From Anaerolineales bacterium (GTDB lineage Bacteria > Chloroflexota > Anaerolineae > Anaerolineales > Villigracilaceae): a DNA stretch of 64,000 nt. A program made the translations under genes and the position numbers. The stretch lies in the NCBI GenBank assembly GCA_024710905.1, contig JANJTV010000012.1, positions 62,001 to 126,000 of the forward strand, given 5' to 3'. Below the pieces are notes generated by a model. It was not told the origin of the DNA. It did no database searches and worked only from the letters and a program-made list of their open reading frames with translations. Shown here in pieces: positions 1 to 64,000 of this stretch (its first letter is position 1; every line of letters starts with the position of its first letter).

Positions 1-721
1 TTGCGTCGCGGATAAAGCTTCGTGTTTCTGAGAACGGTCCAAGCGTTGCGCCGCTTTTGGCTGCCACCCGCCAGTAGTAAATCTCACATTCTGTCAGTGC
101 TTCGGGCAGCATGCGCGTCAGGGGAATGTCAACCTCACTAATGACCACCGTTGCAAATGCTGGGTCTTCTGCAAGGTCCACGCGGTATCCTGTAGGCGTA
201 CAATCGGCTGTGTAATCCCACCATAGCAAGTCGGTGGCTTCGTTGAAACTGGCGCCGTCTGCAGGTTCCAGCAGGATCGGGGCGACCAATGCACCGGGGT
301 CGCAAACCGGGCCGGTAAAGAAGATACCCGTGGTGGATGCCGGGCCAAGGGTTGTACCGTTAATCGGAGCGACCCTCCACCTGTATTGCTTGCCAGGCTG
401 CAGCGGAGATCCCGGCCCCCAGATGGTGGAAGGGTTGCCGGTGCCACCGCCAAGGTTGGTCGTCAGCACTGGCCCTTCCCAGAGCGTAATGGCGTACCCT
501 TCCGGGGTGCACTCTGTGGTTGGGTAAGTCCATTCCAGGCTCGGGTTCAGAGTATCAATAATGCTTACCATGGCCGGGCTGGTCAAAGTCACCTGTTGCA
601 AATCCGTGGTAGGGCAGATGGGCAAGGGTGTAGGCGTGGCTGTCCCAGATGGCATAGTACACCCGGTCAGGAGTACGAACGTAAAAAAACAAATAAAGAT
701 TGTCACGATTTTTTTATTCAT
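1..721 (-). CDS. Lipoprotein with repeated Ig/Fn3-like domains (partial, 3' end outside window)
   Basis: The minus frame is open from an ATG at 721 to the left edge with no stop, so the C-terminus is missing. The protein starts with a positively charged and hydrophobic signal peptide ending in the lipobox LTGC, followed by a Thr/Pro-rich linker, so it should be a lipid-anchored surface protein. After that come two similar segments of about 95 residues, each with a central Trp, a Cys pair and a YRW/YYWRV ending, as in fibronectin-III/Ig-like beta-sandwich repeats. Function is unknown; binding of a surface polymer is one possibility. It is divergent from the glycosidase gene starting at 885. 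An AAGGA ribosome site lies about 10 bases upstream of the start. Confidence 0.75.
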   Translation of the reverse strand, partial: MNKKIVTIFICFFTFVLLTGCTMPSGTATPTPLPICPTTDLQQVTLTSPAMVSIIDTLNPSLEWTYPTTECTPEGYAITLWEGPVLTTNLGGGTGNPSTIWGPGSPLQPGKQYRWRVAPINGTTLGPASTTGIFFTGPVCDPGALVAPILLEPADGASFNEATDLLWWDYTADCTPTGYRVDLAEDPAFATVVISEVDIPLTRMLPEALTECEIYYWRVAAKSGATLGPFSETRSFIRDA

Positions 722-849
722 TGCAGGAATCCTTTTTGACTTTTGCGCTGAACTTGCCCGGAGGATTTGCGCACAAAATAAACACATATCACTTTAATAC
801 TTTCGCATCCATCATGCAATAAGCAATTTGTGCCATTATTTAATTGCCT

Positions 850-878
850 TTGACCTGTGTGGCGACTGCCTATACAAT
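850..878 (+). promoter_or_regulatory. Promoter of the glycosidase gene, leaderless geometry
   Basis: TTGACC (850-855) and TACAAT (873-878) are separated by 17 bases, each matching the sigma-70 consensus in five of six positions. The ATG at 885 follows the -10 by exactly six bases, so the expected first transcribed base is the A of the start codon. There is no Shine-Dalgarno site, consistent with a leaderless mRNA. Confidence 0.65.
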
Positions 879-884
879 GTAGCC

Positions 885-3266
885 ATGCGTGAATGGAATC
901 TGGGATTAAATGATCCATTGCACCTGGTGCTGGCAGCCGATGCCCGCCTGGGTGTTGTGGATTATGTGGATGATCACATCTGGGAGCTGGATATGACCAG
1001 CGGGGAGCCGCCCGCGCTGGATGTACGTACTACTTACGGGCTGCGAGCGCGGCTGATGCGCCTTTTTCCACGCTTCAGCGAAGGTGGCAAGTCTTATGCG
1101 AACCCAGCTGAGTTTGCCGCACCACCGCTGGTTCGGCGCATGTACCCCAACTTCATTGAAATAACTTTTTCTCCAATCGATGGCCTGGAGGTGGAAGCTG
1201 AATTCTGGGTGCCGGAGTCGCACGTTCTGGCCGGACGGTTTTCTGTCCACAACGAATCGGTTATCCCGCATGCTACCCAGTTCGAGCTGGTCGGCCAGCT
1301 GGTACCACTGGAAGGCGAAAGCATGTCTGTTATGCAGCGCCTTTCTGTCAGCACCCTGGAAGGTAAAGTTGGCGCTCTTTCTCCAGTCCTGTTCATGACC
1401 GGCGGCGCGGTCAGCGGGCAGGGACCTTACCCGGCCCTGATGCTTCCGCTTGACCTGGCGCCTGGCACATCCCGGCAGATTAGCTGGGCATTGGCCAGCC
1501 TGCCCGACCCGGCAGCCTCCTTTGACCTGGCTCGCCGGACGGCGGCCCGGCATATTGATGCCGAAAAGACCCGCATTGAGTTATTAAATAATAGCCAGAT
1601 GGTGGATATCCAGACCGGCGACCCGGATTGGGATGCAGCCCTGGCTTTCAGCCAACGGGCGGCATTCAGCTTGTTGATGCCTGCCTCCGAGAAATTGCCA
1701 CATACCAGTTTTGTGCTGGCGCGCGACCCGGACCGGGGCTATTCGCAGGCTGGTGATGGCAGTGACTACCAGCGTTTCTGGAGCGGCCAGCCGCCCCTGG
1801 AGGCGCTTTACCTGGCTTCGCTGCTGCCAATGGCCGGACAGTATGCCAGGGATTTCCTGCTAAATTTCCTGGCTGTTCAGGAGCAGGACGGTTTTATTGA
1901 CGCGAAACCTGGCTTGGCCGGGCAACGTACCCGTTTCATCGCTGCGCCTTATTTGTCCAGCCTGTCCTGGGAACTCTCCCGGTATGGCAAAGACAAAGCC
2001 TGGGTTGAAAAAACATACCCGCGCTTGCTGGCTTTCTTCCGTGCTTGGTTCTCACCTGTCCGTGACCAAGACCAGAACGGCCTGCCTGAGTGGCAGCATG
2101 TCTTGCAGACCGGTTTTGAGGAAAACCCGTTGTTTGACGGCTGGCATGCCTGGGCGCAGGGCGTGGATATCACCATGGTGCAAAGCCCGGCCCTCGGCGC
2201 GGCTTTATATCGAGAAGCGACCAGCCTGATTCATATGGCGGAATTGTTGGGCAAGATGGGCGATGCCAGCGAATTACGCAAACAGGCAGCGGCGCTGAAA
2301 CAGGAAGTGGAATCAAGCTGGGATAGCGATGGGGCGTTCTACCGTTATGCAGACCGTGATACCCACCTGAGCCAGCCCGGCAAATTGCTCAGTGATCGGC
2401 AGGCCCCCACAGAACTTGAGTTGAACAAAGAATTTAAAGCGCCGGTTCGCCTGCTCATCCGCATTTTTGGCGAGGGGGAGGCGCTTAAGCGTCCGCGTGT
2501 CAAGATTGCCGGGGAGATTTTTGGCGAGCAGGTAACTGAAACCCTCGACCGGCACGATTTTGATTTCAGTGCTACAGGTGCGGTGGCCACCAGCCGGAAA
2601 TTATTCACCCGCCTGGGGAATTTTGAATTTGACGGGCTGGGCCGCCGTGACCGATTGACCATCCAGACGGTTGACCTGACTGCTGCTGACCATACGTTGC
2701 TGCTTCCGCTCTGGGCGGGGATTCCCTACCCGCCCGAAGCCCGTGCCCTCGTCTACCGTACAATCCTAAATGCTGAGCGGTTTGATCATCCGTTTGGCAT
2801 TCCGGCAGTGCCGCGAGTGTTTTCCACCGAGGCTGACCCGGTTTGCCTGAGTGTACACATGCCTTGGAATGCCCTGATAGGGGAAGGGCTGCTGCATTAT
2901 GGCTATCGAGCGGAAGCCGCCCGCCTGGTGGCGCACGGCATGTCCGCAGTCATCCAGAGCTTGAAACGTACAAATGCTTTCTTTCGAACATACCATGCCG
3001 AAACCGGCGCGGGGCTTGGCGAGCGCAACACCTTGCATGGCTTGGCTCCCGTAGGATTATTCCTGAGAACCCTGGGCGTGGAGATTTTTTCACCATTGCA
3101 CGTACGCCTTTCAGGAGAGAATCCATTTCCCTGGCCGGTTACGGTAAAATATAGAGGGTTGATTGTGACACGTCAATTGCACCAGACCGAGGTGATTTTC
3201 CCCAACGGGCAATCTGCTGTTTTTGATGGCCCGGCCAATGTTACGGTCAATGGTGAGCAGGAGTAA
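885..3266 (+). CDS. Six-hairpin (alpha/alpha)6 glycosidase-like protein, GH63/MGH1/amylo-glucosidase type
   Basis: The 793-residue product lacks a signal peptide and is probably cytoplasmic. The N-terminal third looks like a beta-sandwich. The rest has the Trp/Asp-rich pattern of (alpha/alpha)6-barrel glycosidases such as GH63, mannosylglycerate hydrolase-like or amylo-alpha-1,6-glucosidase proteins. Around residues 390-410 a segment with DQDQNGLPEW followed by ENPLFDGW resembles their catalytic region. A short beta domain ends the chain. The substrate cannot be read from the sequence; an alpha-glucoside or mannoside is most likely. I chose ATG 885 over a TTG at 828 because the promoter spacing fits it. 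Two cyclic-di-AMP receptor-like genes follow after two bases and are probably co-transcribed. Confidence 0.7.
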   Translation: MREWNLGLNDPLHLVLAADARLGVVDYVDDHIWELDMTSGEPPALDVRTTYGLRARLMRLFPRFSEGGKSYANPAEFAAPPLVRRMYPNFIEITFSPIDGLEVEAEFWVPESHVLAGRFSVHNESVIPHATQFELVGQLVPLEGESMSVMQRLSVSTLEGKVGALSPVLFMTGGAVSGQGPYPALMLPLDLAPGTSRQISWALASLPDPAASFDLARRTAARHIDAEKTRIELLNNSQMVDIQTGDPDWDAALAFSQRAAFSLLMPASEKLPHTSFVLARDPDRGYSQAGDGSDYQRFWSGQPPLEALYLASLLPMAGQYARDFLLNFLAVQEQDGFIDAKPGLAGQRTRFIAAPYLSSLSWELSRYGKDKAWVEKTYPRLLAFFRAWFSPVRDQDQNGLPEWQHVLQTGFEENPLFDGWHAWAQGVDITMVQSPALGAALYREATSLIHMAELLGKMGDASELRKQAAALKQEVESSWDSDGAFYRYADRDTHLSQPGKLLSDRQAPTELELNKEFKAPVRLLIRIFGEGEALKRPRVKIAGEIFGEQVTETLDRHDFDFSATGAVATSRKLFTRLGNFEFDGLGRRDRLTIQTVDLTAADHTLLLPLWAGIPYPPEARALVYRTILNAERFDHPFGIPAVPRVFSTEADPVCLSVHMPWNALIGEGLLHYGYRAEAARLVAHGMSAVIQSLKRTNAFFRTYHAETGAGLGERNTLHGLAPVGLFLRTLGVEIFSPLHVRLSGENPFPWPVTVKYRGLIVTRQLHQTEVIFPNGQSAVFDGPANVTVNGEQE

Positions 3267-3268
3267 TT

Positions 3269-3610
3269 ATGGAAAAACCCCTTCCCATTCATTCGATCAT
3301 GACAGCTGTGATCCAGGAGCAAGACTTGGAGCCAGCCATGAAAGCATTGCGTGAGCAGGAGATTCCTGTGCGGCATTTTTCCAGCACGGGCGGTTTCCTC
3401 GGGCGTCGTAACGCCACCCTGATTATCGCCCTGACCAATGGTATGGCCGAAAAGATTATTGGCATCCTGCAGGGCGCATGCCGCCAGCGTGTGGAATACC
3501 TGACCTTGCCGTTGGAAGGGTCGCCGCTGCCCATGCCTACCCCCGTCCCTGTTACGGTGGGCGGGGCCACAATTTTTACTTTCCCCGTCGAACGGTTTGA
3601 AGAGGTTTAA
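3269..3610 (+). CDS. PII-like cyclic-di-AMP receptor family protein (DarA/PstA type), copy 1
   Basis: The 113-residue protein contains the family signature STGGFLGRRNATLIIAL near residues 39-55, the T-loop/ligand region of the cyclic-di-AMP receptors called PstA or DarA (PF06153). These proteins are trimeric ferredoxin-fold relatives of PII; the target of the Chloroflexota versions is not known. Compared with copy 2 it has a Pro-rich insertion before the last strand, and it ends in a matching VERFEEV-like tail. GGAG sits seven bases before the ATG. It follows the glycosidase by two bases and precedes copy 2 by eleven. Confidence 0.82.
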   Translation: MEKPLPIHSIMTAVIQEQDLEPAMKALREQEIPVRHFSSTGGFLGRRNATLIIALTNGMAEKIIGILQGACRQRVEYLTLPLEGSPLPMPTPVPVTVGGATIFTFPVERFEEV

Positions 3611-3621
3611 GGAGCGTCGCC

Positions 3622-3885
3622 ATGAAACTGGTACTTGCCATCCTCAAAGATGAAGATGTGGATAACACAGTGCACGGCTTAACTGCCGCCCAGTTCCGCG
3701 TGACGCGGGTGGCCTCCACGGGCGGGTTTTTCCGCAAGGGAAATACCACCCTGATGATGGGTGTGGAAGATGGCAAGGTGGATGAAGCCATCGAGGTGAT
3801 TCGTTCCCATACCCAACCATCTGCTGATGGGGGCAAGCGGGCGACCATCTTTGTCGTGCCAGTCACTCATTTCGAACAAATATAA
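3622..3885 (+). CDS. PII-like cyclic-di-AMP receptor family protein (DarA/PstA type), copy 2
   Basis: This 87-residue protein is a shorter paralogue of the preceding one, with STGGFFRKGNTTLMMGV around residues 32-48 and the same end (VTHFEQI). The strong AAGGAG site is seven bases from the ATG. The tandem arrangement points to duplication; the two could form mixed trimers or respond to different ligand levels, which is inference. No cyclic-di-AMP synthase (DisA/CdaA) is visible in the window. Confidence 0.82.
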   Translation: MKLVLAILKDEDVDNTVHGLTAAQFRVTRVASTGGFFRKGNTTLMMGVEDGKVDEAIEVIRSHTQPSADGGKRATIFVVPVTHFEQI

Positions 3886-3909
3886 GCGATTGCTGTTTTA
3901 CCTGCCTGG

Positions 3910-4386
3910 TTAATCCAATCGCAACAGGTATTCTTTTACCCTGGCATTGCGCCCCTCGGCAAAGCTTATTTCTTCGTCGTAGATGATAAACCCGCACTTT
4001 TGCAGTACACGCAGCGAAGCCGAATTATCCGCAACAACCCGGGCAAATAACGGGCGGATGGTTTGTTCTTCCAAAAAAGCCTGTAAGGCCTGGCTGGCAA
4101 ATCCCTGCCCCCAAAACCCCCTTCCCAGCCAGTAGCCAACTTCCAGGTCACCGAACCAGCCGTGGCTGGATATGCTCCCCGCCACGTCCCCATCGACCAG
4201 AATTGTGCGGGCAAGGACGCCCTTATCCGCAAGGATTTTCTCCCAGCGCGCCAGGAAGGCAGTCTTATCCGTCGGGTCTTTTGCGGTAAACGCCGCCATG
4301 TAATTAGCGGTTTCATCCAACTGGTGCTGGAAGAAATGCTCCAGGTCGGTTGCCTGCACCAGGCGGAGGGTAATTTTGCTGCTCAT
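3910..4386 (-). CDS. GNAT family N-acetyltransferase (RimJ/RimL-like)
   Basis: The 158-residue protein has the GNAT acetyl-CoA fold: a strand carrying EVGYWLGRGFWGQGFASQAL near residues 85-104 (motif A, pyrophosphate loop) and VVADNSASLRVLQKCGF near 120-136 (motif B). This pattern is typical of RimJ/RimL acetyltransferases acting on protein N-termini or small amines; the substrate is not predictable. The chosen start is the Met at 4386, preceded by AGGTGA inside the end of the upstream gene. The start lies four bases after that gene's stop, so translation is probably coupled. Confidence 0.85.
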   Translation of the reverse strand: MSSKITLRLVQATDLEHFFQHQLDETANYMAAFTAKDPTDKTAFLARWEKILADKGVLARTILVDGDVAGSISSHGWFGDLEVGYWLGRGFWGQGFASQALQAFLEEQTIRPLFARVVADNSASLRVLQKCGFIIYDEEISFAEGRNARVKEYLLRLD

Positions 4387-4390
4387 TCCT

Positions 4391-5944
4391 CTAATCACCT
4401 TTTGGGGCATATACGGCCAGGTTAACCTCGCGATTGATGTAGATTGGTTCGTACTCCTTGAGAAGGATTGCGGCAACAGTATCTGACCAGACATTATTCT
4501 CGTACCAGAAAGGCTCCGAGTCAATTTCTTTATAGCCATCCCACAAAATGGCGGTGATGATTAAGCCAAATTCGTGTTGTTCTGTCTGTAGCCGGAACTG
4601 ATCAAAATAAGGCCGGTTATTGGCCATTGCCATTTCCATTAACTCAATTTTTTCATATTCTGGCAGGTTCAGGCTGGGGGAAACCAGGCCGTATAGGACA
4701 AAATGCCGGTAGTCAATATAAAGTACTACCCGATCATCTTCATAATCTCCGAGGATGGCGTTCAAATCCTGAATGGCTTGCTGCGCCTGTTCTTCCGGAG
4801 GTTGCCAGCGGGTGGGAACTCCCCGAATCGCAAAGAACAGGGGGATGACGAGCAGCGCCAGTAAGACCCAGGCGTAGGAAAACATTGCAGGCTGACCGGA
4901 TGTTTCTTGTTCGGTTGCCAATGTTCCCCAGCCGAGCAGGTGGGTCACCAGCAGGAGTGTTACAAGGAAAGTATCGTAGTTATGCAGGTCGTAGCCGCCG
5001 CCAGCCCTCAGGCTGATGTATGTGCTTCCTGCAAAAAGCACCAATAGGATACCCAGCAGGGCGGTTGTTCGCAGCCAGTGAATATGCCGGGTATTCCTCG
5101 CCAGCATCCATCCACTCAACAAGGTCGGCGCTAGTGTAGCCAGCCCAATCCCTGGCAAAAGGCCCAGAGAGAAACCATTGTTTGGCCAGAGCTTGGAACG
5201 GAAAAAGCCATACTGCATTTCAGGGGCAAGGATGGATGGATTACCCGATGCTGCCGTGGAAAAGGCATAGACCAGTACGGCAGTGCCGCTGCCCAGAATT
5301 CCCCAAATGAATGGATGCTTTGTATACCCGAAGAACGTCTTTGCCTGCTTCGGTTCTGTAACCAGGTAGAGCACAGTCGCCGTGATGGCCGGCATGGCAA
5401 ACCAGTTCACGCGGGTTAACCCGGCCCAGGCTGAACAGATGATGACCAACCACAGGTTGCGAATTGGTTTCTCGCGGTCATAGAACCACAAAACAGGAAG
5501 GATGGCAGGCAGGGTGTGGTAATACACAGGGCCCTGGTTAAGGAATAATATTCCCCAGCCAGCAAACAGCCAAAAGCGGAGTTTGTCGGCTGGGGTGAAC
5601 TTTGCGGCACCCCAGGCAGAAGCCACGGCAGTTGCAGCAATGCTGGCAAGCGACAGCATCACAATCCACAGGCGATACATCCAAATCTGCGAATTGGGGA
5701 TGAGCCAGACCAGCCCTTCCAAGATGGCCCGGCCGGGGTCCAGCCAGGGCCAGGCGGCTCGTTCATCTCCCAGCAGAGGGGCATATACCTGGTACGCTTC
5801 GTACAACCGGCCCGATTCAGACCAAAAAGAAGGAAATGGATAGTTTGAAACCGGTTGAAGCAGTGCATAAACGCGCAGGCCCAGCCCGGCAAAAATGGCG
5901 AGCCCGGCCAGCATCCACATTAACTTTTGCCAGGGAGTATTCAT
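4391..5944 (-). CDS. GT-C-like polytopic membrane protein (glycosyltransferase family 39-like)
   Basis: The product of about 517 residues has a first transmembrane helix (LAIFAGLGLRVYALL), a short acidic loop with WSESGRLYEAYQVYAP, then roughly nine or ten hydrophobic helices and a soluble C-terminal third. This layout matches GT-C glycosyltransferases that use polyprenyl-phosphate sugars, but the usual early Asp-Glu motif is weak. The ATG at 5944 is preferred to one 30 bases upstream because GAAGG is placed just ahead of it and the longer form would overlap the SDR gene. Its sugar donor and acceptor are unknown. Confidence 0.6.
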   Translation of the reverse strand: MNTPWQKLMWMLAGLAIFAGLGLRVYALLQPVSNYPFPSFWSESGRLYEAYQVYAPLLGDERAAWPWLDPGRAILEGLVWLIPNSQIWMYRLWIVMLSLASIAATAVASAWGAAKFTPADKLRFWLFAGWGILFLNQGPVYYHTLPAILPVLWFYDREKPIRNLWLVIICSAWAGLTRVNWFAMPAITATVLYLVTEPKQAKTFFGYTKHPFIWGILGSGTAVLVYAFSTAASGNPSILAPEMQYGFFRSKLWPNNGFSLGLLPGIGLATLAPTLLSGWMLARNTRHIHWLRTTALLGILLVLFAGSTYISLRAGGGYDLHNYDTFLVTLLLVTHLLGWGTLATEQETSGQPAMFSYAWVLLALLVIPLFFAIRGVPTRWQPPEEQAQQAIQDLNAILGDYEDDRVVLYIDYRHFVLYGLVSPSLNLPEYEKIELMEMAMANNRPYFDQFRLQTEQHEFGLIITAILWDGYKEIDSEPFWYENNVWSDTVAAILLKEYEPIYINREVNLAVYAPKGD

Positions 5945-5951
5945 AATACCT

Positions 5952-6728
5952 TCATTGTGCCGTATTACCGCCATCGGTCAGCAGCAGGTGACCGGTAACA
6001 AAAGATGAATCATCCGAAGCCAAGAACAGCACCACGCGGGCAATTTCCTCCGGCCGGGCAAAACGCTTCATCGGGATGTACGCCGCCGACTCTTGCATGG
6101 CTGCTTCCATAGTAACTGGGTCGGAGTGCTCAAAGTAGCCTTTTTCCAGCCAGCGTTCCACAAACGTATCGCCGGGGCAAACTGCATTCACACGGATGTT
6201 TTCGTGGGCATGGTCCAGCGCCATGCTGCGCGTCAGTTGCGCCACCGCGCCTTTACTCACGGCGTAGGGCAGGGCATCGCGTGCGCCGACCACTGCCCAA
6301 TCTGAACCGTTATTGACAATCGCGCCGCCTCCCGCCGCCCGCAGGTGCGGGAGCACCAACCGGCTCATCCGCCAGACGGCGGTCACGTTCAGGGCCAGGG
6401 TATTGTGCCAGTCCTGTTCGGTCACGCTCTCGGCGCCGCCTTTTGTGACAATTCCTGCATTGTTAAAGAGAATGTGGATGTTTCCAAACTGCTGGGTGGC
6501 GACTTGTACAACGGATTCGCAATCCTCGGCGCGGGTATGGTCTGCCTGGACGAAAACAGCGCTGGCTCCCCGGTTGCGGCATTCCTTTTCGACAGTTTTC
6601 CCCAGTTCCGTGCGGCGGCCAGTAAGGATCAGGTTTGCGCCTTCGACGGCAAACAGCAGGGCGGTGGCTTTACCAATGCCGCTGGTGGCCCCGGTGATGA
6701 TGGCGGTTTTACCGCTTAGTTTTCCCAT
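5952..6728 (-). CDS. Short-chain dehydrogenase/reductase (SDR, classical type)
   Basis: The 258-residue protein has the complete classical SDR pattern: the nucleotide loop TGATSGIG at residues 12-19, NNAG at 89-92, Ser142, and the catalytic YAVSK with Tyr155 and Lys159. R38-R39 after the second strand suggest NADP(H) preference. It ends with the common ...TDGGNTAQ tail. It probably oxidises or reduces a small alcohol or carbonyl; the neighbours, a GT-C protein and a glycosidase, make a sugar or sugar-derived substrate possible. It lies one base after the kinase-like gene in the minus-strand run. Confidence 0.9.
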   Translation of the reverse strand: MGKLSGKTAIITGATSGIGKATALLFAVEGANLILTGRRTELGKTVEKECRNRGASAVFVQADHTRAEDCESVVQVATQQFGNIHILFNNAGIVTKGGAESVTEQDWHNTLALNVTAVWRMSRLVLPHLRAAGGGAIVNNGSDWAVVGARDALPYAVSKGAVAQLTRSMALDHAHENIRVNAVCPGDTFVERWLEKGYFEHSDPVTMEAAMQESAAYIPMKRFARPEEIARVVLFLASDDSSFVTGHLLLTDGGNTAQ

Positions 6729-6729
6729 C

Positions 6730-7362
6730 TCAATTTTCCATGTAAAGGCCGCCGGTTTGTTCCATCCAATCGGCGATTTTCTCTACAGCGGCGGGAATAT
6801 TGTTGTCAGAAATATCCACCCGGAAAACGGGCAGTTTGCTTTCATCCACCAGTCGGGTCATTAATTCCTGTTCCCGCTCGAAACGGGAAAGGTCGTCATA
6901 CTGGCCGGGGTTGCCCGAGACTTTGAGCCGCTTTTCGCGCGCATCGAAAAAGCTCTCGGGAGTCCGGTTGAGGAAGACCAGCCGGAAGCCGAGTGGCAGC
7001 AGGCGATCCTCCAGCCAGCCGAAGTCGTAATCCCGGCCATATTCCTGCAACTGGTAGGCGCGGGTGGAGATGTGAAATCGGTCAACGATCCACGAGTAGT
7101 AGCGTTGCAGTTCGAACAGGCGCGCCCAGGTCGCATAGGTTTCCAGGGCCAGGGTTTCCTCCTCGGGCTGGAAGTTGATCAGCCCGCGCCCCCAGGGGAA
7201 GTTGGTGAAGGCGCACCACTCGCCGGAGATGAGCGGGGAATGGTACTGGTATTTGCGCGGGCCGACAATGCGCGGGTGTTCGTTGAGCGCAAAGGCGATG
7301 TCGGTTTTGAAGGTCAGGCGAGTGCCTTCGAGGATGATCTTGGGAACGAGTTTGTTGCCCAT
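6730..7362 (-). CDS. Thymidylate/deoxynucleoside kinase-like P-loop protein with altered Walker A
   Basis: The 210-residue product resembles the thymidylate/deoxynucleoside kinase family. An initial strand IILEG leads into GTRLTFKT (about residues 12-19), which fits the Walker A pattern except that Phe replaces the last Gly. A VDRFHISTRAYQ segment resembles the DRxxxS substrate motif, and LVFLNRTPESFFDAREKR resembles the lid region. A helical tail closes the protein. The altered loop raises the question of whether it still phosphorylates anything. The Met at 7362 lies four bases after the GH1 stop; a longer upstream frame would run inside GH1 and is not real. Confidence 0.6.
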   Translation of the reverse strand: MGNKLVPKIILEGTRLTFKTDIAFALNEHPRIVGPRKYQYHSPLISGEWCAFTNFPWGRGLINFQPEEETLALETYATWARLFELQRYYSWIVDRFHISTRAYQLQEYGRDYDFGWLEDRLLPLGFRLVFLNRTPESFFDAREKRLKVSGNPGQYDDLSRFEREQELMTRLVDESKLPVFRVDISDNNIPAAVEKIADWMEQTGGLYMEN

Positions 7363-7366
7363 AGGG

Positions 7367-8695
7367 TTATGGATGGAAAATTTTCTCGTACACTTCAGGG
7401 CAGTATTTTTTGACCATTTCATCTGAAATGCCGTTCTCTTCGCAGATGTCGGAATATAAATCCACCGATTTACGCCGGGTGCGGGCCTGGGTGTCAATAT
7501 CCAGCCCCCACAGGCCAAATCGCTGGCTCCAACCGCGTTCCCATTCAAAGTTATCCACCAGCGACCAGTGATAATAGCCTTTGACCGGCCAATTGAAATT
7601 GACTGCCCGCCAGACTTGGTGCAGGTGCTGGGCCAGGTAGCGCGGACGCATGGCGTCCTGGTCGTCTTCCACACCGTTTTCAGTGATTAGTATCGGCGTG
7701 CCGGGGTAGGTCTTGTTAATCCATTTGATGCTGTCGAACAGGCCCTCGGGGATGTTGGCGATGAATTTTGTGGTCGAAAAATCCGAATTTTCAGGGTAGT
7801 AGCGTTTGCCAAATAATTCTTTTGCATTTGACAGGTCAAATTTGACTGTATCTACCGAGTAATAATTCAGGCCCAAATAATCTTGCAGTCCTTTGGCTTC
7901 AGGGATGCTGACGTTGCCAACTGGCGATTTCATCACGCCGGTGCTGATGGCGCTGGGGAAGGCCATGTTAATGCCGTTGTACTGGATGTTACGCATGATT
8001 GCATCCAGCGGGAACCAGGGGCGGGCAGCCACCATTGGGCGGTAATGCAGGGCATAACCCACCCGCGCCTCCGGCTGGATTTCATGAATGGCTTTGTACG
8101 CGGCGGCATGCCCTCGCAGCATGTTTGCCATCACCCGCATGGCAACATTCAGGCCACGGTCGCCACCCGCGCAGGTCGGGAAATCCCCGGCCACATAACC
8201 ACTCAGGGCATAAATGTTCGGCTCATTAATTGTGATCCAGTAGGTGACATATTCTCTTAATGCTTCAACAACTTTGCGTACGTATTTTTCAAACAAACCA
8301 ACCACTGAAACGTCATCCCATCCGCATTTTTCGTACAGCCAGAGCGGGTCTGTGAAGTGGTGCAGGGTGACCATTGGCATTAATCCACGTTCCGTCATGC
8401 CGCGCGCCATTACTCGGTAACGGTCAAGCGCGTCTTCATCCCAACGGTCTGGCGTGGGCTGGATGCGACTCCATTCAATGGAAAAACGGTGCGTATTCTG
8501 GTGGGTTTCGGCAGCCCGATCCATATCCTCGCGCCAGCGCCCTCCCCACCAATCGGCGGCCAGCCCGGCCTTGTGCAGGGTGTGGCCTTCCTGTTCCCAG
8601 CGATGCCAGTTGTTATTGGTGTTGTTGCCTTCCACCTGGTGAGAGGCGGTGGCGGTTCCCCAAAGGAACCCTTTCGGGAAGTGATAAGCAGGCAT
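7367..8695 (-). CDS. Glycoside hydrolase family 1 beta-glucosidase/beta-galactosidase
   Basis: The 442-residue length is normal for GH1. FLWGTATASHQVEG near residue 10 is the N-terminal signature. TINEPN gives the acid/base Glu158 and ITENGVED gives the nucleophile Glu339, while GYYHWSLVDNFEWERG is the aglycone/glycone-site segment. It hydrolyses beta-linked glucosides, galactosides or similar oligosaccharides in the cytoplasm with retention. No signal peptide is present. The start at 8695 has GGAG six bases upstream; the ATG ten codons earlier would overlap rlmB and lacks such a site. Confidence 0.93.
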   Translation of the reverse strand: MPAYHFPKGFLWGTATASHQVEGNNTNNNWHRWEQEGHTLHKAGLAADWWGGRWREDMDRAAETHQNTHRFSIEWSRIQPTPDRWDEDALDRYRVMARGMTERGLMPMVTLHHFTDPLWLYEKCGWDDVSVVGLFEKYVRKVVEALREYVTYWITINEPNIYALSGYVAGDFPTCAGGDRGLNVAMRVMANMLRGHAAAYKAIHEIQPEARVGYALHYRPMVAARPWFPLDAIMRNIQYNGINMAFPSAISTGVMKSPVGNVSIPEAKGLQDYLGLNYYSVDTVKFDLSNAKELFGKRYYPENSDFSTTKFIANIPEGLFDSIKWINKTYPGTPILITENGVEDDQDAMRPRYLAQHLHQVWRAVNFNWPVKGYYHWSLVDNFEWERGWSQRFGLWGLDIDTQARTRRKSVDLYSDICEENGISDEMVKKYCPEVYEKIFHP

Positions 8696-8708
8696 GTATG
8701 CTCCGTAT

Positions 8709-9449
8709 TTAAGAATTTCGTTCAAGGTAAGCCAGGTACAACGCCACCGAGCCAGCTACAGCGGCGTTGAGCGATTCGATTTTGCCCTGCATGGGCAGTT
8801 TCAGGATGAAATCACAGGATTTTCGTACCAGTGGGCGCATTCCCTCGCCCTCCGAGCCGACCACCAGTCCCAGGGCACCGCGCAGGGGTGACTTCCCCCC
8901 GGTCTTTTTCACTATTTCCCCGGCCTGGTCCAGCCCTGCGATCCAGACATCGTTTTCTTTTAATATCTCAATGGCCTGGGCAAGGTTCATCTGGCCGATG
9001 AGTAAATGTTCACTGGCCCCGCTGGATGCATTGACGACTGCCGGGGTGACCTCCACGGTGCGGGCTAGCGGGATGATGATGCCATGCACGCCGACAGCCT
9101 CCGCTGTGCGAATCAGCGTGCCGAAGTTTTGTGGGTCGTTCAGGGTATCGAGCAATAAAATGAACGGCGCTTCGCCCCGTTCGTGAGCCAGCCCGAGCAT
9201 TTCATCCAGCGACCGGTAAGGGTAGCCGCTGGCTTCCAGCACCACGCCCTGGTGATTCGGGTGGATTTTATCCAATCGGGGGCGCGATGCCTGCTCAATT
9301 TTGCACTTGTGTTGCTGTGCCAGGTTGACGATCTCTCCCAGGCGGCCTGTGTCCTGGATGTTTTCGGCCAGCAACAGGGAGAAAACCTGCCGTCGTTTGG
9401 CGCGCAGGGTTTCGTAAACGGCGTTGCGAGAATAGATGAATTCTTTCAT
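8709..9449 (-). CDS. rlmB: SpoU/TrmH-type rRNA 2'-O-methyltransferase (RlmB-like)
   Basis: The 246-residue protein has an N-terminal RNA-binding L30e-like domain (about 1-75) and a C-terminal SPOUT domain. The three SpoU motifs are seen as NDPQNFGTLIRTAEA, LGLVVGSEGEGM and LPMQGKIESLNAAVAGSVALY. The last two form the trefoil-knot SAM site. RlmB methylates the 2'-O of G2251 in 23S rRNA. Proximity to cysS is a frequently seen order for this family and supports the call over a tRNA-specific TrmH. It follows a small conserved gene, separated by a probable terminator. Confidence 0.88.
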   Translation of the reverse strand: MKEFIYSRNAVYETLRAKRRQVFSLLLAENIQDTGRLGEIVNLAQQHKCKIEQASRPRLDKIHPNHQGVVLEASGYPYRSLDEMLGLAHERGEAPFILLLDTLNDPQNFGTLIRTAEAVGVHGIIIPLARTVEVTPAVVNASSGASEHLLIGQMNLAQAIEILKENDVWIAGLDQAGEIVKKTGGKSPLRGALGLVVGSEGEGMRPLVRKSCDFILKLPMQGKIESLNAAVAGSVALYLAYLERNS

Positions 9450-9469
9450 GCAGGGGTATTTTACCTGTT

Positions 9470-9505
9470 AAAAAAGACTGGCTGTTCCTTTCGGTTGCCA
9501 GCCAG
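9470..9505 (-). terminator. Rho-independent terminator after the 9516-9890 gene
   Basis: On the minus strand a seven-base-pair stem, CTGGCTG with CAGCCAG (9478-9484 and 9499-9505), is followed by TCTTTTTT. It lies just downstream of the gene ending at 9516 and 20 bases before the rlmB start, so it would separate or attenuate rlmB. Confidence 0.6.
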
Positions 9506-9515
9506 CCCGGGTTGA

Positions 9516-9890
9516 TTACACAATCATCTTTTCGGCTTTGAAGCGTTCGTAGCCTTTTTTTGCCAGGTTTTCCAGTTCGGCGAAGAGGGCTTCATCCAAC
9601 GCTTTGAAGTTAAAGCAGGATTTGCCCTGCATGCGTTTTCTTAAGGCCGGTGAAGCGCTTTCAAGCATTTCTGGGAAGGCATAGACGGACATCAGGTGGC
9701 AGGAGACGTAATTCTTCTTGATCTGCACGCCGCCGAACCACATTTCCCGCCCGCGGGTGGCGGAGGTGACCGGCCCGGTCAGGATGAAGTCGTTTTCGGT
9801 GTTGATGCTTGCTTCAAGCCCCTTGCCCTGGAAGGGCTGGTAAATGCGTTTTACGCGCTCAAAGATGGTTTTGAAGTCATCGTTTGGCAT
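9516..9890 (-). CDS. Conserved hypothetical protein
   Basis: This 124-residue soluble protein has a mixed alpha/beta pattern and the conserved-looking segments QIKKNYVSCHLMSVYAFPEM and KRMQGKSCFNFKALDEALFAELE. I recognise the type as a small conserved bacterial protein that may share the DUF1801-like fold, but I cannot name a function. It is preceded by cysS in the same direction with a gap of about 20 bases and a good AGGAG site, so it is probably co-transcribed with it. Confidence 0.7.
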   Translation of the reverse strand: MPNDDFKTIFERVKRIYQPFQGKGLEASINTENDFILTGPVTSATRGREMWFGGVQIKKNYVSCHLMSVYAFPEMLESASPALRKRMQGKSCFNFKALDEALFAELENLAKKGYERFKAEKMIV

Positions 9891-9911
9891 CTTTGTCTCC
9901 TGTAGAATTAC

Positions 9912-11306
9912 TTACCAGTGCCAGGTGGAGCCTTCCTTGCTGTCCTCCACGGTTACGCCCAGTTCCTTGAGCCGGTCGCGAATCAGGTCTGAAAGCCGCC
10001 AGAGTTTTTGTTGGCGCACCTCGCTGCGAACTTCGAGCAGCAGGTCGATGAATTTGTCTGCGTCGCCAGAGCCGCTTTTTTCCTCCAACCGCAGGCCATA
10101 AACGCGAGTCAGTTCGCGCAGGGTGTCCTGGGCAGTCTGGAGTTGTTCGCTGGTTGCGCCCTGGTCGCGGGCGCTGTTGATGGCGCGCACAAAATCAAAG
10201 ATGCTGCCCAGCGCCCCGGCAGTGTTGAAGTCATCATCCATGGCGGCGACAAAAGACGCTTTAACGGTTTCGATGGCAGAGGCCAGTGCGCCAGAACCCT
10301 CCACAGGGAGGCCTTTGGCGCCTGGTTGGGCAGGCTTGAGTGCGGATTTGATTCTCTCCAACCCTTTTTCGGCGGCATCCAGTGTTTCGTCATTGAACAT
10401 TAGCGGGTTACGATAATTCCCATTCAAGACCAGCATGCGCATCACATCTGCATTGCGCCTGCTGAGGAATTCCTTGATGCTTATGATATTGCCCAATGAT
10501 TTGGACATCTTCTCGCCGCCGAGTTGCAGCATGCCGTTGTGCATCCAGTAGTGGGCAAATGGTTTGCCGGTGTAACTTTCGGTCTGGGCAATTTCGTTTT
10601 CGTGGTGTGGGAAGATCAGGTCGTTGCCGCCGCCGTGAATGTCAATCTGTTCACCTAATTCGGCCAGGTTCATGGCCGAGCACTCGATGTGCCAGCCGGG
10701 GCGGCCCTTGCCCCAGGGGCTTTCCCAGAACGGTTCCCCGGGCTTGGCGGCTTTCCACAAGGCAAAATCCATCGGGTGGTCTTTCTGCTCTTCCACTTCA
10801 ATACGTGCCCCGGCCTGCATGTCATCCAGTTTGCGGCCAGAGAGTTTGCCATAGTCTTCGTCATGGGTGACGCTGAAATAGACATCGCCATTCGGTGCGG
10901 CGTAGGCGGCTTCTTTCTGGATCAGCCCCTGGATGAATTCGATGATTTGCGGCATGGTCTTGCTAACCTGCGGTTTGGCAGTGGCCGGCAGGATGTTCAA
11001 GTCTTCCAGATTTTGGTCAAAATCCTGGATATATTTATTCGAGAGCTCGAACGGGTCAATGCCCATCTCGTTGGCACGGCGGATAATCTTGTCGTCCACG
11101 TCGGTGTAGTTCATGACGTGCTGAACGTTGTACCCGCGATATTCAAAATAACGGCGGACAATATCAAAGACTAGCGCAGACATGGCATGCCCGACATGCG
11201 CGTCGTTATAGACAGTGGGGCCGCAGACATACATTTTGACAACGCCCGATTCGAGCGGTTGGAATTCTTCTTTTTTACGGGTCAAGGTATTGTAAATGCG
11301 AATCAT
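9912..11306 (-). CDS. cysS: Cysteinyl-tRNA synthetase
   Basis: The 464-residue class Ia enzyme charges tRNA-Cys. HVGH at residues 37-40 is the HIGH motif and KMSKS at 266-270 is intact. The zinc ligands that select cysteine are present: Cys28, Cys209, His234 and Glu238 within HHENE. The C-terminal DALR domain and a short basic tail follow. The start is clear, with GGAG seven bases upstream and a TATAAT box about 20 bases upstream. Confidence 0.97.
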
Positions 11307-11326
11307 TTCTTTCTCCTAATCTCTGA

Positions 11327-11332
11327 ATTATA
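11327..11332 (-). promoter_or_regulatory. -10 element of cysS
   Basis: A perfect TATAAT on the minus strand, preceded by TGGG, lies 20 bases before the cysS ATG. The -35 match (TTGCTT) is at short spacing and overlaps the upstream hairpin. The short context TGGGTATAAT recurs at 18677-18686 and 24923-24932. Confidence 0.5.
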
Positions 11333-11343
11333 CCCATAGAAAT

Positions 11344-11380
11344 AGGAAGCAACGCGGCTGGCTGAACCGCGTTGCTTCCT
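11344..11380 (-). terminator. Hairpin terminator after the PIN-TRAM gene
   Basis: A perfect inverted repeat with 14-base arms (11344-11357 and 11367-11380) and a nine-base loop sits 19 bases beyond the PIN-TRAM stop. On the minus strand it is followed by ATTTCT, a weak U-tract. It separates this gene from cysS. Confidence 0.6.
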
Positions 11381-11399
11381 GGATAATCGCGAGGGGTGA

Positions 11400-12449
11400 T
11401 TATTCTTCGATCTTTGCGAAGACCATGCGCCCGGCAGCAGTCTGCAGGACTTTGGTAACAACCACGTGCTTAGTCTGGTTGATGTAGCGGTTGCCATGCT
11501 CAACAACGACCATGGTGCCGTCTTCCATGTAGCCAACACCCTGGTTGCTTTCCTTGCCTTCCTGGATTACCTGTACGTTCAAGGTTTCACCGGGTAACAC
11601 AACTGATTTAACGGAATTTGCCAGTTCGTTGATGTTCAGGATGGTCACCCCCTGGAGTTCGGCCACGCGATTCAGGTTGTAGTCATTGGTCAGGATGGGA
11701 CATTTCAACTGACGGGCCAGGATGACCAGCTTGTCATCCACTTCCCGGACGCCTTCCACATCAATATCGCTGATGCGGGTGCTGACGTTTGGCTCCTTTT
11801 GCAGGGCGGAGAGCACTTCCATGCCGCGACGGCCACGTTGGCGGCGCAGACTGTCTGGCGAGTCGGCAATATATTGCAATTCATTCAGCACAAAACGCGG
11901 GATGAGTAATGCACCGGGCAGGAAACCTGTGCGTGCAATATCAGCCACGCGACCGTCAATGATTACGCTGGTGTCCAGCAGGATGGTGCGCCCGCCGTGA
12001 GTTCCCCCGGCCAGCGTTTCCCCACCGCGTCCTCCGATAGAGCCAATCACATTCCACAGGTCGGTCTGGCGCATGACGAACAGACTCACCCCAAAGTAGC
12101 TGAAAAGTAAGACAGAGACAAAGGGCAGTACATCACCAAACGGAGCAGGTAGCAACGAGATTGGGAAAGTGAGTAACGCAGCAATTATGAGGCCTGTAAC
12201 AAGCCCCATCAACCCCGCCAGCAGGGCTTCAGCAGAAACCCTGCTGAACAGGCTCCGCAATGCACGCGCAGGTCGGGTGGTGAAGAAAGGAGTTGCTATC
12301 AGGCCGAATAATGCACCTACCAACGCCCATGCCAGCGTATATGTTCCAATCGGTTGGGAGTAACCCTGGCTGAACCAAAAACCCCAGTACCCACCCAGGA
12401 TACTGAACACGAACATTCCGACAATGCGGACGGTAAAATCAGAACTCAT
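11400..12449 (-). CDS. Membrane-anchored PIN and TRAM domain protein (YacL-like)
   Basis: The 349-residue protein has four predicted transmembrane helices in the first 125 residues, a PIN nuclease domain (about 154-275) and a TRAM RNA-binding domain (about 284-349). The PIN acidic site is complete: Asp159, Glu190, Asp239 and Asp256. YacL-type proteins are widespread in Gram-positive and Chloroflexota genomes and are expected to be membrane-bound ribonucleases, with a substrate not established. It is divergent from moaA; AAGGAG precedes the start. Confidence 0.9.
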   Translation of the reverse strand: MSSDFTVRIVGMFVFSILGGYWGFWFSQGYSQPIGTYTLAWALVGALFGLIATPFFTTRPARALRSLFSRVSAEALLAGLMGLVTGLIIAALLTFPISLLPAPFGDVLPFVSVLLFSYFGVSLFVMRQTDLWNVIGSIGGRGGETLAGGTHGGRTILLDTSVIIDGRVADIARTGFLPGALLIPRFVLNELQYIADSPDSLRRQRGRRGMEVLSALQKEPNVSTRISDIDVEGVREVDDKLVILARQLKCPILTNDYNLNRVAELQGVTILNINELANSVKSVVLPGETLNVQVIQEGKESNQGVGYMEDGTMVVVEHGNRYINQTKHVVVTKVLQTAAGRMVFAKIEE

Positions 12450-12570
12450 GATAATTGCTCCTTAAAAATAAAAAATAGAAATAAATCCAAGTTTAACTTA
12501 AATGTATGATAGCACGGCAGTATGCTGGCGTCAATTACTGGCGGGGCTGTAAACAACAAAATTCTTATGC

Positions 12571-12596
12571 TTGTCTAATCTGCCAGACTGTATAAT
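12571..12596 (+). promoter_or_regulatory. moaA promoter
   Basis: A perfect TATAAT (12591-12596) has TTGTCT at 12571-12576 with a short 14-base spacer. The start codon is 33 bases downstream with GGAG between. No molybdenum-cofactor riboswitch fold is evident in the short leader. Confidence 0.5.
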
Positions 12597-12629
12597 AACA
12601 GCCCTTAATGTTATCCGGAGATAATCCTT

Positions 12630-13604
12630 ATGGCGATTGATCGTTTTGGCCGCAACATCCATTACCTGCGAATCAGCCTGACAGACCACTGCAACCTGCG
12701 ATGCATTTATTGCATGCCTGAAGACCAGACCTTCAGGCCAAATGCGGATTTAATGCAGGATGATGAGATATTACTGCTTACTCGTTTGTTTGCCGGGCTG
12801 GGCTTCGATAAATTCCGCCTGACGGGCGGGGAACCGACCGTCCGCGCCAACATTGTTGAAATTGTGCGTGGCATTGCCAGTACCCCTGGCGTACGTTCCC
12901 TTTCCATGACCACCAATGGCATCCTGCTTGCTCGTCTGGCGGAACCGCTCCGGCAGGCCGGGTTGCAGCGTGTCAATATTTCGATTGACACGCTCGACCC
13001 TGAAAAGTTCAACCGCCTGACACGCTGGGGAAAAATTGATCAGGTCTGGGAGGGCATCCTGGCTGCCGAAGCTGCCGGGCTGACACCAGTCAAGCTTAAC
13101 GCAGTGGTGGTTAAGGGCTACAACGAAGATGATGTTATCGACCTGGCTGCCCTGACCATTGACCGGCCCTGGCAAATGCGCTACATCGAAATGATGCCCT
13201 TTGCCGGTGTGACCGATGTCCAAACCCAACAAGTGGTGACTGCTGCACAAATACAGGAAAAAATTGAAAGTGAGTTTGGCCCGCTGGAAGCCAGTGGCGA
13301 ATATGATGGCGAAGCCCGCATCTTCAAGATTCGTGGCGCACAGGGGCAGATCGGTTTTATCTCCTCGGTCACTGTGCCGTTCTGCTCGGCCTGCACCCGC
13401 GCCCGCCTCACCGCCGATGGCGTTTTGCGTATGTGCCTGTTGCGCGAGAAAGAGATCAACCTGCTCACCCCACTGCGTAACGGGGCCAGTCTCGAAGACC
13501 TGCGCCAGATGATCCTCGACGCTGTTTGGCACAAACCCTGGGGCCACGGCCTGAGCCAGGGCGTTATTCCCCTCAACCGCGCTATGAACGAAATTGGCGG
13601 TTAG
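12630..13604 (+). CDS. moaA: GTP 3',8-cyclase (molybdenum cofactor biosynthesis protein A)
   Basis: This 324-residue radical SAM enzyme catalyses the first step of molybdopterin synthesis from GTP. Cys21, Cys25 and Cys28 (CNLRCIYC) hold the SAM cluster; Cys252, Cys255 and Cys269 hold the second cluster that binds substrate. RLTGGEP at 63-69 is the SAM motif. The chain ends in Gly-Gly, which MoaA needs for activity. No other cofactor gene is nearby, so the rest of the pathway must be elsewhere. The HAD gene starts ten bases after its stop. Confidence 0.96.
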   Translation: MAIDRFGRNIHYLRISLTDHCNLRCIYCMPEDQTFRPNADLMQDDEILLLTRLFAGLGFDKFRLTGGEPTVRANIVEIVRGIASTPGVRSLSMTTNGILLARLAEPLRQAGLQRVNISIDTLDPEKFNRLTRWGKIDQVWEGILAAEAAGLTPVKLNAVVVKGYNEDDVIDLAALTIDRPWQMRYIEMMPFAGVTDVQTQQVVTAAQIQEKIESEFGPLEASGEYDGEARIFKIRGAQGQIGFISSVTVPFCSACTRARLTADGVLRMCLLREKEINLLTPLRNGASLEDLRQMILDAVWHKPWGHGLSQGVIPLNRAMNEIGG

Positions 13605-13614
13605 AACAGAGCTC

Positions 13615-14334
13615 ATGACCAAAATCATCAAAGCCATCCTGTTTGACCTGGACGGAACCCTTCGTTTCAGCCGCCCGGCCGGCACGGAAATTTTTGCCAA
13701 CCGGGTGCTTGAGATTGGCCTGCCCATTAACGACTCAGACCGCCTGCGCGCCGCCCGCTGGGAACATTACTACTGGGCGCAATCAGCAGATTTGTTGCAA
13801 GATGTGAAAACCTGGGACGAGCACGAAGATGAGTTCTGGCTCAACTACAGCCGCCGCCAGCTGGTGGCGCTTGGTCTCGCGGAAGAAGATGCTGCCACGC
13901 ACGCCCCCGCGTTGCATACCTTTATGAAAGAGCACTACAAGCCAGAGGATTGGGTTCCGGCAGCCACCCCCGAAGTGCTCTCCCGCTTAAGGGAGCAGGG
14001 CCTGGCTCTGGCAGTTGTCTCAAACCGTATGAAGGCCTATGACGACTACCTGGTTGAAAAAGGCATTGGCCAGTACTTTGAATTTTCCCTTGCAGCCGGG
14101 CTGGTTGGCAATTGGAAGCCGGAACCGGAGATATTCCAGCACGCCTTACAAAAATTGGACATCCAGCCGCACGAAGCGCTCTACGTGGGCGACAATTATT
14201 TTGCCGATGTGGTTGGTGCACGCGCCGCTGGCCTGCAACCTGTGTTAATCGACCCGAAAGGGATTTTCGACGAACCAGGCTGCCCGGTGATACAATCAAT
14301 TGAAGAAATACCCAAATTGCTCCAAAGGATGTAA
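13615..14334 (+). CDS. HAD superfamily hydrolase (phosphoglycolate phosphatase-like)
   Basis: The 239-residue product has FDLDGTL near the N-terminus (nucleophile and acid Asp), a Ser/Thr in AVVSNRMK (motif II), and Lys plus GDNYFADVVGARAAG (motifs III and IV). A helical cap lies between motifs I and II. It would dephosphorylate a small phosphoester. I prefer ATG 13615; a TTG 21 bases upstream would overlap moaA. Its stop is two bases before the malic enzyme start, so the two are translationally close. Confidence 0.88.
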   Translation: MTKIIKAILFDLDGTLRFSRPAGTEIFANRVLEIGLPINDSDRLRAARWEHYYWAQSADLLQDVKTWDEHEDEFWLNYSRRQLVALGLAEEDAATHAPALHTFMKEHYKPEDWVPAATPEVLSRLREQGLALAVVSNRMKAYDDYLVEKGIGQYFEFSLAAGLVGNWKPEPEIFQHALQKLDIQPHEALYVGDNYFADVVGARAAGLQPVLIDPKGIFDEPGCPVIQSIEEIPKLLQRM

Positions 14335-14336
14335 AA

Positions 14337-15686
14337 ATGGCCTGGGAACGAAAAGTCATGCGTGTGGTACGAGTCAGGAATCAACAACAAGTTGGCACCC
14401 TGGCTCGTTTGCTTTCTGCCATCTCTGATCATGGCGGTTCTGTGGGAACGATTGAATTGCTCTCAGAAACTGCGAACTCGGTTACCCGTGATATTAGTGT
14501 GTACGCCGAGTCGCTTGAGCATATGGAACAGTTGATTGAAGAAATTAGCAATAACGAAGGCACTAAAGTCATTACGGTACGAGATGAGGTGTTGGAACTT
14601 CACCAGAAAGGCAAAATTGCCATACGCAGCCGTTACCCGGTTGATTCCCTTTCCACACTTCGGCGCGTCTATACGCCCGGTGTGGCGGAAGTTTGCCTGA
14701 AGATTGCCAAGGACCCTTCCCAGGCGCGCTTATACACCAGCGCAAGTCACATGGTAGCCATTGTCACTGATGGCACAGCCGTGCTTGGGCTGGGCGATAT
14801 TGGCCCGCTGGCAGGCATGCCAGTCATGGAAGGTAAAGCCATGTTGATGGAAACATTGGTGGGTCTTTCAGGCATGCCCATCTTGCTCAACACAAAAGAC
14901 CCGGACGAAATTATTGCCACCGTGGCGAATATTGCACCGACCTTTGCCGCCATCCAACTGGAGGACATTTCTGCGCCGCGTTGTTTTTATATAGAAGAAA
15001 AACTCCAGCAAATGCTGGACATCCCTGTCATGCATGATGACCAGCACGGCACGGCAGTTGTTTCGACGGCTGCTTTGCTGGTGGCTGCCCGCCGCACGGG
15101 TGTGGCGCTTAACGAATCCAAAATTGGCCAGATTGGTTTGGGGGCAGCGGGGTTTGCCACTGCCAATATGCTCATGCGCCTGACGCGCAATCCGGTTTAT
15201 GGGGCCGACCTCAGCCAGGAAGCGCTTAACCGCTTGAAAGCAGCCGGGGGGCGCCCATCCACGCTCAAGGAGATTATGGCCACCTGTGACATTATCATCT
15301 CAACGACTGGCGCGGCCGGGCTGATTAAGCCCGAAATGGTGCGCAAGGGACAGATTATCCTGGCGCTCTCCAACCCGAATGCCGAGATTGAGCCGGATGT
15401 GGCCATTGCGGCCGGGGCTATCTTTGCGGCAGATGGCAAATCGGTGAACAACGTACTGGGGTTCCCCGGTATTTTCAGGGGCGCGGTGGATGCCCAGGCC
15501 TTCCGTATTTCGCACGAAATGCTGGCTGCTGCGGCGCACACCATTGCTGATATGGCGCCTTCAGGTGAGTTGGTTCCCAATCCGTTGGACAAGCAGGTGC
15601 ATATGGCGGTGGCGCGGGCTGTGGCTTCGATGGCGATGAAGCAGGGCATTGCGCGGGCCGATTATGTGCCTTATGCGGAAGAATAA
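14337..15686 (+). CDS. NAD-dependent malic enzyme with N-terminal ACT domain
   Basis: The 449-residue protein has an ACT-type regulatory domain (about 8-82) followed by a malic enzyme. Tyr112 in RVYTPGVAE and Lys167 in MEGKAML are the catalytic pair; Glu209-Asp210 and Asp235 bind the divalent metal. GLGAAGFA at 267-274 is the dinucleotide-binding loop. It converts malate to pyruvate and carbon dioxide, linking the TCA pool to pyruvate. The ACT domain suggests allosteric control by an amino acid or related ligand, which is inference. AAGGA precedes the ATG. Confidence 0.93.
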   Translation: MAWERKVMRVVRVRNQQQVGTLARLLSAISDHGGSVGTIELLSETANSVTRDISVYAESLEHMEQLIEEISNNEGTKVITVRDEVLELHQKGKIAIRSRYPVDSLSTLRRVYTPGVAEVCLKIAKDPSQARLYTSASHMVAIVTDGTAVLGLGDIGPLAGMPVMEGKAMLMETLVGLSGMPILLNTKDPDEIIATVANIAPTFAAIQLEDISAPRCFYIEEKLQQMLDIPVMHDDQHGTAVVSTAALLVAARRTGVALNESKIGQIGLGAAGFATANMLMRLTRNPVYGADLSQEALNRLKAAGGRPSTLKEIMATCDIIISTTGAAGLIKPEMVRKGQIILALSNPNAEIEPDVAIAAGAIFAADGKSVNNVLGFPGIFRGAVDAQAFRISHEMLAAAAHTIADMAPSGELVPNPLDKQVHMAVARAVASMAMKQGIARADYVPYAEE

Positions 15687-15715
15687 GGAAGGGGGGCAAC
15701 ATAGCCCGCCCTTTT
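15687..15715 (+). terminator. Terminator between convergent genes
   Basis: Just after the malic enzyme stop, an AAGGGGGGC and GCCCGCCCTTTT hairpin with one bulge and a six-base loop ends in TTTT. It lies between two convergent genes and would serve the plus-strand one best. Confidence 0.5.
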
Positions 15716-15718
15716 CAT

Positions 15719-16969
15719 TTAGTCGTACATGAATTTCTGTTTGCTCTCCCGCACCACTTCTTCTTTGAGTAATAATCCGAGGCGGGTCATCCCCTCGCGG
15801 ATGGTGTCGGGGTCCGGGTAGGAGAAATTGATGCGCATGGTGTTGTGACCGCCGCCAGTGGGGTGGAAGGCTGCTCCAGGTACAAAGGCCACTTTCCTTT
15901 CCAGGGCTTTTTTTAGGAGTTCGGCGGCGTCCATTTTTTCGGGCAGCACACCCCACAGGAACATGCCACCTTCGGGGCGTGTCCAGTGGACTTCACGGGG
16001 CCAGACCTCGTCCATGACTTCCAGCATGACATCCCGCCGTTCTTTGTAGGTGGCGCGGATGAGTTTGACATGTTCATTCAAGAAGCCGCCCTTGGCGACT
16101 TCGTAGGCTACAAACTGGCTGAGCGTGGAAGTGTGCAGGTCGGCGGCCTGCTTGGTCATTACCAGGCGGCGGATGACTTCGGGCGGGGCAATCACCCAGG
16201 CCAGCCGCAGGCCGGGGGCGAGCAGTTTCGAGAAAGTGCTCATATAAATAACGTTACCGCTGTAGTGCCCGCCGTTGGGGCCGCGGAAGTCGCTATCCAG
16301 TTTGACAACGGAGGGAATGTGCTCACCATCGTAACGCAGTTGGCCGTAGGGATCATCTTCGATCAGGGGGACGCCATATTTATCTGCCAGTTCGATCAGC
16401 TTTTTCCGGCGTTCCAGTGTCAGGGTGACGCCGCTGGGATTCTGGAAGTTGGGCAGGATGTAGATGAATTTCGGGCCAATGCGCAGGGCGGCTTCAAGTT
16501 CATCCACGACCATGCCGTGTTCATCGGAGCGTACAGAGATATATTGTGCGCCGTAGGCATTCCAGGCTTGCAGGGCACCTAGGTAGGTGGGCGATTCAAC
16601 GACGACATAATCTCCCCGGTTAATAAACAGTCGGCCGATAAAATCCAGCGCTTGCTGTGAACCGGAAGTGAGCATGATATTGTCGGCTGAAACTTCAATG
16701 CCGTAGCGGGCAGTGTGGCGGGCAATCATCTCGCGCAGGGGTTTATAGCCTTCGGTCGTGCCGTATTGCAGGGCTTGCGGCCCCTGTGTTTCAAGTACGG
16801 TGTTGCAAGCTTCGCGGAATTTTTCTATGGGGAAGACGGCCGGGGCGGGCAGCCCTCCGGCAAATGAGATGACGTCTGGTTGTTCGGTCAGTTTGAGTAA
16901 TTCTCGAATGACCGAGCTGCCCATTTTGCTGGCGCGGTGGGCATAACGATATTCCCAGGGTGTTTGCAT
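15719..16969 (-). CDS. PLP-dependent class I/II aminotransferase (2-aminoadipate/LysN-like)
   Basis: The 416-residue fold-type I enzyme has SISFAGGLPAP-like N-terminal residues, TSGSQQALD (cofactor phosphate site), NPSG with Asn177, Asp205 and Tyr208, and the Schiff-base Lys248 in STFSKLLAPGLR. The sequence groups with MocR-like/LysN 2-aminoadipate and aromatic aminotransferases without the DNA-binding domain. Donor and acceptor are not certain. AAGGAG lies just before the ATG. A minus-strand hairpin with a U-run sits about 35 bases upstream of the start. Confidence 0.9.
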   Translation of the reverse strand: MQTPWEYRYAHRASKMGSSVIRELLKLTEQPDVISFAGGLPAPAVFPIEKFREACNTVLETQGPQALQYGTTEGYKPLREMIARHTARYGIEVSADNIMLTSGSQQALDFIGRLFINRGDYVVVESPTYLGALQAWNAYGAQYISVRSDEHGMVVDELEAALRIGPKFIYILPNFQNPSGVTLTLERRKKLIELADKYGVPLIEDDPYGQLRYDGEHIPSVVKLDSDFRGPNGGHYSGNVIYMSTFSKLLAPGLRLAWVIAPPEVIRRLVMTKQAADLHTSTLSQFVAYEVAKGGFLNEHVKLIRATYKERRDVMLEVMDEVWPREVHWTRPEGGMFLWGVLPEKMDAAELLKKALERKVAFVPGAAFHPTGGGHNTMRINFSYPDPDTIREGMTRLGLLLKEEVVRESKQKFMYD

Positions 16970-17002
16970 TCGTTCTCCTTAGGTTTGGTTTCTGGCAGGG
17001 AT

Positions 17003-17039
17003 AAAAAAAGCCTGCCAGGTACGTTTGTACCCGTCAGGC
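17003..17039 (-). terminator. Strong rho-independent terminator upstream of the aminotransferase
   Basis: On the minus strand a 13-base stem with one mismatch (17010-17022 with 17027-17039), a four-base loop and seven Ts form a classical terminator. It is 134 bases past the S51 peptidase stop and 34 bases before the aminotransferase start. It either ends the peptidase transcript or acts as an attenuator in an aminotransferase leader. Confidence 0.8.
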
Positions 17040-17172
17040 CCGGCTGCCAGTCAGCAAGGAATGAGTTTCACTAAAAGCGGATAACCCGATATCGACTGCA
17101 TAATCGCTATAATAGTACCTGTTTCTGGCCTGCTGCGCAACCGAAGAATGTCCCGACAGGGCAGGAAACCTG

Positions 17173-17862
17173 TCATAAATATGGGATTTCCTGGTTATTG
17201 CCATACGTGGTAGTTTTCTGTTGGTTATAAATTGTCACCTTTCCGCGCCCGAGTACAATCCAGCTGTTGTCAGGGCCGCTGTTGAGCATGCCGGTCTGTT
17301 CGTCGATGCCAATCAGGATGATGGATGGCATTTGCTGTTGGATGCGAGCCGCCCAGCGCTTGCCAAAGGTGTTGTGGTGTGGCAGGACGATGCAGTTGGG
17401 CACCAAATTCAAACCTTGTTCAATGCGCCCGGTGTTTGGGTCAAAATAGTATTCGCACAGGACCATGGCCCCGGCGCTGCTCCCTGCAATCACTGCGCCG
17501 TTTGCATGGGCCTGCAGGCAGGCCTGCCAGGCCAGGCTGTTCTCCAGGGTTTGGGCAAGGTAATGGGTGAAACCTCCCAGCAGGTAAACAAGCCCGGCAT
17601 TTTGCAGGGATGTGGTGATTCCCGGGTCGTTGGCACTGGCGGAATCAATGACAGGTGCAACCTGGGCGTTTTTTGCCCCCAGGGCGGTGAACCATTCCGT
17701 TCCGTTGCGTCCGGCTCGGGCGTGGTTCGCATCCGGCGCGGCGGCCGTGGGCAGGATGTAAATAGGAGCTTCGGCCCCGCCAGCCAGGGCAATCGCCTGC
17801 AGGTCAGAGCCGCGCATTTCCCCATCAAATTCTGCCCCGCCTTGCAACAGGATGTAGCCCAT
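17173..17862 (-). CDS. Peptidase S51 family protein (cyanophycinase/dipeptidase E-like)
   Basis: The 229-residue protein has the S51 pattern: IYILPTAAA near residue 35, LLGGFTHYL near 94-102, and the nucleophile elbow AGSSAGAM with Ser129. VLPHHNTFGKRW supplies the His-rich segment. Members cleave Asp-containing dipeptides or cyanophycin; which applies here is unclear. The Met at 17862 begins one base after the stop of the upstream exonuclease gene, so the genes form a two-gene operon. A longer upstream frame would lie inside the exonuclease gene. Confidence 0.82.
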   Translation of the reverse strand: MGYILLQGGAEFDGEMRGSDLQAIALAGGAEAPIYILPTAAAPDANHARAGRNGTEWFTALGAKNAQVAPVIDSASANDPGITTSLQNAGLVYLLGGFTHYLAQTLENSLAWQACLQAHANGAVIAGSSAGAMVLCEYYFDPNTGRIEQGLNLVPNCIVLPHHNTFGKRWAARIQQQMPSIILIGIDEQTGMLNSGPDNSWIVLGRGKVTIYNQQKTTTYGNNQEIPYL

Positions 17863-17863
17863 C

Positions 17864-18661
17864 TCAGGCTTTGAGTTCCACAATGCGGTCGAGCCGGAAG
17901 CTGCGCTCATCGCGGCGCAGGTGACAGAAGGCGCGCAAGTAAATGTAGTCAGCGAGACCGGTGACCTGGATTGGGGTGATACGCCGGGTGGTCTTTTCGC
18001 CATCGCGGTCAATGTAGGTAATCTGGAGGTCTTTCCTGGCGCGAATAGCTTCATCTAGGTGGGTGGGGAGTTGAGGAGTCTCCTGTGGCCAGGCCGGGGA
18101 GCTGTATATACCGATGCAGTCATCCAGTTCACGGATGCCGCGCAGACCTTCGAGCATGGCAAAAAGAAGGTTTTTGGTGGTCAGTGCGTCGCCTGTGGCG
18201 CGGTGGGCTTCCGGGTTCTGGATGCCGAATTCGGAAGCCACGTTGCTGAGGGAATAGGATGCCAGGTCATAATGTTCGCGGACAATGTGCAGGGTGTCGA
18301 TGATGTTGGGGAAGACAACTTCGCGGCCAAGACGGCGGAATTCATTATCAAGAAATTGCAGGTCAAACTGGGCATTGTGACAGACAATGACCGAATCGGT
18401 GAGCAGGCTCTCGATCTTCCCTGCCAGGTCGCTGAATTGCAGGGCCTGTTTGAGCATGTCGTCATCCAAGCCATTTACGCTGGCTGCGCCAGGGGAGAGC
18501 GGCCGCCCGGGGTTGATTAGCATCTGGTAAGTGCTGCGGATGCGTTTGCCCTCGGTTTGGACGATGGCAATCTCACAAATACGGTCACCAAACCAGGGCG
18601 AAAGGCCGGTGGTTTCAACATCCAGGAACGCAAAACGACAGTTGGAAAGGTCAAAGGTCAT
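17864..18661 (-). CDS. DEDDh 3'-5' exonuclease (DnaQ-like) fused to a C-terminal WYL domain
   Basis: The 265-residue protein begins with a DnaQ-type exonuclease (about 8-175). All acidic residues are seen: Asp14 and Glu16 in FLDVETTG, Asp100 in NAQFDLQFLD, and His153/Asp158 in HRATGDAL. Residues 200-265 match the WYL domain of DNA-damage-linked regulators: a basic helix, LQITYIDRDGEKTTRRITPIQ, then LRAFCHLRRDERSFRLDRI. The pairing suggests a nuclease gated by a ligand or by single-stranded DNA, which is inference. The start at 18661 avoids an upstream Met with no ribosome site. Confidence 0.88.
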   Translation of the reverse strand: MTFDLSNCRFAFLDVETTGLSPWFGDRICEIAIVQTEGKRIRSTYQMLINPGRPLSPGAASVNGLDDDMLKQALQFSDLAGKIESLLTDSVIVCHNAQFDLQFLDNEFRRLGREVVFPNIIDTLHIVREHYDLASYSLSNVASEFGIQNPEAHRATGDALTTKNLLFAMLEGLRGIRELDDCIGIYSSPAWPQETPQLPTHLDEAIRARKDLQITYIDRDGEKTTRRITPIQVTGLADYIYLRAFCHLRRDERSFRLDRIVELKA

Positions 18662-18680
18662 GGCGATTTTGGTCAGTGGG

Positions 18681-18687
18681 TATAATA
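18681..18687. promoter_or_regulatory. Divergent overlapping -10 element
   Basis: GGTATAATACC (18680-18690) is a perfect interrupted palindrome. It reads TATAAT on the plus strand toward the FGE-like gene (start 18719) and TATTAT on the minus strand toward the exonuclease gene (start 18661). The two genes may share one symmetrical core promoter in the 57-base gap; -35 matches are poor on both sides. Confidence 0.45.
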
Positions 18688-18718
18688 CCAAATATCATTT
18701 TAATGGCAGGGTAGCAAT

Positions 18719-19624
18719 TTGAAAATTCCTCCCAAACAATATTTCTGGCTCCTGCTTGTCCTGACCGGGCTGGGTTTGCTGGCCTTTGTCATCCTCGGCG
18801 GGCGTGAGTTCGTCAGGAACGTATATAAGTCTGGCCTGGTACAGGCACGCACACTGCAGGCCTGGGCAGGGTCGTTTGGCATTGGCGTTCAGGTGGTACT
18901 GCCAATTGAAACGCGTATTTCTGATGTGGATGGCATGGTGCAAGTGTTCGTCCCGGCAGGTGAATTCCTGATGGGTGAAGATGATCGCGATACGATTGTC
19001 AGCTACCCGCGCCACCCGGTCTACCTAGATGCTTTCTGGATTGACCAGACCGAAGTGAGCAATGCCATGTATGCGTTGTGTGTTCAAGATGGTGTTTGCA
19101 GGCAGCCCGCCTACCCGGAAGAATATGCATATTATGGCGGGCCGGACTATGCCGACTACCCGGCGGTCTACATCACCTGGGACGAGGCACAGGCGTACTG
19201 TCATTGGGCGGGTCGCCGCCTGCCGACAGAAGCTGAATGGGAAAAAGCTGCCCGCGGCGTGGATGGACGCACCTACCCCTGGGGCAATGAACCGCCCGAT
19301 TTTTCCCGCCTGAATTATGACAACCTGCTGGGTGGCCCGTTGCCGGTAAACCGTTACCTGGCAGGTGCCAGTCCGTATGGCGCATTGAACATGGCCGGGA
19401 ATGTCCGCGAGTGGGTGGCCGATTGGTATAACCAGGTCTATTATGCAGACCGGATCTATGATAATCCGCCGGGGCCCGAAGAGCCCGCCGGGGATAGCAA
19501 AAAAGCCCTGCGGGGCGGGGCTTTCATGGATGACGCGCACAAGATTCGCATTTTTACCCGCATGGCGCATGTGCCCTGGTCGGCGGGCTTTACGCGTGGA
19601 TTCCGTTGCGCCAGCGGCGACTAA
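18719..19624 (+). CDS. Membrane-anchored formylglycine-generating-enzyme-like (SUMF1/FGE-sulfatase domain) protein
   Basis: The 301-residue product starts at TTG with AGGG seven bases upstream. A single N-terminal transmembrane helix (about 8-28) anchors an extracytoplasmic domain. Residues 75-300 are an FGE-sulfatase fold: VPAGEFLMG, DAFWIDQTEVSNAMY, RRLPTEAEWEKAARG, YPWGN, NMAGNVREWVADW and the terminal GFRCA. Only one Cys is evident at the end instead of the active-site Cys pair of true formylglycine-generating enzymes, so it is probably a non-catalytic or sugar/peptide-binding relative. The convergent methyltransferase gene overlaps its 3' end by four bases. Confidence 0.88.
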   Translation: MKIPPKQYFWLLLVLTGLGLLAFVILGGREFVRNVYKSGLVQARTLQAWAGSFGIGVQVVLPIETRISDVDGMVQVFVPAGEFLMGEDDRDTIVSYPRHPVYLDAFWIDQTEVSNAMYALCVQDGVCRQPAYPEEYAYYGGPDYADYPAVYITWDEAQAYCHWAGRRLPTEAEWEKAARGVDGRTYPWGNEPPDFSRLNYDNLLGGPLPVNRYLAGASPYGALNMAGNVREWVADWYNQVYYADRIYDNPPGPEEPAGDSKKALRGGAFMDDAHKIRIFTRMAHVPWSAGFTRGFRCASGD

Positions 19625-20289
19625 ACTTTGCGCCAGTACACGCCGGTACACTCCGGCAGGCGCGTACCTTCCACCTTCAACGAATCGCCAAAAAAGAACA
19701 GTGCCAGTTCACGCGCCTCGGCTTCACTTTCAAATTCATAATCGGTTCGGATGACGGTTTTCCGGAAATTCTTTGTCACCAGCCAGCCGTAGAATTCTTT
19801 TAAGTGTTCGATTTCCACCGGCTCGGTGTTCCCTGTCCCAAGCGACTCCAGTAAAATGACCATTCCGTTCGGGCGCAGGATGCGACCAAGCTCTCCCCAA
19901 CCTGCCTCCACATCTTGCAGGCTTCCCCACACGGACAGGTAACTAAAACTCCAGCCTGAAATAACCAGGTCGGCACTGGCAGTTTCTGCGGGAAGTTTAC
20001 GATGATCTGCCACGCCCGTTTCCCAGTTGGTCAGGCCCATCCTGTGCAGGTGGTTTTCTGCTATCGAAAGCATATGCCCGGAGGCATCGTAAGCGCGTAA
20101 GGTTTTAACCTGTGGGCCCAGCAGGCGTGCCAGGCGGCCTGTCCCTGCGCCGACATCCACTACGTCCAGCCCGGCCAGGGGGAGTATTTGCTGGATGGTT
20201 TTTAGGATATTCCCGTCCACATCCTCGCGTAGGATTAGGCGGTCATACAGATCGGCATGGCTGGCGTACACTTCTTCCTGGGATGGCAT
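19621..20289 (-). CDS. SAM-dependent class I methyltransferase
   Basis: About 222 residues from the Met at 20289. VVDVGAGTGRLARLL is motif I and binds SAM; DLVISGWSFSYL and GELGRILRPNGMVILLE are motifs IV and V/VI of a UbiE/methyltransferase-11 type domain. The substrate is not predictable. Two further Mets up to 17 codons upstream are possible but overlap the preceding 81-residue gene. It is the last of a TetR, small-protein, methyltransferase operon. Confidence 0.85.
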   Translation of the reverse strand: MPSQEEVYASHADLYDRLILREDVDGNILKTIQQILPLAGLDVVDVGAGTGRLARLLGPQVKTLRAYDASGHMLSIAENHLHRMGLTNWETGVADHRKLPAETASADLVISGWSFSYLSVWGSLQDVEAGWGELGRILRPNGMVILLESLGTGNTEPVEIEHLKEFYGWLVTKNFRKTVIRTDYEFESEAEARELALFFFGDSLKVEGTRLPECTGVYWRKV

Positions 20290-20293
20290 ATGC

Positions 20294-20539
20294 TTATTCC
20301 GTTTCGTCATCAAAATAATCTTCTGTTCCAGCGCCCACACGGCGGCTGGCCAGTTCCACGGCTTCGGTCAGGCTGGCAGCAATGGTATGACCGGGGAGTT
20401 TCTTCCAGCCGGAATGGTCGCCAAAATCAGGTGAATGTTCCCTGAAAAACTGCTGGAACTCAATTTCATAAAGGCCGTCCGCGCGCGGGCGGATGATGGC
20501 TTTGAGTGTGCCGTCGCGTGAAAGGATTCCCTGTGTCAT
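20294..20539 (-). CDS. Hypothetical protein, 81 residues
   Basis: A small acidic soluble protein with no recognised motif. It contains a central FQQFFREHSPDFGDHSGW stretch and an acidic end (EDYFDDETE). It is likely real: the start overlaps the TetR stop by four bases (ATGA), GAGGAG is correctly placed, and the next gene begins four bases after its stop. Function unknown. Confidence 0.65.
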   Translation of the reverse strand: MTQGILSRDGTLKAIIRPRADGLYEIEFQQFFREHSPDFGDHSGWKKLPGHTIAASLTEAVELASRRVGAGTEDYFDDETE

Positions 20540-21141
20540 GGCTGCATCTCCTCGTGAATGGGTGAAAGCCCCAGGTTGGCAGCAACCAACGGCAAGATTT
20601 CGCTGGCGAATTGCTCTGGCGGGCTTTTTTGCCTTTCGTGCGTCCATTGATGCGCCAGGCCATACAGAGCCCAACTGGCGGCAGTGGCCGCGCGCTGGCG
20701 GACGATTTCATTTTCAAATGAGCCATCCATGCCTTCCAACCAGTGGTTAAGCAGGCCATAGATTTCCTCACGGATCTGGGCTTCCATCAGCGATTGAAAA
20801 TGCCCTTCGTGACTGGCGCAGTTCGAGTGAGTCCGTGTGATGAACTCGCAGATGGTGATTACCAGCAGGCGCAGGTTATCCATACTAAACGTGCAGACAT
20901 TCAGCGTTCGGCGTGAAATCTCTCCCTGGAACTCCTCGCGGATGAAAGTATCCAGCAGGGCATATTTATCGGCAAAGTGGGCGTAAAAGGTGGCGCGGTT
21001 AACCCCCGCTTTTTCGGTTACATCGTTCACGGTGATGCCGCCGAAGCCTTTTTCGGGCAACAGTTCGCTAAAGGCGGCCAGCAGCAACTGGCGGGTGCGC
21101 TGGGTGCGCGGGTCGAGTTTTTCAGTTGAATTTGGCAACAT
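20536..21141 (-). CDS. TetR/AcrR family transcriptional regulator
   Basis: The 201-residue protein has the TetR helix-turn-helix near residues 15-62 (TRQLLLAAFSELLPEKGF, then ITVNDVTEKAGVNRATFYAHFADK) and a helical ligand-binding domain. It is transcribed away from the LUD-domain gene. The intergenic region holds two near-identical 16-base partial palindromes, so it probably represses itself and the divergent gene. The inducer is unknown. Confidence 0.92.
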   Translation of the reverse strand: MLPNSTEKLDPRTQRTRQLLLAAFSELLPEKGFGGITVNDVTEKAGVNRATFYAHFADKYALLDTFIREEFQGEISRRTLNVCTFSMDNLRLLVITICEFITRTHSNCASHEGHFQSLMEAQIREEIYGLLNHWLEGMDGSFENEIVRQRAATAASWALYGLAHQWTHERQKSPPEQFASEILPLVAANLGLSPIHEEMQP

Positions 21142-21153
21142 TTTTACTCCAAT

Positions 21154-21242
21154 GTTGTTTAGGCAACAAAAATCGGGTTTTGATGGTTGACGCTCCCGAT
21201 GCGGGGAGGTAAATTTGGCAACATGCGTTGCTTATGCAACAA
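21154..21242. promoter_or_regulatory. Pair of probable TetR operator sites
   Basis: GTTGTTTAGGCAACAA (21154-21169) and GTTGCTTATGCAACAA (21227-21242) agree in 14 of 16 positions, and both have GTTG...CAAC symmetry. The word TTGGCAACAT also occurs twice (21132-21141 and 21214-21223). One site lies next to the TetR start and the other close to the LUD gene promoter, which suits mutual repression. Confidence 0.6.
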
Positions 21243-21286
21243 TAGTTGTGCAAATTGATTGTAACATCAAAAGGAGAAAATACAAA

Positions 21287-21952
21287 ATGTCAAATTTACT
21301 GGTATTCAGCAAGCCCGCCGAAGTGCCGCTGGTTCCCAACCAGGCTTACAGCCAACTGGCCAACGATGACCAGATTCGCCGCGCAGCCAATGCCCTAGAA
21401 TTGAACGGCATCAAAACGATTGTAGTTGCAACGGCTGAGGAAGCCAAAACCAAATTGGTCGAGGTCATCCCGGCAGGTGCGGAGGTGTTCACCTCCAGCA
21501 GCACCACGCTGATCCAACTGGACCTGCTGGATGAAATAGACCGCGAAGGTGGCCGCTACAACTCGGTGCGTGTAAAACTTAATGGAATGGACCGCGCCAC
21601 TCAGGGCCGCGAAATGCAAAAACTGGGTGCCACGCCGGAATATATTGTTGGCTCGGTGCACGCCGTGAGCGAAACCGGCAGCGTGATCGTTGCCTCCTCC
21701 AGCGGCAGCCAGATTGGTCCGTATGCCTCCACTGCCGCAAAAGTGGTCTGGATCGTCGGCGCGCAGAAGATTGTCCCGACGTTGGAGGAAGGCCTGAATC
21801 GCATCGAGGAGTATTCCCTGCCGTTGGAAGATGAGCGCGCCCAGAAGGCCTATGGCGCGCATAGCAGTGTGAATAAGCTGCTGGTCATCAACCGCGAAAT
21901 GAATCCTAATCGCACCACCATGATCATCGTCAAAGAAAACCTGGGTTTTTAG
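21287..21952 (+). CDS. LUD-domain protein (LutC/YkgG-like lactate-utilisation family)
   Basis: The 221-residue product is a stand-alone LUD domain (DUF162): a conserved AEVFTSSSTTLIQLDLLDEI segment, GSVHAVSETGSVIVASSSGSQ near the middle, and VVWIVGAQKIVPTLEEGLNRI. LutC homologues act with an iron-sulfur LutB, but no partner is present here. AAGGAG lies 12 bases before the ATG. The flanking TetR and operator repeats suggest inducible expression. Confidence 0.85.
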   Translation: MSNLLVFSKPAEVPLVPNQAYSQLANDDQIRRAANALELNGIKTIVVATAEEAKTKLVEVIPAGAEVFTSSSTTLIQLDLLDEIDREGGRYNSVRVKLNGMDRATQGREMQKLGATPEYIVGSVHAVSETGSVIVASSSGSQIGPYASTAAKVVWIVGAQKIVPTLEEGLNRIEEYSLPLEDERAQKAYGAHSSVNKLLVINREMNPNRTTMIIVKENLGF

Positions 21953-22011
21953 TACCGGAGATTTTAAAAAAGCCCGGTACTTAAACTATAATCGTTCGAG
22001 AAAGGCATTGC

Positions 22012-22878
22012 ATGACCGCGTATACCCTCCCTCCTGAAACCGGCATTGGCGCCGTGCATCTCACCGTCCACGACCTGGAACGCTCCGAGCAGTTTTACCA
22101 CCAGGTGATGGGCTTCAAAACCCTGCAACGGGATGCCAGCGAGTTGCAACTGACCGCCGATGGTCTTAAACCATTGCTGGTGTTGCATGGGGATGCGGCC
22201 GCCCCGCCCCGCCCCAGGCGCACAACTGGTTTGTACCATTATGCAGTGCTAACCCCCAGCCGACGCGATCTGGCCCGTTCCATTGTACGGCTGGCGCAAA
22301 GCCAGTATCCCCTCCAAGGTGGGGCGGATCATCTGGTCAGTGAAGCGCTTTACCTGGCCGACCCGGATGACAATGGCATAGAAATCTACCGTGACCGTCC
22401 GCGCGAGGAATGGCAGCGCCTGGAGGATGGCAGCCTGCAAATGGCCAACGAACCGCTGGATATTAATGGGATTGTTGGCGAGCTGGGCGGCCAGAATGAT
22501 TCCGGCGACGGGCTGGCCCCGGGGACGACCATTGGCCATATGCACCTGAATGTAGGCAATCTGCGCGACGCCGAATCGTTTTACCATGAACTGTTGGGCT
22601 TCGATATCGTTGTACGCTGGCACGGGCAGGCGCTGTTCGTCTCGGCGGGTGGATATCACCACCACCTGGGCCTGAACACTTGGAATGGGGTTGGTGCGCC
22701 GCCCCCGCCAGAAAACGCCGTTGGCCTGAAATACTTTGAACTGGCACTCCCGTCCGCCGGGCAGGTGGAAGAACTCGCCGACAGGGTTGTAAAAGCCGGT
22801 TTAACGGTGGAAGAAGCCGGGGGGAGCCCGCTGCTGCGCGACCCGTTCAGGAATGGTATCTTACTTAAAGTGCTATGA
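22012..22878 (+). CDS. Two-domain VOC/glyoxalase family protein (CatE-like extradiol dioxygenase)
   Basis: The 288-residue protein is two vicinal-oxygen-chelate domains in tandem (about 10-130 and 168-287). In the first, His in AVHLTV, His in LYHYAV and Glu in GIEIYRD form the usual metal triad. The second keeps the first His (GHMHLNV) but has Phe/Glu at the second place, so a single metal site is likely. CatE-like catechol 2,3-dioxygenases have this organisation; a glyoxalase-type activity cannot be excluded. A TATAAT box is at 21987. Confidence 0.85.
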   Translation: MTAYTLPPETGIGAVHLTVHDLERSEQFYHQVMGFKTLQRDASELQLTADGLKPLLVLHGDAAAPPRPRRTTGLYHYAVLTPSRRDLARSIVRLAQSQYPLQGGADHLVSEALYLADPDDNGIEIYRDRPREEWQRLEDGSLQMANEPLDINGIVGELGGQNDSGDGLAPGTTIGHMHLNVGNLRDAESFYHELLGFDIVVRWHGQALFVSAGGYHHHLGLNTWNGVGAPPPPENAVGLKYFELALPSAGQVEELADRVVKAGLTVEEAGGSPLLRDPFRNGILLKVL

Positions 22879-22898
22879 GGATTCTCATCCAATAAATC

Positions 22899-22934
22899 AT
22901 TACGCCCGACTGAATGAAACCAGCCAGGCGTAAT
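22899..22934. terminator. Probable bidirectional terminator
   Basis: ATTACGCC (22899-22906) pairs with GGCGTAAT (22927-22934), with an inner CTG/CAG helix. It is followed by TTTG on the plus strand and sits between convergent VOC and NHL genes. Confidence 0.45.
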
Positions 22935-22948
22935 TTGTTACTTGGGTT

Positions 22949-23956
22949 TTATGGCAGAACTGGTGCGGCAAGTACGACCATGCTCTGACCCGATTGGTTT
23001 GCGACATAGACATTACCGCTGGCGTCAAAGGCGATGCAGGTAGGCCGTTGGAAAAGCCCCTTGCCTTCCGCATCAACGTTCCACTCCCAGAGGGTATTGC
23101 CTTGCTGGTCAAAGACCTGCACACGGCCCAGCTGGTAGTCGCTGACGTATACCCGCCCCTGGGCATCTACTGCAATTGCTTCGGGCGTGCCTTGAACACC
23201 TACTGCGCTGGCGATCGTCCAGCCAAGCAGAAAATTCCCTTGGCTGTCAAATTTCTGAACGTTCTTTCTCTCATAGTCAGAAACGTAAATGTTGCCATCT
23301 GCGTCCACTGCGATGCCAGTGGCATGCAGGAATTTACCATCCCCATCTCCCAGACCGCCAAAGCGGAAGATAAACTGGCCATTGTTGTCAAATTTCTGGA
23401 CGTATGCGCTGCCATCATCGGTCACGTAGATATTGTCCTGTGCATCAATGGCAATGCCAATGGCGCGGCGGAATTTTCCCTCGGCCGAGCCCTGCCCACC
23501 AAACTCGGTTATGTAATTGCCGTCTTTGTCGAACTTTTGGATACGGAAATTACCATTATCTACAACAAAGACATTGTCCTGGCTGTCGATGGCAAGGCTG
23601 CCAAAACCCAGGGATGTGAATTCACCTGGGCCTTCCCCTTTCGTTTCCCAGGCGGCAATTTGCACCCCGGCGGCATCAAAGACCAGCACGCGGTTGTTCC
23701 CGGCATCATTGACATAAATTTGACCGAGTGAATTCACAGCCACCCCGTAAGGGTCTTTAAACTTAATATCTGGTTTGCCCAGCTTGAGCAAGATTACTGC
23801 TTCGGGTCCGGCAGGTTCTGTCGGTTCCGGGGTGGGCGCCGAGGTTTCAGTTGCTACAATTGGTTCTTCTGTATGCGGAGGTGTGGCAGCAGGCTGGTTG
23901 GTGCAGGCGACTAGAACAAACAGGATTACAAGGCTAGGGAACAGGTTTTTTTTCAC
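22949..23956 (-). CDS. NHL-repeat beta-propeller lipoprotein
   Basis: The 335-residue protein begins at GTG with GGAG upstream. A signal peptide ends in the lipobox LVAC, followed by a Thr/Pro/Glu-rich linker to about residue 50. Six repeats of about 45 residues follow, each with IA(V/I)DxxGNIYVxDxxxxRVQxFDxxG, the NHL pattern, folding as a six-bladed propeller outside the cell. Such proteins bind proteins or glycans; a catalytic role is not indicated. Confidence 0.9.
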   Translation of the reverse strand: MKKNLFPSLVILFVLVACTNQPAATPPHTEEPIVATETSAPTPEPTEPAGPEAVILLKLGKPDIKFKDPYGVAVNSLGQIYVNDAGNNRVLVFDAAGVQIAAWETKGEGPGEFTSLGFGSLAIDSQDNVFVVDNGNFRIQKFDKDGNYITEFGGQGSAEGKFRRAIGIAIDAQDNIYVTDDGSAYVQKFDNNGQFIFRFGGLGDGDGKFLHATGIAVDADGNIYVSDYERKNVQKFDSQGNFLLGWTIASAVGVQGTPEAIAVDAQGRVYVSDYQLGRVQVFDQQGNTLWEWNVDAEGKGLFQRPTCIAFDASGNVYVANQSGQSMVVLAAPVLP

Positions 23957-24023
23957 AGGGGTCTCCTTGGGTAGGCAGGATTATATCGTGCCTATTCAGA
24001 GCTTGTTGGTCTGATTCGCAATG

Positions 24024-24053
24024 AAAAACACCCGGGACTATCCGGGTGTTTTT
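24024..24053 (-). terminator. Terminator after the TspO gene
   Basis: A symmetrical hairpin, AAAAACACCCGG with CCGGGTGTTTTT around a six-base loop, gives a GC stem and a T-run in both directions. It ends the TspO-like transcript 19 bases past its stop and insulates the NHL gene. Confidence 0.85.
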
Positions 24054-24071
24054 GTAAGAAAGAGAATGTGA

Positions 24072-24830
24072 TCAAGCCTTGCGGCGGCGCAAAACAATGG
24101 CTGAGAAAGCCAGAATCAGGGCCAGCCCGGCGGCTGCCCAGGCGCTGTTGGCAACCATCGTCTCGGCGGCCTGTTTGACAGCGATGCCCGCAAACGACCA
24201 GGCAAAGACCAACAGGTAGGCTGAGTCGCGGCGGTTGAAGAACATCAGCACGCCCAGCAGGCTGGCGACCAGCAGCATGATCACGGCCCAGGTTTGCGGG
24301 GCAATGCCAAAGCCATCCCAGTTAATTGAGTACAGCCAGGATGTGATATTGGCAATCGTCGCCACACTGATCCAGCCCAGGTAAATACTAAAGGGGATGT
24401 CCACGCTCCAGGTTTCGGTGGGGTTGACCCGTTCGCGTCCAACGTTTAGTTTTTGGTAGCTGGTGATGAGCAGGCCCAGCAGGCCGAGCATGATGATGAC
24501 GCTCAGGCCGAACAGGTTGTAGTGCCAGGCAAACAGCCAGGCGGCGTTGAACAGGCCGCTGATGGCGAACCAGTAGCCCAGCCGCTCGAGGCGCGGATTC
24601 TCGCGCTGGGCAGGTAGAAACTGGTAGATGCTGAAGGCGATCCAACCGAGGTAAATGACGCCCCAGATAGCAAAGACATACCCGGCAGGGACAAAATAGA
24701 CCAGGAAACGGTCTGAGATCTCGCCGGTGAACTGCCCATTGAGTGGCAGGGCGCTGGCGAGGATGTTAATGGTGATTGCCAGGGCAACTGAGATGGCGTT
24801 GGCGGTCTGGCGGAAAATCGTCTTGTTCAT
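24072..24830 (-). CDS. TspO/MBR-family tryptophan-rich membrane protein
   Basis: The 252-residue protein has seven or eight predicted membrane helices. VPAGYVFAIWGVIYLGWIAFSIYQ is the family signature near residues 48-71, with a later NITSWLYSINWDGFG. TspO-like proteins bind porphyrins or sterols. This member is longer than the 150-170-residue classical TspO and belongs to the larger tryptophan-rich subgroup. GGAG precedes the ATG. It is divergent from the cyclase gene. Confidence 0.82.
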   Translation of the reverse strand: MNKTIFRQTANAISVALAITINILASALPLNGQFTGEISDRFLVYFVPAGYVFAIWGVIYLGWIAFSIYQFLPAQRENPRLERLGYWFAISGLFNAAWLFAWHYNLFGLSVIIMLGLLGLLITSYQKLNVGRERVNPTETWSVDIPFSIYLGWISVATIANITSWLYSINWDGFGIAPQTWAVIMLLVASLLGVLMFFNRRDSAYLLVFAWSFAGIAVKQAAETMVANSAWAAAGLALILAFSAIVLRRRKA

Positions 24831-24905
24831 TTTTTCTCCGTTCGTTGGGTTGGTTGGACATTATTTTCATACCAGATGCCTTGCGAAACCTATCAGGGTC
24901 TGTGG

Positions 24906-24932
24906 TTGGCAGGAAAATTGTCTGGGTATAAT
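24906..24932 (+). promoter_or_regulatory. Promoter of the cyclase-ATPase gene
   Basis: TTGGCA (24906-24911) and TATAAT (24927-24932) have a 15-base spacer and a TGGG extension before the -10. The ATG follows the -10 by nine bases with no ribosome site, so the leader would be about two or three bases. Confidence 0.55.
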
Positions 24933-24941
24933 GATTGTATT

Positions 24942-27900
24942 ATGGGTAAATCCATTGAAGAGCAGATTGCTGAATTGAAGAATGCCCTGACGGTGCAGGA
25001 GAGCCTGCGCGGTCAGGTTGCCGACGATGTGCTTGCCATCATCCTGGCGACATTGCGTGGGCAGATCACTGAACTGGAACAGCAATACTTTGCCAATGAG
25101 CAGCGCCGTGTTGTCACAGTGATGTTTGCGGATATTTCCGGGTTTACCAGTTTTTCCGAGAAAAACGATGCCGAAGATGTCACCGAGACAATGAATCGCA
25201 TCTGGGAACGCCTGGATGGAAAGGTGCTGGAGGGCGGCGGGCAGATTGACAAGCATATTGGCGATGGAGTCATGGCCCTGTGGGGTGCAGACCTGGCCCG
25301 TGAAGACAACCCCGAGCAGGCGGTAATGGCTGCGCTGGCTATGCAAAACGAGCTGAAACAATTTTGTGCCGAGAACAAGATCGATCTCAGCATGCGAATT
25401 GGCATCAATACCGGCCCTGTGATTGTGGGCGGGGTAGGCACGATGGGCGAACGCACCGTGATGGGTGACGCAGTTAACCTGGCCAGTCGCCTTGAGAAGG
25501 CCGCTGCGCCGGGCAGTATTTTGATATCCCATGATACTTTCCGCCAGGTGCGCGGCGTTTTTGATGTCATTCCCCAGCCACCGCTCGAAGTCAAGGGCAA
25601 AAGTGAGCCGGTTCAAACCTATGTGATTGAACGGGCCCGCGAACGTATTTTCCGACTACCTGCGCGTGGTATTGAGGGGATCGAAACACGCATGATAGGC
25701 CGTGACGAGGAATTATCGCGCATCCAGCAGGCTGTCGAGTTGGTTGCAAGCGGCGGTGGTGCGCAGATGTTGACCGTTGTCGGCGAAGCCGGGATCGGTA
25801 AAAGCCGCCTGTTGTATGAGTTTGATAAGTGGCTCGATCTTTCCCCTTTTGATACGTATTATTTCAAAGGTCGCGCCACCCTGCAAATGCGCTCCACGCC
25901 ATACTTCCTGCTCCGCGATTTGTTTGCCCACCGGTTTGGCATCCTTGAGAGCGACTCGGTTGAAGCGGTTAAACATAAATTGCAATCCGAGTTTGGTTAC
26001 ATCCTGACGGAAGAAAGCCAGTTCAAAGCCCAGGTGATTGCAACCGTGTTGGGCTATGATTTTTCACAAAGCCCGCTCATCCGCGAGATTTGCGGGGATG
26101 TGGAACTGCTCCGGCGGCGGGCTTTGCATTTTATGGGGGAGTATTTCCAGAAGCTTGGCCAGCACAACCCGGTTTTGATTATCCTGGAAGATATTCACTG
26201 GGCAGATCGGCCTTCCCTGGCAGCCATTCGTGGCCTGCTTTCAGGTTATCCCCAACTGCCAATCTTGTTCCTCTGCCTGGCGCGGCCCGCCTTGTATGAA
26301 ACCGAAAAGGATTGGGATGAGATCCTCCCCGGCCAGCAACGCATTGACCTGCGCCCGCTGGATGCGCAACAGAGCCATGTGTTGGTGCGGGAGATCCTGC
26401 AACGTATTGAAAACCTGCCTGCTGACCTGTCTGACCTGATCGTCCGAAATGCGGATGGCAACCCGTTCTATGTGGAGGAGCTGATTAAGGTTTTGCTGGA
26501 AGATGACATCATCCAGCGTGGTGAGGAACACTGGCAGGTGGATGCCACCCGCCTGACCCGCCTGCGCATCCCATCCACTTTAACTGCTGTGTTGCAGGCA
26601 CGCCTCGATAACCTGCCGCCGGTTGAAAAAGTTCTGCTCCAGCGTGCTTCGGTCGTGGGGCGTATGTTCTGGGATGACACCGTCGAGTTGCTTTCCAATG
26701 ACATGGCCTCGCCCGCTGTCAAAGGTCACCTTTCTGCCTTAAGCCAACGCGAGTTAATCCACCAGCGACATCTTTCTGCTTTTGAAGGGGCGCATGAATA
26801 TGCTTTCAAACATGCCATCCTGCGTGACGTGACGTACGAAAGTGTGCTGAGGCGGGAACGCCGTGAATATCACCTGCGAGTGGCTGAATGGCTGGAACAG
26901 GCCACCCTGCGCAGCGGGCGTACATCTGAGTACCTCGACCTGATTGCCACGCATTTTGAGCAGGCCAACGAATTTGGTAAAGCAGCGGAATATCTCAGCC
27001 GCGCGGCGGAACACGCTTTCAGGCTGGCAGAATTTACCAGTGCCATGGAAACAGTTGATCATGCGATCAGCCTGGTTGACTCTTCGGCAGCGTTCAAACA
27101 ACAATTGGGTATGCTCCTGGTCCAGAAGGGCAACATCTACAGCGAGCGCGGCATGTATGTTGAAGCGCGCACCTGCCTGGAAGATGGTTTGAAGGTTGCC
27201 CGCCAGGTGCGCGACCAGAAAACCATTGCCAAGGCGCTTGGCCATCTGGGGCGCATCAACAATTGGCTGGGCAACTACGAACTTTCAAAACAGGAACTGC
27301 TGGAAGCCTATGAGATTGTCCAGCAGCAAGGCGATCTTGCCGGGTGGATTTTCGTCTCCCGCCAGTTGGGGAATGTTTCGATCACCAGCGGGCAGCACGA
27401 GGAAGCGGTACGCTATCTCGAGGAGAGTCTTGGCCTGGCCCAGAACGAGCAAGACCTGGATTCGGCCGCGGCGGCCCTCAATAGCCTGGGTGAAAATGCC
27501 TATGCTGTGGGTGAATTCGACCCGGCGCTCGGTTTTTACGAACAGGCCTACGAACTGGCATGTAAAGTGGGCAATCGCAGTGATATGGCGATGATACGCA
27601 CCAATATGGGGATGATTTACCTGCAACGCGACGATACCCTGGCCTGCCAGCGTTTTACCAGCGAGGCCTTGGAACTGGCGCGCGCCATTGAAAGCCTGTG
27701 GATGACGGCCTCCGCCCTGCACGTACTGGGGACGATTGCTATACGCCGGGGGGATGAAAAGACCGCGTTGGCGCACTTGCACGAAGCCACCCGATTGACC
27801 CGCCAGATTGGCAGCGAAGCCTTCCTTACCTCCCTGCTGCCAGATTATGCCGTCATCTTGGCCAGGCGCGGGCAGCACGAACAGGCCATTCAACTAATCG

Positions 27901-28058
27901 CGCTGGCGTTGGCTCACCCGGCCTGTGAATCAGATACCCGCCTTGAAATCGAACGCATCCTCTCTCACTGGCCGCCTGAAAGCCGCGCCCAATTGGAAGA
28001 GACGACTGCCAATCCGCAGGCGTTATTACAGGAAATTGATACCCTTCTTGGTCTGTAA
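24942..28058 (+). CDS. Class III nucleotidyl cyclase with AAA-type ATPase and TPR domains
   Basis: The 1038-residue regulator has a short coiled-coil start (about 5-50), a class III cyclase domain (about 55-230), a STAND/AAA ATPase (about 255-540) and roughly ten TPR-like repeats to the end. Cyclase metal residues Asp64 (FADISGFT) and Asp108 (GDGVMALWG) and transition-state Asn180 and Arg184 are present, so it should be active. The Walker A loop is GEAGIGKS at 282-289. This layout is common in Chloroflexota and Actinobacteria and resembles mammalian soluble adenylyl cyclase. The signal sensed is unknown. Confidence 0.9.
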   Translation: MGKSIEEQIAELKNALTVQESLRGQVADDVLAIILATLRGQITELEQQYFANEQRRVVTVMFADISGFTSFSEKNDAEDVTETMNRIWERLDGKVLEGGGQIDKHIGDGVMALWGADLAREDNPEQAVMAALAMQNELKQFCAENKIDLSMRIGINTGPVIVGGVGTMGERTVMGDAVNLASRLEKAAAPGSILISHDTFRQVRGVFDVIPQPPLEVKGKSEPVQTYVIERARERIFRLPARGIEGIETRMIGRDEELSRIQQAVELVASGGGAQMLTVVGEAGIGKSRLLYEFDKWLDLSPFDTYYFKGRATLQMRSTPYFLLRDLFAHRFGILESDSVEAVKHKLQSEFGYILTEESQFKAQVIATVLGYDFSQSPLIREICGDVELLRRRALHFMGEYFQKLGQHNPVLIILEDIHWADRPSLAAIRGLLSGYPQLPILFLCLARPALYETEKDWDEILPGQQRIDLRPLDAQQSHVLVREILQRIENLPADLSDLIVRNADGNPFYVEELIKVLLEDDIIQRGEEHWQVDATRLTRLRIPSTLTAVLQARLDNLPPVEKVLLQRASVVGRMFWDDTVELLSNDMASPAVKGHLSALSQRELIHQRHLSAFEGAHEYAFKHAILRDVTYESVLRRERREYHLRVAEWLEQATLRSGRTSEYLDLIATHFEQANEFGKAAEYLSRAAEHAFRLAEFTSAMETVDHAISLVDSSAAFKQQLGMLLVQKGNIYSERGMYVEARTCLEDGLKVARQVRDQKTIAKALGHLGRINNWLGNYELSKQELLEAYEIVQQQGDLAGWIFVSRQLGNVSITSGQHEEAVRYLEESLGLAQNEQDLDSAAAALNSLGENAYAVGEFDPALGFYEQAYELACKVGNRSDMAMIRTNMGMIYLQRDDTLACQRFTSEALELARAIESLWMTASALHVLGTIAIRRGDEKTALAHLHEATRLTRQIGSEAFLTSLLPDYAVILARRGQHEQAIQLIALALAHPACESDTRLEIERILSHWPPESRAQLEETTANPQALLQEIDTLLGL

Positions 28059-28118
28059 TTGGATCAACGTTCGCAAAGTTTAGTGATCAATCACCCATTA
28101 TTTATTTTGGAGCTATTT

Positions 28119-28883
28119 ATGAATAAGGTCATTAAGAAACTTTTGCTTCCCATTTATCACTCAGTTTTTGCATTGAGGCTGGGATTCGCGCCTGCTGTGC
28201 AGGTTTTAAGAGCTGCATATGTACCCGGTTTGCATTCTCTCAAGACAACGTTTTCAAGCCAGCCATTATTGATGCGGGGGCGGACATCAGATCCGATTAT
28301 TCTCTCCGAAATTTTTGCTTTGCGAGTGTATGAAACCCCGGCGACCAGGATTGAAACGATTATGGATCTCGGGGCGAATGTCGGGTATGCCAGCATCTGG
28401 TATTCACATTTTTATCCATATGCCAGGATTTTGGCGGTGGAGCCGGAAACCGAGAATTTTGGCATGCTGGTCAAGAACTGCCAGGTGCTGGAGAATATAA
28501 CCTGCCACCAGGCAGCCATCTGGGATAAAAAGGCCACCCTGGTCTTGCAGGATGCCAGTTTGCCAAATTCTAATTTTCAGTTTGACGTGCAAGAGTCAGG
28601 CAAGGATGCAAGCGCTGTTCAGGCGACAACCATACCAGACTTGATGGAAATGCATAAGATAAAAAAAATAGACCTGCTTAAAATGGATATAGAAAACGCA
28701 GAACAGGCCGTTTTTGCAGGTGATGTTCGTTGGTTAAAGCATGTTCGTTATATGCAAGTTGAAGTGCATTCGGCGCAGGCCAATGAAAATTTATTCCAGG
28801 CGCTCAAGGATGCCCGGTATCGGCAGGTCATAAAACGCCGCAGGGTTCCGTATATTGATTACTGGTTCGAGTTTTTACAGTGA
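28119..28883 (+). CDS. FkbM-family SAM-dependent methyltransferase
   Basis: The 254-residue protein has IMDLGANVGYASIWYSHFYP (motif I), ILAVEPETENFGMLVKNC and KKIDLLKMDIENAE, the FkbM O-methyltransferase pattern. Such enzymes methylate sugars or polyketides and are often found in surface-glycan clusters. TGGAG lies eight bases before the chosen ATG. The gene is visibly richer in AT than its neighbours and is isolated from other glycan genes, which may indicate recent acquisition. Confidence 0.85.
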   Translation: MNKVIKKLLLPIYHSVFALRLGFAPAVQVLRAAYVPGLHSLKTTFSSQPLLMRGRTSDPIILSEIFALRVYETPATRIETIMDLGANVGYASIWYSHFYPYARILAVEPETENFGMLVKNCQVLENITCHQAAIWDKKATLVLQDASLPNSNFQFDVQESGKDASAVQATTIPDLMEMHKIKKIDLLKMDIENAEQAVFAGDVRWLKHVRYMQVEVHSAQANENLFQALKDARYRQVIKRRRVPYIDYWFEFLQ

Positions 28884-28926
28884 GTAAAATTATGGTATAG
28901 GTGTAATTCTTAAAGTTTTCTCAATA

Positions 28927-28960
28927 CAATAAGCAGGTGCTTGATAGCACCTGCTTATTG
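28927..28960. terminator. Perfect inverted repeat between convergent genes
   Basis: Fifteen-base arms (28927-28941 and 28946-28960) surround a four-base loop. The arm ends are AT-rich, giving partial U-tracts in both directions. It lies between the FkbM gene and the convergent GlyA-GcvT gene. Confidence 0.75.
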
Positions 28961-28978
28961 TTCAAGTCATTGTTATAT

Positions 28979-31900
28979 TTACAACTTCGCAAACCGGCTG
29001 ACAATCCGAGCCTCGCCTGGCAGCAGGCCTTTGTCTCCCAACTTCATCTCGGCCGGGGCGGCGCCTGCTTTGTCTGGCGCTCCCTGGAAGATAAAGATCG
29101 GCGTGCCTTCCTCGGCAGACTTCATCTCAACGAAAGCCTGCCCGGTCAGGAAACTCTGGCTGTCTAGTGAGCACGATGAAACCCAGCCAATCACCCTGCC
29201 ACGTTTGTCCAGCACCGGGTCGCCATTGTGGGCCATTCGCATGCCCTGCTCCACAAACGTAAAGCGGGCCACCACGCCTTTGCGCGTTTGTTCACGGGCC
29301 AGGAAGGCTTCGCGGCCAATGAAATAGGGCTTATACGGCTTGACGTATGAGCCAAACCCGCCTTCGGCCACTCCCAGGTCGCGCTCGCCAAACTTGCCCG
29401 AGCCAAGACCCATCTCGTGCCCGTAGAGCGGCAGTCCGGCTTCAGTGCGCAGACTGTCACGCGCGGCCAGGCCAACCGGCTTGCAGCCAAATGGTTCACC
29501 TGCCTTGAGCACGGCGTTCCAGAAGGTTACTGCCTGCTCCGGGTGCACGAACAATTCGAAGGCCATTTTCTCGCCGGTATAGCCGGTGCGTGAAACAATC
29601 AGGTCGAATCCGCCCACCACCGCATCACAAAGTTCCGTGCGTTTTAGCTTCATAATGCGTGCTTTTGTTTCGGCGTCCACGCCCATCGCCAGCAACACAT
29701 CACGGCTTTTGGGGCCTTGCAGGGCGATGTCCACGCGCATATCGTTGCCTGACTTTGGGTCACGCAGATTGCGCATTACTGCCTCGTAGCCGTATGTCCG
29801 CGCACCGGGGAACTTGTTATCAATCTTCACTTTGCCGTCGCGTACACTTTCCAGCCAGGTGCGATCCTTGTCGTCGTTGGAGGCGTTTACCACCACCAGA
29901 TAGTTGTCCCAGCCACGGCGGTAAACCAGGGTGTCATCAATCACATCAGCATCCGGGGTCAGGAAATGCGTGTACAGGCTTTCGCCGGGTTGTAGCCCGC
30001 CAACGTCATTGCTGCAAACCGTGTCGAGGAAGGATGCCGCATCCGGGCCTTTTACATCATAAACACCCATGTGGCTGACATCGAACAACCCGGCGGCCTG
30101 GCGGGTGGCCATGTGTTCTTCCTTCACGCCGGTGTACTGCACGGGCATTTCCCAACCAGCGAAGGGAACCAGCCGCCCGCCCAATGCTTTATGGGTCTCG
30201 AACAGGGTCGTACGTTTGAGGGACCCTTCGGCCGGTTCCTGCCATGTAAAGGGCGGCAGGGGCTGGCTGCCCCCTTCCGTTTTGCCGATAAACCAGGTCT
30301 TCTCCACGCCCGAGGCGTCTGCCGTTTTCACTGTTGCAGCGGAGGCATCTGCCACAATCATTGGGCCTGGCATGCGCCGCAGGGCGTCATTGCCAAATTT
30401 AACGTAACCATCTGAAAGGTCTCGCAGCCAGGTGCCCACCAAACCGGCGTCTTTGGTATCCACGCTGAGCTGGTAGGTGGCGCCATCCAGGTTGGCAACG
30501 GTGGCTGCGAAATCCCCTTTGGGGGTGGAAATGGTTGTTTTAACGGCCAGGCCCGGCTTGAGCTGGGTCAGGTCCGCACCTGTTGCATAGTCTAGGAACT
30601 GGCGGGTGCGAATCCCTGCAAGCGAAAAAACACCTGTGGCGGAGACATCATCAATATAGAAGAAGTGCGGGTAACCGCTTTTCTTATACTCGTAATCGAT
30701 GCCGCTGCTTTCAGCTAGGCTGCGGATTTTCAGGCGCGCATCATTGAGCGTTTCAAAGGGTAGTTTTGCGCGGCGGATGCGTCCCTGGCGCGGTGTATCC
30801 ACCGAGTGCGGCTCGCAGGCCAGCAGTACATCGGCAAGGATGTCTGCCAGTTGGCGGCTTTTGGTCTCGTCGAACCCGCGCTGGGTGATCCAGGGTGTGC
30901 CGAGGCGGATGCCGCTGGGGTCTTTGGCGCTTTTGTCGCCGGGGATGGTGTTGCGGTTAATCACCACGCCTGCCAGGTCGAGGATTCGGGAGGCCATGTC
31001 GCCGGAAAGCGAGGTGCCATCCGCGCCTTGGATGGGGGTGCAGTCCACATTAATCAGGTGGGTATCTGTGCCGCCAAAGGGCACGGTTAGGCCGCGTTTT
31101 TTAAACTGCTCGGCCATGGCAACCGCATTCTTGATGGTTTGGGTCTGCAATTTTTTGAACTGCTCGGTCTTTGCTAGTTTGAAGGTCAGTGCCAGACCGG
31201 CGAAGACATTAACGTGCGGGCCGCCCTGTTCCCCGGGAAAGACTGCCCGGTCAATTTTCTTGGCCAGGGCGGCGTCAGTGGTCAGGATGACCGCGCCGCG
31301 TGGGCCGTCAAGGCTTTTGTGGGTGGTGGACATCACCACGTGGGCATGCCCGATGGGCGACGTCACTACGCCCGCTGCCACCAGCCCGCCAATGTGTGAA
31401 ATATCAGCCAGCAGGTAGGCGCCGACCTCGTTGGCAATCTCACGGAATTTCTTCCAGTCTGGCACCCAGGGGTAGGAGGAAAACCCTGCAATTAACAGTT
31501 TGGGTTTATGTTCCAGCGCCAGGGCACGCACCTGGTCATAATCAATTTTCTGGGTTTCCGGGTGAATGGTGTAATGCACCGCGCTGTAATACTTGCCGCT
31601 GCGATTGACCGAGGAGCCATGACTGAGATGTCCACCGTAGAGCAAGTTCATCCCCATCACGGTTTCGCCGGGGTTAATCAGGGCGTGATAAACGGCGTTG
31701 TTGGCCGGGCCACCCGAAAGCGCCTGCACGTTGACGTAAATCTGGTCGGCGCTGTAGCCGTTGGCCGCAAACACTTCGGCGGCGCGGCGGCGTGCCAGAG
31801 CCTCGATGCTATCAGCGTATTCCACGCCTTTGTAGTAACGCGGGTCTGAATTGCGGCGGTATTCCGCCAGCCGGGCCGGGTGGTCGAGAATCGCTTCCTC

Positions 31901-32110
31901 TTTCATCCAGCGGGTTTCTTCATCCGGGTAGCCTTCTGCGTAGATGTTCTGGAAGGCCGAGGAAAGGCTCTCACGTACCGCCAGAGGTGCGGTGCTTTCG
32001 GATGCGATCATAATCAATTTGCGGGCCTGGCGCTCGGCTTCGAGGCGGGTGAGTTCGTAAACATCCGGGTCGAGATTGGCGAGGTTGCCGCGGAAAAGGA
32101 AATCGGACAT
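28979..32110 (-). CDS. Fusion of serine hydroxymethyltransferase and glycine-cleavage T-protein (GlyA-GcvT)
   Basis: The 1043-residue protein combines two folate enzymes. Residues 1-450 are serine hydroxymethyltransferase, with Lys265 in STTHKSLDGPRG as the PLP lysine. Residues 630-1043 are aminomethyltransferase (GcvT), with VPFAGWEMPVQY, SHMGVYDVKGPDA and RTGYTGEKMAFELF. The 180-residue middle has a GcvT-like rhythm (FSLAGIRTRQFLDYATGADL, LKPG) but is degenerate. Joining the two could channel methylene-tetrahydrofolate between glycine cleavage and serine formation, which is inference. GcvP, GcvH and Lpd are not in the window. Confidence 0.93.
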   Translation of the reverse strand: MSDFLFRGNLANLDPDVYELTRLEAERQARKLIMIASESTAPLAVRESLSSAFQNIYAEGYPDEETRWMKEEAILDHPARLAEYRRNSDPRYYKGVEYADSIEALARRRAAEVFAANGYSADQIYVNVQALSGGPANNAVYHALINPGETVMGMNLLYGGHLSHGSSVNRSGKYYSAVHYTIHPETQKIDYDQVRALALEHKPKLLIAGFSSYPWVPDWKKFREIANEVGAYLLADISHIGGLVAAGVVTSPIGHAHVVMSTTHKSLDGPRGAVILTTDAALAKKIDRAVFPGEQGGPHVNVFAGLALTFKLAKTEQFKKLQTQTIKNAVAMAEQFKKRGLTVPFGGTDTHLINVDCTPIQGADGTSLSGDMASRILDLAGVVINRNTIPGDKSAKDPSGIRLGTPWITQRGFDETKSRQLADILADVLLACEPHSVDTPRQGRIRRAKLPFETLNDARLKIRSLAESSGIDYEYKKSGYPHFFYIDDVSATGVFSLAGIRTRQFLDYATGADLTQLKPGLAVKTTISTPKGDFAATVANLDGATYQLSVDTKDAGLVGTWLRDLSDGYVKFGNDALRRMPGPMIVADASAATVKTADASGVEKTWFIGKTEGGSQPLPPFTWQEPAEGSLKRTTLFETHKALGGRLVPFAGWEMPVQYTGVKEEHMATRQAAGLFDVSHMGVYDVKGPDAASFLDTVCSNDVGGLQPGESLYTHFLTPDADVIDDTLVYRRGWDNYLVVVNASNDDKDRTWLESVRDGKVKIDNKFPGARTYGYEAVMRNLRDPKSGNDMRVDIALQGPKSRDVLLAMGVDAETKARIMKLKRTELCDAVVGGFDLIVSRTGYTGEKMAFELFVHPEQAVTFWNAVLKAGEPFGCKPVGLAARDSLRTEAGLPLYGHEMGLGSGKFGERDLGVAEGGFGSYVKPYKPYFIGREAFLAREQTRKGVVARFTFVEQGMRMAHNGDPVLDKRGRVIGWVSSCSLDSQSFLTGQAFVEMKSAEEGTPIFIFQGAPDKAGAAPAEMKLGDKGLLPGEARIVSRFAKL

Positions 32111-32191
32111 GGGGGTCTCCTGAGGATGGATTACAAAATGCTATCGGGAATTTCCCGGTTGGTTAATTTATACGCGATACAAACTATCCTG

Positions 32192-32220
32192 ATTGTAGAA
32201 CGGAATGGGGGTTGGGGCAA
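32192..32220 (-). promoter_or_regulatory. Promoter of glyA-gcvT
   Basis: On the minus strand TTGCCC (32215-32220) and TACAAT (32192-32197) have a 17-base spacer. A leader of about 75 bases follows before the ATG at 32110, with AGGAGA nine bases upstream. No glycine-riboswitch pattern is seen in that leader. Confidence 0.55.
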
Positions 32221-32303
32221 GTGAGATTTGGCACATCTTTCAAAATAAGGGCAATAGGGAACAAAAAAATCCCCATATGCTGGAGACTTCTGGTATGTGG
32301 GGG

Positions 32304-32376
32304 GCTTCGCACGGGACTCGAACCCCTGACCCCCTCAGTGGTAACGAGGTGCTCTAACCAACTGAGCTACGTGTGC
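32304..32376 (-). pseudogene. tRNA-like relic A (valine-type body, broken acceptor stem)
   Basis: On the minus strand the D arm, anticodon stem, variable loop and TTCGAGT T-loop closely match the tRNA-Val gene 98 bases away. The acceptor halves cannot pair: only the two outermost pairs form, with five mismatches. The anticodon loop reads TTACCAC, which would give the implausible anticodon ACC, and there is a mismatch in the T stem. It is best read as a decayed duplicate. Confidence 0.6.
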
Positions 32377-32473
32377 CGCGCAGCGGTACGTGTGCTGTAC
32401 AACGATACTTGTGCCGTGGAACGGCGAGCGCCCAAGTAGGCCAATTGATTATCAGGTACTGAGTAGGGAAAAG

Positions 32474-32547
32474 TGGGCGCTGAGGGACTCGAACCCCCGA
32501 CCCCCTCGGTGTAAACGAGGTGCTCTAACCAACTGAGCTAAGCGCCC
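32474..32547 (-). tRNA. tRNA-Val (anticodon UAC)
   Basis: A 74-base cloverleaf on the minus strand: acceptor GGGCGCT pairs with AGCGCCC, the D arm is GCTC...GAGC, the anticodon stem CCTCG pairs with CGAGG around loop TTTACAC, and the T loop is TTCGAGT. The discriminator is A. The CCA end is not encoded. It reads GUA and GUG valine codons. Confidence 0.95.
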
Positions 32548-32599
32548 TGGGTGGGCAAATCTTATTCTTTTTTAACGCTGACCCTGACTGTGTCAGGGG

Positions 32600-32638
32600 G
32601 GCTTCACACGGGACTCAAACCAGCTGAGCTAGGTGTGT
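32600..32638 (-). pseudogene. tRNA-like relic B lacking the anticodon arm
   Basis: This remnant has the same acceptor-side and T-loop-side flanks as relic A, but the segment from the D arm to the T arm is missing. The junction falls at AACC, a word present at both ends of the deleted part in relic A. It is therefore a deletion derivative of relic A or of a common ancestor. Confidence 0.55.
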
Positions 32639-32687
32639 CGCGCAGCGGTAAGCGCCCTGAGTCGGACGCGAATTATACACCAAAAAC

Positions 32688-33239
32688 CTAGCCTCGTATG
32701 GGTTGGTACACCCGAAGGCCGCCAATATCCACCAGCCTGGAGGCCAACCGGGATTTTGCTGCTTCCTGCACACTTCTTAAGATGTCGGCATATTTCTGGC
32801 GGTTGCTGCTCAGGTGGCGCAGGGCGTGGCGCGAAAGGGCGTCTGCCGCGCGGTTGTGGCGCCGTGGTAGCCAGACCCATTGCAGGTTATTGAATTTTTT
32901 GGCAATGAGCCGCGCCCGCGCATACAGGGTTTTGACGGTTGGCGAAGAAACCCCGGCGATCCCTTGCATCTGGTGGATGACACTCTTGGCGTCCCCGCAA
33001 ATGACCACTTTTTCGTGTTTGACACCCATATCGTGCAGGGCATCCAGACCTTCGATCAGGGCCAGGTACTCTGCCAGGTTCGAGTTGGCATCCCGGCCGC
33101 GGGTGAACGTGCCATGCCCGTGTGCAATCACCTTTTTCCCGCGTAGGATCTGCCAGCCATAACACATCAACCCGGCCGAACTCTGGGCTTCGTCTTCGTG
33201 CGCATTGCGGAACAAACCGTCAAATTCCAACCGATACAT
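32688..33239 (-). CDS. Ribonuclease HI family protein
   Basis: The 183-residue protein has the RNase H1 acidic tetrad: Asp7 in EFDG, Glu57 in NLAEYLAL, Asp83 in CGDAKSV and Asp133 in NRAADALS. It would cut the RNA strand of RNA-DNA hybrids. About 35 extra residues follow the catalytic domain, with no known motif. It belongs to the reverse-transcriptase-like RNase H group, not to classical rnhA; no reverse transcriptase is nearby. Confidence 0.85.
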   Translation of the reverse strand: MYRLEFDGLFRNAHEDEAQSSAGLMCYGWQILRGKKVIAHGHGTFTRGRDANSNLAEYLALIEGLDALHDMGVKHEKVVICGDAKSVIHQMQGIAGVSSPTVKTLYARARLIAKKFNNLQWVWLPRRHNRAADALSRHALRHLSSNRQKYADILRSVQEAAKSRLASRLVDIGGLRVYQPIRG

Positions 33240-33263
33240 AATCCACTCCAGCGTTAAAAAGTG

Positions 33264-33297
33264 AGACGCACCGGCAGGCAGGCTGAACGGTGCGTCT
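33264..33297 (-). terminator. Hairpin with T-run upstream of the RNase H gene
   Basis: Ten-base arms, AGACGCACCG and CGGTGCGTCT, surround a 14-base loop. On the minus strand CAC and TTTTT follow. It points toward the RNase H gene but no minus-strand gene precedes it for over 2 kb, so it may end a small RNA or act as a leader attenuator. The other bases of the 33240-33507 gap hold no gene I can support. Confidence 0.55.
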
Positions 33298-33445
33298 GGG
33301 GGTGATTAAGTTGTCGCGGGGTCAAGGACTGTTCCCTGCGATGTTCGGCATATCTACGATGAATATTCGTTTCAAGAATATGCTGCATTGTTAGGTATAT
33401 CATCCATAATTTTTTGGTCGAAGTCAAGTAGGAAATCGGTATGAT

Positions 33446-33473
33446 TTGTAAAGGTTGGATTAACATTTATACA
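33446..33473 (+). promoter_or_regulatory. Promoter of the FAH-family gene
   Basis: TTGTAA (33446-33451) and TATACA (33468-33473) are separated by 16 bases, 35 bases before the ATG, which has GAGGAAA upstream. Confidence 0.4.
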
Positions 33474-33507
33474 GTACACTCTCAGCAAACCTGTATGTGA
33501 GGAAACC

Positions 33508-34269
33508 ATGCAAATCATCAGATACCAGATTGATAACGACCCGCCGTGCATTGGCTGGATCCATGAAGACAAGGTCGGCGCGATCGAGGGCGACCTGTAC
33601 GGCGAATATCGCCGCCTGAAAGCCACTATCCAGCTAAATACGGTCAAACTCCTTGCCCCGGCCCAACCGAGCAAAATCATCTGTGTTGGGCGGAATTATG
33701 TTGAGCACGCCAAGGAGCTGGGCAACGAAGTGCCCAAAGTGCCGCTTATCTTTTTCAAACCCCCATCTTCCATCATTAATCCCGGCGAAACCATCCTACT
33801 GCCGCCGCAATCACAGCAGGTGGAACACGAAGCTGAACTGGTGGCCGTGATCAGTAAGCGCGGGCGCAACATCACCACCGAAGATGCCCGAAAACACATC
33901 CTTGGTTACACCATTGGCAACGACGTCACCGCCCGCGATCTGCAAAAAACCGATGGTCAATGGACGCGCGCCAAAGGCTTCGACACCTTCTGCCCGTTCG
34001 GCCCAATCATCGATACGGACTTTGAGCCTGTCGATTCCCTCGTCACCTGCCGGGTGAGCGGCCAGCCGCGCCAGATGGCCTCTACTCGCGACATGGTCTT
34101 CAACGTCCCGACCCTGGTGGCTTATATCTCTTCCATCATGACACTCGAACCTGGCGACCTGATTTTTACCGGAACCCCAGCTGGCGTTGGCCCGCTGGTG
34201 GATGGCGATGAAGTGGTGGTTGAAATTGAAGGATTGGGTGTATTGACCAACCCCGTCCGGAAGGGCTGA
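33508..34269 (+). CDS. Fumarylacetoacetate hydrolase (FAH) family protein
   Basis: The 253-residue protein has KIICVGRNYVEHAKELG, EHEAELVAVISKRG with the metal-binding Glu pair, GYTIGNDVTARDLQ and FTGTPAGVGPL, all FAH-fold signatures. Members include acylpyruvases, 2-hydroxyhepta-2,4-diene-1,7-dioate isomerases and oxaloacetate decarboxylase/tautomerases. The short N-terminal region argues for the acylpyruvase/isomerase type. A cupin gene follows after six bases. Confidence 0.9.
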   Translation: MQIIRYQIDNDPPCIGWIHEDKVGAIEGDLYGEYRRLKATIQLNTVKLLAPAQPSKIICVGRNYVEHAKELGNEVPKVPLIFFKPPSSIINPGETILLPPQSQQVEHEAELVAVISKRGRNITTEDARKHILGYTIGNDVTARDLQKTDGQWTRAKGFDTFCPFGPIIDTDFEPVDSLVTCRVSGQPRQMASTRDMVFNVPTLVAYISSIMTLEPGDLIFTGTPAGVGPLVDGDEVVVEIEGLGVLTNPVRKG

Positions 34270-34275
34270 TTTTTC

Positions 34276-34608
34276 ATGATGCAAGCTTATGAATTGGACG
34301 AACTGCGGGCAGTCCGGGCACGGGCCGGGTCGCAGTACCTTGAATTTTTACGTATCCCAGGCATGAGCATGGGGCTGTACCACCTGACGGCCGGTAGTGA
34401 GGACCTCCAGCAGCCGCATAGCGAAGACGAGGTCTACTATGTGACGGCTGGCCACGCGAAAATTAATGTGGGTGGGGAGGTCCGTCCGGTGCAGGCCGGG
34501 TCGGTATTGTTTGTCGCCGCGCATTCGCCGCATCAATTCATTGAGATCGAAGAAGACCTGGATGTACTGGTCTTTTTTGCCCCCGCTGAATATTCATTGC
34601 GGAAGTAA
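34276..34608 (+). CDS. Small cupin-domain protein
   Basis: The 110-residue single-domain cupin has HSEDEVYYVTAGHAKINVGGE near residues 44-64 (motif 1) and GSVLFVAAHSPHQFIEI near 75-91 (motif 2). The residues fit a metal-binding beta-barrel. With the FAH gene immediately upstream, a dioxygenase or isomerase role in the same small-molecule catabolism is plausible, but not shown. Confidence 0.85.
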   Translation: MMQAYELDELRAVRARAGSQYLEFLRIPGMSMGLYHLTAGSEDLQQPHSEDEVYYVTAGHAKINVGGEVRPVQAGSVLFVAAHSPHQFIEIEEDLDVLVFFAPAEYSLRK

Positions 34609-34619
34609 CTACCTGAGGC

Positions 34620-34678
34620 TTGCAATCTAGAAAGAAAGACGTATAATATAAGTCATGAGACTTATATTATACGTCTTT
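34620..34678 (+). promoter_or_regulatory. Promoter embedded in a 44-bp near-perfect dyad
   Basis: Twenty-base arms (34635-34654 and 34659-34678) are exact reverse complements around a four-base centre. The left arm includes TATAAT (34642-34647), with TTGCAA at 34620-34625 upstream, so the start of transcription would fall in the centre of the dyad. It lies 14 bases before the winged-helix gene and is a strong candidate for its autoregulatory operator. The trailing TTTT also allows a terminator reading for the cupin gene. Confidence 0.7.
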
Positions 34679-34691
34679 TGGATAGGAGAAT

Positions 34692-35030
34692 ATGCTCGAA
34701 CAACTTTTTGGCTCAAAGAATGCAGAACGGGTCTTGATGTACATTTTTGCGCGCGAAGAAGGCTATGCGCGTGAAATTGCGTATTTTTATGACACGGATT
34801 TAAAACCGATTCAGAACCAACTGGAGAAATTTGAAGCAGCGGGCGTCCTGGTCAGTCGCGCTGTAGGCCGCACCCGGCCATATTTCTTTAATCCACGCTA
34901 TTATTTTTTGGCTGAGTTGAGAAGCTTGCTCGGTAAATCTCTATCGGCTTACCCACCCGAAGAGCAGGAAAAATTCCTGATGAATCGTCGCAGGCCGAGG
35001 GCAAGGGGAAAACATGAAACCAGTACGTAA
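34692..35030 (+). CDS. Winged-helix DNA-binding protein (antitoxin-like transcriptional regulator)
   Basis: The 112-residue product begins LEQLFGSKNAERVLMYIF, then a helix-turn-helix in the segment EIAYFYDTDLKPIQNQLEKFEAAGVL, and a wing GRTRPYFFNPRYYFLAELRSLL. It ends in a basic RRRPRARGK tail. This is a widespread family of small regulators encoded just before a nucleotidyltransferase-fold protein. AGGAGA is well placed. The dyad directly upstream is its likely binding site. Confidence 0.82.
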   Translation: MLEQLFGSKNAERVLMYIFAREEGYAREIAYFYDTDLKPIQNQLEKFEAAGVLVSRAVGRTRPYFFNPRYYFLAELRSLLGKSLSAYPPEEQEKFLMNRRRPRARGKHETST

Positions 35031-35546
35031 TATGACCGCTGTGGAGATGGCTGCTTTTATTCAATCATTTTATGGCAGGTGGGTATTAAGGTTGTTCTTT
35101 CAGGTGGATGTGCGGTTTCGTTTTACAGCGAGAACAGGTATCTCTCCAAGGATATTGACCTTGTTGACCCTGGGATTGTCAGCCGAAGGGAAGTTATTGT
35201 AATGATGGAGCAGGAAGGTTTTATTAGAGAGGGAAGGTACTTCAGACATCCTGAGACAGAAATCCTGATTGAATTTCCTGCGGGGCCGCTTTCGGTTGGG
35301 AATGAGTTAATTGAAAATGTGCAAGAATTCCCACTGGAAACGGGGGTATTGAGAGTGCTTTCGGCTACCGATTGCGTGAAAGATCGCTTAAGCGCCTACT
35401 ATCACTGGAATGATATGCAAGGCCTTTACCAGGCGATCATGGTAGCGAAGCATCAGATTGTTGATTTTCCAGATATTGAACGTTGGTCTGAAGCAGAAGG
35501 GCAAGCCCTTAAGTTTCGGGAATTTATGAAACAATTAACTTCGTAA
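35014..35546 (+). pseudogene. Nucleotidyltransferase-fold protein (AbiEii/MNT-like), apparently frameshifted
   Basis: Two frames together make one family member. The first starts at ATG 35014 with a strong AAGGGG site, overlaps the regulator by 17 bases and encodes MTAVEMAAFIQSFYGR. The second continues from about 35079 with GIKVVLSGGCAVSFYS and SKDIDLV, the GG...DxD core of minimal nucleotidyltransferases, and runs to 35546. The change of frame is near 35077-35082 in a G-rich run. A lost base, a sequencing error or programmed frameshifting are possible. An internal GTG start at 35079 has no ribosome site. In toxin-antitoxin pairs this fold is the toxin or its modifier. Confidence 0.65.
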
Positions 35547-35549
35547 ACC

Positions 35550-36470
35550 TTATCCCACCTGTGTCACAATCACATGCCTAGCCCCGGCCAGGCGCAGCGC
35601 CCCGGCAATGACCGGGGCGTTTTTATTGTCGGCCAGGGCAATCATGTTGCCGCCGCGCCCGCCGCCGCTCAGTTTGGCCCCGGCTGCGCCTGCTGCCAAC
35701 GCGGCCTGTACCAGCACGTCCAGTTCGTTGCAGGAGACGGTCATTTCCTGCAACAGGGTGTGGTTGGCGTTCATCAGCGGACCGAGGGCGGGGATGTCGC
35801 CGGTTTCGATGGCGCTGCGCGCGGACCGGGCGATTTCGCCCACCTTGTTGAAGATCTGCTCCCAGCGTTGGGGGTCTGCCTGCCACAGGCTGCGTACGTC
35901 GCCAACCGATTCTTTGGTCGGCGCGGGCAGGCCGGTGTTGCCGATCACAATCGTAAATGGCTGTGCAACATGGAAGGTCTGGATGGGCTGGTCTTTGAGG
36001 TAATACACCGGGCTGGCGTAGGTGATGACGGTGTTGTCAATACCGGAGGGCGTTCCGTGCAGAAGTTTCTCGGTCTCATAGGCCAGCTGGTTGGTTAGTT
36101 CATTGTTGATGGGATGTGAGCAGTATTCTGCCAGCGCGCGAATCAAGGCCACGCTGACCGCTGCGCCGGAGCCCAGACCGGAGGCAACCGGGATGCTGGA
36201 TTGGACATCGATTTCGATGTTTTTGACTGAATCCACACCCAGGGCGATCAGGGTACTGGTAACAGTGGCGCGCAGCGGGTGGGCCTGCGGCAGTGATCCC
36301 AGCTCTGCATGCAGGTCAATGCCCGGGGCGTGAATCCAGATGCCAGCACGGGATGACCCTTTAATTTCCACATTCGCCTGCACCTGAGTGACAGGCACGG
36401 CCAGGGCCGGACGGCCATACACCACGGAGTGTTCGCCAAACAGGATGATTTTTCCCGGGGCGGCGCTCAT
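35550..36470 (-). CDS. mvk: Mevalonate kinase
   Basis: The 306-residue GHMP kinase has PGKIILFGEHSVVYGRPA at 5-22 (motif 1), PVASGLGSGAAVSVALIRAL (ATP loop), HGTPSGIDN with catalytic Asp145 and KLSGGGRGGNMIAL (motif 3). It phosphorylates mevalonate for isoprenoid synthesis. The Met at 36470 overlaps the stop of the UbiA gene by four bases, so the pair is translationally coupled. A 13-codon longer form would lie in the upstream gene. Confidence 0.93.
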   Translation of the reverse strand: MSAAPGKIILFGEHSVVYGRPALAVPVTQVQANVEIKGSSRAGIWIHAPGIDLHAELGSLPQAHPLRATVTSTLIALGVDSVKNIEIDVQSSIPVASGLGSGAAVSVALIRALAEYCSHPINNELTNQLAYETEKLLHGTPSGIDNTVITYASPVYYLKDQPIQTFHVAQPFTIVIGNTGLPAPTKESVGDVRSLWQADPQRWEQIFNKVGEIARSARSAIETGDIPALGPLMNANHTLLQEMTVSCNELDVLVQAALAAGAAGAKLSGGGRGGNMIALADNKNAPVIAGALRLAGARHVIVTQVG

Positions 36471-37339
36471 GCCAGGAAGTAAAAGACAATCAGCACGGTG
36501 ATGCCGCAAAGCAGTATCGATGCTTGCAGCGGTCGATCTGAGAGTAACACTTCTTCTGGCGCGCCTGCCTCGTGCGTGACCTGAATCAGGTACAGGTAGC
36601 GGAAGATGCCGTAAACCACGAATGGAATGGTCAGCATCATGCTGTGGTTGCTGGGCAGGTTGGGGGCGCTAAAGGTGTAAAGCGAATAGGCCACGATGGT
36701 GGTCGCTGAGACAATGGTGATGTACTGGTCGAGCAGGGGGATGGTGTAGCCTTCGAGTACTTTTCGGTGTGAGCCTGCACCTTTGGCCAGCAGGGCCAGT
36801 TCGGCGCGGCGTTTGCCAAAGCCCAGGTAAAGCGAGAGCAGGGTGGTGACGACCAGCAGCCAGGGCGAGAAACGTTCCACAGTGATGAGTGTGACGCCTG
36901 CTTCAACACGCAGCACGAACCCGGCGGCAATCACCAGCACATCAATGATCGGGATGTGCTTAAGCCATTTGGTGTAGGCAAGGTTAATGACCAGGTAGGC
37001 TGCCAGTACCCCGCAGAACCACGGCGAAAGCCACCAGGCCAGCGGCAGGCTGACGAGAATCAAGAAAATCGCCGCGCTCCAGGCGAGATTCACGGGCAGT
37101 AGGCCTGACGGCAGCGGACGGCTTTTCTTGTTCGGGTGCTGGCGGTCGGCTTCCAGATCGGCGATGTCGTTGATGATGTAAACCGTGCTGGAAACCAGGC
37201 AGAACAGGGCAAAGCCCGCCAGGGTGCGCAGAAACGGCTCGAACAGGAAGAGTTGCTGGTCGAAAATCAGCGCCAGGAAGACAAAACCGTTCTTCGTCCA
37301 CTGGCGAGGACGCATGGTTTTTACAAGGGCACTTAACAT
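36467..37339 (-). CDS. UbiA-family prenyltransferase (decaprenyl-phosphate phosphoribosyltransferase-like)
   Basis: The 290-residue protein has eight or nine membrane helices and the aspartate-rich NDIADLEADRQHP at 57-69, with KKSRPLPSG after it. These features, and the N-terminal MRPRQWTKN, are typical of 5-phosphoribosyl-1-pyrophosphate:decaprenyl-phosphate transferases (Rv3806c-like), the first step in polyprenyl-phosphoryl-arabinose formation. The coupled mevalonate kinase would supply the isoprenoid. The start is preceded by a -10 box at six bases. Confidence 0.88.
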   Translation of the reverse strand: MLSALVKTMRPRQWTKNGFVFLALIFDQQLFLFEPFLRTLAGFALFCLVSSTVYIINDIADLEADRQHPNKKSRPLPSGLLPVNLAWSAAIFLILVSLPLAWWLSPWFCGVLAAYLVINLAYTKWLKHIPIIDVLVIAAGFVLRVEAGVTLITVERFSPWLLVVTTLLSLYLGFGKRRAELALLAKGAGSHRKVLEGYTIPLLDQYITIVSATTIVAYSLYTFSAPNLPSNHSMMLTIPFVVYGIFRYLYLIQVTHEAGAPEEVLLSDRPLQASILLCGITVLIVFYFLA

Positions 37340-37345
37340 GCGGGT

Positions 37346-37351
37346 ATTTTA
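37346..37351 (-). promoter_or_regulatory. -10 element of the UbiA gene, leaderless geometry
   Basis: TAAAAT on the minus strand ends six bases before the ATG at 37339. No ribosome site is possible in this gap. It is back to back with the tlyA promoter in the 54-base intergenic region. Confidence 0.5.
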
Positions 37352-37381
37352 CCTGATGTTCTGCAGGTACAACCCTCGGGG

Positions 37382-37387
37382 TACAAT
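37382..37387 (+). promoter_or_regulatory. -10 element of tlyA, leaderless geometry
   Basis: TACAAT ends exactly six bases before the ATG at 37394. The -35 region (37359-37364, TTCTGC) is a weak match at 17-base spacing. Confidence 0.5.
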
Positions 37388-37393
37388 GGGCGC

Positions 37394-38173
37394 ATGGCAA
37401 AAGTTCGTCTGGATGTTCTGCTGGTGGAGCGTGGCCTGGCCGAGAGTCGCAGTAAGGCGCAGGCCATCATCATGGCCGGGCAGGCGCGGGTGAACGGGCA
37501 AATGGTGGATAAAGTGGCCGCCCTGCTGGATGCTGATGCGACTGTTTCGGTGGAGGCGGGCCCGCGATATGTCTCGCGCGGGGGCGAGAAGCTGGAAGGG
37601 GCGCTGGCGGTTTTCCCCGTCCACACGGAGGGCAAAACCTGTGTGGATGTCGGCGCCTCGACGGGCGGCTTCACCGACTGCCTGCTGCAATATGGCGCGG
37701 CAAAGGTCTATGCCATTGATGTTGGCAAGGGCATCTTGCACTGGAAGTTGCGCACAGATGCGCGCGTGGTGGTGATGGAAGAAACCAACGCCCGCTTTGT
37801 GGAGCAATTGCCGGAACCAATCCAACTGGTGGTTTGCGATGCATCTTTTATTTCGTTAAGGGTTTTGTTGCCGGTGATGCAAAAATGGCTGGACGCAACA
37901 GGTGAGGCAATTGTCTTGGTCAAACCGCAATTCGAGGCCGGGCGCAAGGAATCAGCAAAACACAAAGGTGTGATTCGCGACCCGCTGGTGCACCGGCAGG
38001 TGCTACTGGATGTGCTCGGTTTTGCTATGGAAAGCGGGTTTGGCCTGTGCGGGTTGGAGCGTTCCCCGTTATTGGGGCCGAAGGGGAATGTCGAATTCCT
38101 GGCCTGGCTAAATGTGCGCCCGAACCTAAATGACCCGGTTGAGCTGGTTGCAAGAATTATCCCCGAAATTTAG
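37394..38173 (+). CDS. tlyA: TlyA family rRNA 2'-O-methyltransferase/hemolysin-like protein
   Basis: The 259-residue protein has an N-terminal S4 RNA-binding domain (about 5-62; RLDVLLVERGLAESRSKAQAIIMAGQARVNG) and an FtsJ-like methyltransferase domain with VDVGASTGGFTDCLLQYGA (SAM motif), VCDASFISL and LVKPQFEAGR. Mycobacterial TlyA methylates 16S and 23S rRNA and sets capreomycin sensitivity. It has no ribosome site. The 3' end overlaps the convergent CDF gene by four bases. Confidence 0.92.
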   Translation: MAKVRLDVLLVERGLAESRSKAQAIIMAGQARVNGQMVDKVAALLDADATVSVEAGPRYVSRGGEKLEGALAVFPVHTEGKTCVDVGASTGGFTDCLLQYGAAKVYAIDVGKGILHWKLRTDARVVVMEETNARFVEQLPEPIQLVVCDASFISLRVLLPVMQKWLDATGEAIVLVKPQFEAGRKESAKHKGVIRDPLVHRQVLLDVLGFAMESGFGLCGLERSPLLGPKGNVEFLAWLNVRPNLNDPVELVARIIPEI

Positions 38174-39144
38174 TTGTCGTAAAACTGCTGTTCGTAGGTA
38201 CTGACCATGCGCCGCGACTCGGCCAGGATTTCATCAATGCTCATATCCTTGCGGTGAGTTTCAGCCGGATGATAATGAACATGTACCCGCCGTACATTGG
38301 GCAGTTGGGTGCACAGCGCTTCTTCGGCCTGGCTGGCAATCGCATCCCCCTTGTGAACCGAGAAATTCCCGTTAATCCCAATCGTAATGTTAATCACCAC
38401 ATGTGGTCCAAAACGGTGGGCCTGCATTTCTTCCAATTGGTCGACTCCAGGCACGCTCATCAGCACCCTGCGTACCTGTTCGGCCAGTTCGCGGCTGGGG
38501 ATGGCATCCATTAATTCTACAGATGATTCCCTGAGGATGTAAATCCCCGTCCTCAGGATGAGCAGCGCCACCAGGGCGCCCGCCAGTGGGTCCACCCAGG
38601 GCAGGCCGCGCTGGCCGAGGAAAATCCCCAGGCTGGCAGCCGAGGCCGAGAACAGGTCATTGCGGTGGTCAAATGCCAGTGCCATGACCACCGGGTTTTG
38701 TGTTTCGCGTCCCAGGCGCTGTACATACCAGGTCAAGACGATTTTCAAGCCCACGGTTCCAAGCGCCACCCATAACGCTAGCGGGGAAGCCCCGCTGAAA
38801 CCGGCCATCCCGCCCTGCAACATGTCCCAGATTTTATCGACCGCATCCCAGAAAACTGCTGCGGCGGTTGCTACTACAAAAGCCCCGACGACAACCGAGG
38901 CGATGCTTTCCAATTGCCTGTGGCCATACGGGTGCTCATTGTCGGCGGGTTTACTCGCCAGCCGCATGAAAATACTTGCCACAATGTAATAGGCCACATC
39001 GGAGGTGGAATTGATCCCCTCTGCCAGCAGGGCCGGGCTGTGGCTGGTAATGCCCACCACGGTTTTAATCCCGGCCAGTAGGATGTTGCTCCCCAACCCC
39101 AGGTTGACAGCCCACAGGCTTTTTGTGTCGCGTTCGTGGCTCAT
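38170..39144 (-). CDS. Cation diffusion facilitator (CDF) family transporter
   Basis: The product of about 324 residues has six membrane helices and a C-terminal cytoplasmic ferredoxin-like domain. HPYGHRQLESIASVVVGA follows helix II, and ALAFDHRNDLFSASAASLG in helix V contains the His-Asn-Asp metal site. The C-terminal RVHVHYHPAE is His-rich. It exports divalent metals such as zinc, iron or manganese. I prefer the Met at 39144, because TACAAT ends six bases upstream; a Met nine codons earlier has no ribosome site. Confidence 0.88.
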   Translation of the reverse strand: MSHERDTKSLWAVNLGLGSNILLAGIKTVVGITSHSPALLAEGINSTSDVAYYIVASIFMRLASKPADNEHPYGHRQLESIASVVVGAFVVATAAAVFWDAVDKIWDMLQGGMAGFSGASPLALWVALGTVGLKIVLTWYVQRLGRETQNPVVMALAFDHRNDLFSASAASLGIFLGQRGLPWVDPLAGALVALLILRTGIYILRESSVELMDAIPSRELAEQVRRVLMSVPGVDQLEEMQAHRFGPHVVINITIGINGNFSVHKGDAIASQAEEALCTQLPNVRRVHVHYHPAETHRKDMSIDEILAESRRMVSTYEQQFYDN

Positions 39145-39150
39145 GAATTG

Positions 39151-39156
39151 ATTGTA
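39151..39156 (-). promoter_or_regulatory. -10 element of the CDF gene, leaderless geometry
   Basis: TACAAT on the minus strand ends six bases before ATG 39144. The -35 position carries a poor match (TTACAA, spacer 17). Confidence 0.45.
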
Positions 39157-39215
39157 TAAGGGTTTACCCATTGTTGTAATGGAAGAATCTCATATTTAAT
39201 GACAGTTTTGACGGC

Positions 39216-39221
39216 TATAAT
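39216..39221 (+). promoter_or_regulatory. -10 element of the zinc-ribbon gene
   Basis: A perfect TATAAT ends eight bases before ATG 39230, giving a leader of one or two bases at most. The -35 is weak. Confidence 0.45.
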
Positions 39222-39229
39222 TGGCGGCG

Positions 39230-39634
39230 ATGAACTGTCCGAAGTGTTCAACAGCATTGGTGATCAAGTATTACAAAGGCATGCTGGAAGTGGAAAGTTG
39301 CCCGGCCTGCCGTGGCATGTGGCTGGAGATTCACGAATTGGACCGGCTGGAGGATGTAGCGTTTAGTGAAGATGCCCGCAAGGGGTCTTTAATCCATGAA
39401 AGCCGCCTGACGAAATTTCCATGCCCGCATTGTGAATCTCCTCTGCATGAATTCACCTATCGCCTGTATGACCTGCATTTGGATGGCTGCCCAAATCATC
39501 ACGGCTTCTGGCTGGATGGTGGCGAAGATGAGCGGGTGATTGAAATTATGCGCGCCCGTTCTGCCAGCCTGAATCGCCCTCCCGAAGCGGAGTGGCAGGA
39601 AGTGTTGAGAAATCTGGTGGCATTTTTCCGATGA
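39230..39634 (+). CDS. Double zinc-ribbon (zf-TFIIB type) protein
   Basis: The 134-residue protein has two zinc-ribbon units. The first is CPKC...CPACRGMWLE near residues 3-36, the second CPHC...CPNHHGFWLDGGE near 67-100, in which His replaces one ligand Cys. Proteins with this TFIIB-like finger are common in bacteria and have no assigned role. The ATG at 39230 is favoured over a TTG nine bases upstream. The stop overlaps the next start (ATGA). Confidence 0.85.
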   Translation: MNCPKCSTALVIKYYKGMLEVESCPACRGMWLEIHELDRLEDVAFSEDARKGSLIHESRLTKFPCPHCESPLHEFTYRLYDLHLDGCPNHHGFWLDGGEDERVIEIMRARSASLNRPPEAEWQEVLRNLVAFFR

Positions 39635-41649
39635 AACAGTTCAAAAGATTTTCTGCCCCTCTACTAATCTTGTTGTCAGTTATCCTTGCCCACGGCCTGC
39701 AAATTCACCGCCTGGGTTTTTACTGGGATGACTGGGTTTTTGTATATCGCTACCAGACCCTGGGGATACTTAATACTATTTTTTACGGCGATACGCGCCA
39801 GTTGGGCGTATATGCCCTTGCGCCAGGCTTCCTGTTTGCAGGTGATACCCCTTTATTCTGGCATATCTACAGTCTTTTCTTGCGTTGGCTGGTTTCCCTG
39901 GCGTTCTGGGGGCTGGTCAGTTTAATATGGCCAAGCCATGGCCGCCCGGCCCTGCTGGCGGCCATGTTGTTTGCCGTCCATCCTGCCTTTACGCAGCAAT
40001 CCATTGCTGTGGTGTACAGCATCCAGTTCTTTACTTATGGTTTGTTCCTGCTTTCCCTTATTGCCATGGTGATTGCTGTTCGGGAGCCAAAACGCTTCGG
40101 GTGGGCCGGCCTGCTGGCCTTACTGGGGCAGGTTCACCTGTTCATTGGCGAATATTATTTTGGGTTGGAACTTATCCGCCCGGCCATCCTGTTCATCCTA
40201 TTCCCCGGTCCGTTTTGGCAGCGGATTCGCAAGAGTCTGGTTGGCTGGCTGCCATACCTGCTTGTGTTGGGAGTTTTCCTTGCCTGGCGGCTGGGTGTGT
40301 TTGGCGCAGGATTCAATAGTTACGAGTACGACCTGTTTACCACAGCTTTTCGTGAGGACCCGCGCCTGGCGAGCATGACCCTGTTGGCCAATGGATTGCA
40401 GGATGTAGTGGTGATCTTGTTTACAGCCTGGGCGCGCACACTCTCCCCTGATGTAATCGAATTTACCCAGCCGTTTAATATTGTTTCGCTAGTGGTTGCC
40501 GGGTTGCTAGCCATGCTTTTGCCTGTGCTCCTGACGCGTTTGACATCTGACGAGCCTACTGATGAGCCGGCCGACGCATCTTTTGCCAAACAGGCAGCCT
40601 TGCTGGGTGGCCTGGCGGTGTTGGCAGGCTTTTTGCCTGGCTGGTATGTTGTGCGCCATATTGCCCAGCCCGGCCACTTTGGTGATCGTTTTGCCCTGCC
40701 GAGCATTTTCGGCGCCAGCCTGCTGGTGGTTGCCCTGCTGGCTTTCGTGGCAGACCGGCGCAACCAGCGTCACTTTCTGCTGGCGGCTGTAATGATTGGC
40801 CTGGCGGTTGGCTACCAAATGCGTGCGGTGAATAATTATCGTTGGGACTGGGAACGTCAGCAGCGCATTTACTGGCAGCTTTATTGGCGTGCCCCGGCGC
40901 TGCAGGACGGAACCGTCCTTGTTGGCAACGCTGCCATTTCCACTACGGCAGTGACGTATGCCGCTGCTTATGCTTTCAATAATGTTTACGACACACCCTC
41001 GCGGACAGACATGCCGCAAGTCTGGTACGTAAACTACTTTCGCACACCGATTTCCAGCAACTTGCAGGCGTTTATCTCCGGCGACATCCAGCCGGTGGAT
41101 CGTTTTGCCAATGTTGAGTTCCCGCTGACCCCGCAAACCAGCCTGCCAATTTTTTATACCAATGAACGCTCACAATGCCTGGTTTTGCTGCAGCCGGGTG
41201 ATGAACTCAACCAGGATATTGATGAGGCCTTCCATTCCCTGACGGTTTTATACAATCCTGCCTTGATTAGTACGGAGGGAGGCGGACTTCCTCCGGCCCG
41301 CATCTTTGGCCCCGAGCCTGAACCTGGCTGGTGCATGTTCTACCAAAAAGCGGAACTGGCACTGGAACGGGGTGATATCCAGCAGGTGTTGGCCCTCAAA
41401 CAGCAGGCCGATGCCGCCGGGCAGCGTTTTCTCAATGCGCATGAGTTGTTCCCCTTTGTTGAAGCTGCCCTTGCCGCAAAAGAGTACGACCTGGCGTTCG
41501 ACATTTCTGCTGAAGCAGCCCGTTCCCTGCTACGCACCCGCCCGGGCCTGTGCCGGTTATGGCAGGTGGCTGGGGAAATGGATTCATCCGCCGCATACCG
41601 GCAGGCGTATGTGGTTGCCGCCAGTGAATTTTCCTGCCCTTCGCCCTAA
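39631..41649 (+). CDS. Large polytopic membrane protein, GT-C-like
   Basis: The 672-residue protein has about eleven hydrophobic helices in its first 420 residues, then a soluble domain. After the first helix, LGFYWDDWVFVYRYQ carries the Asp-Asp pair at the place where GT-C glycosyltransferases hold their catalytic acidic residue. The C-terminal part contains helical repeats, possibly TPR-like (ALKQQADAAGQRFLNAHELFPFVEAAL). It starts four bases inside the preceding gene. Sugar and acceptor are unknown. Confidence 0.62.
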   Translation: MKQFKRFSAPLLILLSVILAHGLQIHRLGFYWDDWVFVYRYQTLGILNTIFYGDTRQLGVYALAPGFLFAGDTPLFWHIYSLFLRWLVSLAFWGLVSLIWPSHGRPALLAAMLFAVHPAFTQQSIAVVYSIQFFTYGLFLLSLIAMVIAVREPKRFGWAGLLALLGQVHLFIGEYYFGLELIRPAILFILFPGPFWQRIRKSLVGWLPYLLVLGVFLAWRLGVFGAGFNSYEYDLFTTAFREDPRLASMTLLANGLQDVVVILFTAWARTLSPDVIEFTQPFNIVSLVVAGLLAMLLPVLLTRLTSDEPTDEPADASFAKQAALLGGLAVLAGFLPGWYVVRHIAQPGHFGDRFALPSIFGASLLVVALLAFVADRRNQRHFLLAAVMIGLAVGYQMRAVNNYRWDWERQQRIYWQLYWRAPALQDGTVLVGNAAISTTAVTYAAAYAFNNVYDTPSRTDMPQVWYVNYFRTPISSNLQAFISGDIQPVDRFANVEFPLTPQTSLPIFYTNERSQCLVLLQPGDELNQDIDEAFHSLTVLYNPALISTEGGGLPPARIFGPEPEPGWCMFYQKAELALERGDIQQVLALKQQADAAGQRFLNAHELFPFVEAALAAKEYDLAFDISAEAARSLLRTRPGLCRLWQVAGEMDSSAAYRQAYVVAASEFSCPSP

Positions 41650-41677
41650 ATTGGGCATTGACGGGGTGATTTTCATA

Positions 41678-41704
41678 CCAGCCCAGGCCGGGCTGGTTTT
41701 TTTT
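41678..41704 (+). terminator. Rho-independent terminator
   Basis: CCAGCCC (41678-41684) pairs with GGGCTGG (41690-41696) around a five-base loop and is followed by eight Ts. It ends the transcript of the zinc-ribbon and GT-C-like pair. Confidence 0.9.
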
Positions 41705-41744
41705 ATGAACGGCTCATGCGGCCGGGCGGATGGGTAGAATCGGG

Positions 41745-41750
41745 TATACT
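41745..41750 (+). promoter_or_regulatory. -10 element of lepA
   Basis: TATACT lies 18 bases before the lepA ATG, so the leader would be about 11 bases and too short for a normal ribosome site. No clear -35 is seen. Confidence 0.35.
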
Positions 41751-41767
41751 TTATCCGCTTAAATCCT

Positions 41768-43567
41768 ATGTCTGAACATATCCGTAACTTCTGTATTATT
41801 GCCCATGTCGATCATGGCAAGTCCACCTTGGCGGACCGCTTGCTGCAAAGCACCGGGACGATTTCTTCGCGTGACATGACCGAACAGTTCCTGGATTCCA
41901 TGGATCTGGAACGCGAAAAAGGCGTGACCATCAAGGCTTCGGCGGTACGCATGAATTACCGTGCCAGTGATGGCAAGGACTACGAACTCAACCTGATCGA
42001 TACCCCTGGCCACGTCGATTTCGGTTACGAGGTCAGCCGTGCGTTAAATGCCTGTGAGGGAGCTGTGTTGGTGGTGGATGCCACCCAGGGCATCGAAGCC
42101 CAGACCCTGGCCAACCTGTACCAGGCGATTGAAGCTGACTTGGCCATCATCCCGGTCATCAACAAAATTGACCTACCCTCGGCCCGACCCGACGAAGTGG
42201 CTGAAGACGTGGCTTCGTTAATCGGCGGCGATGCTGCCGATGTGCTGCAAATATCGGCCAAAGAAGGCTTTAATATCGATAAATTACTTGAATCTGTAGT
42301 GCAGAAAGTTCCCCCGCCTAGAGGTGAAACTGGACGACCCTTAAGGGCTTTAATTTTCGACTCACATTATGACTCTTACAAAGGCGTCATCTGTTACGTC
42401 CGCGTGATGGAGGGCAGCATTGGCGCAAATGAAACCCTGCGCATGATCTCCACCAAAGTGGATGTCAAGCCGATTGAAGTGGGCATCTTTGCGCCGGGTA
42501 TGAAACCCGTCAGCCGTCTCAGTGCCGGGGAGGTTGGTTACGTCGCTACGGGGTTGAAGACTGTACACGATGCCCGCGTGGGAGATACCATCACCCTGGT
42601 GAGCTCCCCTGCGACAGAACCGTTACCCGGGTATCAATATCCCAAACCAATGGTTTTTGCCGGGATTTACCCGGTGGATGCGGACGATTACTCGGATTTG
42701 CGCGAGGCGTTGGATAAACTGCAGCTCAATGACGCCTCCCTGACATTTGAACCGGAGACCTCGCAGGCGATTGGGTTTGGTTTCCGTGCCGGGTTCCTGG
42801 GTCTGTTCCATATGGAAATTATCCAGGAACGCTTGGAGCGCGAGTATGACCTGGATGTGTTGTTTACCGCGCCATCTGTGGAATATGAGGTCGTGACGGT
42901 GACAGGTGAAGTGCTGACCATCGACTCGCCTGCCCAACTGCCGGATGAGGGCAAGATTGCTGAAATCCGCGAGCCGTGGATGAACATCCAGATCATCACA
43001 CCAACCGATTATTATGGCCCAATCATGGAACTGGTGACCAAGCGGCGTGGTATTTTCAAACAGCAGGAGTACCCGGCCCCGCATCGTGTGCAGTTGGATT
43101 TCCAGATTCCGCTGGCCGAGTTGATTGTGGATTTCTTCGATGAATTGAAGTCGCGCACCAAGGGCTACGCCTCACTGGATTACCAGTTTGCAGAATACCG
43201 GCCCGACAAATTGCAGAAACTGGAAGTGCTGGTCAATATGGAATCGGTGGATGCGCTGGCGACAATTGTGCATAACAAGGATGCTTACCACAAAGGCCAG
43301 GCCTTGATTACCAAACTGAAAGACCTGATTCCGCGCCAGATGTTCGATGTTGCCATCCAGGCTGCTTCGGGCGGGCGCATCATCAGCCGGGCAACCGTCA
43401 AGGCAATGCGTAAGGATGTTCTGGCCAAGTGTTATGGTGGCGACATTACCCGTAAGAAAAAACTGCTGGAGAAACAAAAGAAAGGCAAGCGGCGTCTCAA
43501 AATGGTCGGGAATGTTGAAATTCCCCAGGATGCTTTCATGGCAATCCTGAAACTGGAATCGGAATAA
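41768..43567 (+). CDS. lepA: Elongation factor 4 (LepA)
   Basis: The 599-residue GTPase has [15 protein letters not shown] at 12-26 (G1), [15 protein letters not shown] (G2, with the LepA-type REKGVTIK), DTPGHVDF (G3) and NKIDLPSA (G4). The C-terminal LepA domain ends with the typical [21 protein letters not shown]. It back-translocates or remodels ribosomes under stress. Length and order of motifs are normal. Confidence 0.97.
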
Positions 43568-43637
43568 GCCAGCCAGGGACACAATAGAAAAGGCTGTGCC
43601 CCTGGAGAAAATCACAGGTTAGGAAACTACGAGACCG

Positions 43638-44642
43638 ATGAAAGAATTTCGCCGCATGCTGCCCGGTTTGGTGATCAGCTTTTTGCTGATTGCTGTCATC
43701 CTGTACTTTGTTGATTTGCAGGCCATGTGGCTGGCCATCCAGTCGGCGAATTACACGATATTGCTGGTTGCGCTTCTTTTAGGGTTTTCATGGCTCCTGG
43801 TTCGGGCTTTGGTCTGGCGTACATTGCTGCGCGAGAAGGCATCTTATAAAGACGTCTTCCTGACCCTGATGGAAGGCTACCTGTTGAACAACTTCCTGCC
43901 GTTCCGCCTGGGGGAACTGGGTCGCGCCTTCCTGCTTAGTCGCAAATCCGAATTAAAGTTTGCTGAAATACTTTCGACCATCATTATTGAACGGGTCACC
44001 GACCTGGCCTTTTCCGCTGCGATTCTTGTGACGGCGGTGCCGTTTGTCGTCGGCGCACAGGGGGCTGCGCAGGTTGGTTTTGTCATTGGCGGGATTGTAT
44101 TGCTCGGCTTGGTTGCCATGATGATCCTGGCCCGCAACCGCCAATGGGCGCTGGGCATCTTTCATAATATAAGCCAGCGCTGGCCTTCCCTGCAGCGTTT
44201 TGGCGGCGGCATCCTTGAATCGTTCCTGGCCGGGCTGGAAGTGCTGGCCGATGGCTGGCGTTCGGCCCGATTTTTTGGTCTGATGGCGTTGAACTGGGGC
44301 ATGGCTGTCGTGCAATATTACTTGTTGTCACTGGCGTTCTTCCCGCAAGCCGAGCCGGTCTGGGGCATGTTCGTTCTAGGCGCGGCGGCTTTCGGCGGGG
44401 CCATCCCCTCCCTGCCGGGTGGTGTAGGCACATTGGAGGGCGCTTTTGCCGGGGCGCTGACTCTGCTTTCTGGTGACCAATCCACTGCGCTGGCAGTGGC
44501 CCTGACTGGCCGCGCACTGAACTACCTGTACAGTATTTCGATGGGTATGTTTGCACTCTCTCGTGAAGGGCAGACGCTCTCAGGGATCTACCAGCAATTA
44601 ATGGCGCTCCAAGCGCGCAAGGAAACCCCGGAGGAAGGATAG
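43638..44642 (+). CDS. Flippase-like membrane protein (LPG synthase TM / UPF0104 family)
   Basis: The 334-residue protein has about eight helices and the signature ALVWRTLLREKASYKDVFLTLMEGYLLNNFLPFRLGELGRAFLL near residues 55-100, with IPSLPGGVGTLEGAFAG in the second half. The family includes the membrane part of lysyl-phosphatidylglycerol synthase/MprF and AglD-like proteins thought to move lipid-linked substrates. Next to sugar-modifying genes it may handle a lipid-linked glycan. The next gene follows after three bases. Confidence 0.85.
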   Translation: MKEFRRMLPGLVISFLLIAVILYFVDLQAMWLAIQSANYTILLVALLLGFSWLLVRALVWRTLLREKASYKDVFLTLMEGYLLNNFLPFRLGELGRAFLLSRKSELKFAEILSTIIIERVTDLAFSAAILVTAVPFVVGAQGAAQVGFVIGGIVLLGLVAMMILARNRQWALGIFHNISQRWPSLQRFGGGILESFLAGLEVLADGWRSARFFGLMALNWGMAVVQYYLLSLAFFPQAEPVWGMFVLGAAAFGGAIPSLPGGVGTLEGAFAGALTLLSGDQSTALAVALTGRALNYLYSISMGMFALSREGQTLSGIYQQLMALQARKETPEEG

Positions 44643-44645
44643 AGG

Positions 44646-45671
44646 ATGTCGAAACATTATTTTGTCACTGGCGGGGCAGGTTTCATTGGTTCCAATTATG
44701 TACATCGCTTATTAAAACGCGGCGAAAAAGTAACCGTGTACGACAACCTGAGCCGGGCTGGCGCGCCACGCAACCTGAAATGGCTGCAAGAAACCTTTGG
44801 CCGGGATGCATTTGAACTGGTCTCCGGAGATATTCGCGATGCCAGCCTGCTGACGGCCAGCGCCCGTACTGCAGATGTAATCGTACACCTGGCCGGGCAG
44901 GTGGCTGTCACCACCTCTGTGGTTCATCCGCGCGAGGATTTTGAGATCAATGCCCTGGGCACATTTAACGTGCTCGAGGCTGCCCGCCTGAATGGCCGCA
45001 ACCCGATTGTATTGTATTCCTCCACCAATAAAGTTTATGGCGGCATGGATGATGTAAAAGTTGTTCAACGCGGCAGCCGCTGGGAATATGAAAGCCTGCC
45101 AAATGGCTGTCCCGAAGACCAGCCGCTGGACTTTCATTCGCCGTATGGCTGTTCAAAAGGAGCGGGCGACCAGTATGTGCGCGACTATCATCGCATTTAT
45201 GGCCTACCGACGGTAGTGTTGCGCCAGAGTTGTATCTATGGCCCGCGCCAGTTCGGGATTGAAGACCAAGGTTGGGTAGCCTGGTTTGTGATTGCTGCGG
45301 TGACGGGTCGTCCGCTCTCCATTTTTGGGGATGGCAAGCAGGTTCGGGATTTGCTGCACGTTTATGACCTGCTCGACGGCTATGATCTGGCTATCCAAAA
45401 CATTGACCGGGTGCAGGGTGATGTCTTCAACCTGGGCGGCGGGCCGCAAAATACCCTCTCGGTATGGACGGAATTTGGACCGTTGCTTGAGAAGATGCTG
45501 GGCAAACCCATCCCTGTGACATTTGGCGATTGGCGGCCTGGTGACCAGAAAGTTTTTGTAGCAGACATCCGCAAGGCGCACGAAACCTTTGGCTGGCGGC
45601 CGAATTATGACGTGGAAAAAGGCATCCGCCAGTTGTTCGATTGGGTGAACGCCAACAAGGACCTGTTCTAA
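44646..45671 (+). CDS. NAD-dependent sugar epimerase/dehydratase (CDP-paratose 2-epimerase-like)
   Basis: The 341-residue extended SDR has TGGAGFIGSNYV at 8-19, HLAGQVAVTTSV near 84-95, STNKVYGG and the catalytic SPYGCSKGAGDQYV. AGQVAVTTSV, STNKVYG and QSCIYGPRQFGIEDQGWVAWF closely follow CDP-paratose 2-epimerase (TyvE) and its relatives. It would interconvert a nucleotide-activated deoxysugar for the glycan made by the downstream glycosyltransferases. GGAAGGA is upstream. The stop overlaps the next start (TAATG). Confidence 0.9.
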   Translation: MSKHYFVTGGAGFIGSNYVHRLLKRGEKVTVYDNLSRAGAPRNLKWLQETFGRDAFELVSGDIRDASLLTASARTADVIVHLAGQVAVTTSVVHPREDFEINALGTFNVLEAARLNGRNPIVLYSSTNKVYGGMDDVKVVQRGSRWEYESLPNGCPEDQPLDFHSPYGCSKGAGDQYVRDYHRIYGLPTVVLRQSCIYGPRQFGIEDQGWVAWFVIAAVTGRPLSIFGDGKQVRDLLHVYDLLDGYDLAIQNIDRVQGDVFNLGGGPQNTLSVWTEFGPLLEKMLGKPIPVTFGDWRPGDQKVFVADIRKAHETFGWRPNYDVEKGIRQLFDWVNANKDLF

Positions 45672-45961
45672 TGCATCGTGACAAGCGCATTCTTGGCAGT
45701 GTTGCTATTGCAGTATCTCTATTATGCTGCCTTCCGCTGGCCTGTCTTTCCGGGTTGGTGGTTCTTGCCGGGGGTTCTGTGGCCCTGGAACAGGGTTACC
45801 TGTGGACGGAAGAAGATACCCTGACGTTTGCTGTGTTTGGAATCGGGCTGGCGATTGGCCTGTTGGGGCTGGCCGGCCTGCTGGGTGGCGGAATCTGGGC
45901 GGTTGTTTCAGCCAACCATGCTGAGAAACAAGAAAACGAGTATTTCGAGTCTTTATCATGA
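45671..45961 (+). CDS. Small two-helix membrane protein, hypothetical
   Basis: The 96-residue protein has two hydrophobic segments (about 10-32 and 50-75) and an acidic C-terminus. The first helix carries three Cys. No known family is recognised. It is tightly packed: the start shares a base with the preceding stop and the end overlaps the GT4 gene by four bases, so it is almost surely translated as part of the glycan operon. Confidence 0.7.
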   Translation: MHRDKRILGSVAIAVSLLCCLPLACLSGLVVLAGGSVALEQGYLWTEEDTLTFAVFGIGLAIGLLGLAGLLGGGIWAVVSANHAEKQENEYFESLS

Positions 45962-47109
45962 AAATCTTGACTGTCCTTACCTACTATCGCCCGCATACCT
46001 CCGGGTTGACGATTTATGCCGAGCGGCTGGCCGAGGCCTTTGCCGTACGCGGCCACGAAGTGGTGGTGTTGACCAGCCATTTTGACCCGTCCACGCCGCG
46101 CGAGGAAACCGTGCATGGCGTGCGGATTGTCCGCGCGCCGGTGGCTTTCCGGGTCAGCAAGGGCGTGATTATGCCCACTTTTGGCCTGTATGCTTGGAAA
46201 TATGTGGCTTGGGCCGATGTAGTGCAACTGCACCTGCCGCAATTTGATGCGCCGGGTTTTTCCTTCCGCGCGCGGATGCTGGGCAAGCCCTCTGTGTTGA
46301 CCTATCACTGCGACCTGCAATTACCGCAGGGTTTCTTAAACAAGATAGTCAATTCTGTGGTGGATTTCCAGAATGACATGGCGGGGCGGTTGGCCAGCCA
46401 TATTGTGACCTATACCCAGGATTACGCCGATCACTCGCCCTATCTTTCGCGTTTTATGCATAAATTGACCCCTATCCTGCCGCCAGTGGTTTTACCGCCA
46501 CCCTTGCCTGGCGCAGTCGAGGCTTTCGCCCGCCAAAATGTCGGCGACAAAAGCCCAACGATTGGCATGGCCACCCGTTTTGCCTCTGAAAAAGGCGTGG
46601 AAATCCTGTTGGATGCCCTGCCCGCCGTATTCAAGAAATATCCCAATGCGCAGGTCTTGTTTGCAGGCCAGCATAAAGATGTAATGGGCGAGCAGGCCTA
46701 TTTCGAGCGCCTGGCCCCGCGGATTCGCGAATATGAAGCACGCGGCCAGTGGGTCTTCCTCGGTACGCTTAACCCACAGCAAATGGCAGCTTATTACCCG
46801 AACCTGAATGTGCTGGTTGTCTCCAGCCTGAACTCCACTGAGGCCTTCGGGTTGGTACAGATCGAAGCAATGATTAATAATGTGCCCTGTGTGGCTTCGG
46901 CCTTGCCGGGCGTACGCCGCCCGGTGCAGATGACCGGCATGGGGCAGGTCACCCCGATCGGTGATGCGACTGCCCTGGCGCAGGGTATCCTTGAAGTGTT
47001 GGGCAACCCGGCCAAGTATCGGCGCGACCCGGCTGAAATCGCCCGGCCCTACGATCCCGACTCAGTGGCAGCCCGCTACGAAGAATTATTCGCAAAATTA
47101 AAAGGATGA
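45958..47109 (+). CDS. Glycosyltransferase family 4
   Basis: The 383-residue GT-B protein begins MKILTVLTYYRPHTSGLTIYAERLAEAFAVRGHEVVVLT, and the C-terminal half holds IGMATRFASEKGVEILLDAL and the nucleotide-sugar region STEAFGLVQIEAMINNVPCVAS, where the Glu pair is the E(X7)E motif. It transfers a sugar in the cytoplasm with retention. Its place next to an epimerase fits synthesis of a repeat unit carrying an unusual deoxysugar. Confidence 0.92.
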   Translation: MKILTVLTYYRPHTSGLTIYAERLAEAFAVRGHEVVVLTSHFDPSTPREETVHGVRIVRAPVAFRVSKGVIMPTFGLYAWKYVAWADVVQLHLPQFDAPGFSFRARMLGKPSVLTYHCDLQLPQGFLNKIVNSVVDFQNDMAGRLASHIVTYTQDYADHSPYLSRFMHKLTPILPPVVLPPPLPGAVEAFARQNVGDKSPTIGMATRFASEKGVEILLDALPAVFKKYPNAQVLFAGQHKDVMGEQAYFERLAPRIREYEARGQWVFLGTLNPQQMAAYYPNLNVLVVSSLNSTEAFGLVQIEAMINNVPCVASALPGVRRPVQMTGMGQVTPIGDATALAQGILEVLGNPAKYRRDPAEIARPYDPDSVAARYEELFAKLKG

Positions 47110-47144
47110 TGCTGCAGGGTTGAAACCCTGTCGTAAAAGACGCC

Positions 47145-47927
47145 ATGAAGGATTTCCTCTATCTCCATACGCGCGATTTGCCTTATTTCCGCGCCCTGTT
47201 ACGGGCCGTCGAGTCCCGTTTTTATCAGGACCTTGAAATTCCCTCGCCGACCCTTGACCTGGGTTGCGGCGATGGCCATTTTGCCCAACTAACTTTTGAT
47301 CGCAACCTCGAGGTCGGCCTCGACCCGTGGACGGGACCCATCCACGAAGCCGGGAAGCGCCAGGTCTACTACCTGCTCACCGAAGCCGACGGCGCGCACA
47401 TGCCCTACCCTGATGCCCACTTTGCCAGCGCCATCAGTAACTCTGTGCTCGAACACATCCCCCACCTGGATGCTGTGCTGGCCGAAACTGCCCGTGTGCT
47501 CAAGCCGGGGGCGCCGTTTATATTCTGTGTGCCTAACCAGAACTTCCTGCCCAACCTGTCTGTGGCGCGTTTCTTCGATGCCATTGGCCTGAAACCCCTG
47601 GCTCGCGCCTACCGCAACTTCTTCAATACCATCTCTCGTCACGTCACTTGCGAAGACCAGGAGCAATGGGCCAGCAGACTTGAAAAAGCTGGTTTCACAG
47701 TGCAAAGCGCCCGCGACTACTTCTCGCCTGCCGCGCTGGCCATGCTGGAGTGGGGCCACTACTTTGGCCTGCCCTCCCTGCTGATCCATGTCGTTACCCG
47801 GCGCTGGAATCTGGTTTCAGCGCACTGGAATTTTGCCCCCCTGTTGGCCTTGCTCCAAAAGTACTACAACGAGCCGATTCCCGACCCCAACGGGGCGTAC
47901 ACATTCTACGTGGTCCGCCGCATCTGA
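47145..47927 (+). CDS. SAM-dependent methyltransferase (type 11)
   Basis: The 260-residue protein has LDLGCGDGHFAQLTF near residues 31-45 and NSVLEHIPHLDAVLAETARVLKPGAPFIFCVPN near 97-130, the class I methyltransferase motifs. The C-terminal part is helical and likely binds the substrate. In this cluster a sugar or lipid-linked glycan is a plausible acceptor. A short GC hairpin lies in the 35-base gap upstream, without a T-run. Confidence 0.86.
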   Translation: MKDFLYLHTRDLPYFRALLRAVESRFYQDLEIPSPTLDLGCGDGHFAQLTFDRNLEVGLDPWTGPIHEAGKRQVYYLLTEADGAHMPYPDAHFASAISNSVLEHIPHLDAVLAETARVLKPGAPFIFCVPNQNFLPNLSVARFFDAIGLKPLARAYRNFFNTISRHVTCEDQEQWASRLEKAGFTVQSARDYFSPAALAMLEWGHYFGLPSLLIHVVTRRWNLVSAHWNFAPLLALLQKYYNEPIPDPNGAYTFYVVRRI

Positions 47928-47943
47928 TAAAATCACGCCCGTC

Positions 47944-50061
47944 ATGAATGAACCCAGCCTTTTAGACTACCTGAAATCAAAATTATCCCCCTGGCAGACG
48001 GAAGAACTAGACCTTCCGGATATAGTGGAAGAAGAACCGGCTGGCTCTCCCCGGCCGGCTTCCGTTCTCTCCAAATACAGCTCGCTGAAAGACCTGCCCT
48101 GGCGAACAATTTTTGCCTTTGCCCTGGCCCTGTTTGGCCAGCGTTTGCTCGAACCGCCTGTGGAGAGTTATTTCGTCCCGGCAGGCTATTACCTGCTGGC
48201 AGTCATTGTGCTAGGGTGGGCTCTTGCTGCCAGGGAACTGCGCCTGCCCGATACTGTGGAACAAAGCGAAGCCGAAGACCCGCTAACCCTGCGCCGCAAC
48301 TGGTTTATTGCTGCCATGCTGTTTTCAGTGCTGGCCTTTGTGTTTTTTACCAACAATCTGTTCAGCACACTAAATGTCAGTCTGTGGCTGGCAGCCATCA
48401 CCTGCCTGGTGATTTCATTGACAATAACAGATTGGCGTGCCAACCTCGCTGCAGCAGGCGCATTCTTCACCCGCCCGTACTGGAGCCTCCCGGTTACACG
48501 CTGGGGAGTGCTGCTCCTGGCGGTTTTTGCCGTGGCGGCATTTTTCCGTTTTTACGACCTGACTGGTACGCCGGCCGAACCGTTTAGCGACCACGCTGAG
48601 AAACTGTTGGATGTCTATAACGTCACGCAGGGGCAGAGCAATATCTTTTTTGTTCGCAATACTGGCCGCGAATTCCTCCAGATGTACTGGACGGCTTTTG
48701 TGGGTTGGGCTTCCGGAACAGGCATTTCTTTCATGAGCCTGAAGCTGGGTACCGCCCTGCTTGGCTTCTTTGCCCTGCCATTCATCTATATGCTCGGGCG
48801 AGACCTGTTCAACCGCCGGGTGGGTTTGTTTGCCCTGTTGCTCTCGGGCATGGCCTACTGGCTGAATGTCACCAGCCGGGTGGGGTTACGCTTTCCGCTA
48901 TTCCCGGCCTTTACTGCCCCGGTTTTATTCTTCATCTTGCGCGGCCTGCGTAACCAGAATCGCAATGATTTCATCTGGGCCGGCTTGTTTTTAGGGCTCG
49001 GCCTGCATGGTTACAGTTCTTTCCGTATTGTGCCGTTTGTTGTAGCAGCAGCCATCCTGCTTTACCTGATCCATACCCATTCGGTGATACAGCGTCGCCA
49101 GGCCGTGTTGCTGCTGGCTGTGGTTGCATTGGCGGCCTTCCTGGTTTTCCTGCCATTGCTGCGGGTGATGATCGAGATGCCGGACATGGTTCTTTACCGT
49201 GCCATGACCCGCATTGCTGAGACGGAAAGACCCTTGCCTGGCCCGGCCTGGCAGATTTTGCTTGAAAACATCGGCAAATCGATGCTGATGATGAATGTAG
49301 ACAACGGTATCATCTGGGTTCATTCCGTACCACTCCGCCCGGCATTGGATGTCGTTTCGGGTGTGTTTTTTGCGTTTGGTTACCTGATGTTGTTTGTTCG
49401 CTACCTGCGAAAACGGGATTGGTTGGATCTGTTTCTGTTATTGGCCGTCCCCATGTTGATGCTGTCTTCTTCGCTTTCGCTGGCCTTCCCTGAAGAGAAT
49501 CCCTCGCTCAACCGTTCTGGCGGAGCAGCAATTGTTGTCTTTCTCATCGCCGCGCTGGCGCTGGATGGCCTGTATTCCGCACTTCGTGAGTCCGCTTCCC
49601 GCTGGGGCAGGGGTATGGCGTTTGGACTGGTGGGATTCCTGCTGGTCTGGTCCGGCTACCAGAATTACGACCTCGTCCTAAATCAATACAGTTCCATTTT
49701 TCGTTACAGCGCGTGGAATACATCTGAAATGGGCCGTGTGATTACGGCCTTTGAAGCGGCGGGCAACAGCCTGGAGAATGCTTTTGTAGTGCCGTACCCG
49801 CACTGGGTGGATACGCGCCTGGTGGGGGTGTGGGCAGGTTACCCGACCCGCGATTTTGCCCTGTGGCGGGAACAACTGGGCATGGTGCAAAACCTGCCCG
49901 GCGGAAAGATGTTCCTGGTAAAGGAAGACGACACCGAGACATTGGATGTCTTGCGCGCCTTATACCCAAACGGTTCTTATAGTCTTTATAATTCAAGGAC
50001 GCCGGGTAAAAATTTCTGGATCGTGTTTGTGCCGCCAGCCGGTGTCCCGGCCCTGCCATAG
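47944..50061 (+). CDS. GT-C/GT39-like polytopic membrane protein
   Basis: The 705-residue product starts with a soluble acidic stretch of about 45 residues, then some 14 helices. FYDLTGTPAEPFSDHAEKLLDVYNV after the helix near residue 190 has the Asp-His acidic motif of GT39 (PMT-like) transferases, followed by FSVRNTGREFLQMYWTA-like residues and GRDLFNRRVGLFALLLSGMAYW. It should use a polyprenyl-phosphate sugar outside the membrane. TAAAAT lies ten bases before the ATG and no ribosome site is seen. Confidence 0.78.
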   Translation: MNEPSLLDYLKSKLSPWQTEELDLPDIVEEEPAGSPRPASVLSKYSSLKDLPWRTIFAFALALFGQRLLEPPVESYFVPAGYYLLAVIVLGWALAARELRLPDTVEQSEAEDPLTLRRNWFIAAMLFSVLAFVFFTNNLFSTLNVSLWLAAITCLVISLTITDWRANLAAAGAFFTRPYWSLPVTRWGVLLLAVFAVAAFFRFYDLTGTPAEPFSDHAEKLLDVYNVTQGQSNIFFVRNTGREFLQMYWTAFVGWASGTGISFMSLKLGTALLGFFALPFIYMLGRDLFNRRVGLFALLLSGMAYWLNVTSRVGLRFPLFPAFTAPVLFFILRGLRNQNRNDFIWAGLFLGLGLHGYSSFRIVPFVVAAAILLYLIHTHSVIQRRQAVLLLAVVALAAFLVFLPLLRVMIEMPDMVLYRAMTRIAETERPLPGPAWQILLENIGKSMLMMNVDNGIIWVHSVPLRPALDVVSGVFFAFGYLMLFVRYLRKRDWLDLFLLLAVPMLMLSSSLSLAFPEENPSLNRSGGAAIVVFLIAALALDGLYSALRESASRWGRGMAFGLVGFLLVWSGYQNYDLVLNQYSSIFRYSAWNTSEMGRVITAFEAAGNSLENAFVVPYPHWVDTRLVGVWAGYPTRDFALWREQLGMVQNLPGGKMFLVKEDDTETLDVLRALYPNGSYSLYNSRTPGKNFWIVFVPPAGVPALP

Positions 50062-50081
50062 CGAAAGGGATTTAATTTATT

Positions 50082-53000
50082 ATGGAAGAGACGATTACCC
50101 CACAAGAAGCGAAGCCCGACTATACCGCCATCTTTCGAAAGGTTGTTGTGGCGGTCTTGCTGGTCATAATCCTGGCTGTGGCGGCCTATTTCAGGTTTAC
50201 GGGTGTCAATTGGGATGACAATGCCCACCTGCATCCGGATGAACGCTTCCTGACCATGGTAACGACTGCCATCCAACCAGATGACGCCAATTACTTTAAC
50301 ACTGCTGAAAGTACGCTGAATCCGCATAATCGTGGTTTTGGTTTTTATGTGTATGGTACGCTGCCGATTATCCTCGTGCGTTACATTGGCGAAGCCCTGG
50401 GCCAGACTGGGTACGATGAAATTACCCTGCTTGGGCGTCAAATTTCAGCCATTGTAGACCTGCTGACGATTCTTGTTTTGTTCTGGATTGGCACACGTAT
50501 TTATAATGCCCGCGTGGGCCTGCTGGCAGCGCTTTTTTCTGGGCTGGCAGTCACGCAAATCCAGCAGTCACATTACTACACGGTGGATAACTTTGCCACC
50601 TTTTTCATGACCCTGGCGGCGGCTTTTGCTGTTGAGATCATGCTGGATGAGCGTCCGTTTGGCATTGAAGCCTCGCAGGATGAGAATCGATACATTCGTC
50701 TGGCGGAGGATGCGCGCAAAGCGATTTCACAGCCGATATTCATCTTCAGCCTGTTGTTCGGCCTGGCACTGGGCATGGCCATGGCTTCCAAGATCAACGC
50801 CGCGCCGCTTGCCATCCTGCTTCCGGCTGCCTTGGCGATTCACTTCTTCCGGGTTGGCACTGGTTTTGATCAAACCCGCCGCGAGGAGTACATGGTCAGC
50901 CTGGTGAGCCTGGTGGTGGTTGGCGCTTTCTTCACCGTGCTGGCGTTTCGAATCTTCCAGCCGTATGCCTTCAACGGGCCGGGTTTCTTTGGCGTATTGC
51001 CCAATGATCAGTGGGTGCAAAACATGCAAGAGCAGCGCCTGCAAGCTGGCGGCGATGTGGACTTCCCACCCGCATTGCAATGGGCGCGCCGCTCGGTAAC
51101 CTTTTCTGGCTATAACCTGTTTGTCTGGGGGTTGGGCCTGCCGCTGGGCCTGCTTTCCATTGCCGGTTTCCTTTTCATGGGTTGGCGAATCTTAAAAGGC
51201 GAGTGGCGAACACACATTTTATTGTGGGGTTGGACAGCCATCTATTTCACCTGGCAATCCATTCAGTGGAATCCGACCATGCGTTACCAGCTGCCGATTT
51301 ATCCGCTGCTGGCGTTGATGGCCGGCTGGCTGATCTTGAACGTACCTGGCTCCCCCCGGCCTGCCTTGCAAAAACTTATTAAATTCGCCACGCTGACGGT
51401 GGCCCTACTGGTCACGCTGGCCACTGCAACCTGGGCATATGCCTTCACGCGAATTTATAACGTACCGCATACCCGTGTGGAGGCCACCCGCTGGATCTAC
51501 CAGAACCTGCCCGGCCCGGTTAACCTGTTTATTACCCAGGCTGATGGTTCTGTCTATCACCAACCCATCGCCATCATCCCCGGCTACACTATCCAGCCAA
51601 GTGTGCCTCTGGATGCCGCCCTGCGGATTTTCCGTGATGGCAGTCTTGAGTCGCTGACTTTTGGCAAGGTGATTGACACCCAGCCCGGTGGTGCCCAGAC
51701 CATTTATGTTTCAATCTTTGACAACCCGGGGTATTCAGGGGAGTCCTTACTGGCGCGTGGCAGTGTGGAAGCTGACTTCCTGACAGCCAGTGGCCCGTTC
51801 ACTGTCCGCCTCGATAATGCCATCCCGGTTATAAAAGACCAGACCCTGTACTTCCGCATCGAATCAACCGGCGCGGTCAACCTTCTGGGTACTGCCCCGA
51901 TCAACGAAAGCTCCTGGGATGACGGCCTGCCCCTGCGAATTGATGGTTACGATGGTTATGGGGGTCTGTACCAGGGAGGCCTGAACCTGGAGTTGTACTG
52001 GGATGACAATATTGACAAAGTCACCCGCTTCCAGACCAACCTCGACAACGGCGATTACATCTTTATTTCCAGCAACCGCCAGTGGGCGACCACCACCCGT
52101 GTGCCGGAACGTTACCCGCTCACCACGGCCTACTACCGCGCCCTGCTTGGCTGCCCGGAAGACCAGGATATCATCTGGTGTTACAACGTGGCCCGGCCTG
52201 GCATGTTTAACGGCCAGCTGGGCTACGAACTGGTGCAAGTCTTTGAATCTTACCCAAATATTCAGCTGGGCGACTTCCATTGGGAGGCTAACACCCAGTT
52301 TGCGGAAGAAGCCTTTTCAGTTTATGACCACCCCAAAGTATTAATCTTCCAAAAGACTGAACAGTACGACCCTGAAAAAGTGCGCGCGGTGCTCGAAAGT
52401 GTGGACTTGAGCCGGGTCATCCGTGTAACGCCGCGCAAGGCTGCCTCGCTCTTCACCGGCGACCTGATGCTTCCTGATGCCACCTGGCAGGCCCAGCAGG
52501 AAGCGGGTACCTGGTCTGAATTGTTCTCTTATGAGAACCTGCAAAACAAGTATCCGGTTGTCGGTCTCCTGCTTTGGTACCTGGCCATTACTGTGTTGGG
52601 CTGGCTGGCCTACCCGTTGCTGCGATTATTCCTGCCCGGTCTGCCAGACAAAGGTTACCCGCTGGCGCGGCTGGCTGGCCTGTTGCTGCTGGCTTACATC
52701 AGTTGGGCGGTTGGCTCATTGGGCGGGACGTATTCCCGGCTCACGATTGCGCTGGCGTACGGCCTGATCGGCATCTCCGGGCTGGCGGTCGGTTGGTGGA
52801 AACGGAAGGAGATTAAGGGTGAGCTCGCCACCCGAATGAAATATTTCGGGCTTGTAGAAGCGGTTTTCCTGGTCATCTTCCTGATCGACCTGGTCATCCG
52901 TATTGGCAATCCGGACCTGTGGCATCCATCCAAAGGCGGGGAGCGGCCAATGGATTTCTCGTATTTCAATGCTATTCTCAAAAGCGAGACTTTCCCGCCG

Positions 53001-54953
53001 TATGACCCGTGGTTTGCAGGCGGGTACATCAACTATTACTACTGGGGTTTTGTGCTGGTTGGCACGCCGGTAAAACTGCTCGGCATTGTTCCGTCGATTG
53101 CGTATAACTTCATCCTACCGACCCTGTTTGCCATGCTAGCGCTGGCGGGTTTCTCAGTAGCCTGGAACTTGCTTGCCCGACCGGCGGAGGAAGGGCCCAG
53201 CGACCTGCCCATTTGGGGCGGGTTGGCTGCCTCGCTGGGGTTGGTGCTGGTCGGCAACCTCGGGACGATTCGCATGATATTCCACGGCCTGCAAAAGATG
53301 GCCGTCGGGCAAGAAGCCTTTGCCAACCCGGATGCCTGGTTCTTTGAACGTCTGGCTTGGGCCGGGCAGGGAGCCTTGCGCCTGTTAATTGGCGAAAACC
53401 TGCCTTTTGGCTGGGGTGATTGGTACTGGCTGCCCAGTCGCGTTATCCCTGCGCCGGGTGAAGTCGAGCCGATTACGGAATTCCCGCTCTTTACCTTCCT
53501 GTACAGCGATTTGCACGCCCATATGATTTCCCTGCCGTTGACGGCGTTGGCAGTTGCTTGGGCGGTTTCCACCCTGTTTGCCCGCCGCCTGCAGATCTGG
53601 GAGTGGCTGCTCAGCCTGGCTTTTGGCGGCCTGGTGATTGGCGCATTGCGCCCGGTGAACACCTGGGACTTCCCAACCTACCTGATCCTGGGGATGGTGG
53701 TGGCCGGGTATGCCATCTTCCGCTACGCCGAGGTGGGTGCGGCAGACCGCTTTGGCCTGCCGCACCTGTTGCAGCGTGCTGGCCTGGCACTGGCAGGTAT
53801 GGCTGCCCTGGCGGGTTTTGCCCTGCTCTTCTATGAACCATATGTCCGCTGGTATGGGCTGGGGTACAGTTCCATTGCGCAGTGGACGGGGACCAAGACG
53901 CCCTTTGCGTCCTATGTGACCCATTGGGGCTTATTCCTGTTCATCATCGTAACCTGGATGGTCTGGGAAGCGATTGACTGGATGGCCAAAACGCCGCTCT
54001 CATCCGTCAGCAAACTGCGCCCGTACACTGCTTTCCTGCAACTGGCCGGCTTGCTGGCAATTGTTGTCTGGGCAGTGTTGCAATTCTTCTTCTCAGTACA
54101 GGTTGCCTGGCTGGTCTTGCCGTTGGCTTTGTTGGCACTGGTGCTCATCCTGCGCCCCGGCCAGCCGGATGCCAAACGCCTGGCGCTCTTTATGGTTGGT
54201 ACCGGCTTGCTGCTCACCCTGGTGGTGGAAGTGATTGTGCTGGTCGGTGATATCGGCCGCATGAACACCGTCTTTAAGTTCTACCTGCAGGTCTGGGTCA
54301 TGTTCGCCATTGTTGCTGCGGCGGCTTTTGCCTGGCTGCTGGATGCGATGCCCTCTTTTACCCCCGGTTGGCGCAATTTCTACTCCTCGGTAACAACTGT
54401 CTTGATTGGCTGTGCATTGCTTTTCACATTTACAGCCAGTATGGCAAAGATTCGTGATCGTATTACCCCCGAAGCGCCGATTGGCCTGGATTCGCTCAGT
54501 TACATGGAATACACCCGTCATTGGGATGGTGGCGACCTTGATCTGGTGGAGGATTTCCGTGCCATCCGCTGGATGCAGGAGAATATCCCTGGTACATCTG
54601 TCATTGTTGAAGCCCACACTCCCGAATACCGCTGGGGTAGCCGCTACACCATTTATACCGGCCTGCCCGGGGTGGTCGGTTGGAACTGGCACCAGCGCCA
54701 GCAGCGTGCAGTTCTGCCGGATACGATCGTTTTTGAGCGTGTCAACGAAATTAACGATTTCTACGCGACAACCGATGTCACTGCGGCGCGGGCATTCCTT
54801 GAGAAATACAACGTACGCTACATTGTTGTTGGACAATTGGAAATGAACTACTATCCGGGCGATGGCCTGCTAAAGTTCCCTGCCCAGGAAGGCAGGCTCT
54901 GGGAGCAGGTTTACCAGGATGGCCGGACCACCATTTATCAGGTATTGCCATGA
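50082..54953 (+). CDS. Giant fused membrane protein: GT39-like module plus Chlor_Arch_YYY/DUF2298 module
   Basis: The 1623-residue protein has two membrane halves. The first (about 1-450) is GT39-like: FTGVNWDDNAHLHPDERFL with its acidic pair, then YTVDNFATFFMTLAAAFAVE. Residues 450-820 are an extracytoplasmic beta-rich domain. From about 825 the second half is a DUF2298 (Chlor_Arch_YYY) protein, with the namesake tyrosines in GYINYYYWGF near 979-988, a later FYSDLHAHMISLPL and GRMNTVFKFYLQ. The family is known mainly from Chloroflexota and archaea and has no proven activity; a GT-C role is likely. No separate start is seen between the halves. Confidence 0.8.
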   Translation: MEETITPQEAKPDYTAIFRKVVVAVLLVIILAVAAYFRFTGVNWDDNAHLHPDERFLTMVTTAIQPDDANYFNTAESTLNPHNRGFGFYVYGTLPIILVRYIGEALGQTGYDEITLLGRQISAIVDLLTILVLFWIGTRIYNARVGLLAALFSGLAVTQIQQSHYYTVDNFATFFMTLAAAFAVEIMLDERPFGIEASQDENRYIRLAEDARKAISQPIFIFSLLFGLALGMAMASKINAAPLAILLPAALAIHFFRVGTGFDQTRREEYMVSLVSLVVVGAFFTVLAFRIFQPYAFNGPGFFGVLPNDQWVQNMQEQRLQAGGDVDFPPALQWARRSVTFSGYNLFVWGLGLPLGLLSIAGFLFMGWRILKGEWRTHILLWGWTAIYFTWQSIQWNPTMRYQLPIYPLLALMAGWLILNVPGSPRPALQKLIKFATLTVALLVTLATATWAYAFTRIYNVPHTRVEATRWIYQNLPGPVNLFITQADGSVYHQPIAIIPGYTIQPSVPLDAALRIFRDGSLESLTFGKVIDTQPGGAQTIYVSIFDNPGYSGESLLARGSVEADFLTASGPFTVRLDNAIPVIKDQTLYFRIESTGAVNLLGTAPINESSWDDGLPLRIDGYDGYGGLYQGGLNLELYWDDNIDKVTRFQTNLDNGDYIFISSNRQWATTTRVPERYPLTTAYYRALLGCPEDQDIIWCYNVARPGMFNGQLGYELVQVFESYPNIQLGDFHWEANTQFAEEAFSVYDHPKVLIFQKTEQYDPEKVRAVLESVDLSRVIRVTPRKAASLFTGDLMLPDATWQAQQEAGTWSELFSYENLQNKYPVVGLLLWYLAITVLGWLAYPLLRLFLPGLPDKGYPLARLAGLLLLAYISWAVGSLGGTYSRLTIALAYGLIGISGLAVGWWKRKEIKGELATRMKYFGLVEAVFLVIFLIDLVIRIGNPDLWHPSKGGERPMDFSYFNAILKSETFPPYDPWFAGGYINYYYWGFVLVGTPVKLLGIVPSIAYNFILPTLFAMLALAGFSVAWNLLARPAEEGPSDLPIWGGLAASLGLVLVGNLGTIRMIFHGLQKMAVGQEAFANPDAWFFERLAWAGQGALRLLIGENLPFGWGDWYWLPSRVIPAPGEVEPITEFPLFTFLYSDLHAHMISLPLTALAVAWAVSTLFARRLQIWEWLLSLAFGGLVIGALRPVNTWDFPTYLILGMVVAGYAIFRYAEVGAADRFGLPHLLQRAGLALAGMAALAGFALLFYEPYVRWYGLGYSSIAQWTGTKTPFASYVTHWGLFLFIIVTWMVWEAIDWMAKTPLSSVSKLRPYTAFLQLAGLLAIVVWAVLQFFFSVQVAWLVLPLALLALVLILRPGQPDAKRLALFMVGTGLLLTLVVEVIVLVGDIGRMNTVFKFYLQVWVMFAIVAAAAFAWLLDAMPSFTPGWRNFYSSVTTVLIGCALLFTFTASMAKIRDRITPEAPIGLDSLSYMEYTRHWDGGDLDLVEDFRAIRWMQENIPGTSVIVEAHTPEYRWGSRYTIYTGLPGVVGWNWHQRQQRAVLPDTIVFERVNEINDFYATTDVTAARAFLEKYNVRYIVVGQLEMNYYPGDGLLKFPAQEGRLWEQVYQDGRTTIYQVLP

Positions 54954-55318
54954 GCCGCATCTTTCACATCACCGGCCGCGCCGATTGGGCCGCCGCACAG
55001 GCTGCCGGTCAGTACACTGCGCCCAGCCTGCGAAGTGAGGGATTCATCCATCTGTCGACAGTCGAACAGGTAATCGCGGTGGCCAACTCGTTTTATATGG
55101 GTCAGGTGGATTTGGTGCTCTTAAGCGTGGATACAGGGAAAATAACCGCCCCGCTAAAATGGGAGCCACCCATCGGGCTGCCTCCCCCAGGCGGGGCGAC
55201 TGACCAGCAGCTTTTCCCGCACCTGTACGGTCCGCTGAACCTGCCCGCCGTTGTAGCGGTGATAAACTTCCCGCCCGGTGAGCACGGTCGTTTTGAGTTG
55301 CCCGAAGAATTGAGATAA
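54950..55318 (+). CDS. DUF952 family protein
   Basis: The 122-residue protein has the DUF952 pattern: an N-terminal IFHITGRADWAAAQAAGQY, then GFIHLSTVEQVIAVANSFY and a late PHLYGPLNLPAVVAVINF. Some members have been likened in fold to ADP-ribosyl- or RNA 2'-phosphotransferases, but no activity is proven. It overlaps the giant membrane gene by four bases and precedes a DUF2298 gene by two, an unusual place for a small soluble protein. Confidence 0.88.
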   Translation: MSRIFHITGRADWAAAQAAGQYTAPSLRSEGFIHLSTVEQVIAVANSFYMGQVDLVLLSVDTGKITAPLKWEPPIGLPPPGGATDQQLFPHLYGPLNLPAVVAVINFPPGEHGRFELPEELR

Positions 55319-55320
55319 TA

Positions 55321-57735
55321 ATGCTTCAGTTCCTGCTCTGGTATTTGCTTGTCAGCCTGCTGGGAATTGTCACGTTCCCTTTGGCCTATCGCCTGTTGCC
55401 GGCCTTTGCAGACCGGGGTTATGCCCTCAGTCGCGCATTTGGGCTGCTACTCTGGGGCTATGTTTTCTGGATGTTGGCCTCGCTGGGGTTTATCAACAAT
55501 AACCCGGGTGGGTTGTTGCTTTCACTGTTTGTGGTGCTTGGGCTGGGAGTCTGGGCCAGCCGTGGCGATTTCAGCCAGCCGAAAGCCTGGCTACAGGCCA
55601 ACCGGCGCATAGTGCTGATTGTCGAAGTCTTATTCCTACTGGCCTTTGCTTTCTGGGCGTTTGTACGTGCTGCCAACCCTGAAATTGCTGGAACTGAAAA
55701 ACCCATGGAACTGGCATTTATTAATGCCATCATGCGTTCGGCCACCTTCCCGCCGCATGATCCCTGGCTGGCCGGGTATGCCATTTCGTATTACTACTTC
55801 GGTTATGTCATGACAGCCATGCTGGCCGGGCTGACGGCAACCCCGGGGGAGGTCGCGTTTAACCTGATGCTGGCCCTGGTCTTTGGCCTGGCCGCGATTG
55901 GGTCGTATGGCGTGCTGTATAACTTGCTCTCTGCGCACTGGCCGGGAAAAACCCCGCCCGGGCGGCCGGCCTGGCTTGGGCTGCTGGCGCCGCTTTTTTT
56001 GCTCGTTCTGAGCAACTGGCAGGGTTTCCTCGAAGTGTTACACCGGCGCGGCCTATTTTGGTCGTTTGCAAGTGACGGCTCGGCACAATCGGCTTTCTGG
56101 ACCTGGCTTGGCATCCGTGACCTGAATTCGCCGCCAGCCCAGCCGTTGGGTTGGATCCCTGACCGTTACTGGTGGTGGTGGCGCGCCTCGCGCGTTTTAC
56201 AGGATTACGATTTTGCCGGGAACTTTGCCGAGGTTATCGATGAATTCCCGTTTTTCTCTTTCCTGCTGGGTGACCTGCACCCGCATGTACTGGCCATCCC
56301 GTTCGCCCTTTTGGCTGCTGCGTTGGCCCTGCATTTGTTCCTCCGTGATACGGATGCTGAAACCCGCTTGTTTCGTTTTTCAATTCCATTTTCGCTGGCC
56401 GATTTCACTGTGTATGGCTTGGCGTTGGGAGGGTTGGCCTTCCTGAACACTTGGGATTTCCCCATTTACCTGGCGTTGGCGCTCGGCGCTTTGTTGCTGG
56501 CGCGGGTTCGGAAACATGGGTGGGGCTGGCACCTGGCCGAGGAAGTCCTGCTGGTGGCGATTCCTTTGGGGCTGGTTTCCATTTTGATGTACCTGCCGTT
56601 TTATATCGGCTTTTCATCGCAGGCGGGCGGCATCTTGCCCAATATATTGTTCCCGACCCGCACGGTATACCTTTGGATTATGTTTGGCCCGTTGTTAGTG
56701 GCCCTGTTTGCATTCTTTGCACTGAATTACCGGCAGGCTGCCAATCATCGCTTTGGCTGGCTGGCCGGGTTTGGGTTTGTGTTGTTGCTGTGGTTGGTTT
56801 CATTCTTGCTGGCCTTGCTGGCCTCGGGAACACCCACCGGGCAGGGCCTGCTTGCATCGCAGGGAGTGGGAGATATCTGGGCGTTGTTGGGCCGTTCTGC
56901 CATGCAGCGTCTCGTTACGCTGCCCACCCTGTTGACGTTGGGGGTGCTCATCAGCTTGGCGCTGGCGTATGGTACGGTAACCCTGGCTTCGGGTGAGCCT
57001 GCCCGTCAGGGGCGCAGCCCCCTCCCAATGATGATGTTGTTCATCCTGTTTGGCGCCCTTCTGGTGCTGGCGCCCGAGTTTGTTTACCTGCGTGACCAGT
57101 TTGGCACACGTATGAATACGGTCTTTAAGTTCTATTACCAGGCCTGGATCCTGTGGTCGTTGGCTGCGGCGTTTGGCGTGGCGGTTTTATTTGGTGAACG
57201 ACGCGGGTTGCCCTGGCAATTGGTGCGCTTACTGGTGGTGGCCGGGGTGCTGATGGGCCTGTTCTACCCGGTTTTGAGCCTGCCCAACAAGACCAATGGG
57301 TTTAACCCATCCAGTGGCCTTTCGTTGGATGGCGCCCAGTTCTTGACGCGCTACGTCCCGGATGATTACCTGGCCATTCAGTACCTGCGTCGCCTGCCGA
57401 AAGGCGTGGTTGCCGAGGCGGTTGGCGGTAGTTATACGGAATATGCCCGTATGGCAACCTTTAGCGGGCAGCCCAATGTGCTTGGCTGGCCGGGCCATGA
57501 AGGTCAGTGGCGCGGTGGCGGCGAGGAAATGGGCAGCCGCATGCAGGACATGGAATTGCTCTATAACACACCAGACTGGGTAACTGCCCAGGCGATTTTG
57601 CGTCAGTATGATATTCGTTATGTAGTGATTGGCTCGAATGAGCGCTTTACGTACCAGGTGCAGGAAGAAAAGTTTGCCAGCAATCTGCGGGAAATTTTCC
57701 GCCAGGGGCAGGTTGTCATATATGAAGTCCCATAA
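55321..57735 (+). CDS. Chlor_Arch_YYY/DUF2298 family membrane protein
   Basis: The 804-residue protein is a free-standing counterpart of the second half of the 1623-residue protein. It has about 16 helices, with ISYYYFGYVMTAML near residue 155, FSFLLGDLHPHVLAIPFALL near 315 and GTRMNTVFKFYYQAWILW near 595. A soluble C-terminal domain of about 150 residues ends in VVIGSNERFTY and VVIYEVP, similar to the end of the giant protein. The family is probably a GT-C glycosyltransferase. Confidence 0.88.
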   Translation: MLQFLLWYLLVSLLGIVTFPLAYRLLPAFADRGYALSRAFGLLLWGYVFWMLASLGFINNNPGGLLLSLFVVLGLGVWASRGDFSQPKAWLQANRRIVLIVEVLFLLAFAFWAFVRAANPEIAGTEKPMELAFINAIMRSATFPPHDPWLAGYAISYYYFGYVMTAMLAGLTATPGEVAFNLMLALVFGLAAIGSYGVLYNLLSAHWPGKTPPGRPAWLGLLAPLFLLVLSNWQGFLEVLHRRGLFWSFASDGSAQSAFWTWLGIRDLNSPPAQPLGWIPDRYWWWWRASRVLQDYDFAGNFAEVIDEFPFFSFLLGDLHPHVLAIPFALLAAALALHLFLRDTDAETRLFRFSIPFSLADFTVYGLALGGLAFLNTWDFPIYLALALGALLLARVRKHGWGWHLAEEVLLVAIPLGLVSILMYLPFYIGFSSQAGGILPNILFPTRTVYLWIMFGPLLVALFAFFALNYRQAANHRFGWLAGFGFVLLLWLVSFLLALLASGTPTGQGLLASQGVGDIWALLGRSAMQRLVTLPTLLTLGVLISLALAYGTVTLASGEPARQGRSPLPMMMLFILFGALLVLAPEFVYLRDQFGTRMNTVFKFYYQAWILWSLAAAFGVAVLFGERRGLPWQLVRLLVVAGVLMGLFYPVLSLPNKTNGFNPSSGLSLDGAQFLTRYVPDDYLAIQYLRRLPKGVVAEAVGGSYTEYARMATFSGQPNVLGWPGHEGQWRGGGEEMGSRMQDMELLYNTPDWVTAQAILRQYDIRYVVIGSNERFTYQVQEEKFASNLREIFRQGQVVIYEVP

Positions 57736-57761
57736 GGGCAAAGGGTGTGTAAAAAGGCAGG

Positions 57762-57767
57762 TACAAT
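57762..57767 (+). promoter_or_regulatory. -10 element with leaderless geometry
   Basis: TACAAT ends exactly six bases before ATG 57774. A -35 is not evident. It offers an internal promoter for the membrane protein, cmk and plsC genes. Confidence 0.4.
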
Positions 57768-57773
57768 ACACAA

Positions 57774-59480
57774 ATGCCGGAAAAAACATCGACTACACAA
57801 TTTTCGAATGAACGGATACTGCTGGCGCTGGCCTTTGGCCTGGCGCTGGCCTTGCGATTGCTGCGCCTGGGCGAAATGCCACTTTCTGATGAAGAAGCAG
57901 GCTGGGCTTTGCAGGCATTGGATGTCAGCCAGGGATTGCGGCCTGAAATTGGCCATAACCCCGCCTATGTATTATTGACGGCGCTGGCATTTTTCTTTTT
58001 TCAGGCCAGTGATTTCACTGCCCGGCTCATCCCTGCTTTGGCAGGCAGCCTGCTGGTGCTAGCCCCGCTTTTCTTTACAGACCAACTGGGGCGCCGCGCG
58101 GCGGTTGTCCTGGCATTTTTACTGGCCGTAGAGCCGGGTTTGTTGGCACTCTCTCGGCAGGCAGGCGGTCTGATGCTGGCGCTGACCACCGCGGTCTTTG
58201 CCCTGGGATTTTGGAAAGCTGGCCGCCGGGAGTGGGCTGGCGCGTTGACTGGCCTGGCGTTGCTTTCTGGTCCATTCCTGTGGGCGGGCTTGCTGATTGG
58301 CCTGCTGGCGGTGTTACTGTCTAACCTGGTACAGGGGCGTTCGTTCCGCATCAGGACAGATCGAGAGTCCTGGCAGCCATTTGGCATCGCGCTTGTGGCA
58401 ACCTATCTGTTCCTGGGGAGCTTGTTCCTGTTCGCTCCCGGCGGTTTGGGCGCTGGTTTGCTGGCATTGCCATCTTACCTGGTGGGTTGGGTTTCTTTTT
58501 CCGATGTCTCCATGATGACCTTGTTGGCTGCCCTACCCGCCTATGCCATGCTGGCCCTGGTTTTCGGGCTGATCGGCATGGTACGTGGCCTGTTGGTGCA
58601 AGATAAAGTTGTTACTGCTGTGTCAATCTTCCTGCTGTCTGCCCTGGTGGTGACGCTCGGATATCCCTCCCGCCAGGTGGGCGACCTGGCCTGGGTGCTG
58701 CTCCCGTTGTGGGCGCTGGCAGCCATTGAGATTGAAAAATATATCCGCCCCGCGCAAGATGGTTTCTGGGAGACGATGGGCATGTTTGCTCTGTCAACCG
58801 CCATGCTCTTTTTTGCCGGGCTGAATTTTATGACCATTGCCAATATTCCGTTGGATGATACTTCCCTGACCCTGCGCTGGCTGGCTTTTTTCGGGGCCAT
58901 TGCCTTGCTGCTTATCAGTGCTGTGCTGGTGGCGGGTGGCTGGTCGATTCAGATTGCTGTACAGGGTACAGCCTGGGGCTTCCTGGTCGTTTTGCTTGTA
59001 TACACCCTTGCAGTGGGCACAGGTGCGGCGCAACTACGCACCCACACAACGGTTTCCATGTGGCCGCGCGGCCCGCAGGTGGTGCAACCTCGCCTGTTGG
59101 AGCAGCACCTGGGTGAACTGGCGCGCTGGAAGGTTGGCGTGCCAGGCGGCTTGGATGTCCGCATGGTGGCAGTCAATTCTCCGGCCATGCGCTGGGCTTT
59201 ACGAGACTGGGATGTAACCGAATCCAGCGCACCAAGTACGGATTCATCCCCAGCGTTTGTGATTACACCGGTCAATTACCCGACCCTCGAACTGGAAGCA
59301 GGCTACCGCGGCACAGACTTGGTCTGGCGGCGCTACGCTTCCTGGGAGGCAGCCCTGCCAATCGACTGGCTGCGCTGGTTTGCCCTCCGTGAATTGCCGC
59401 AGGTGGATGAACAGGTTATCTTGTGGGTCCGCACAGATATATTTGTCGATTCGCAAAATAACCCTCAGGACACCCAATGA
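57774..59480 (+). CDS. GT39-like membrane protein (TIGR03663-like)
   Basis: The 568-residue product has about 12 helices. LRLGEMPLSDEEAGWALQALDVSQG after the first helix carries the Asp-Glu-Glu motif of GT39/ArnT-like enzymes, and later the HNPAYVLLTALAFFFFQASDFTARLIPALAGSLLVLAPLFF region matches the second and third helices of that family. A soluble domain follows residue 420. Proteins of this type are often found next to DUF2298 genes in Chloroflexota and archaea. The stop overlaps cmk by four bases. Confidence 0.78.
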   Translation: MPEKTSTTQFSNERILLALAFGLALALRLLRLGEMPLSDEEAGWALQALDVSQGLRPEIGHNPAYVLLTALAFFFFQASDFTARLIPALAGSLLVLAPLFFTDQLGRRAAVVLAFLLAVEPGLLALSRQAGGLMLALTTAVFALGFWKAGRREWAGALTGLALLSGPFLWAGLLIGLLAVLLSNLVQGRSFRIRTDRESWQPFGIALVATYLFLGSLFLFAPGGLGAGLLALPSYLVGWVSFSDVSMMTLLAALPAYAMLALVFGLIGMVRGLLVQDKVVTAVSIFLLSALVVTLGYPSRQVGDLAWVLLPLWALAAIEIEKYIRPAQDGFWETMGMFALSTAMLFFAGLNFMTIANIPLDDTSLTLRWLAFFGAIALLLISAVLVAGGWSIQIAVQGTAWGFLVVLLVYTLAVGTGAAQLRTHTTVSMWPRGPQVVQPRLLEQHLGELARWKVGVPGGLDVRMVAVNSPAMRWALRDWDVTESSAPSTDSSPAFVITPVNYPTLELEAGYRGTDLVWRRYASWEAALPIDWLRWFALRELPQVDEQVILWVRTDIFVDSQNNPQDTQ

Positions 59481-60154
59481 CACATCCTTCCATTATTGCC
59501 ATCGACGGTCCGGCGGCTTCCGGCAAATCCACCCTGGGTTTTAAGCTGGCCGAAACACTAGGCTATTTGTTTTTTGATACCGGCCTGATGTACCGCGCTG
59601 TCACTTGGCTTGCCCTTCAACGCAATGTAAATCTCAAGGACGAAGCGGCCGTCACAGACCTGGCACATGGTGTCCCCATCGAAGTCACGCCTCCATCCCT
59701 GGAAGATGGTCGTGCTTGTGACGTGGTCGTGGATGGGCATGACATCACCTGGGAAATCCGCCGTCCGGAAGTGGACGCCAATGTCTCGGCTGTTTCGGCC
59801 TATCCCGGTGTGCGCCAGGCTCTCAGCGAGCAGCAGCGTCGCATCGGTATGCGCGGCCGGGTGGTCATGGTGGGACGCGATATTGGCACAGTGGTATTGC
59901 CCGAAGCCGACCTAAAAGTTTACCTTGATGCATCCTCGGATGAACGCGCTCGCCGCCGCCACGAGGAGAATCTCTCACGAGGGCAACAATCTGATTTCGA
60001 TGAAATCCTGGCAAAAGTGATCGAGCGCGACCGGATCGACACCACCCGTGCCGTTGCCCCGTTAAAGCCAGCTCCCGACGCCCTGATCCTGGATTCCGAT
60101 AAACTCTCTGCCGAGCAGGTTTACCAACAGGTGATTGCCCTATGTCGCAAGTAA
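59477..60154 (+). CDS. cmk: Cytidylate kinase
   Basis: The 225-residue NMP kinase has GPAASGKST at 11-19 (Walker A), FDTGLMYRAVTW (CMP-binding region), GRDIGTVVLPEADLKVYLDAS and RRRHEE in the lid. It phosphorylates CMP and dCMP. The position between a membrane glycosyltransferase and plsC probably reflects operon extension. Confidence 0.95.
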   Translation: MTHPSIIAIDGPAASGKSTLGFKLAETLGYLFFDTGLMYRAVTWLALQRNVNLKDEAAVTDLAHGVPIEVTPPSLEDGRACDVVVDGHDITWEIRRPEVDANVSAVSAYPGVRQALSEQQRRIGMRGRVVMVGRDIGTVVLPEADLKVYLDASSDERARRRHEENLSRGQQSDFDEILAKVIERDRIDTTRAVAPLKPAPDALILDSDKLSAEQVYQQVIALCRK

Positions 60155-60852
60155 AAGCGTTTTACCATGTGCCGTTCCATAACCGTTTATTCAGGGCTGT
60201 CTTTAAGCCTTTTTTCCGCAGCTTGTTCCACATCCTGGCAGACGTCAATATTTACGGGCGTGAAAATGTACCGCTTGGCACACCCTATGTGGCGGCTATG
60301 AACCACGTTTCCACATTTGACCCTCCTTTTTTCCTTACCTTTTGGCCTGAGATGATCGAAATTATTGGCGCATCAGATGTCTGGAATCGCACTGGGTTTG
60401 GCCAGAACCTGCTGGTGCGCTTGCATGGTGGTACACCTGTTCATCGTGGTGAATATGACCGTAAGGCGCTTGAAACTGTAGCAGGGGTTCTCCAATCAGG
60501 GTATCCCCTGCTGATTGCTCCGGAAGGAGGGCGCACCCGTGTGACTGCCATGCGACGCGCCAAACCCGGGCTGTCATTTATCATCGAAATGACCGGCGTA
60601 CCGGTTATCCCGGTGGGTATCGTTGGCACCACCATGGATTTTTTCGACCGCGCCATTCGTTTTCAGCGTCCGCGCCTTGAGATGCACATCGGCAAACCCA
60701 TACTCCTGCCTGCTGTGACCGGCAAAGGGGATGAGCGCCGCGAATCACGACAGCAAAACACCGATCTGGTCATGGCGCATATCGCCAGCCTGTTGCCCCC
60801 TGATTATCGCGGTTATTATGCCGAGGCTGCGGCCCGCTTATCTGTGTCGTAA
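60142..60852 (+). CDS. plsC: 1-acyl-sn-glycerol-3-phosphate acyltransferase (PlsC-like)
   Basis: The 236-residue protein has the acyltransferase motifs NHVSTFD (Asn54-Asp60, with catalytic His55 and Asp60), GTPVHRGEYDR, APEGGRTR in place of the usual EGTRS, and VIPVGIVGT. It would add the second acyl chain in phospholipid synthesis. It overlaps cmk by 13 bases, a common pairing with possible translational coupling. Confidence 0.88.
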   Translation: MSQVKAFYHVPFHNRLFRAVFKPFFRSLFHILADVNIYGRENVPLGTPYVAAMNHVSTFDPPFFLTFWPEMIEIIGASDVWNRTGFGQNLLVRLHGGTPVHRGEYDRKALETVAGVLQSGYPLLIAPEGGRTRVTAMRRAKPGLSFIIEMTGVPVIPVGIVGTTMDFFDRAIRFQRPRLEMHIGKPILLPAVTGKGDERRESRQQNTDLVMAHIASLLPPDYRGYYAEAAARLSVS

Positions 60853-60882
60853 GCGTGTAGCAAGCCTGTTCTTTGCTCATGC

Positions 60883-60888
60883 TATAAT
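60883..60888 (+). promoter_or_regulatory. -10 element of the histidine kinase gene
   Basis: A perfect TATAAT lies 26 bases before ATG 60915, with GGTGA seven bases from the start. The -35 is not clear. Confidence 0.45.
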
Positions 60889-60914
60889 CGGCCAACAATA
60901 GGCCTTTTGGTGAC

Positions 60915-63900
60915 ATGAGTATCCTTTTCAGCCTCCTTGATTCAATCCCAGCCCCGCTCTGGCCAACCTCCCTGGTTGGTTGGGCGGGCTGGTTTGCATT
61001 CCTGGGCATGCTGGTCTGGCTGCTGTGGGTTTGGCGGGCGTATGTGCCGGTCCAGGAGAGTCAGCATGTTGGCTTGCTGGTTGGCCTGGCCCTGTTGATA
61101 CCACTCACCAACCTGTTTATTGGTCTAAGGCTTCCCGCCGGGGCCGCCTTGCCTTTACCGGGTATTCCGCAAGAGCCTCGCGGCCCGGCCCTGATGTTGC
61201 TGGGCGCGCTGCCCTGGCTTCTGGCCGGTGGGATTCTGGGGCCTTGGGCTGCCGCAGGACTGGCTTTTTTGTCTGGCCTGTTGCGTTTCCTATGGGATAC
61301 CCATAGTGTCTTTACTCCGCTTGAGTTTGCCCTACTGGGCGGGTTGTTTAGTGTATTCGTGCGCCAGCGTTACCGAACCTTGCCGTTCCGCATCTTGCGT
61401 GAACCGTTTGTGGCGGTAATTGCTGTAGCAATGGTTTATCTCCCTGTTTTTATCCTGTCATCGTTTCTATCGGCCTCCGGCTCCATGGCAGCCCGGCTGG
61501 ATTATGCCATTATTCGCGCCACGTTTGCGACCCTGGCCATCGGCGGGGAGTTGCTGGTGGCTGGTATCTTTGCCCAGGTGATTGCCCTGACCTTCCCCGG
61601 CCCATGGGGACGCAGGCAGCCGCTTGAACCATCCCCTGCCGAACGCAGCCTGGAGATGCGCTTCCTGTCTGGCGCGGGCACGCTGGTGTTCCTGCTCTTG
61701 TTTGCAGTGCTGGCAGGGGATTGGCTGGTAGCCGGTTCTGCAGCGCGTGAAATGCTCGAAAATCGCCTGCGTGGTACAGCCCAGATGGTTTCGCAAGGTG
61801 TGCCGTTTTTCCTCGAAACAGGCCAGACCGCAGCCGGGCAGATTGCAGCCAACCCTGCCTTGTTGCACCAGTCTGACAATGAATTGCAATTGACACTCCA
61901 GCAAGAGATTCGGGTGATGCCCTATTTTGACCAATTGATGGTCTATGATCGCTCTTCGAAGTTGTTGGCAGCCTACCCCGATGCGGTTGATTCCTCCCAG
62001 GCGCTCTTCCCTGAAGAAAGCGCTGGATTGCCCCTCGCGTTTAACGGAATACTCAGCCAAGTGTACACCATCCCGCCCTACCAGCAGGGGCAGCCTGCGC
62101 GGATTTCTTTTATCATCGGGCTGGCTGGCCCTGCCAATGGGCAGGTTCAGCGTGTGCTGGTTGCCCGGAGCAACCTTTCCACCAACCCGTTTGCACAACC
62201 TCTGATCACTGGCCTGCAGAGTATGACAGAGCTGGGCGGTAGTGGGATTTTAGTGGATGAAAACCGGCGAATCCTGTACCACCCATCCCCTGCTTTGATC
62301 ATGAATGAGTATGTGGGCCAGGTCTACACCGAAGCGGCTTTCTTTGATGAAACAGCGCCGGATGGCACTCGTAACTTGGTGTATTTCCAACCTTCACAGG
62401 GGCGTTCCTGGTCGGTGGTGCTGGCCATCCCGGCTCAGCAGGCCCAACAACTGGCACTTGAGATTGCCGCCCCGCTTTCTGTGATGATTATTTTGATGGC
62501 ATTGCTGGCGCTGGTGTCACTCCGCTTTGGTTTGAAGACAGTTTCCAGTTCGCTGCAGAACCTGGCAAGCGAAGCCGGGCGTATTGCCCAGGGGCAATTG
62601 GATCATTCATTGCAGGTCAGCGGTGTGGATGAAGTCGGACAATTACGCAGCGCTTTTGAGCAAATGCGTATCAGCCTGCAGGCCCGCCTGGAAGAACTGA
62701 ACCGCTTGCTCTTAGTCAGCCAGGGTGTGGCTTCTACACTTGAATTGCGCGATGCTGTTCAACCTGTGCTGGATGCGGTGATTGCCACTGGCGCTTATGT
62801 GGTGCGTGTGGTGATGTCGCCAGATGTCATGACCGATGAAATGGACCGGACCGCGCCGGTATTTGGGCTTGGTACACAGGTAGAATATGCCGGGCTGGAT
62901 GAACATATCAGCCAACTGGCTCGCCAACAAGACCGGCTGGTGCTCAGTAATACCCAGCGTTTGAAAATCCTGGATGAAAAGAATGGACGTGTCCCGGCTT
63001 CCTTAATGGCAGTGGCCCTGAAGCACGAAAACCGTTTTTACGGTGTTTTATGGGCTGGCTACGAAAGCAACCGGTTGTTTTCAGAGAGCGACATCCGTTT
63101 TTTTAGCACACTGGCAGGCCAGGCGGCCCTGGCGGCAGCTAATAACCTGCTTTTCCGTTCTGCGGAGGTTGGTCGGCAGCGCCTGGCGGCCATCCTTGCA
63201 TCTACACCAGACCCGGTGCTGGTAACCGACCAGGCCAACCGCTTATTGCTGGCCAACCCGGCTGCCTGGCAAACCCTCGGTTCGGCGGTTGGCAGCGGTG
63301 AGGGCAAACCAATCCAGGAGTTAATTGCCCAGAAACCCCTGCTGGATATATTGCAGACTGACTCTTCCGATAAGCTTTCCGCTGAGGTCGTTACAGAGGG
63401 CGGGCGGATCTACCTGGCGACCGCCTCGCCAGTGGTGGCCGAAGGACGCCTGGTGGGGCGGGTGTGCATCCTGCGGGATGTTACCCACTTCAAGGAATTG
63501 GATACGATGAAGACTGAGTTCGTCAACACGGTAAGCCACGACTTGCGCTCGCCGCTGACGCTCATGCGCGGGTATGCCACCATGCTCGAGATGGTCGGCG
63601 CATTGAATGAACAGCAGCAGGGGTATGTGCAGAAGATTATTATTGGTGTGGAGAATATGTCTCGCCTGGTGAACAACTTGCTGGACCTTGGCCGCATCGA
63701 GGTGGGGGTGGGGTTACAGCTTGAGCGGCTGAGCATCCTCGGGTTGGTGGAGCAGGCTACGGGGAGCCTGCAACTGCAGGCCGGGGAGAAGAATATTACC
63801 CTGGTAGTGGATTCGGCCGGGATTGGCCAGGCCAGCATCGAAGCCGATTCGGCCCTGCTCCAGCAGGCCATGTATAACCTCGTGGAAAATGCAATCAAAT

Positions 63901-64000
63901 ACACCCCGCGTGATGGTCGTGTGGAAGTGCGTGCCCGGTTGGCGCAGGATTCGTTCTGGTTTGATGTGCAAGATAACGGTATTGGGATTGCCCCGGCTGA
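60915..64000 (+). CDS. Membrane sensor histidine kinase with extracytoplasmic, HAMP, GAF and PAS domains (partial, 3' end outside window)
   Basis: The frame is open to the right edge; 1028 residues are visible. Five to seven helices (1-205) are followed by another helix near 255, a periplasmic sensing domain (about 280-510), a helix, HAMP (about 540-590), GAF (about 610-760), PAS (about 760-865) and HisKA with the phospho-acceptor His875 in SHDLRSPL. The HATPase N-box has Asn992 in VENAIKYTP and the G1 box begins at Asp1020 (DNGIGI), where the window ends. Its response regulator is not seen. Confidence 0.9.
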   Translation, partial: MSILFSLLDSIPAPLWPTSLVGWAGWFAFLGMLVWLLWVWRAYVPVQESQHVGLLVGLALLIPLTNLFIGLRLPAGAALPLPGIPQEPRGPALMLLGALPWLLAGGILGPWAAAGLAFLSGLLRFLWDTHSVFTPLEFALLGGLFSVFVRQRYRTLPFRILREPFVAVIAVAMVYLPVFILSSFLSASGSMAARLDYAIIRATFATLAIGGELLVAGIFAQVIALTFPGPWGRRQPLEPSPAERSLEMRFLSGAGTLVFLLLFAVLAGDWLVAGSAAREMLENRLRGTAQMVSQGVPFFLETGQTAAGQIAANPALLHQSDNELQLTLQQEIRVMPYFDQLMVYDRSSKLLAAYPDAVDSSQALFPEESAGLPLAFNGILSQVYTIPPYQQGQPARISFIIGLAGPANGQVQRVLVARSNLSTNPFAQPLITGLQSMTELGGSGILVDENRRILYHPSPALIMNEYVGQVYTEAAFFDETAPDGTRNLVYFQPSQGRSWSVVLAIPAQQAQQLALEIAAPLSVMIILMALLALVSLRFGLKTVSSSLQNLASEAGRIAQGQLDHSLQVSGVDEVGQLRSAFEQMRISLQARLEELNRLLLVSQGVASTLELRDAVQPVLDAVIATGAYVVRVVMSPDVMTDEMDRTAPVFGLGTQVEYAGLDEHISQLARQQDRLVLSNTQRLKILDEKNGRVPASLMAVALKHENRFYGVLWAGYESNRLFSESDIRFFSTLAGQAALAAANNLLFRSAEVGRQRLAAILASTPDPVLVTDQANRLLLANPAAWQTLGSAVGSGEGKPIQELIAQKPLLDILQTDSSDKLSAEVVTEGGRIYLATASPVVAEGRLVGRVCILRDVTHFKELDTMKTEFVNTVSHDLRSPLTLMRGYATMLEMVGALNEQQQGYVQKIIIGVENMSRLVNNLLDLGRIEVGVGLQLERLSILGLVEQATGSLQLQAGEKNITLVVDSAGIGQASIEADSALLQQAMYNLVENAIKYTPRDGRVEVRARLAQDSFWFDVQDNGIGIAPA

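Follow-up and report, generated by a model that had tools for sequence, protein, structure and literature searches.

Five genes in the analysed DNA are preceded by a −10-like hexamer that ends exactly six bases before the ATG. The same spacing forms a sharp peak in the genome as a whole, and the motif is conserved in the orthologues of all five genes, less strictly for the gene at 57774. The hexamers are best read, with a probability of about 0.86, as −10 elements of sigma-70-type promoters that lie one discriminator length before the ATG and would give leaderless mRNAs. The geometry, the peak and the conservation were read directly from the DNA; the transcript 5′ ends, the sigma factor and the mode of translation are what we infer from them.

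The window, that is, the whole stretch of 64 000 bases analysed here, comprises bases 62001–126000 of contig C40 of a draft genome (3.43 Mb, 154 contigs). The genome record gives a contamination of 6.84%. The five hexamers reported in a first-pass annotation, at 885(+), 37339(−), 37394(+), 39144(−) and 57774(+), were all read in the sequence at the claimed distance (Table 1): TACAAT in four cases and TAAAAT at 37339(−). The TTGACC −35 element claimed for the 885 promoter was read off in the same way.

Table 1. Genes, promoter elements and candidate sites in the window, with positions counted from its first base.
Feature	Position	Strand	Remark
−35 element TTGACC	850–855	+	17 bases before −10 of 885 gene
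−10 element TACAAT	873–878	+	6 bases before ATG 885
MGH1-like glycoside hydrolase domain gene, predicted leaderless	885–3266	+	793 aa, ATG; Pfam PF22422
TAAAAT, extra candidate	9458–9463	−	8 bases before ATG 9449; gene 8709–9449
TATAAT	24927–24932	+	9 bases before ATG 24942; adenylate cyclase/AAA/TPR gene 24942–28058
UbiA-family prenyltransferase gene, predicted leaderless	36467–37339	−	PF01040
Divergent intergenic region	37340–37393		54 bp; both promoters predicted leaderless
−10 element TAAAAT	37346–37351	−	6 bases before ATG 37339
−10 element TACAAT	37382–37387	+	6 bases before ATG 37394
tlyA-like gene (S4 + FtsJ methyltransferase), predicted leaderless	37394–38173	+	PF01728/PF01479
Cation-efflux family transporter gene, predicted leaderless	38170–39144	−	PF01545/PF16916
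−10 element TACAAT	39151–39156	−	6 bases before ATG 39144
TATAAT, uncertain	39216–39221	+	8 bases before ATG 39230; Zn-ribbon TFIIB protein gene 39230–39634
TAAAAT, weak case	47928–47933	+	10 bases before ATG 47944; PMT_2 family gene 47944–50061
−10 element TACAAT	57762–57767	+	6 bases before ATG 57774
Gene of 568-aa protein, predicted leaderless	57774–59480	+	no Pfam match

Spacing of TANAAT to start codons

Gene starts were collected from a sample of 853 kb (the window and 40 further stretches; 715 gene starts, about a quarter of the genome) with a home-made caller that was blind to upstream motifs and that set the start of the 37339 gene wrongly. The strict class was defined as genes with TANAAT 6–7 bases before the start (n=42 in this sample). 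Spacings between TANAAT and ATG in the sample were also counted without gene calls, and for the whole genome the matches at spacing 6 were compared with those at the frame-matched spacing of 15. Contig C62 of the same genome (156 870 bases), of which only the first half is in the sample, gave a mirror-symmetric list of TANAATN6ATG matches, which suggests an inverted duplication or a palindromic assembly artefact.

When the regions upstream of 189 gene starts were shuffled with retention of dinucleotides, 0.40 TANAAT hexamers were obtained at distance 6, so that about 0.11 would be expected for the roughly 52 genes of the window; 5 were found (P(≥5) about 1×10−7). The corresponding shuffle control gave 18 observed cases against a mean of 0.9 and a maximum of 4 in 50 shuffles. 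Before the 715 starts of the sample, TANAAT occurred in 30, 12, 9 and 4 genes at 6, 7, 8 and 9 bases, respectively, over a background of about 2.4 per position (mean of spacings 12–29). The gene-call-free scan yielded 50, 31 and 23 matches at 6, 7 and 8 bases against a background of about 14. In the whole genome 168 matches were counted at spacing 6 and 49 at spacing 15. A reversed-pattern control (24 against 168) was kept but judged too lenient, because the same hexamer at other spacings gives the higher baseline, and spacing 15 was used instead. The genome-wide count by distance proposed in the first-pass annotation accordingly has its sharp peak at six bases, and this peak holds against spacing, frame, hexamer-permutation and shuffle controls. 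On the basis of the sampled part of the genome (roughly a quarter), the class is estimated at some 6–8% of genes (about 190–250, or one in fifteen) and some 10% of first genes, for which “sizeable”, the word chosen earlier, is fair if the size is understood as moderate.

Conservation among relatives

The orthologues share ancestry, and the counts that follow therefore indicate constraint and are not independent trials: TANAAT precedes the 885 gene by exactly 6 bases in 22 of 28 orthologues (24/28 at 6–7, 27/28 at 6–9), tlyA in 62 of 79 (a further 4 at 7 bases, hence 66/79 at 6–7), ubiA in 55 of 66 relatives, the efflux gene at 39144 in 8 of 11 (the other 3 at 7 bases, hence 11/11 at 6–7), and the 57774 gene, with starts picked motif-blind, in 10 of 27 (6/27 at 7, 19/27 at 6–9). 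As a control, the SD-led gene at 16969(−) was treated likewise; TANAAT was found in 0/25 of its orthologues and a Shine–Dalgarno (SD) site in 23/25. The N termini of the 885 orthologues begin at the same ATG, and (T)TTGACC recurs at the −35 place in most of the 28. The closest relatives of tlyA are almost all from Anaerolineae/Anaerolineales or from other Chloroflexota assemblies, which places the window's organism among the uncultured Anaerolineae (Chloroflexota). At one tlyA locus (L020) the unit of hexamer and spacing lies a few codons further upstream, where it precedes an earlier in-frame ATG.

Gaps of 8–10 bases had also been noted before 24942, 39230 and 47944, and were measured as 9, 8 and 10 bases, but only for the first of these genes is the motif kept in most relatives. 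The 24942 gene is predicted to be leaderless or to have a leader of about 3 nt, as supported by its homologues, 8/11 of which carry TANAAT at 6–9 bases. Several paralogues of its adenylate cyclase/AAA/TPR protein (24942–28058) are encoded in the same genome (C53:68238–72177, C49, C151, C40:48149), at least two of them close together on C53. The motif was found in only 2/15 orthologues of the 47944 gene, itself included. The Zn-ribbon gene (39230–39634) looks near-leaderless here, as against SD-led in most relatives (orthologues L220–L235): 9/16 are SD-led and only 2/16, 39230 itself included, have TANAAT at 7–8 bases. This suggests that a start-proximal promoter may have been gained in the lineage of the window's organism. 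One additional candidate, at 9449(−), was absent from the list of the first-pass annotation.

In the family of the window's organism, the excess of spacing 6 over spacing 15 was 2.7-fold when summed over 13 genomes (range 1.8–4.4), whereas the sums for other groups gave 1.1–1.7-fold. Single genomes of other Anaerolineae families ranged from no excess to 3.6, and in high-GC families TANAAT is too rare for a verdict. The class is therefore strongest in the window's family and not uniform over the phylum, and a phylum-wide leaderless class was rejected.

Readings of the start-proximal hexamer

If the hexamers are promoters of leaderless mRNAs, an RNA polymerase with a sigma-70-type factor would recognise the −10 element, aided by a −35 element or by an upstream G, and would begin transcription 6–7 bases past it, at the A of ATG or within 1–2 bases. 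The mRNA would have neither a 5′ leader nor an SD site, and 70S ribosomes would bind its 5′-terminal AUG. Recognition of the −10 element has the sequence and its conservation behind it; the start site and the ribosome step are taken over from established biology (PMC9031893) and from Deinococcus-Thermus (PMC12340547). Genes of this class would mostly be the first in their transcription unit. TANAAT at 6–7 bases was found before 28/362 first-like starts and 6/271 operon-internal starts; the operon test on tlyA relatives gave a trend only (p=0.06). G is enriched directly before the hexamer, a feature also of extended −10 promoters, and −35 elements are weak overall, with at least four of six matches in 15/51 cases against about 8.5 expected.

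An SD 4-mer was detected in 0/42 strict cases and in 47% of the non-TA genes of the sample. This absence is partly mechanical, since an SD site would have to lie where the −10 hexamer stands, and as an independent proof of a leaderless class it was rejected. The earlier statement that most other genes of the window have an SD site was not confirmed: 18 of the 50 window genes scored by the strict 4-mer test have one, and in the larger sample 47% of the non-TA genes. The anti-SD sequence of the 16S rRNA (CCTCC) is intact, which points to a promoter class and not to a loss of SD translation; together with the SD 4-mers of the other genes it implies that two classes of start coexist.

Transcription might instead begin 1–4 bases upstream of the ATG and give very short leaders, which we regard as rather unlikely. 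The enrichment extends to spacings of 7, 8 and 9 bases, and the spacing shifts between 6 and 9 among orthologues, so that leaders of 1–3 nt are possible for those at 7–9 bases; six is nevertheless the most frequent spacing, both in the sample and in each orthologue set that is well conserved. The sequence around the start also fits initiation at the A. A pyrimidine stands at −1 in 35/42 strict cases as compared with 183/316 other first genes (p=0.001), a pattern to be expected of transcription that starts at the A of ATG. The start codon is ATG in 42/42 strict cases as compared with 271/316 other first genes (p=0.005); this figure is affected by the ATG bias of the home-made caller, which leaves the gene-call-free scan untouched, and in that scan of the 853 kb sample no such spacing peak was found before GTG or TTG.

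That the hexamer belongs to a real but secondary promoter, with the main transcript coming from upstream and bearing a normal leader, is improbable. The sequence alone is compatible with upstream promoters, and a long same-strand frame ends just upstream in 11/66 TA-led tlyA loci, but a leadered transcript without an SD site would be poorly equipped, and the ubiA/tlyA gaps of 27–46 bp leave no room for another intergenic promoter.

It is very improbable that the hexamer acts as an A/U-rich translation enhancer within a leader. A-rich sequence ahead of start codons is common, and in the whole genome A is enriched at −12 to −7 before starts; the peak at a single spacing is nevertheless specific to TANAAT and was not seen with the altered hexamers TAANAT and TGNAAT (gene-call-free scan, 853 kb sample), the enriched upstream G resembles that of extended −10 promoters, and with the 885 gene TTGACC is conserved together with the hexamer at 17 bases. 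Chance, or misannotated start codons with the true starts downstream behind SD sites of their own, has a negligible probability: AT-rich hexamers abound between genes, but this reading is already contradicted by the 5 cases in the window against 0.11 expected, orthologous proteins share the start codon, and a downstream SD-led alternative start was found in 0/51 cases.

Leaderless genes are known in other bacteria, and the predicted leaderless class is of this known kind and had already been predicted for Chloroflexi; what is added here is good orthologue evidence. Zheng et al. 2011 (PMC3160421) predicted leaderless genes in 4/12 Chloroflexi genomes (4.0–5.7% of genes) and described a TAtaaT pattern in medium-GC groups. 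Signal and position of their TA-led genes, as given in the accessible part of that paper, are identical to those found here: a −10-like motif whose first T lies about 12 bp ahead of the start, in excess of shuffles, a lack of SD sites that is here partly forced by the hexamer position, and a strong AUG preference. Anaerolineae are not named in that part, nor were conservation at the orthologue level or doubly leaderless divergent pairs found in it. In Deinococcus-Thermus, a −10 element adjoining the ORF has been tested experimentally and drives leaderless mRNA, with an optional −35 element that stimulates at about 17 bp (PMC12340547, 2025). The position directly upstream of the ORF is the same here, where it is known from sequence; the Deinococcus-Thermus class, in another phylum, covers about 30% of ORFs with a loose TANNNT, as compared with some 6–8% and a fuller TANAAT.

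Anaerolineae are abundant and mostly uncultured. Literature searches found no transcript-start maps for them. A leaderless class of this size would alter the annotation of starts and promoters in Anaerolineae, since callers that rely on SD sites will put some of its starts in the wrong place. The tlyA, ubiA, 885-type and efflux genes offer a conserved set for testing leaderless expression in cultured Anaerolineales.

Divergent gene pairs

In 66 relatives tlyA is preceded by a divergently oriented ubiA-like gene, and in 50 of these TANAAT stands exactly 6 bases before the start of either gene (both at 6–8 in 56/66). The ATG-to-ATG gap ranges from 27 bp to more than 1 kb; in many Anaerolineales (loci L023–L084) it is 27–46 bp with back-to-back −10 elements, and in 22 relatives it is exactly 29 bp with the layout CAT-N6-ATTTTA-N5-TACAAT-N6-ATG. 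Given such short gaps with both −10 elements at 6 bases, the two core promoters must overlap in many relatives, and in the 29-bp layout a −35 element at 17–18 bases from either −10 element would have to fall on or inside the start codon of the opposite gene. Judged from this geometry, one polymerase should exclude the other in the 29-bp form.

We propose tentatively that Anaerolineales carry interlocked, doubly leaderless divergent promoters, with ATGs down to 27–35 bp apart, each −10 element at 6 bases and each −35 element on or inside the first codons of the opposite gene. Initiation would then be mutually exclusive, and the opposing promoter would put a constraint on the early codons; ubiA/tlyA is the conserved example. 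This arrangement is the least expected part of the analysis; a narrow literature search found no description of doubly leaderless divergent pairs. In the bidirectional promoters of E. coli described by Warman, Grainger and colleagues (PMC12825309), a pseudo-symmetric −10 element is shared and the starts are 18, 10 or 23 bp apart. As in those promoters, the divergent ubiA/tlyA promoters are so close that polymerase would occupy one orientation at a time. Unlike them, they have a −10 element each (with 5 bp between the two in the 29-bp form), and the predicted transcription starts, each at a start codon, lie about 30 bp or more from one another. Classification of ubiA/tlyA as a bidirectional promoter in that sense was rejected, as no −10 element is shared, but the two may work alike through mutual exclusion.

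Compact divergent spacing would be a consequence of leaderless starts, with gaps down to 27–29 bp in relatives of ubiA/tlyA: loss of the leader would let two opposite promoters fit into about 30 bp. In the genome of the window, TA-led starts accounted for 18/46 starts in divergent gaps below 100 bp and for 7/102 in gaps of at least 150 bp (p=4×10−6), whereas control spacings gave 3–4/46 and 3/102, respectively. The simplest reason for this concentration in short gaps is that a leaderless gene needs less room. Further compact divergent pairs (39–62 bp) were found in the same genome at L098:5924–5964, L092:18740–18803 and L120:9165–9228; in each of them both starts have a −10 element 6–9 bases upstream.
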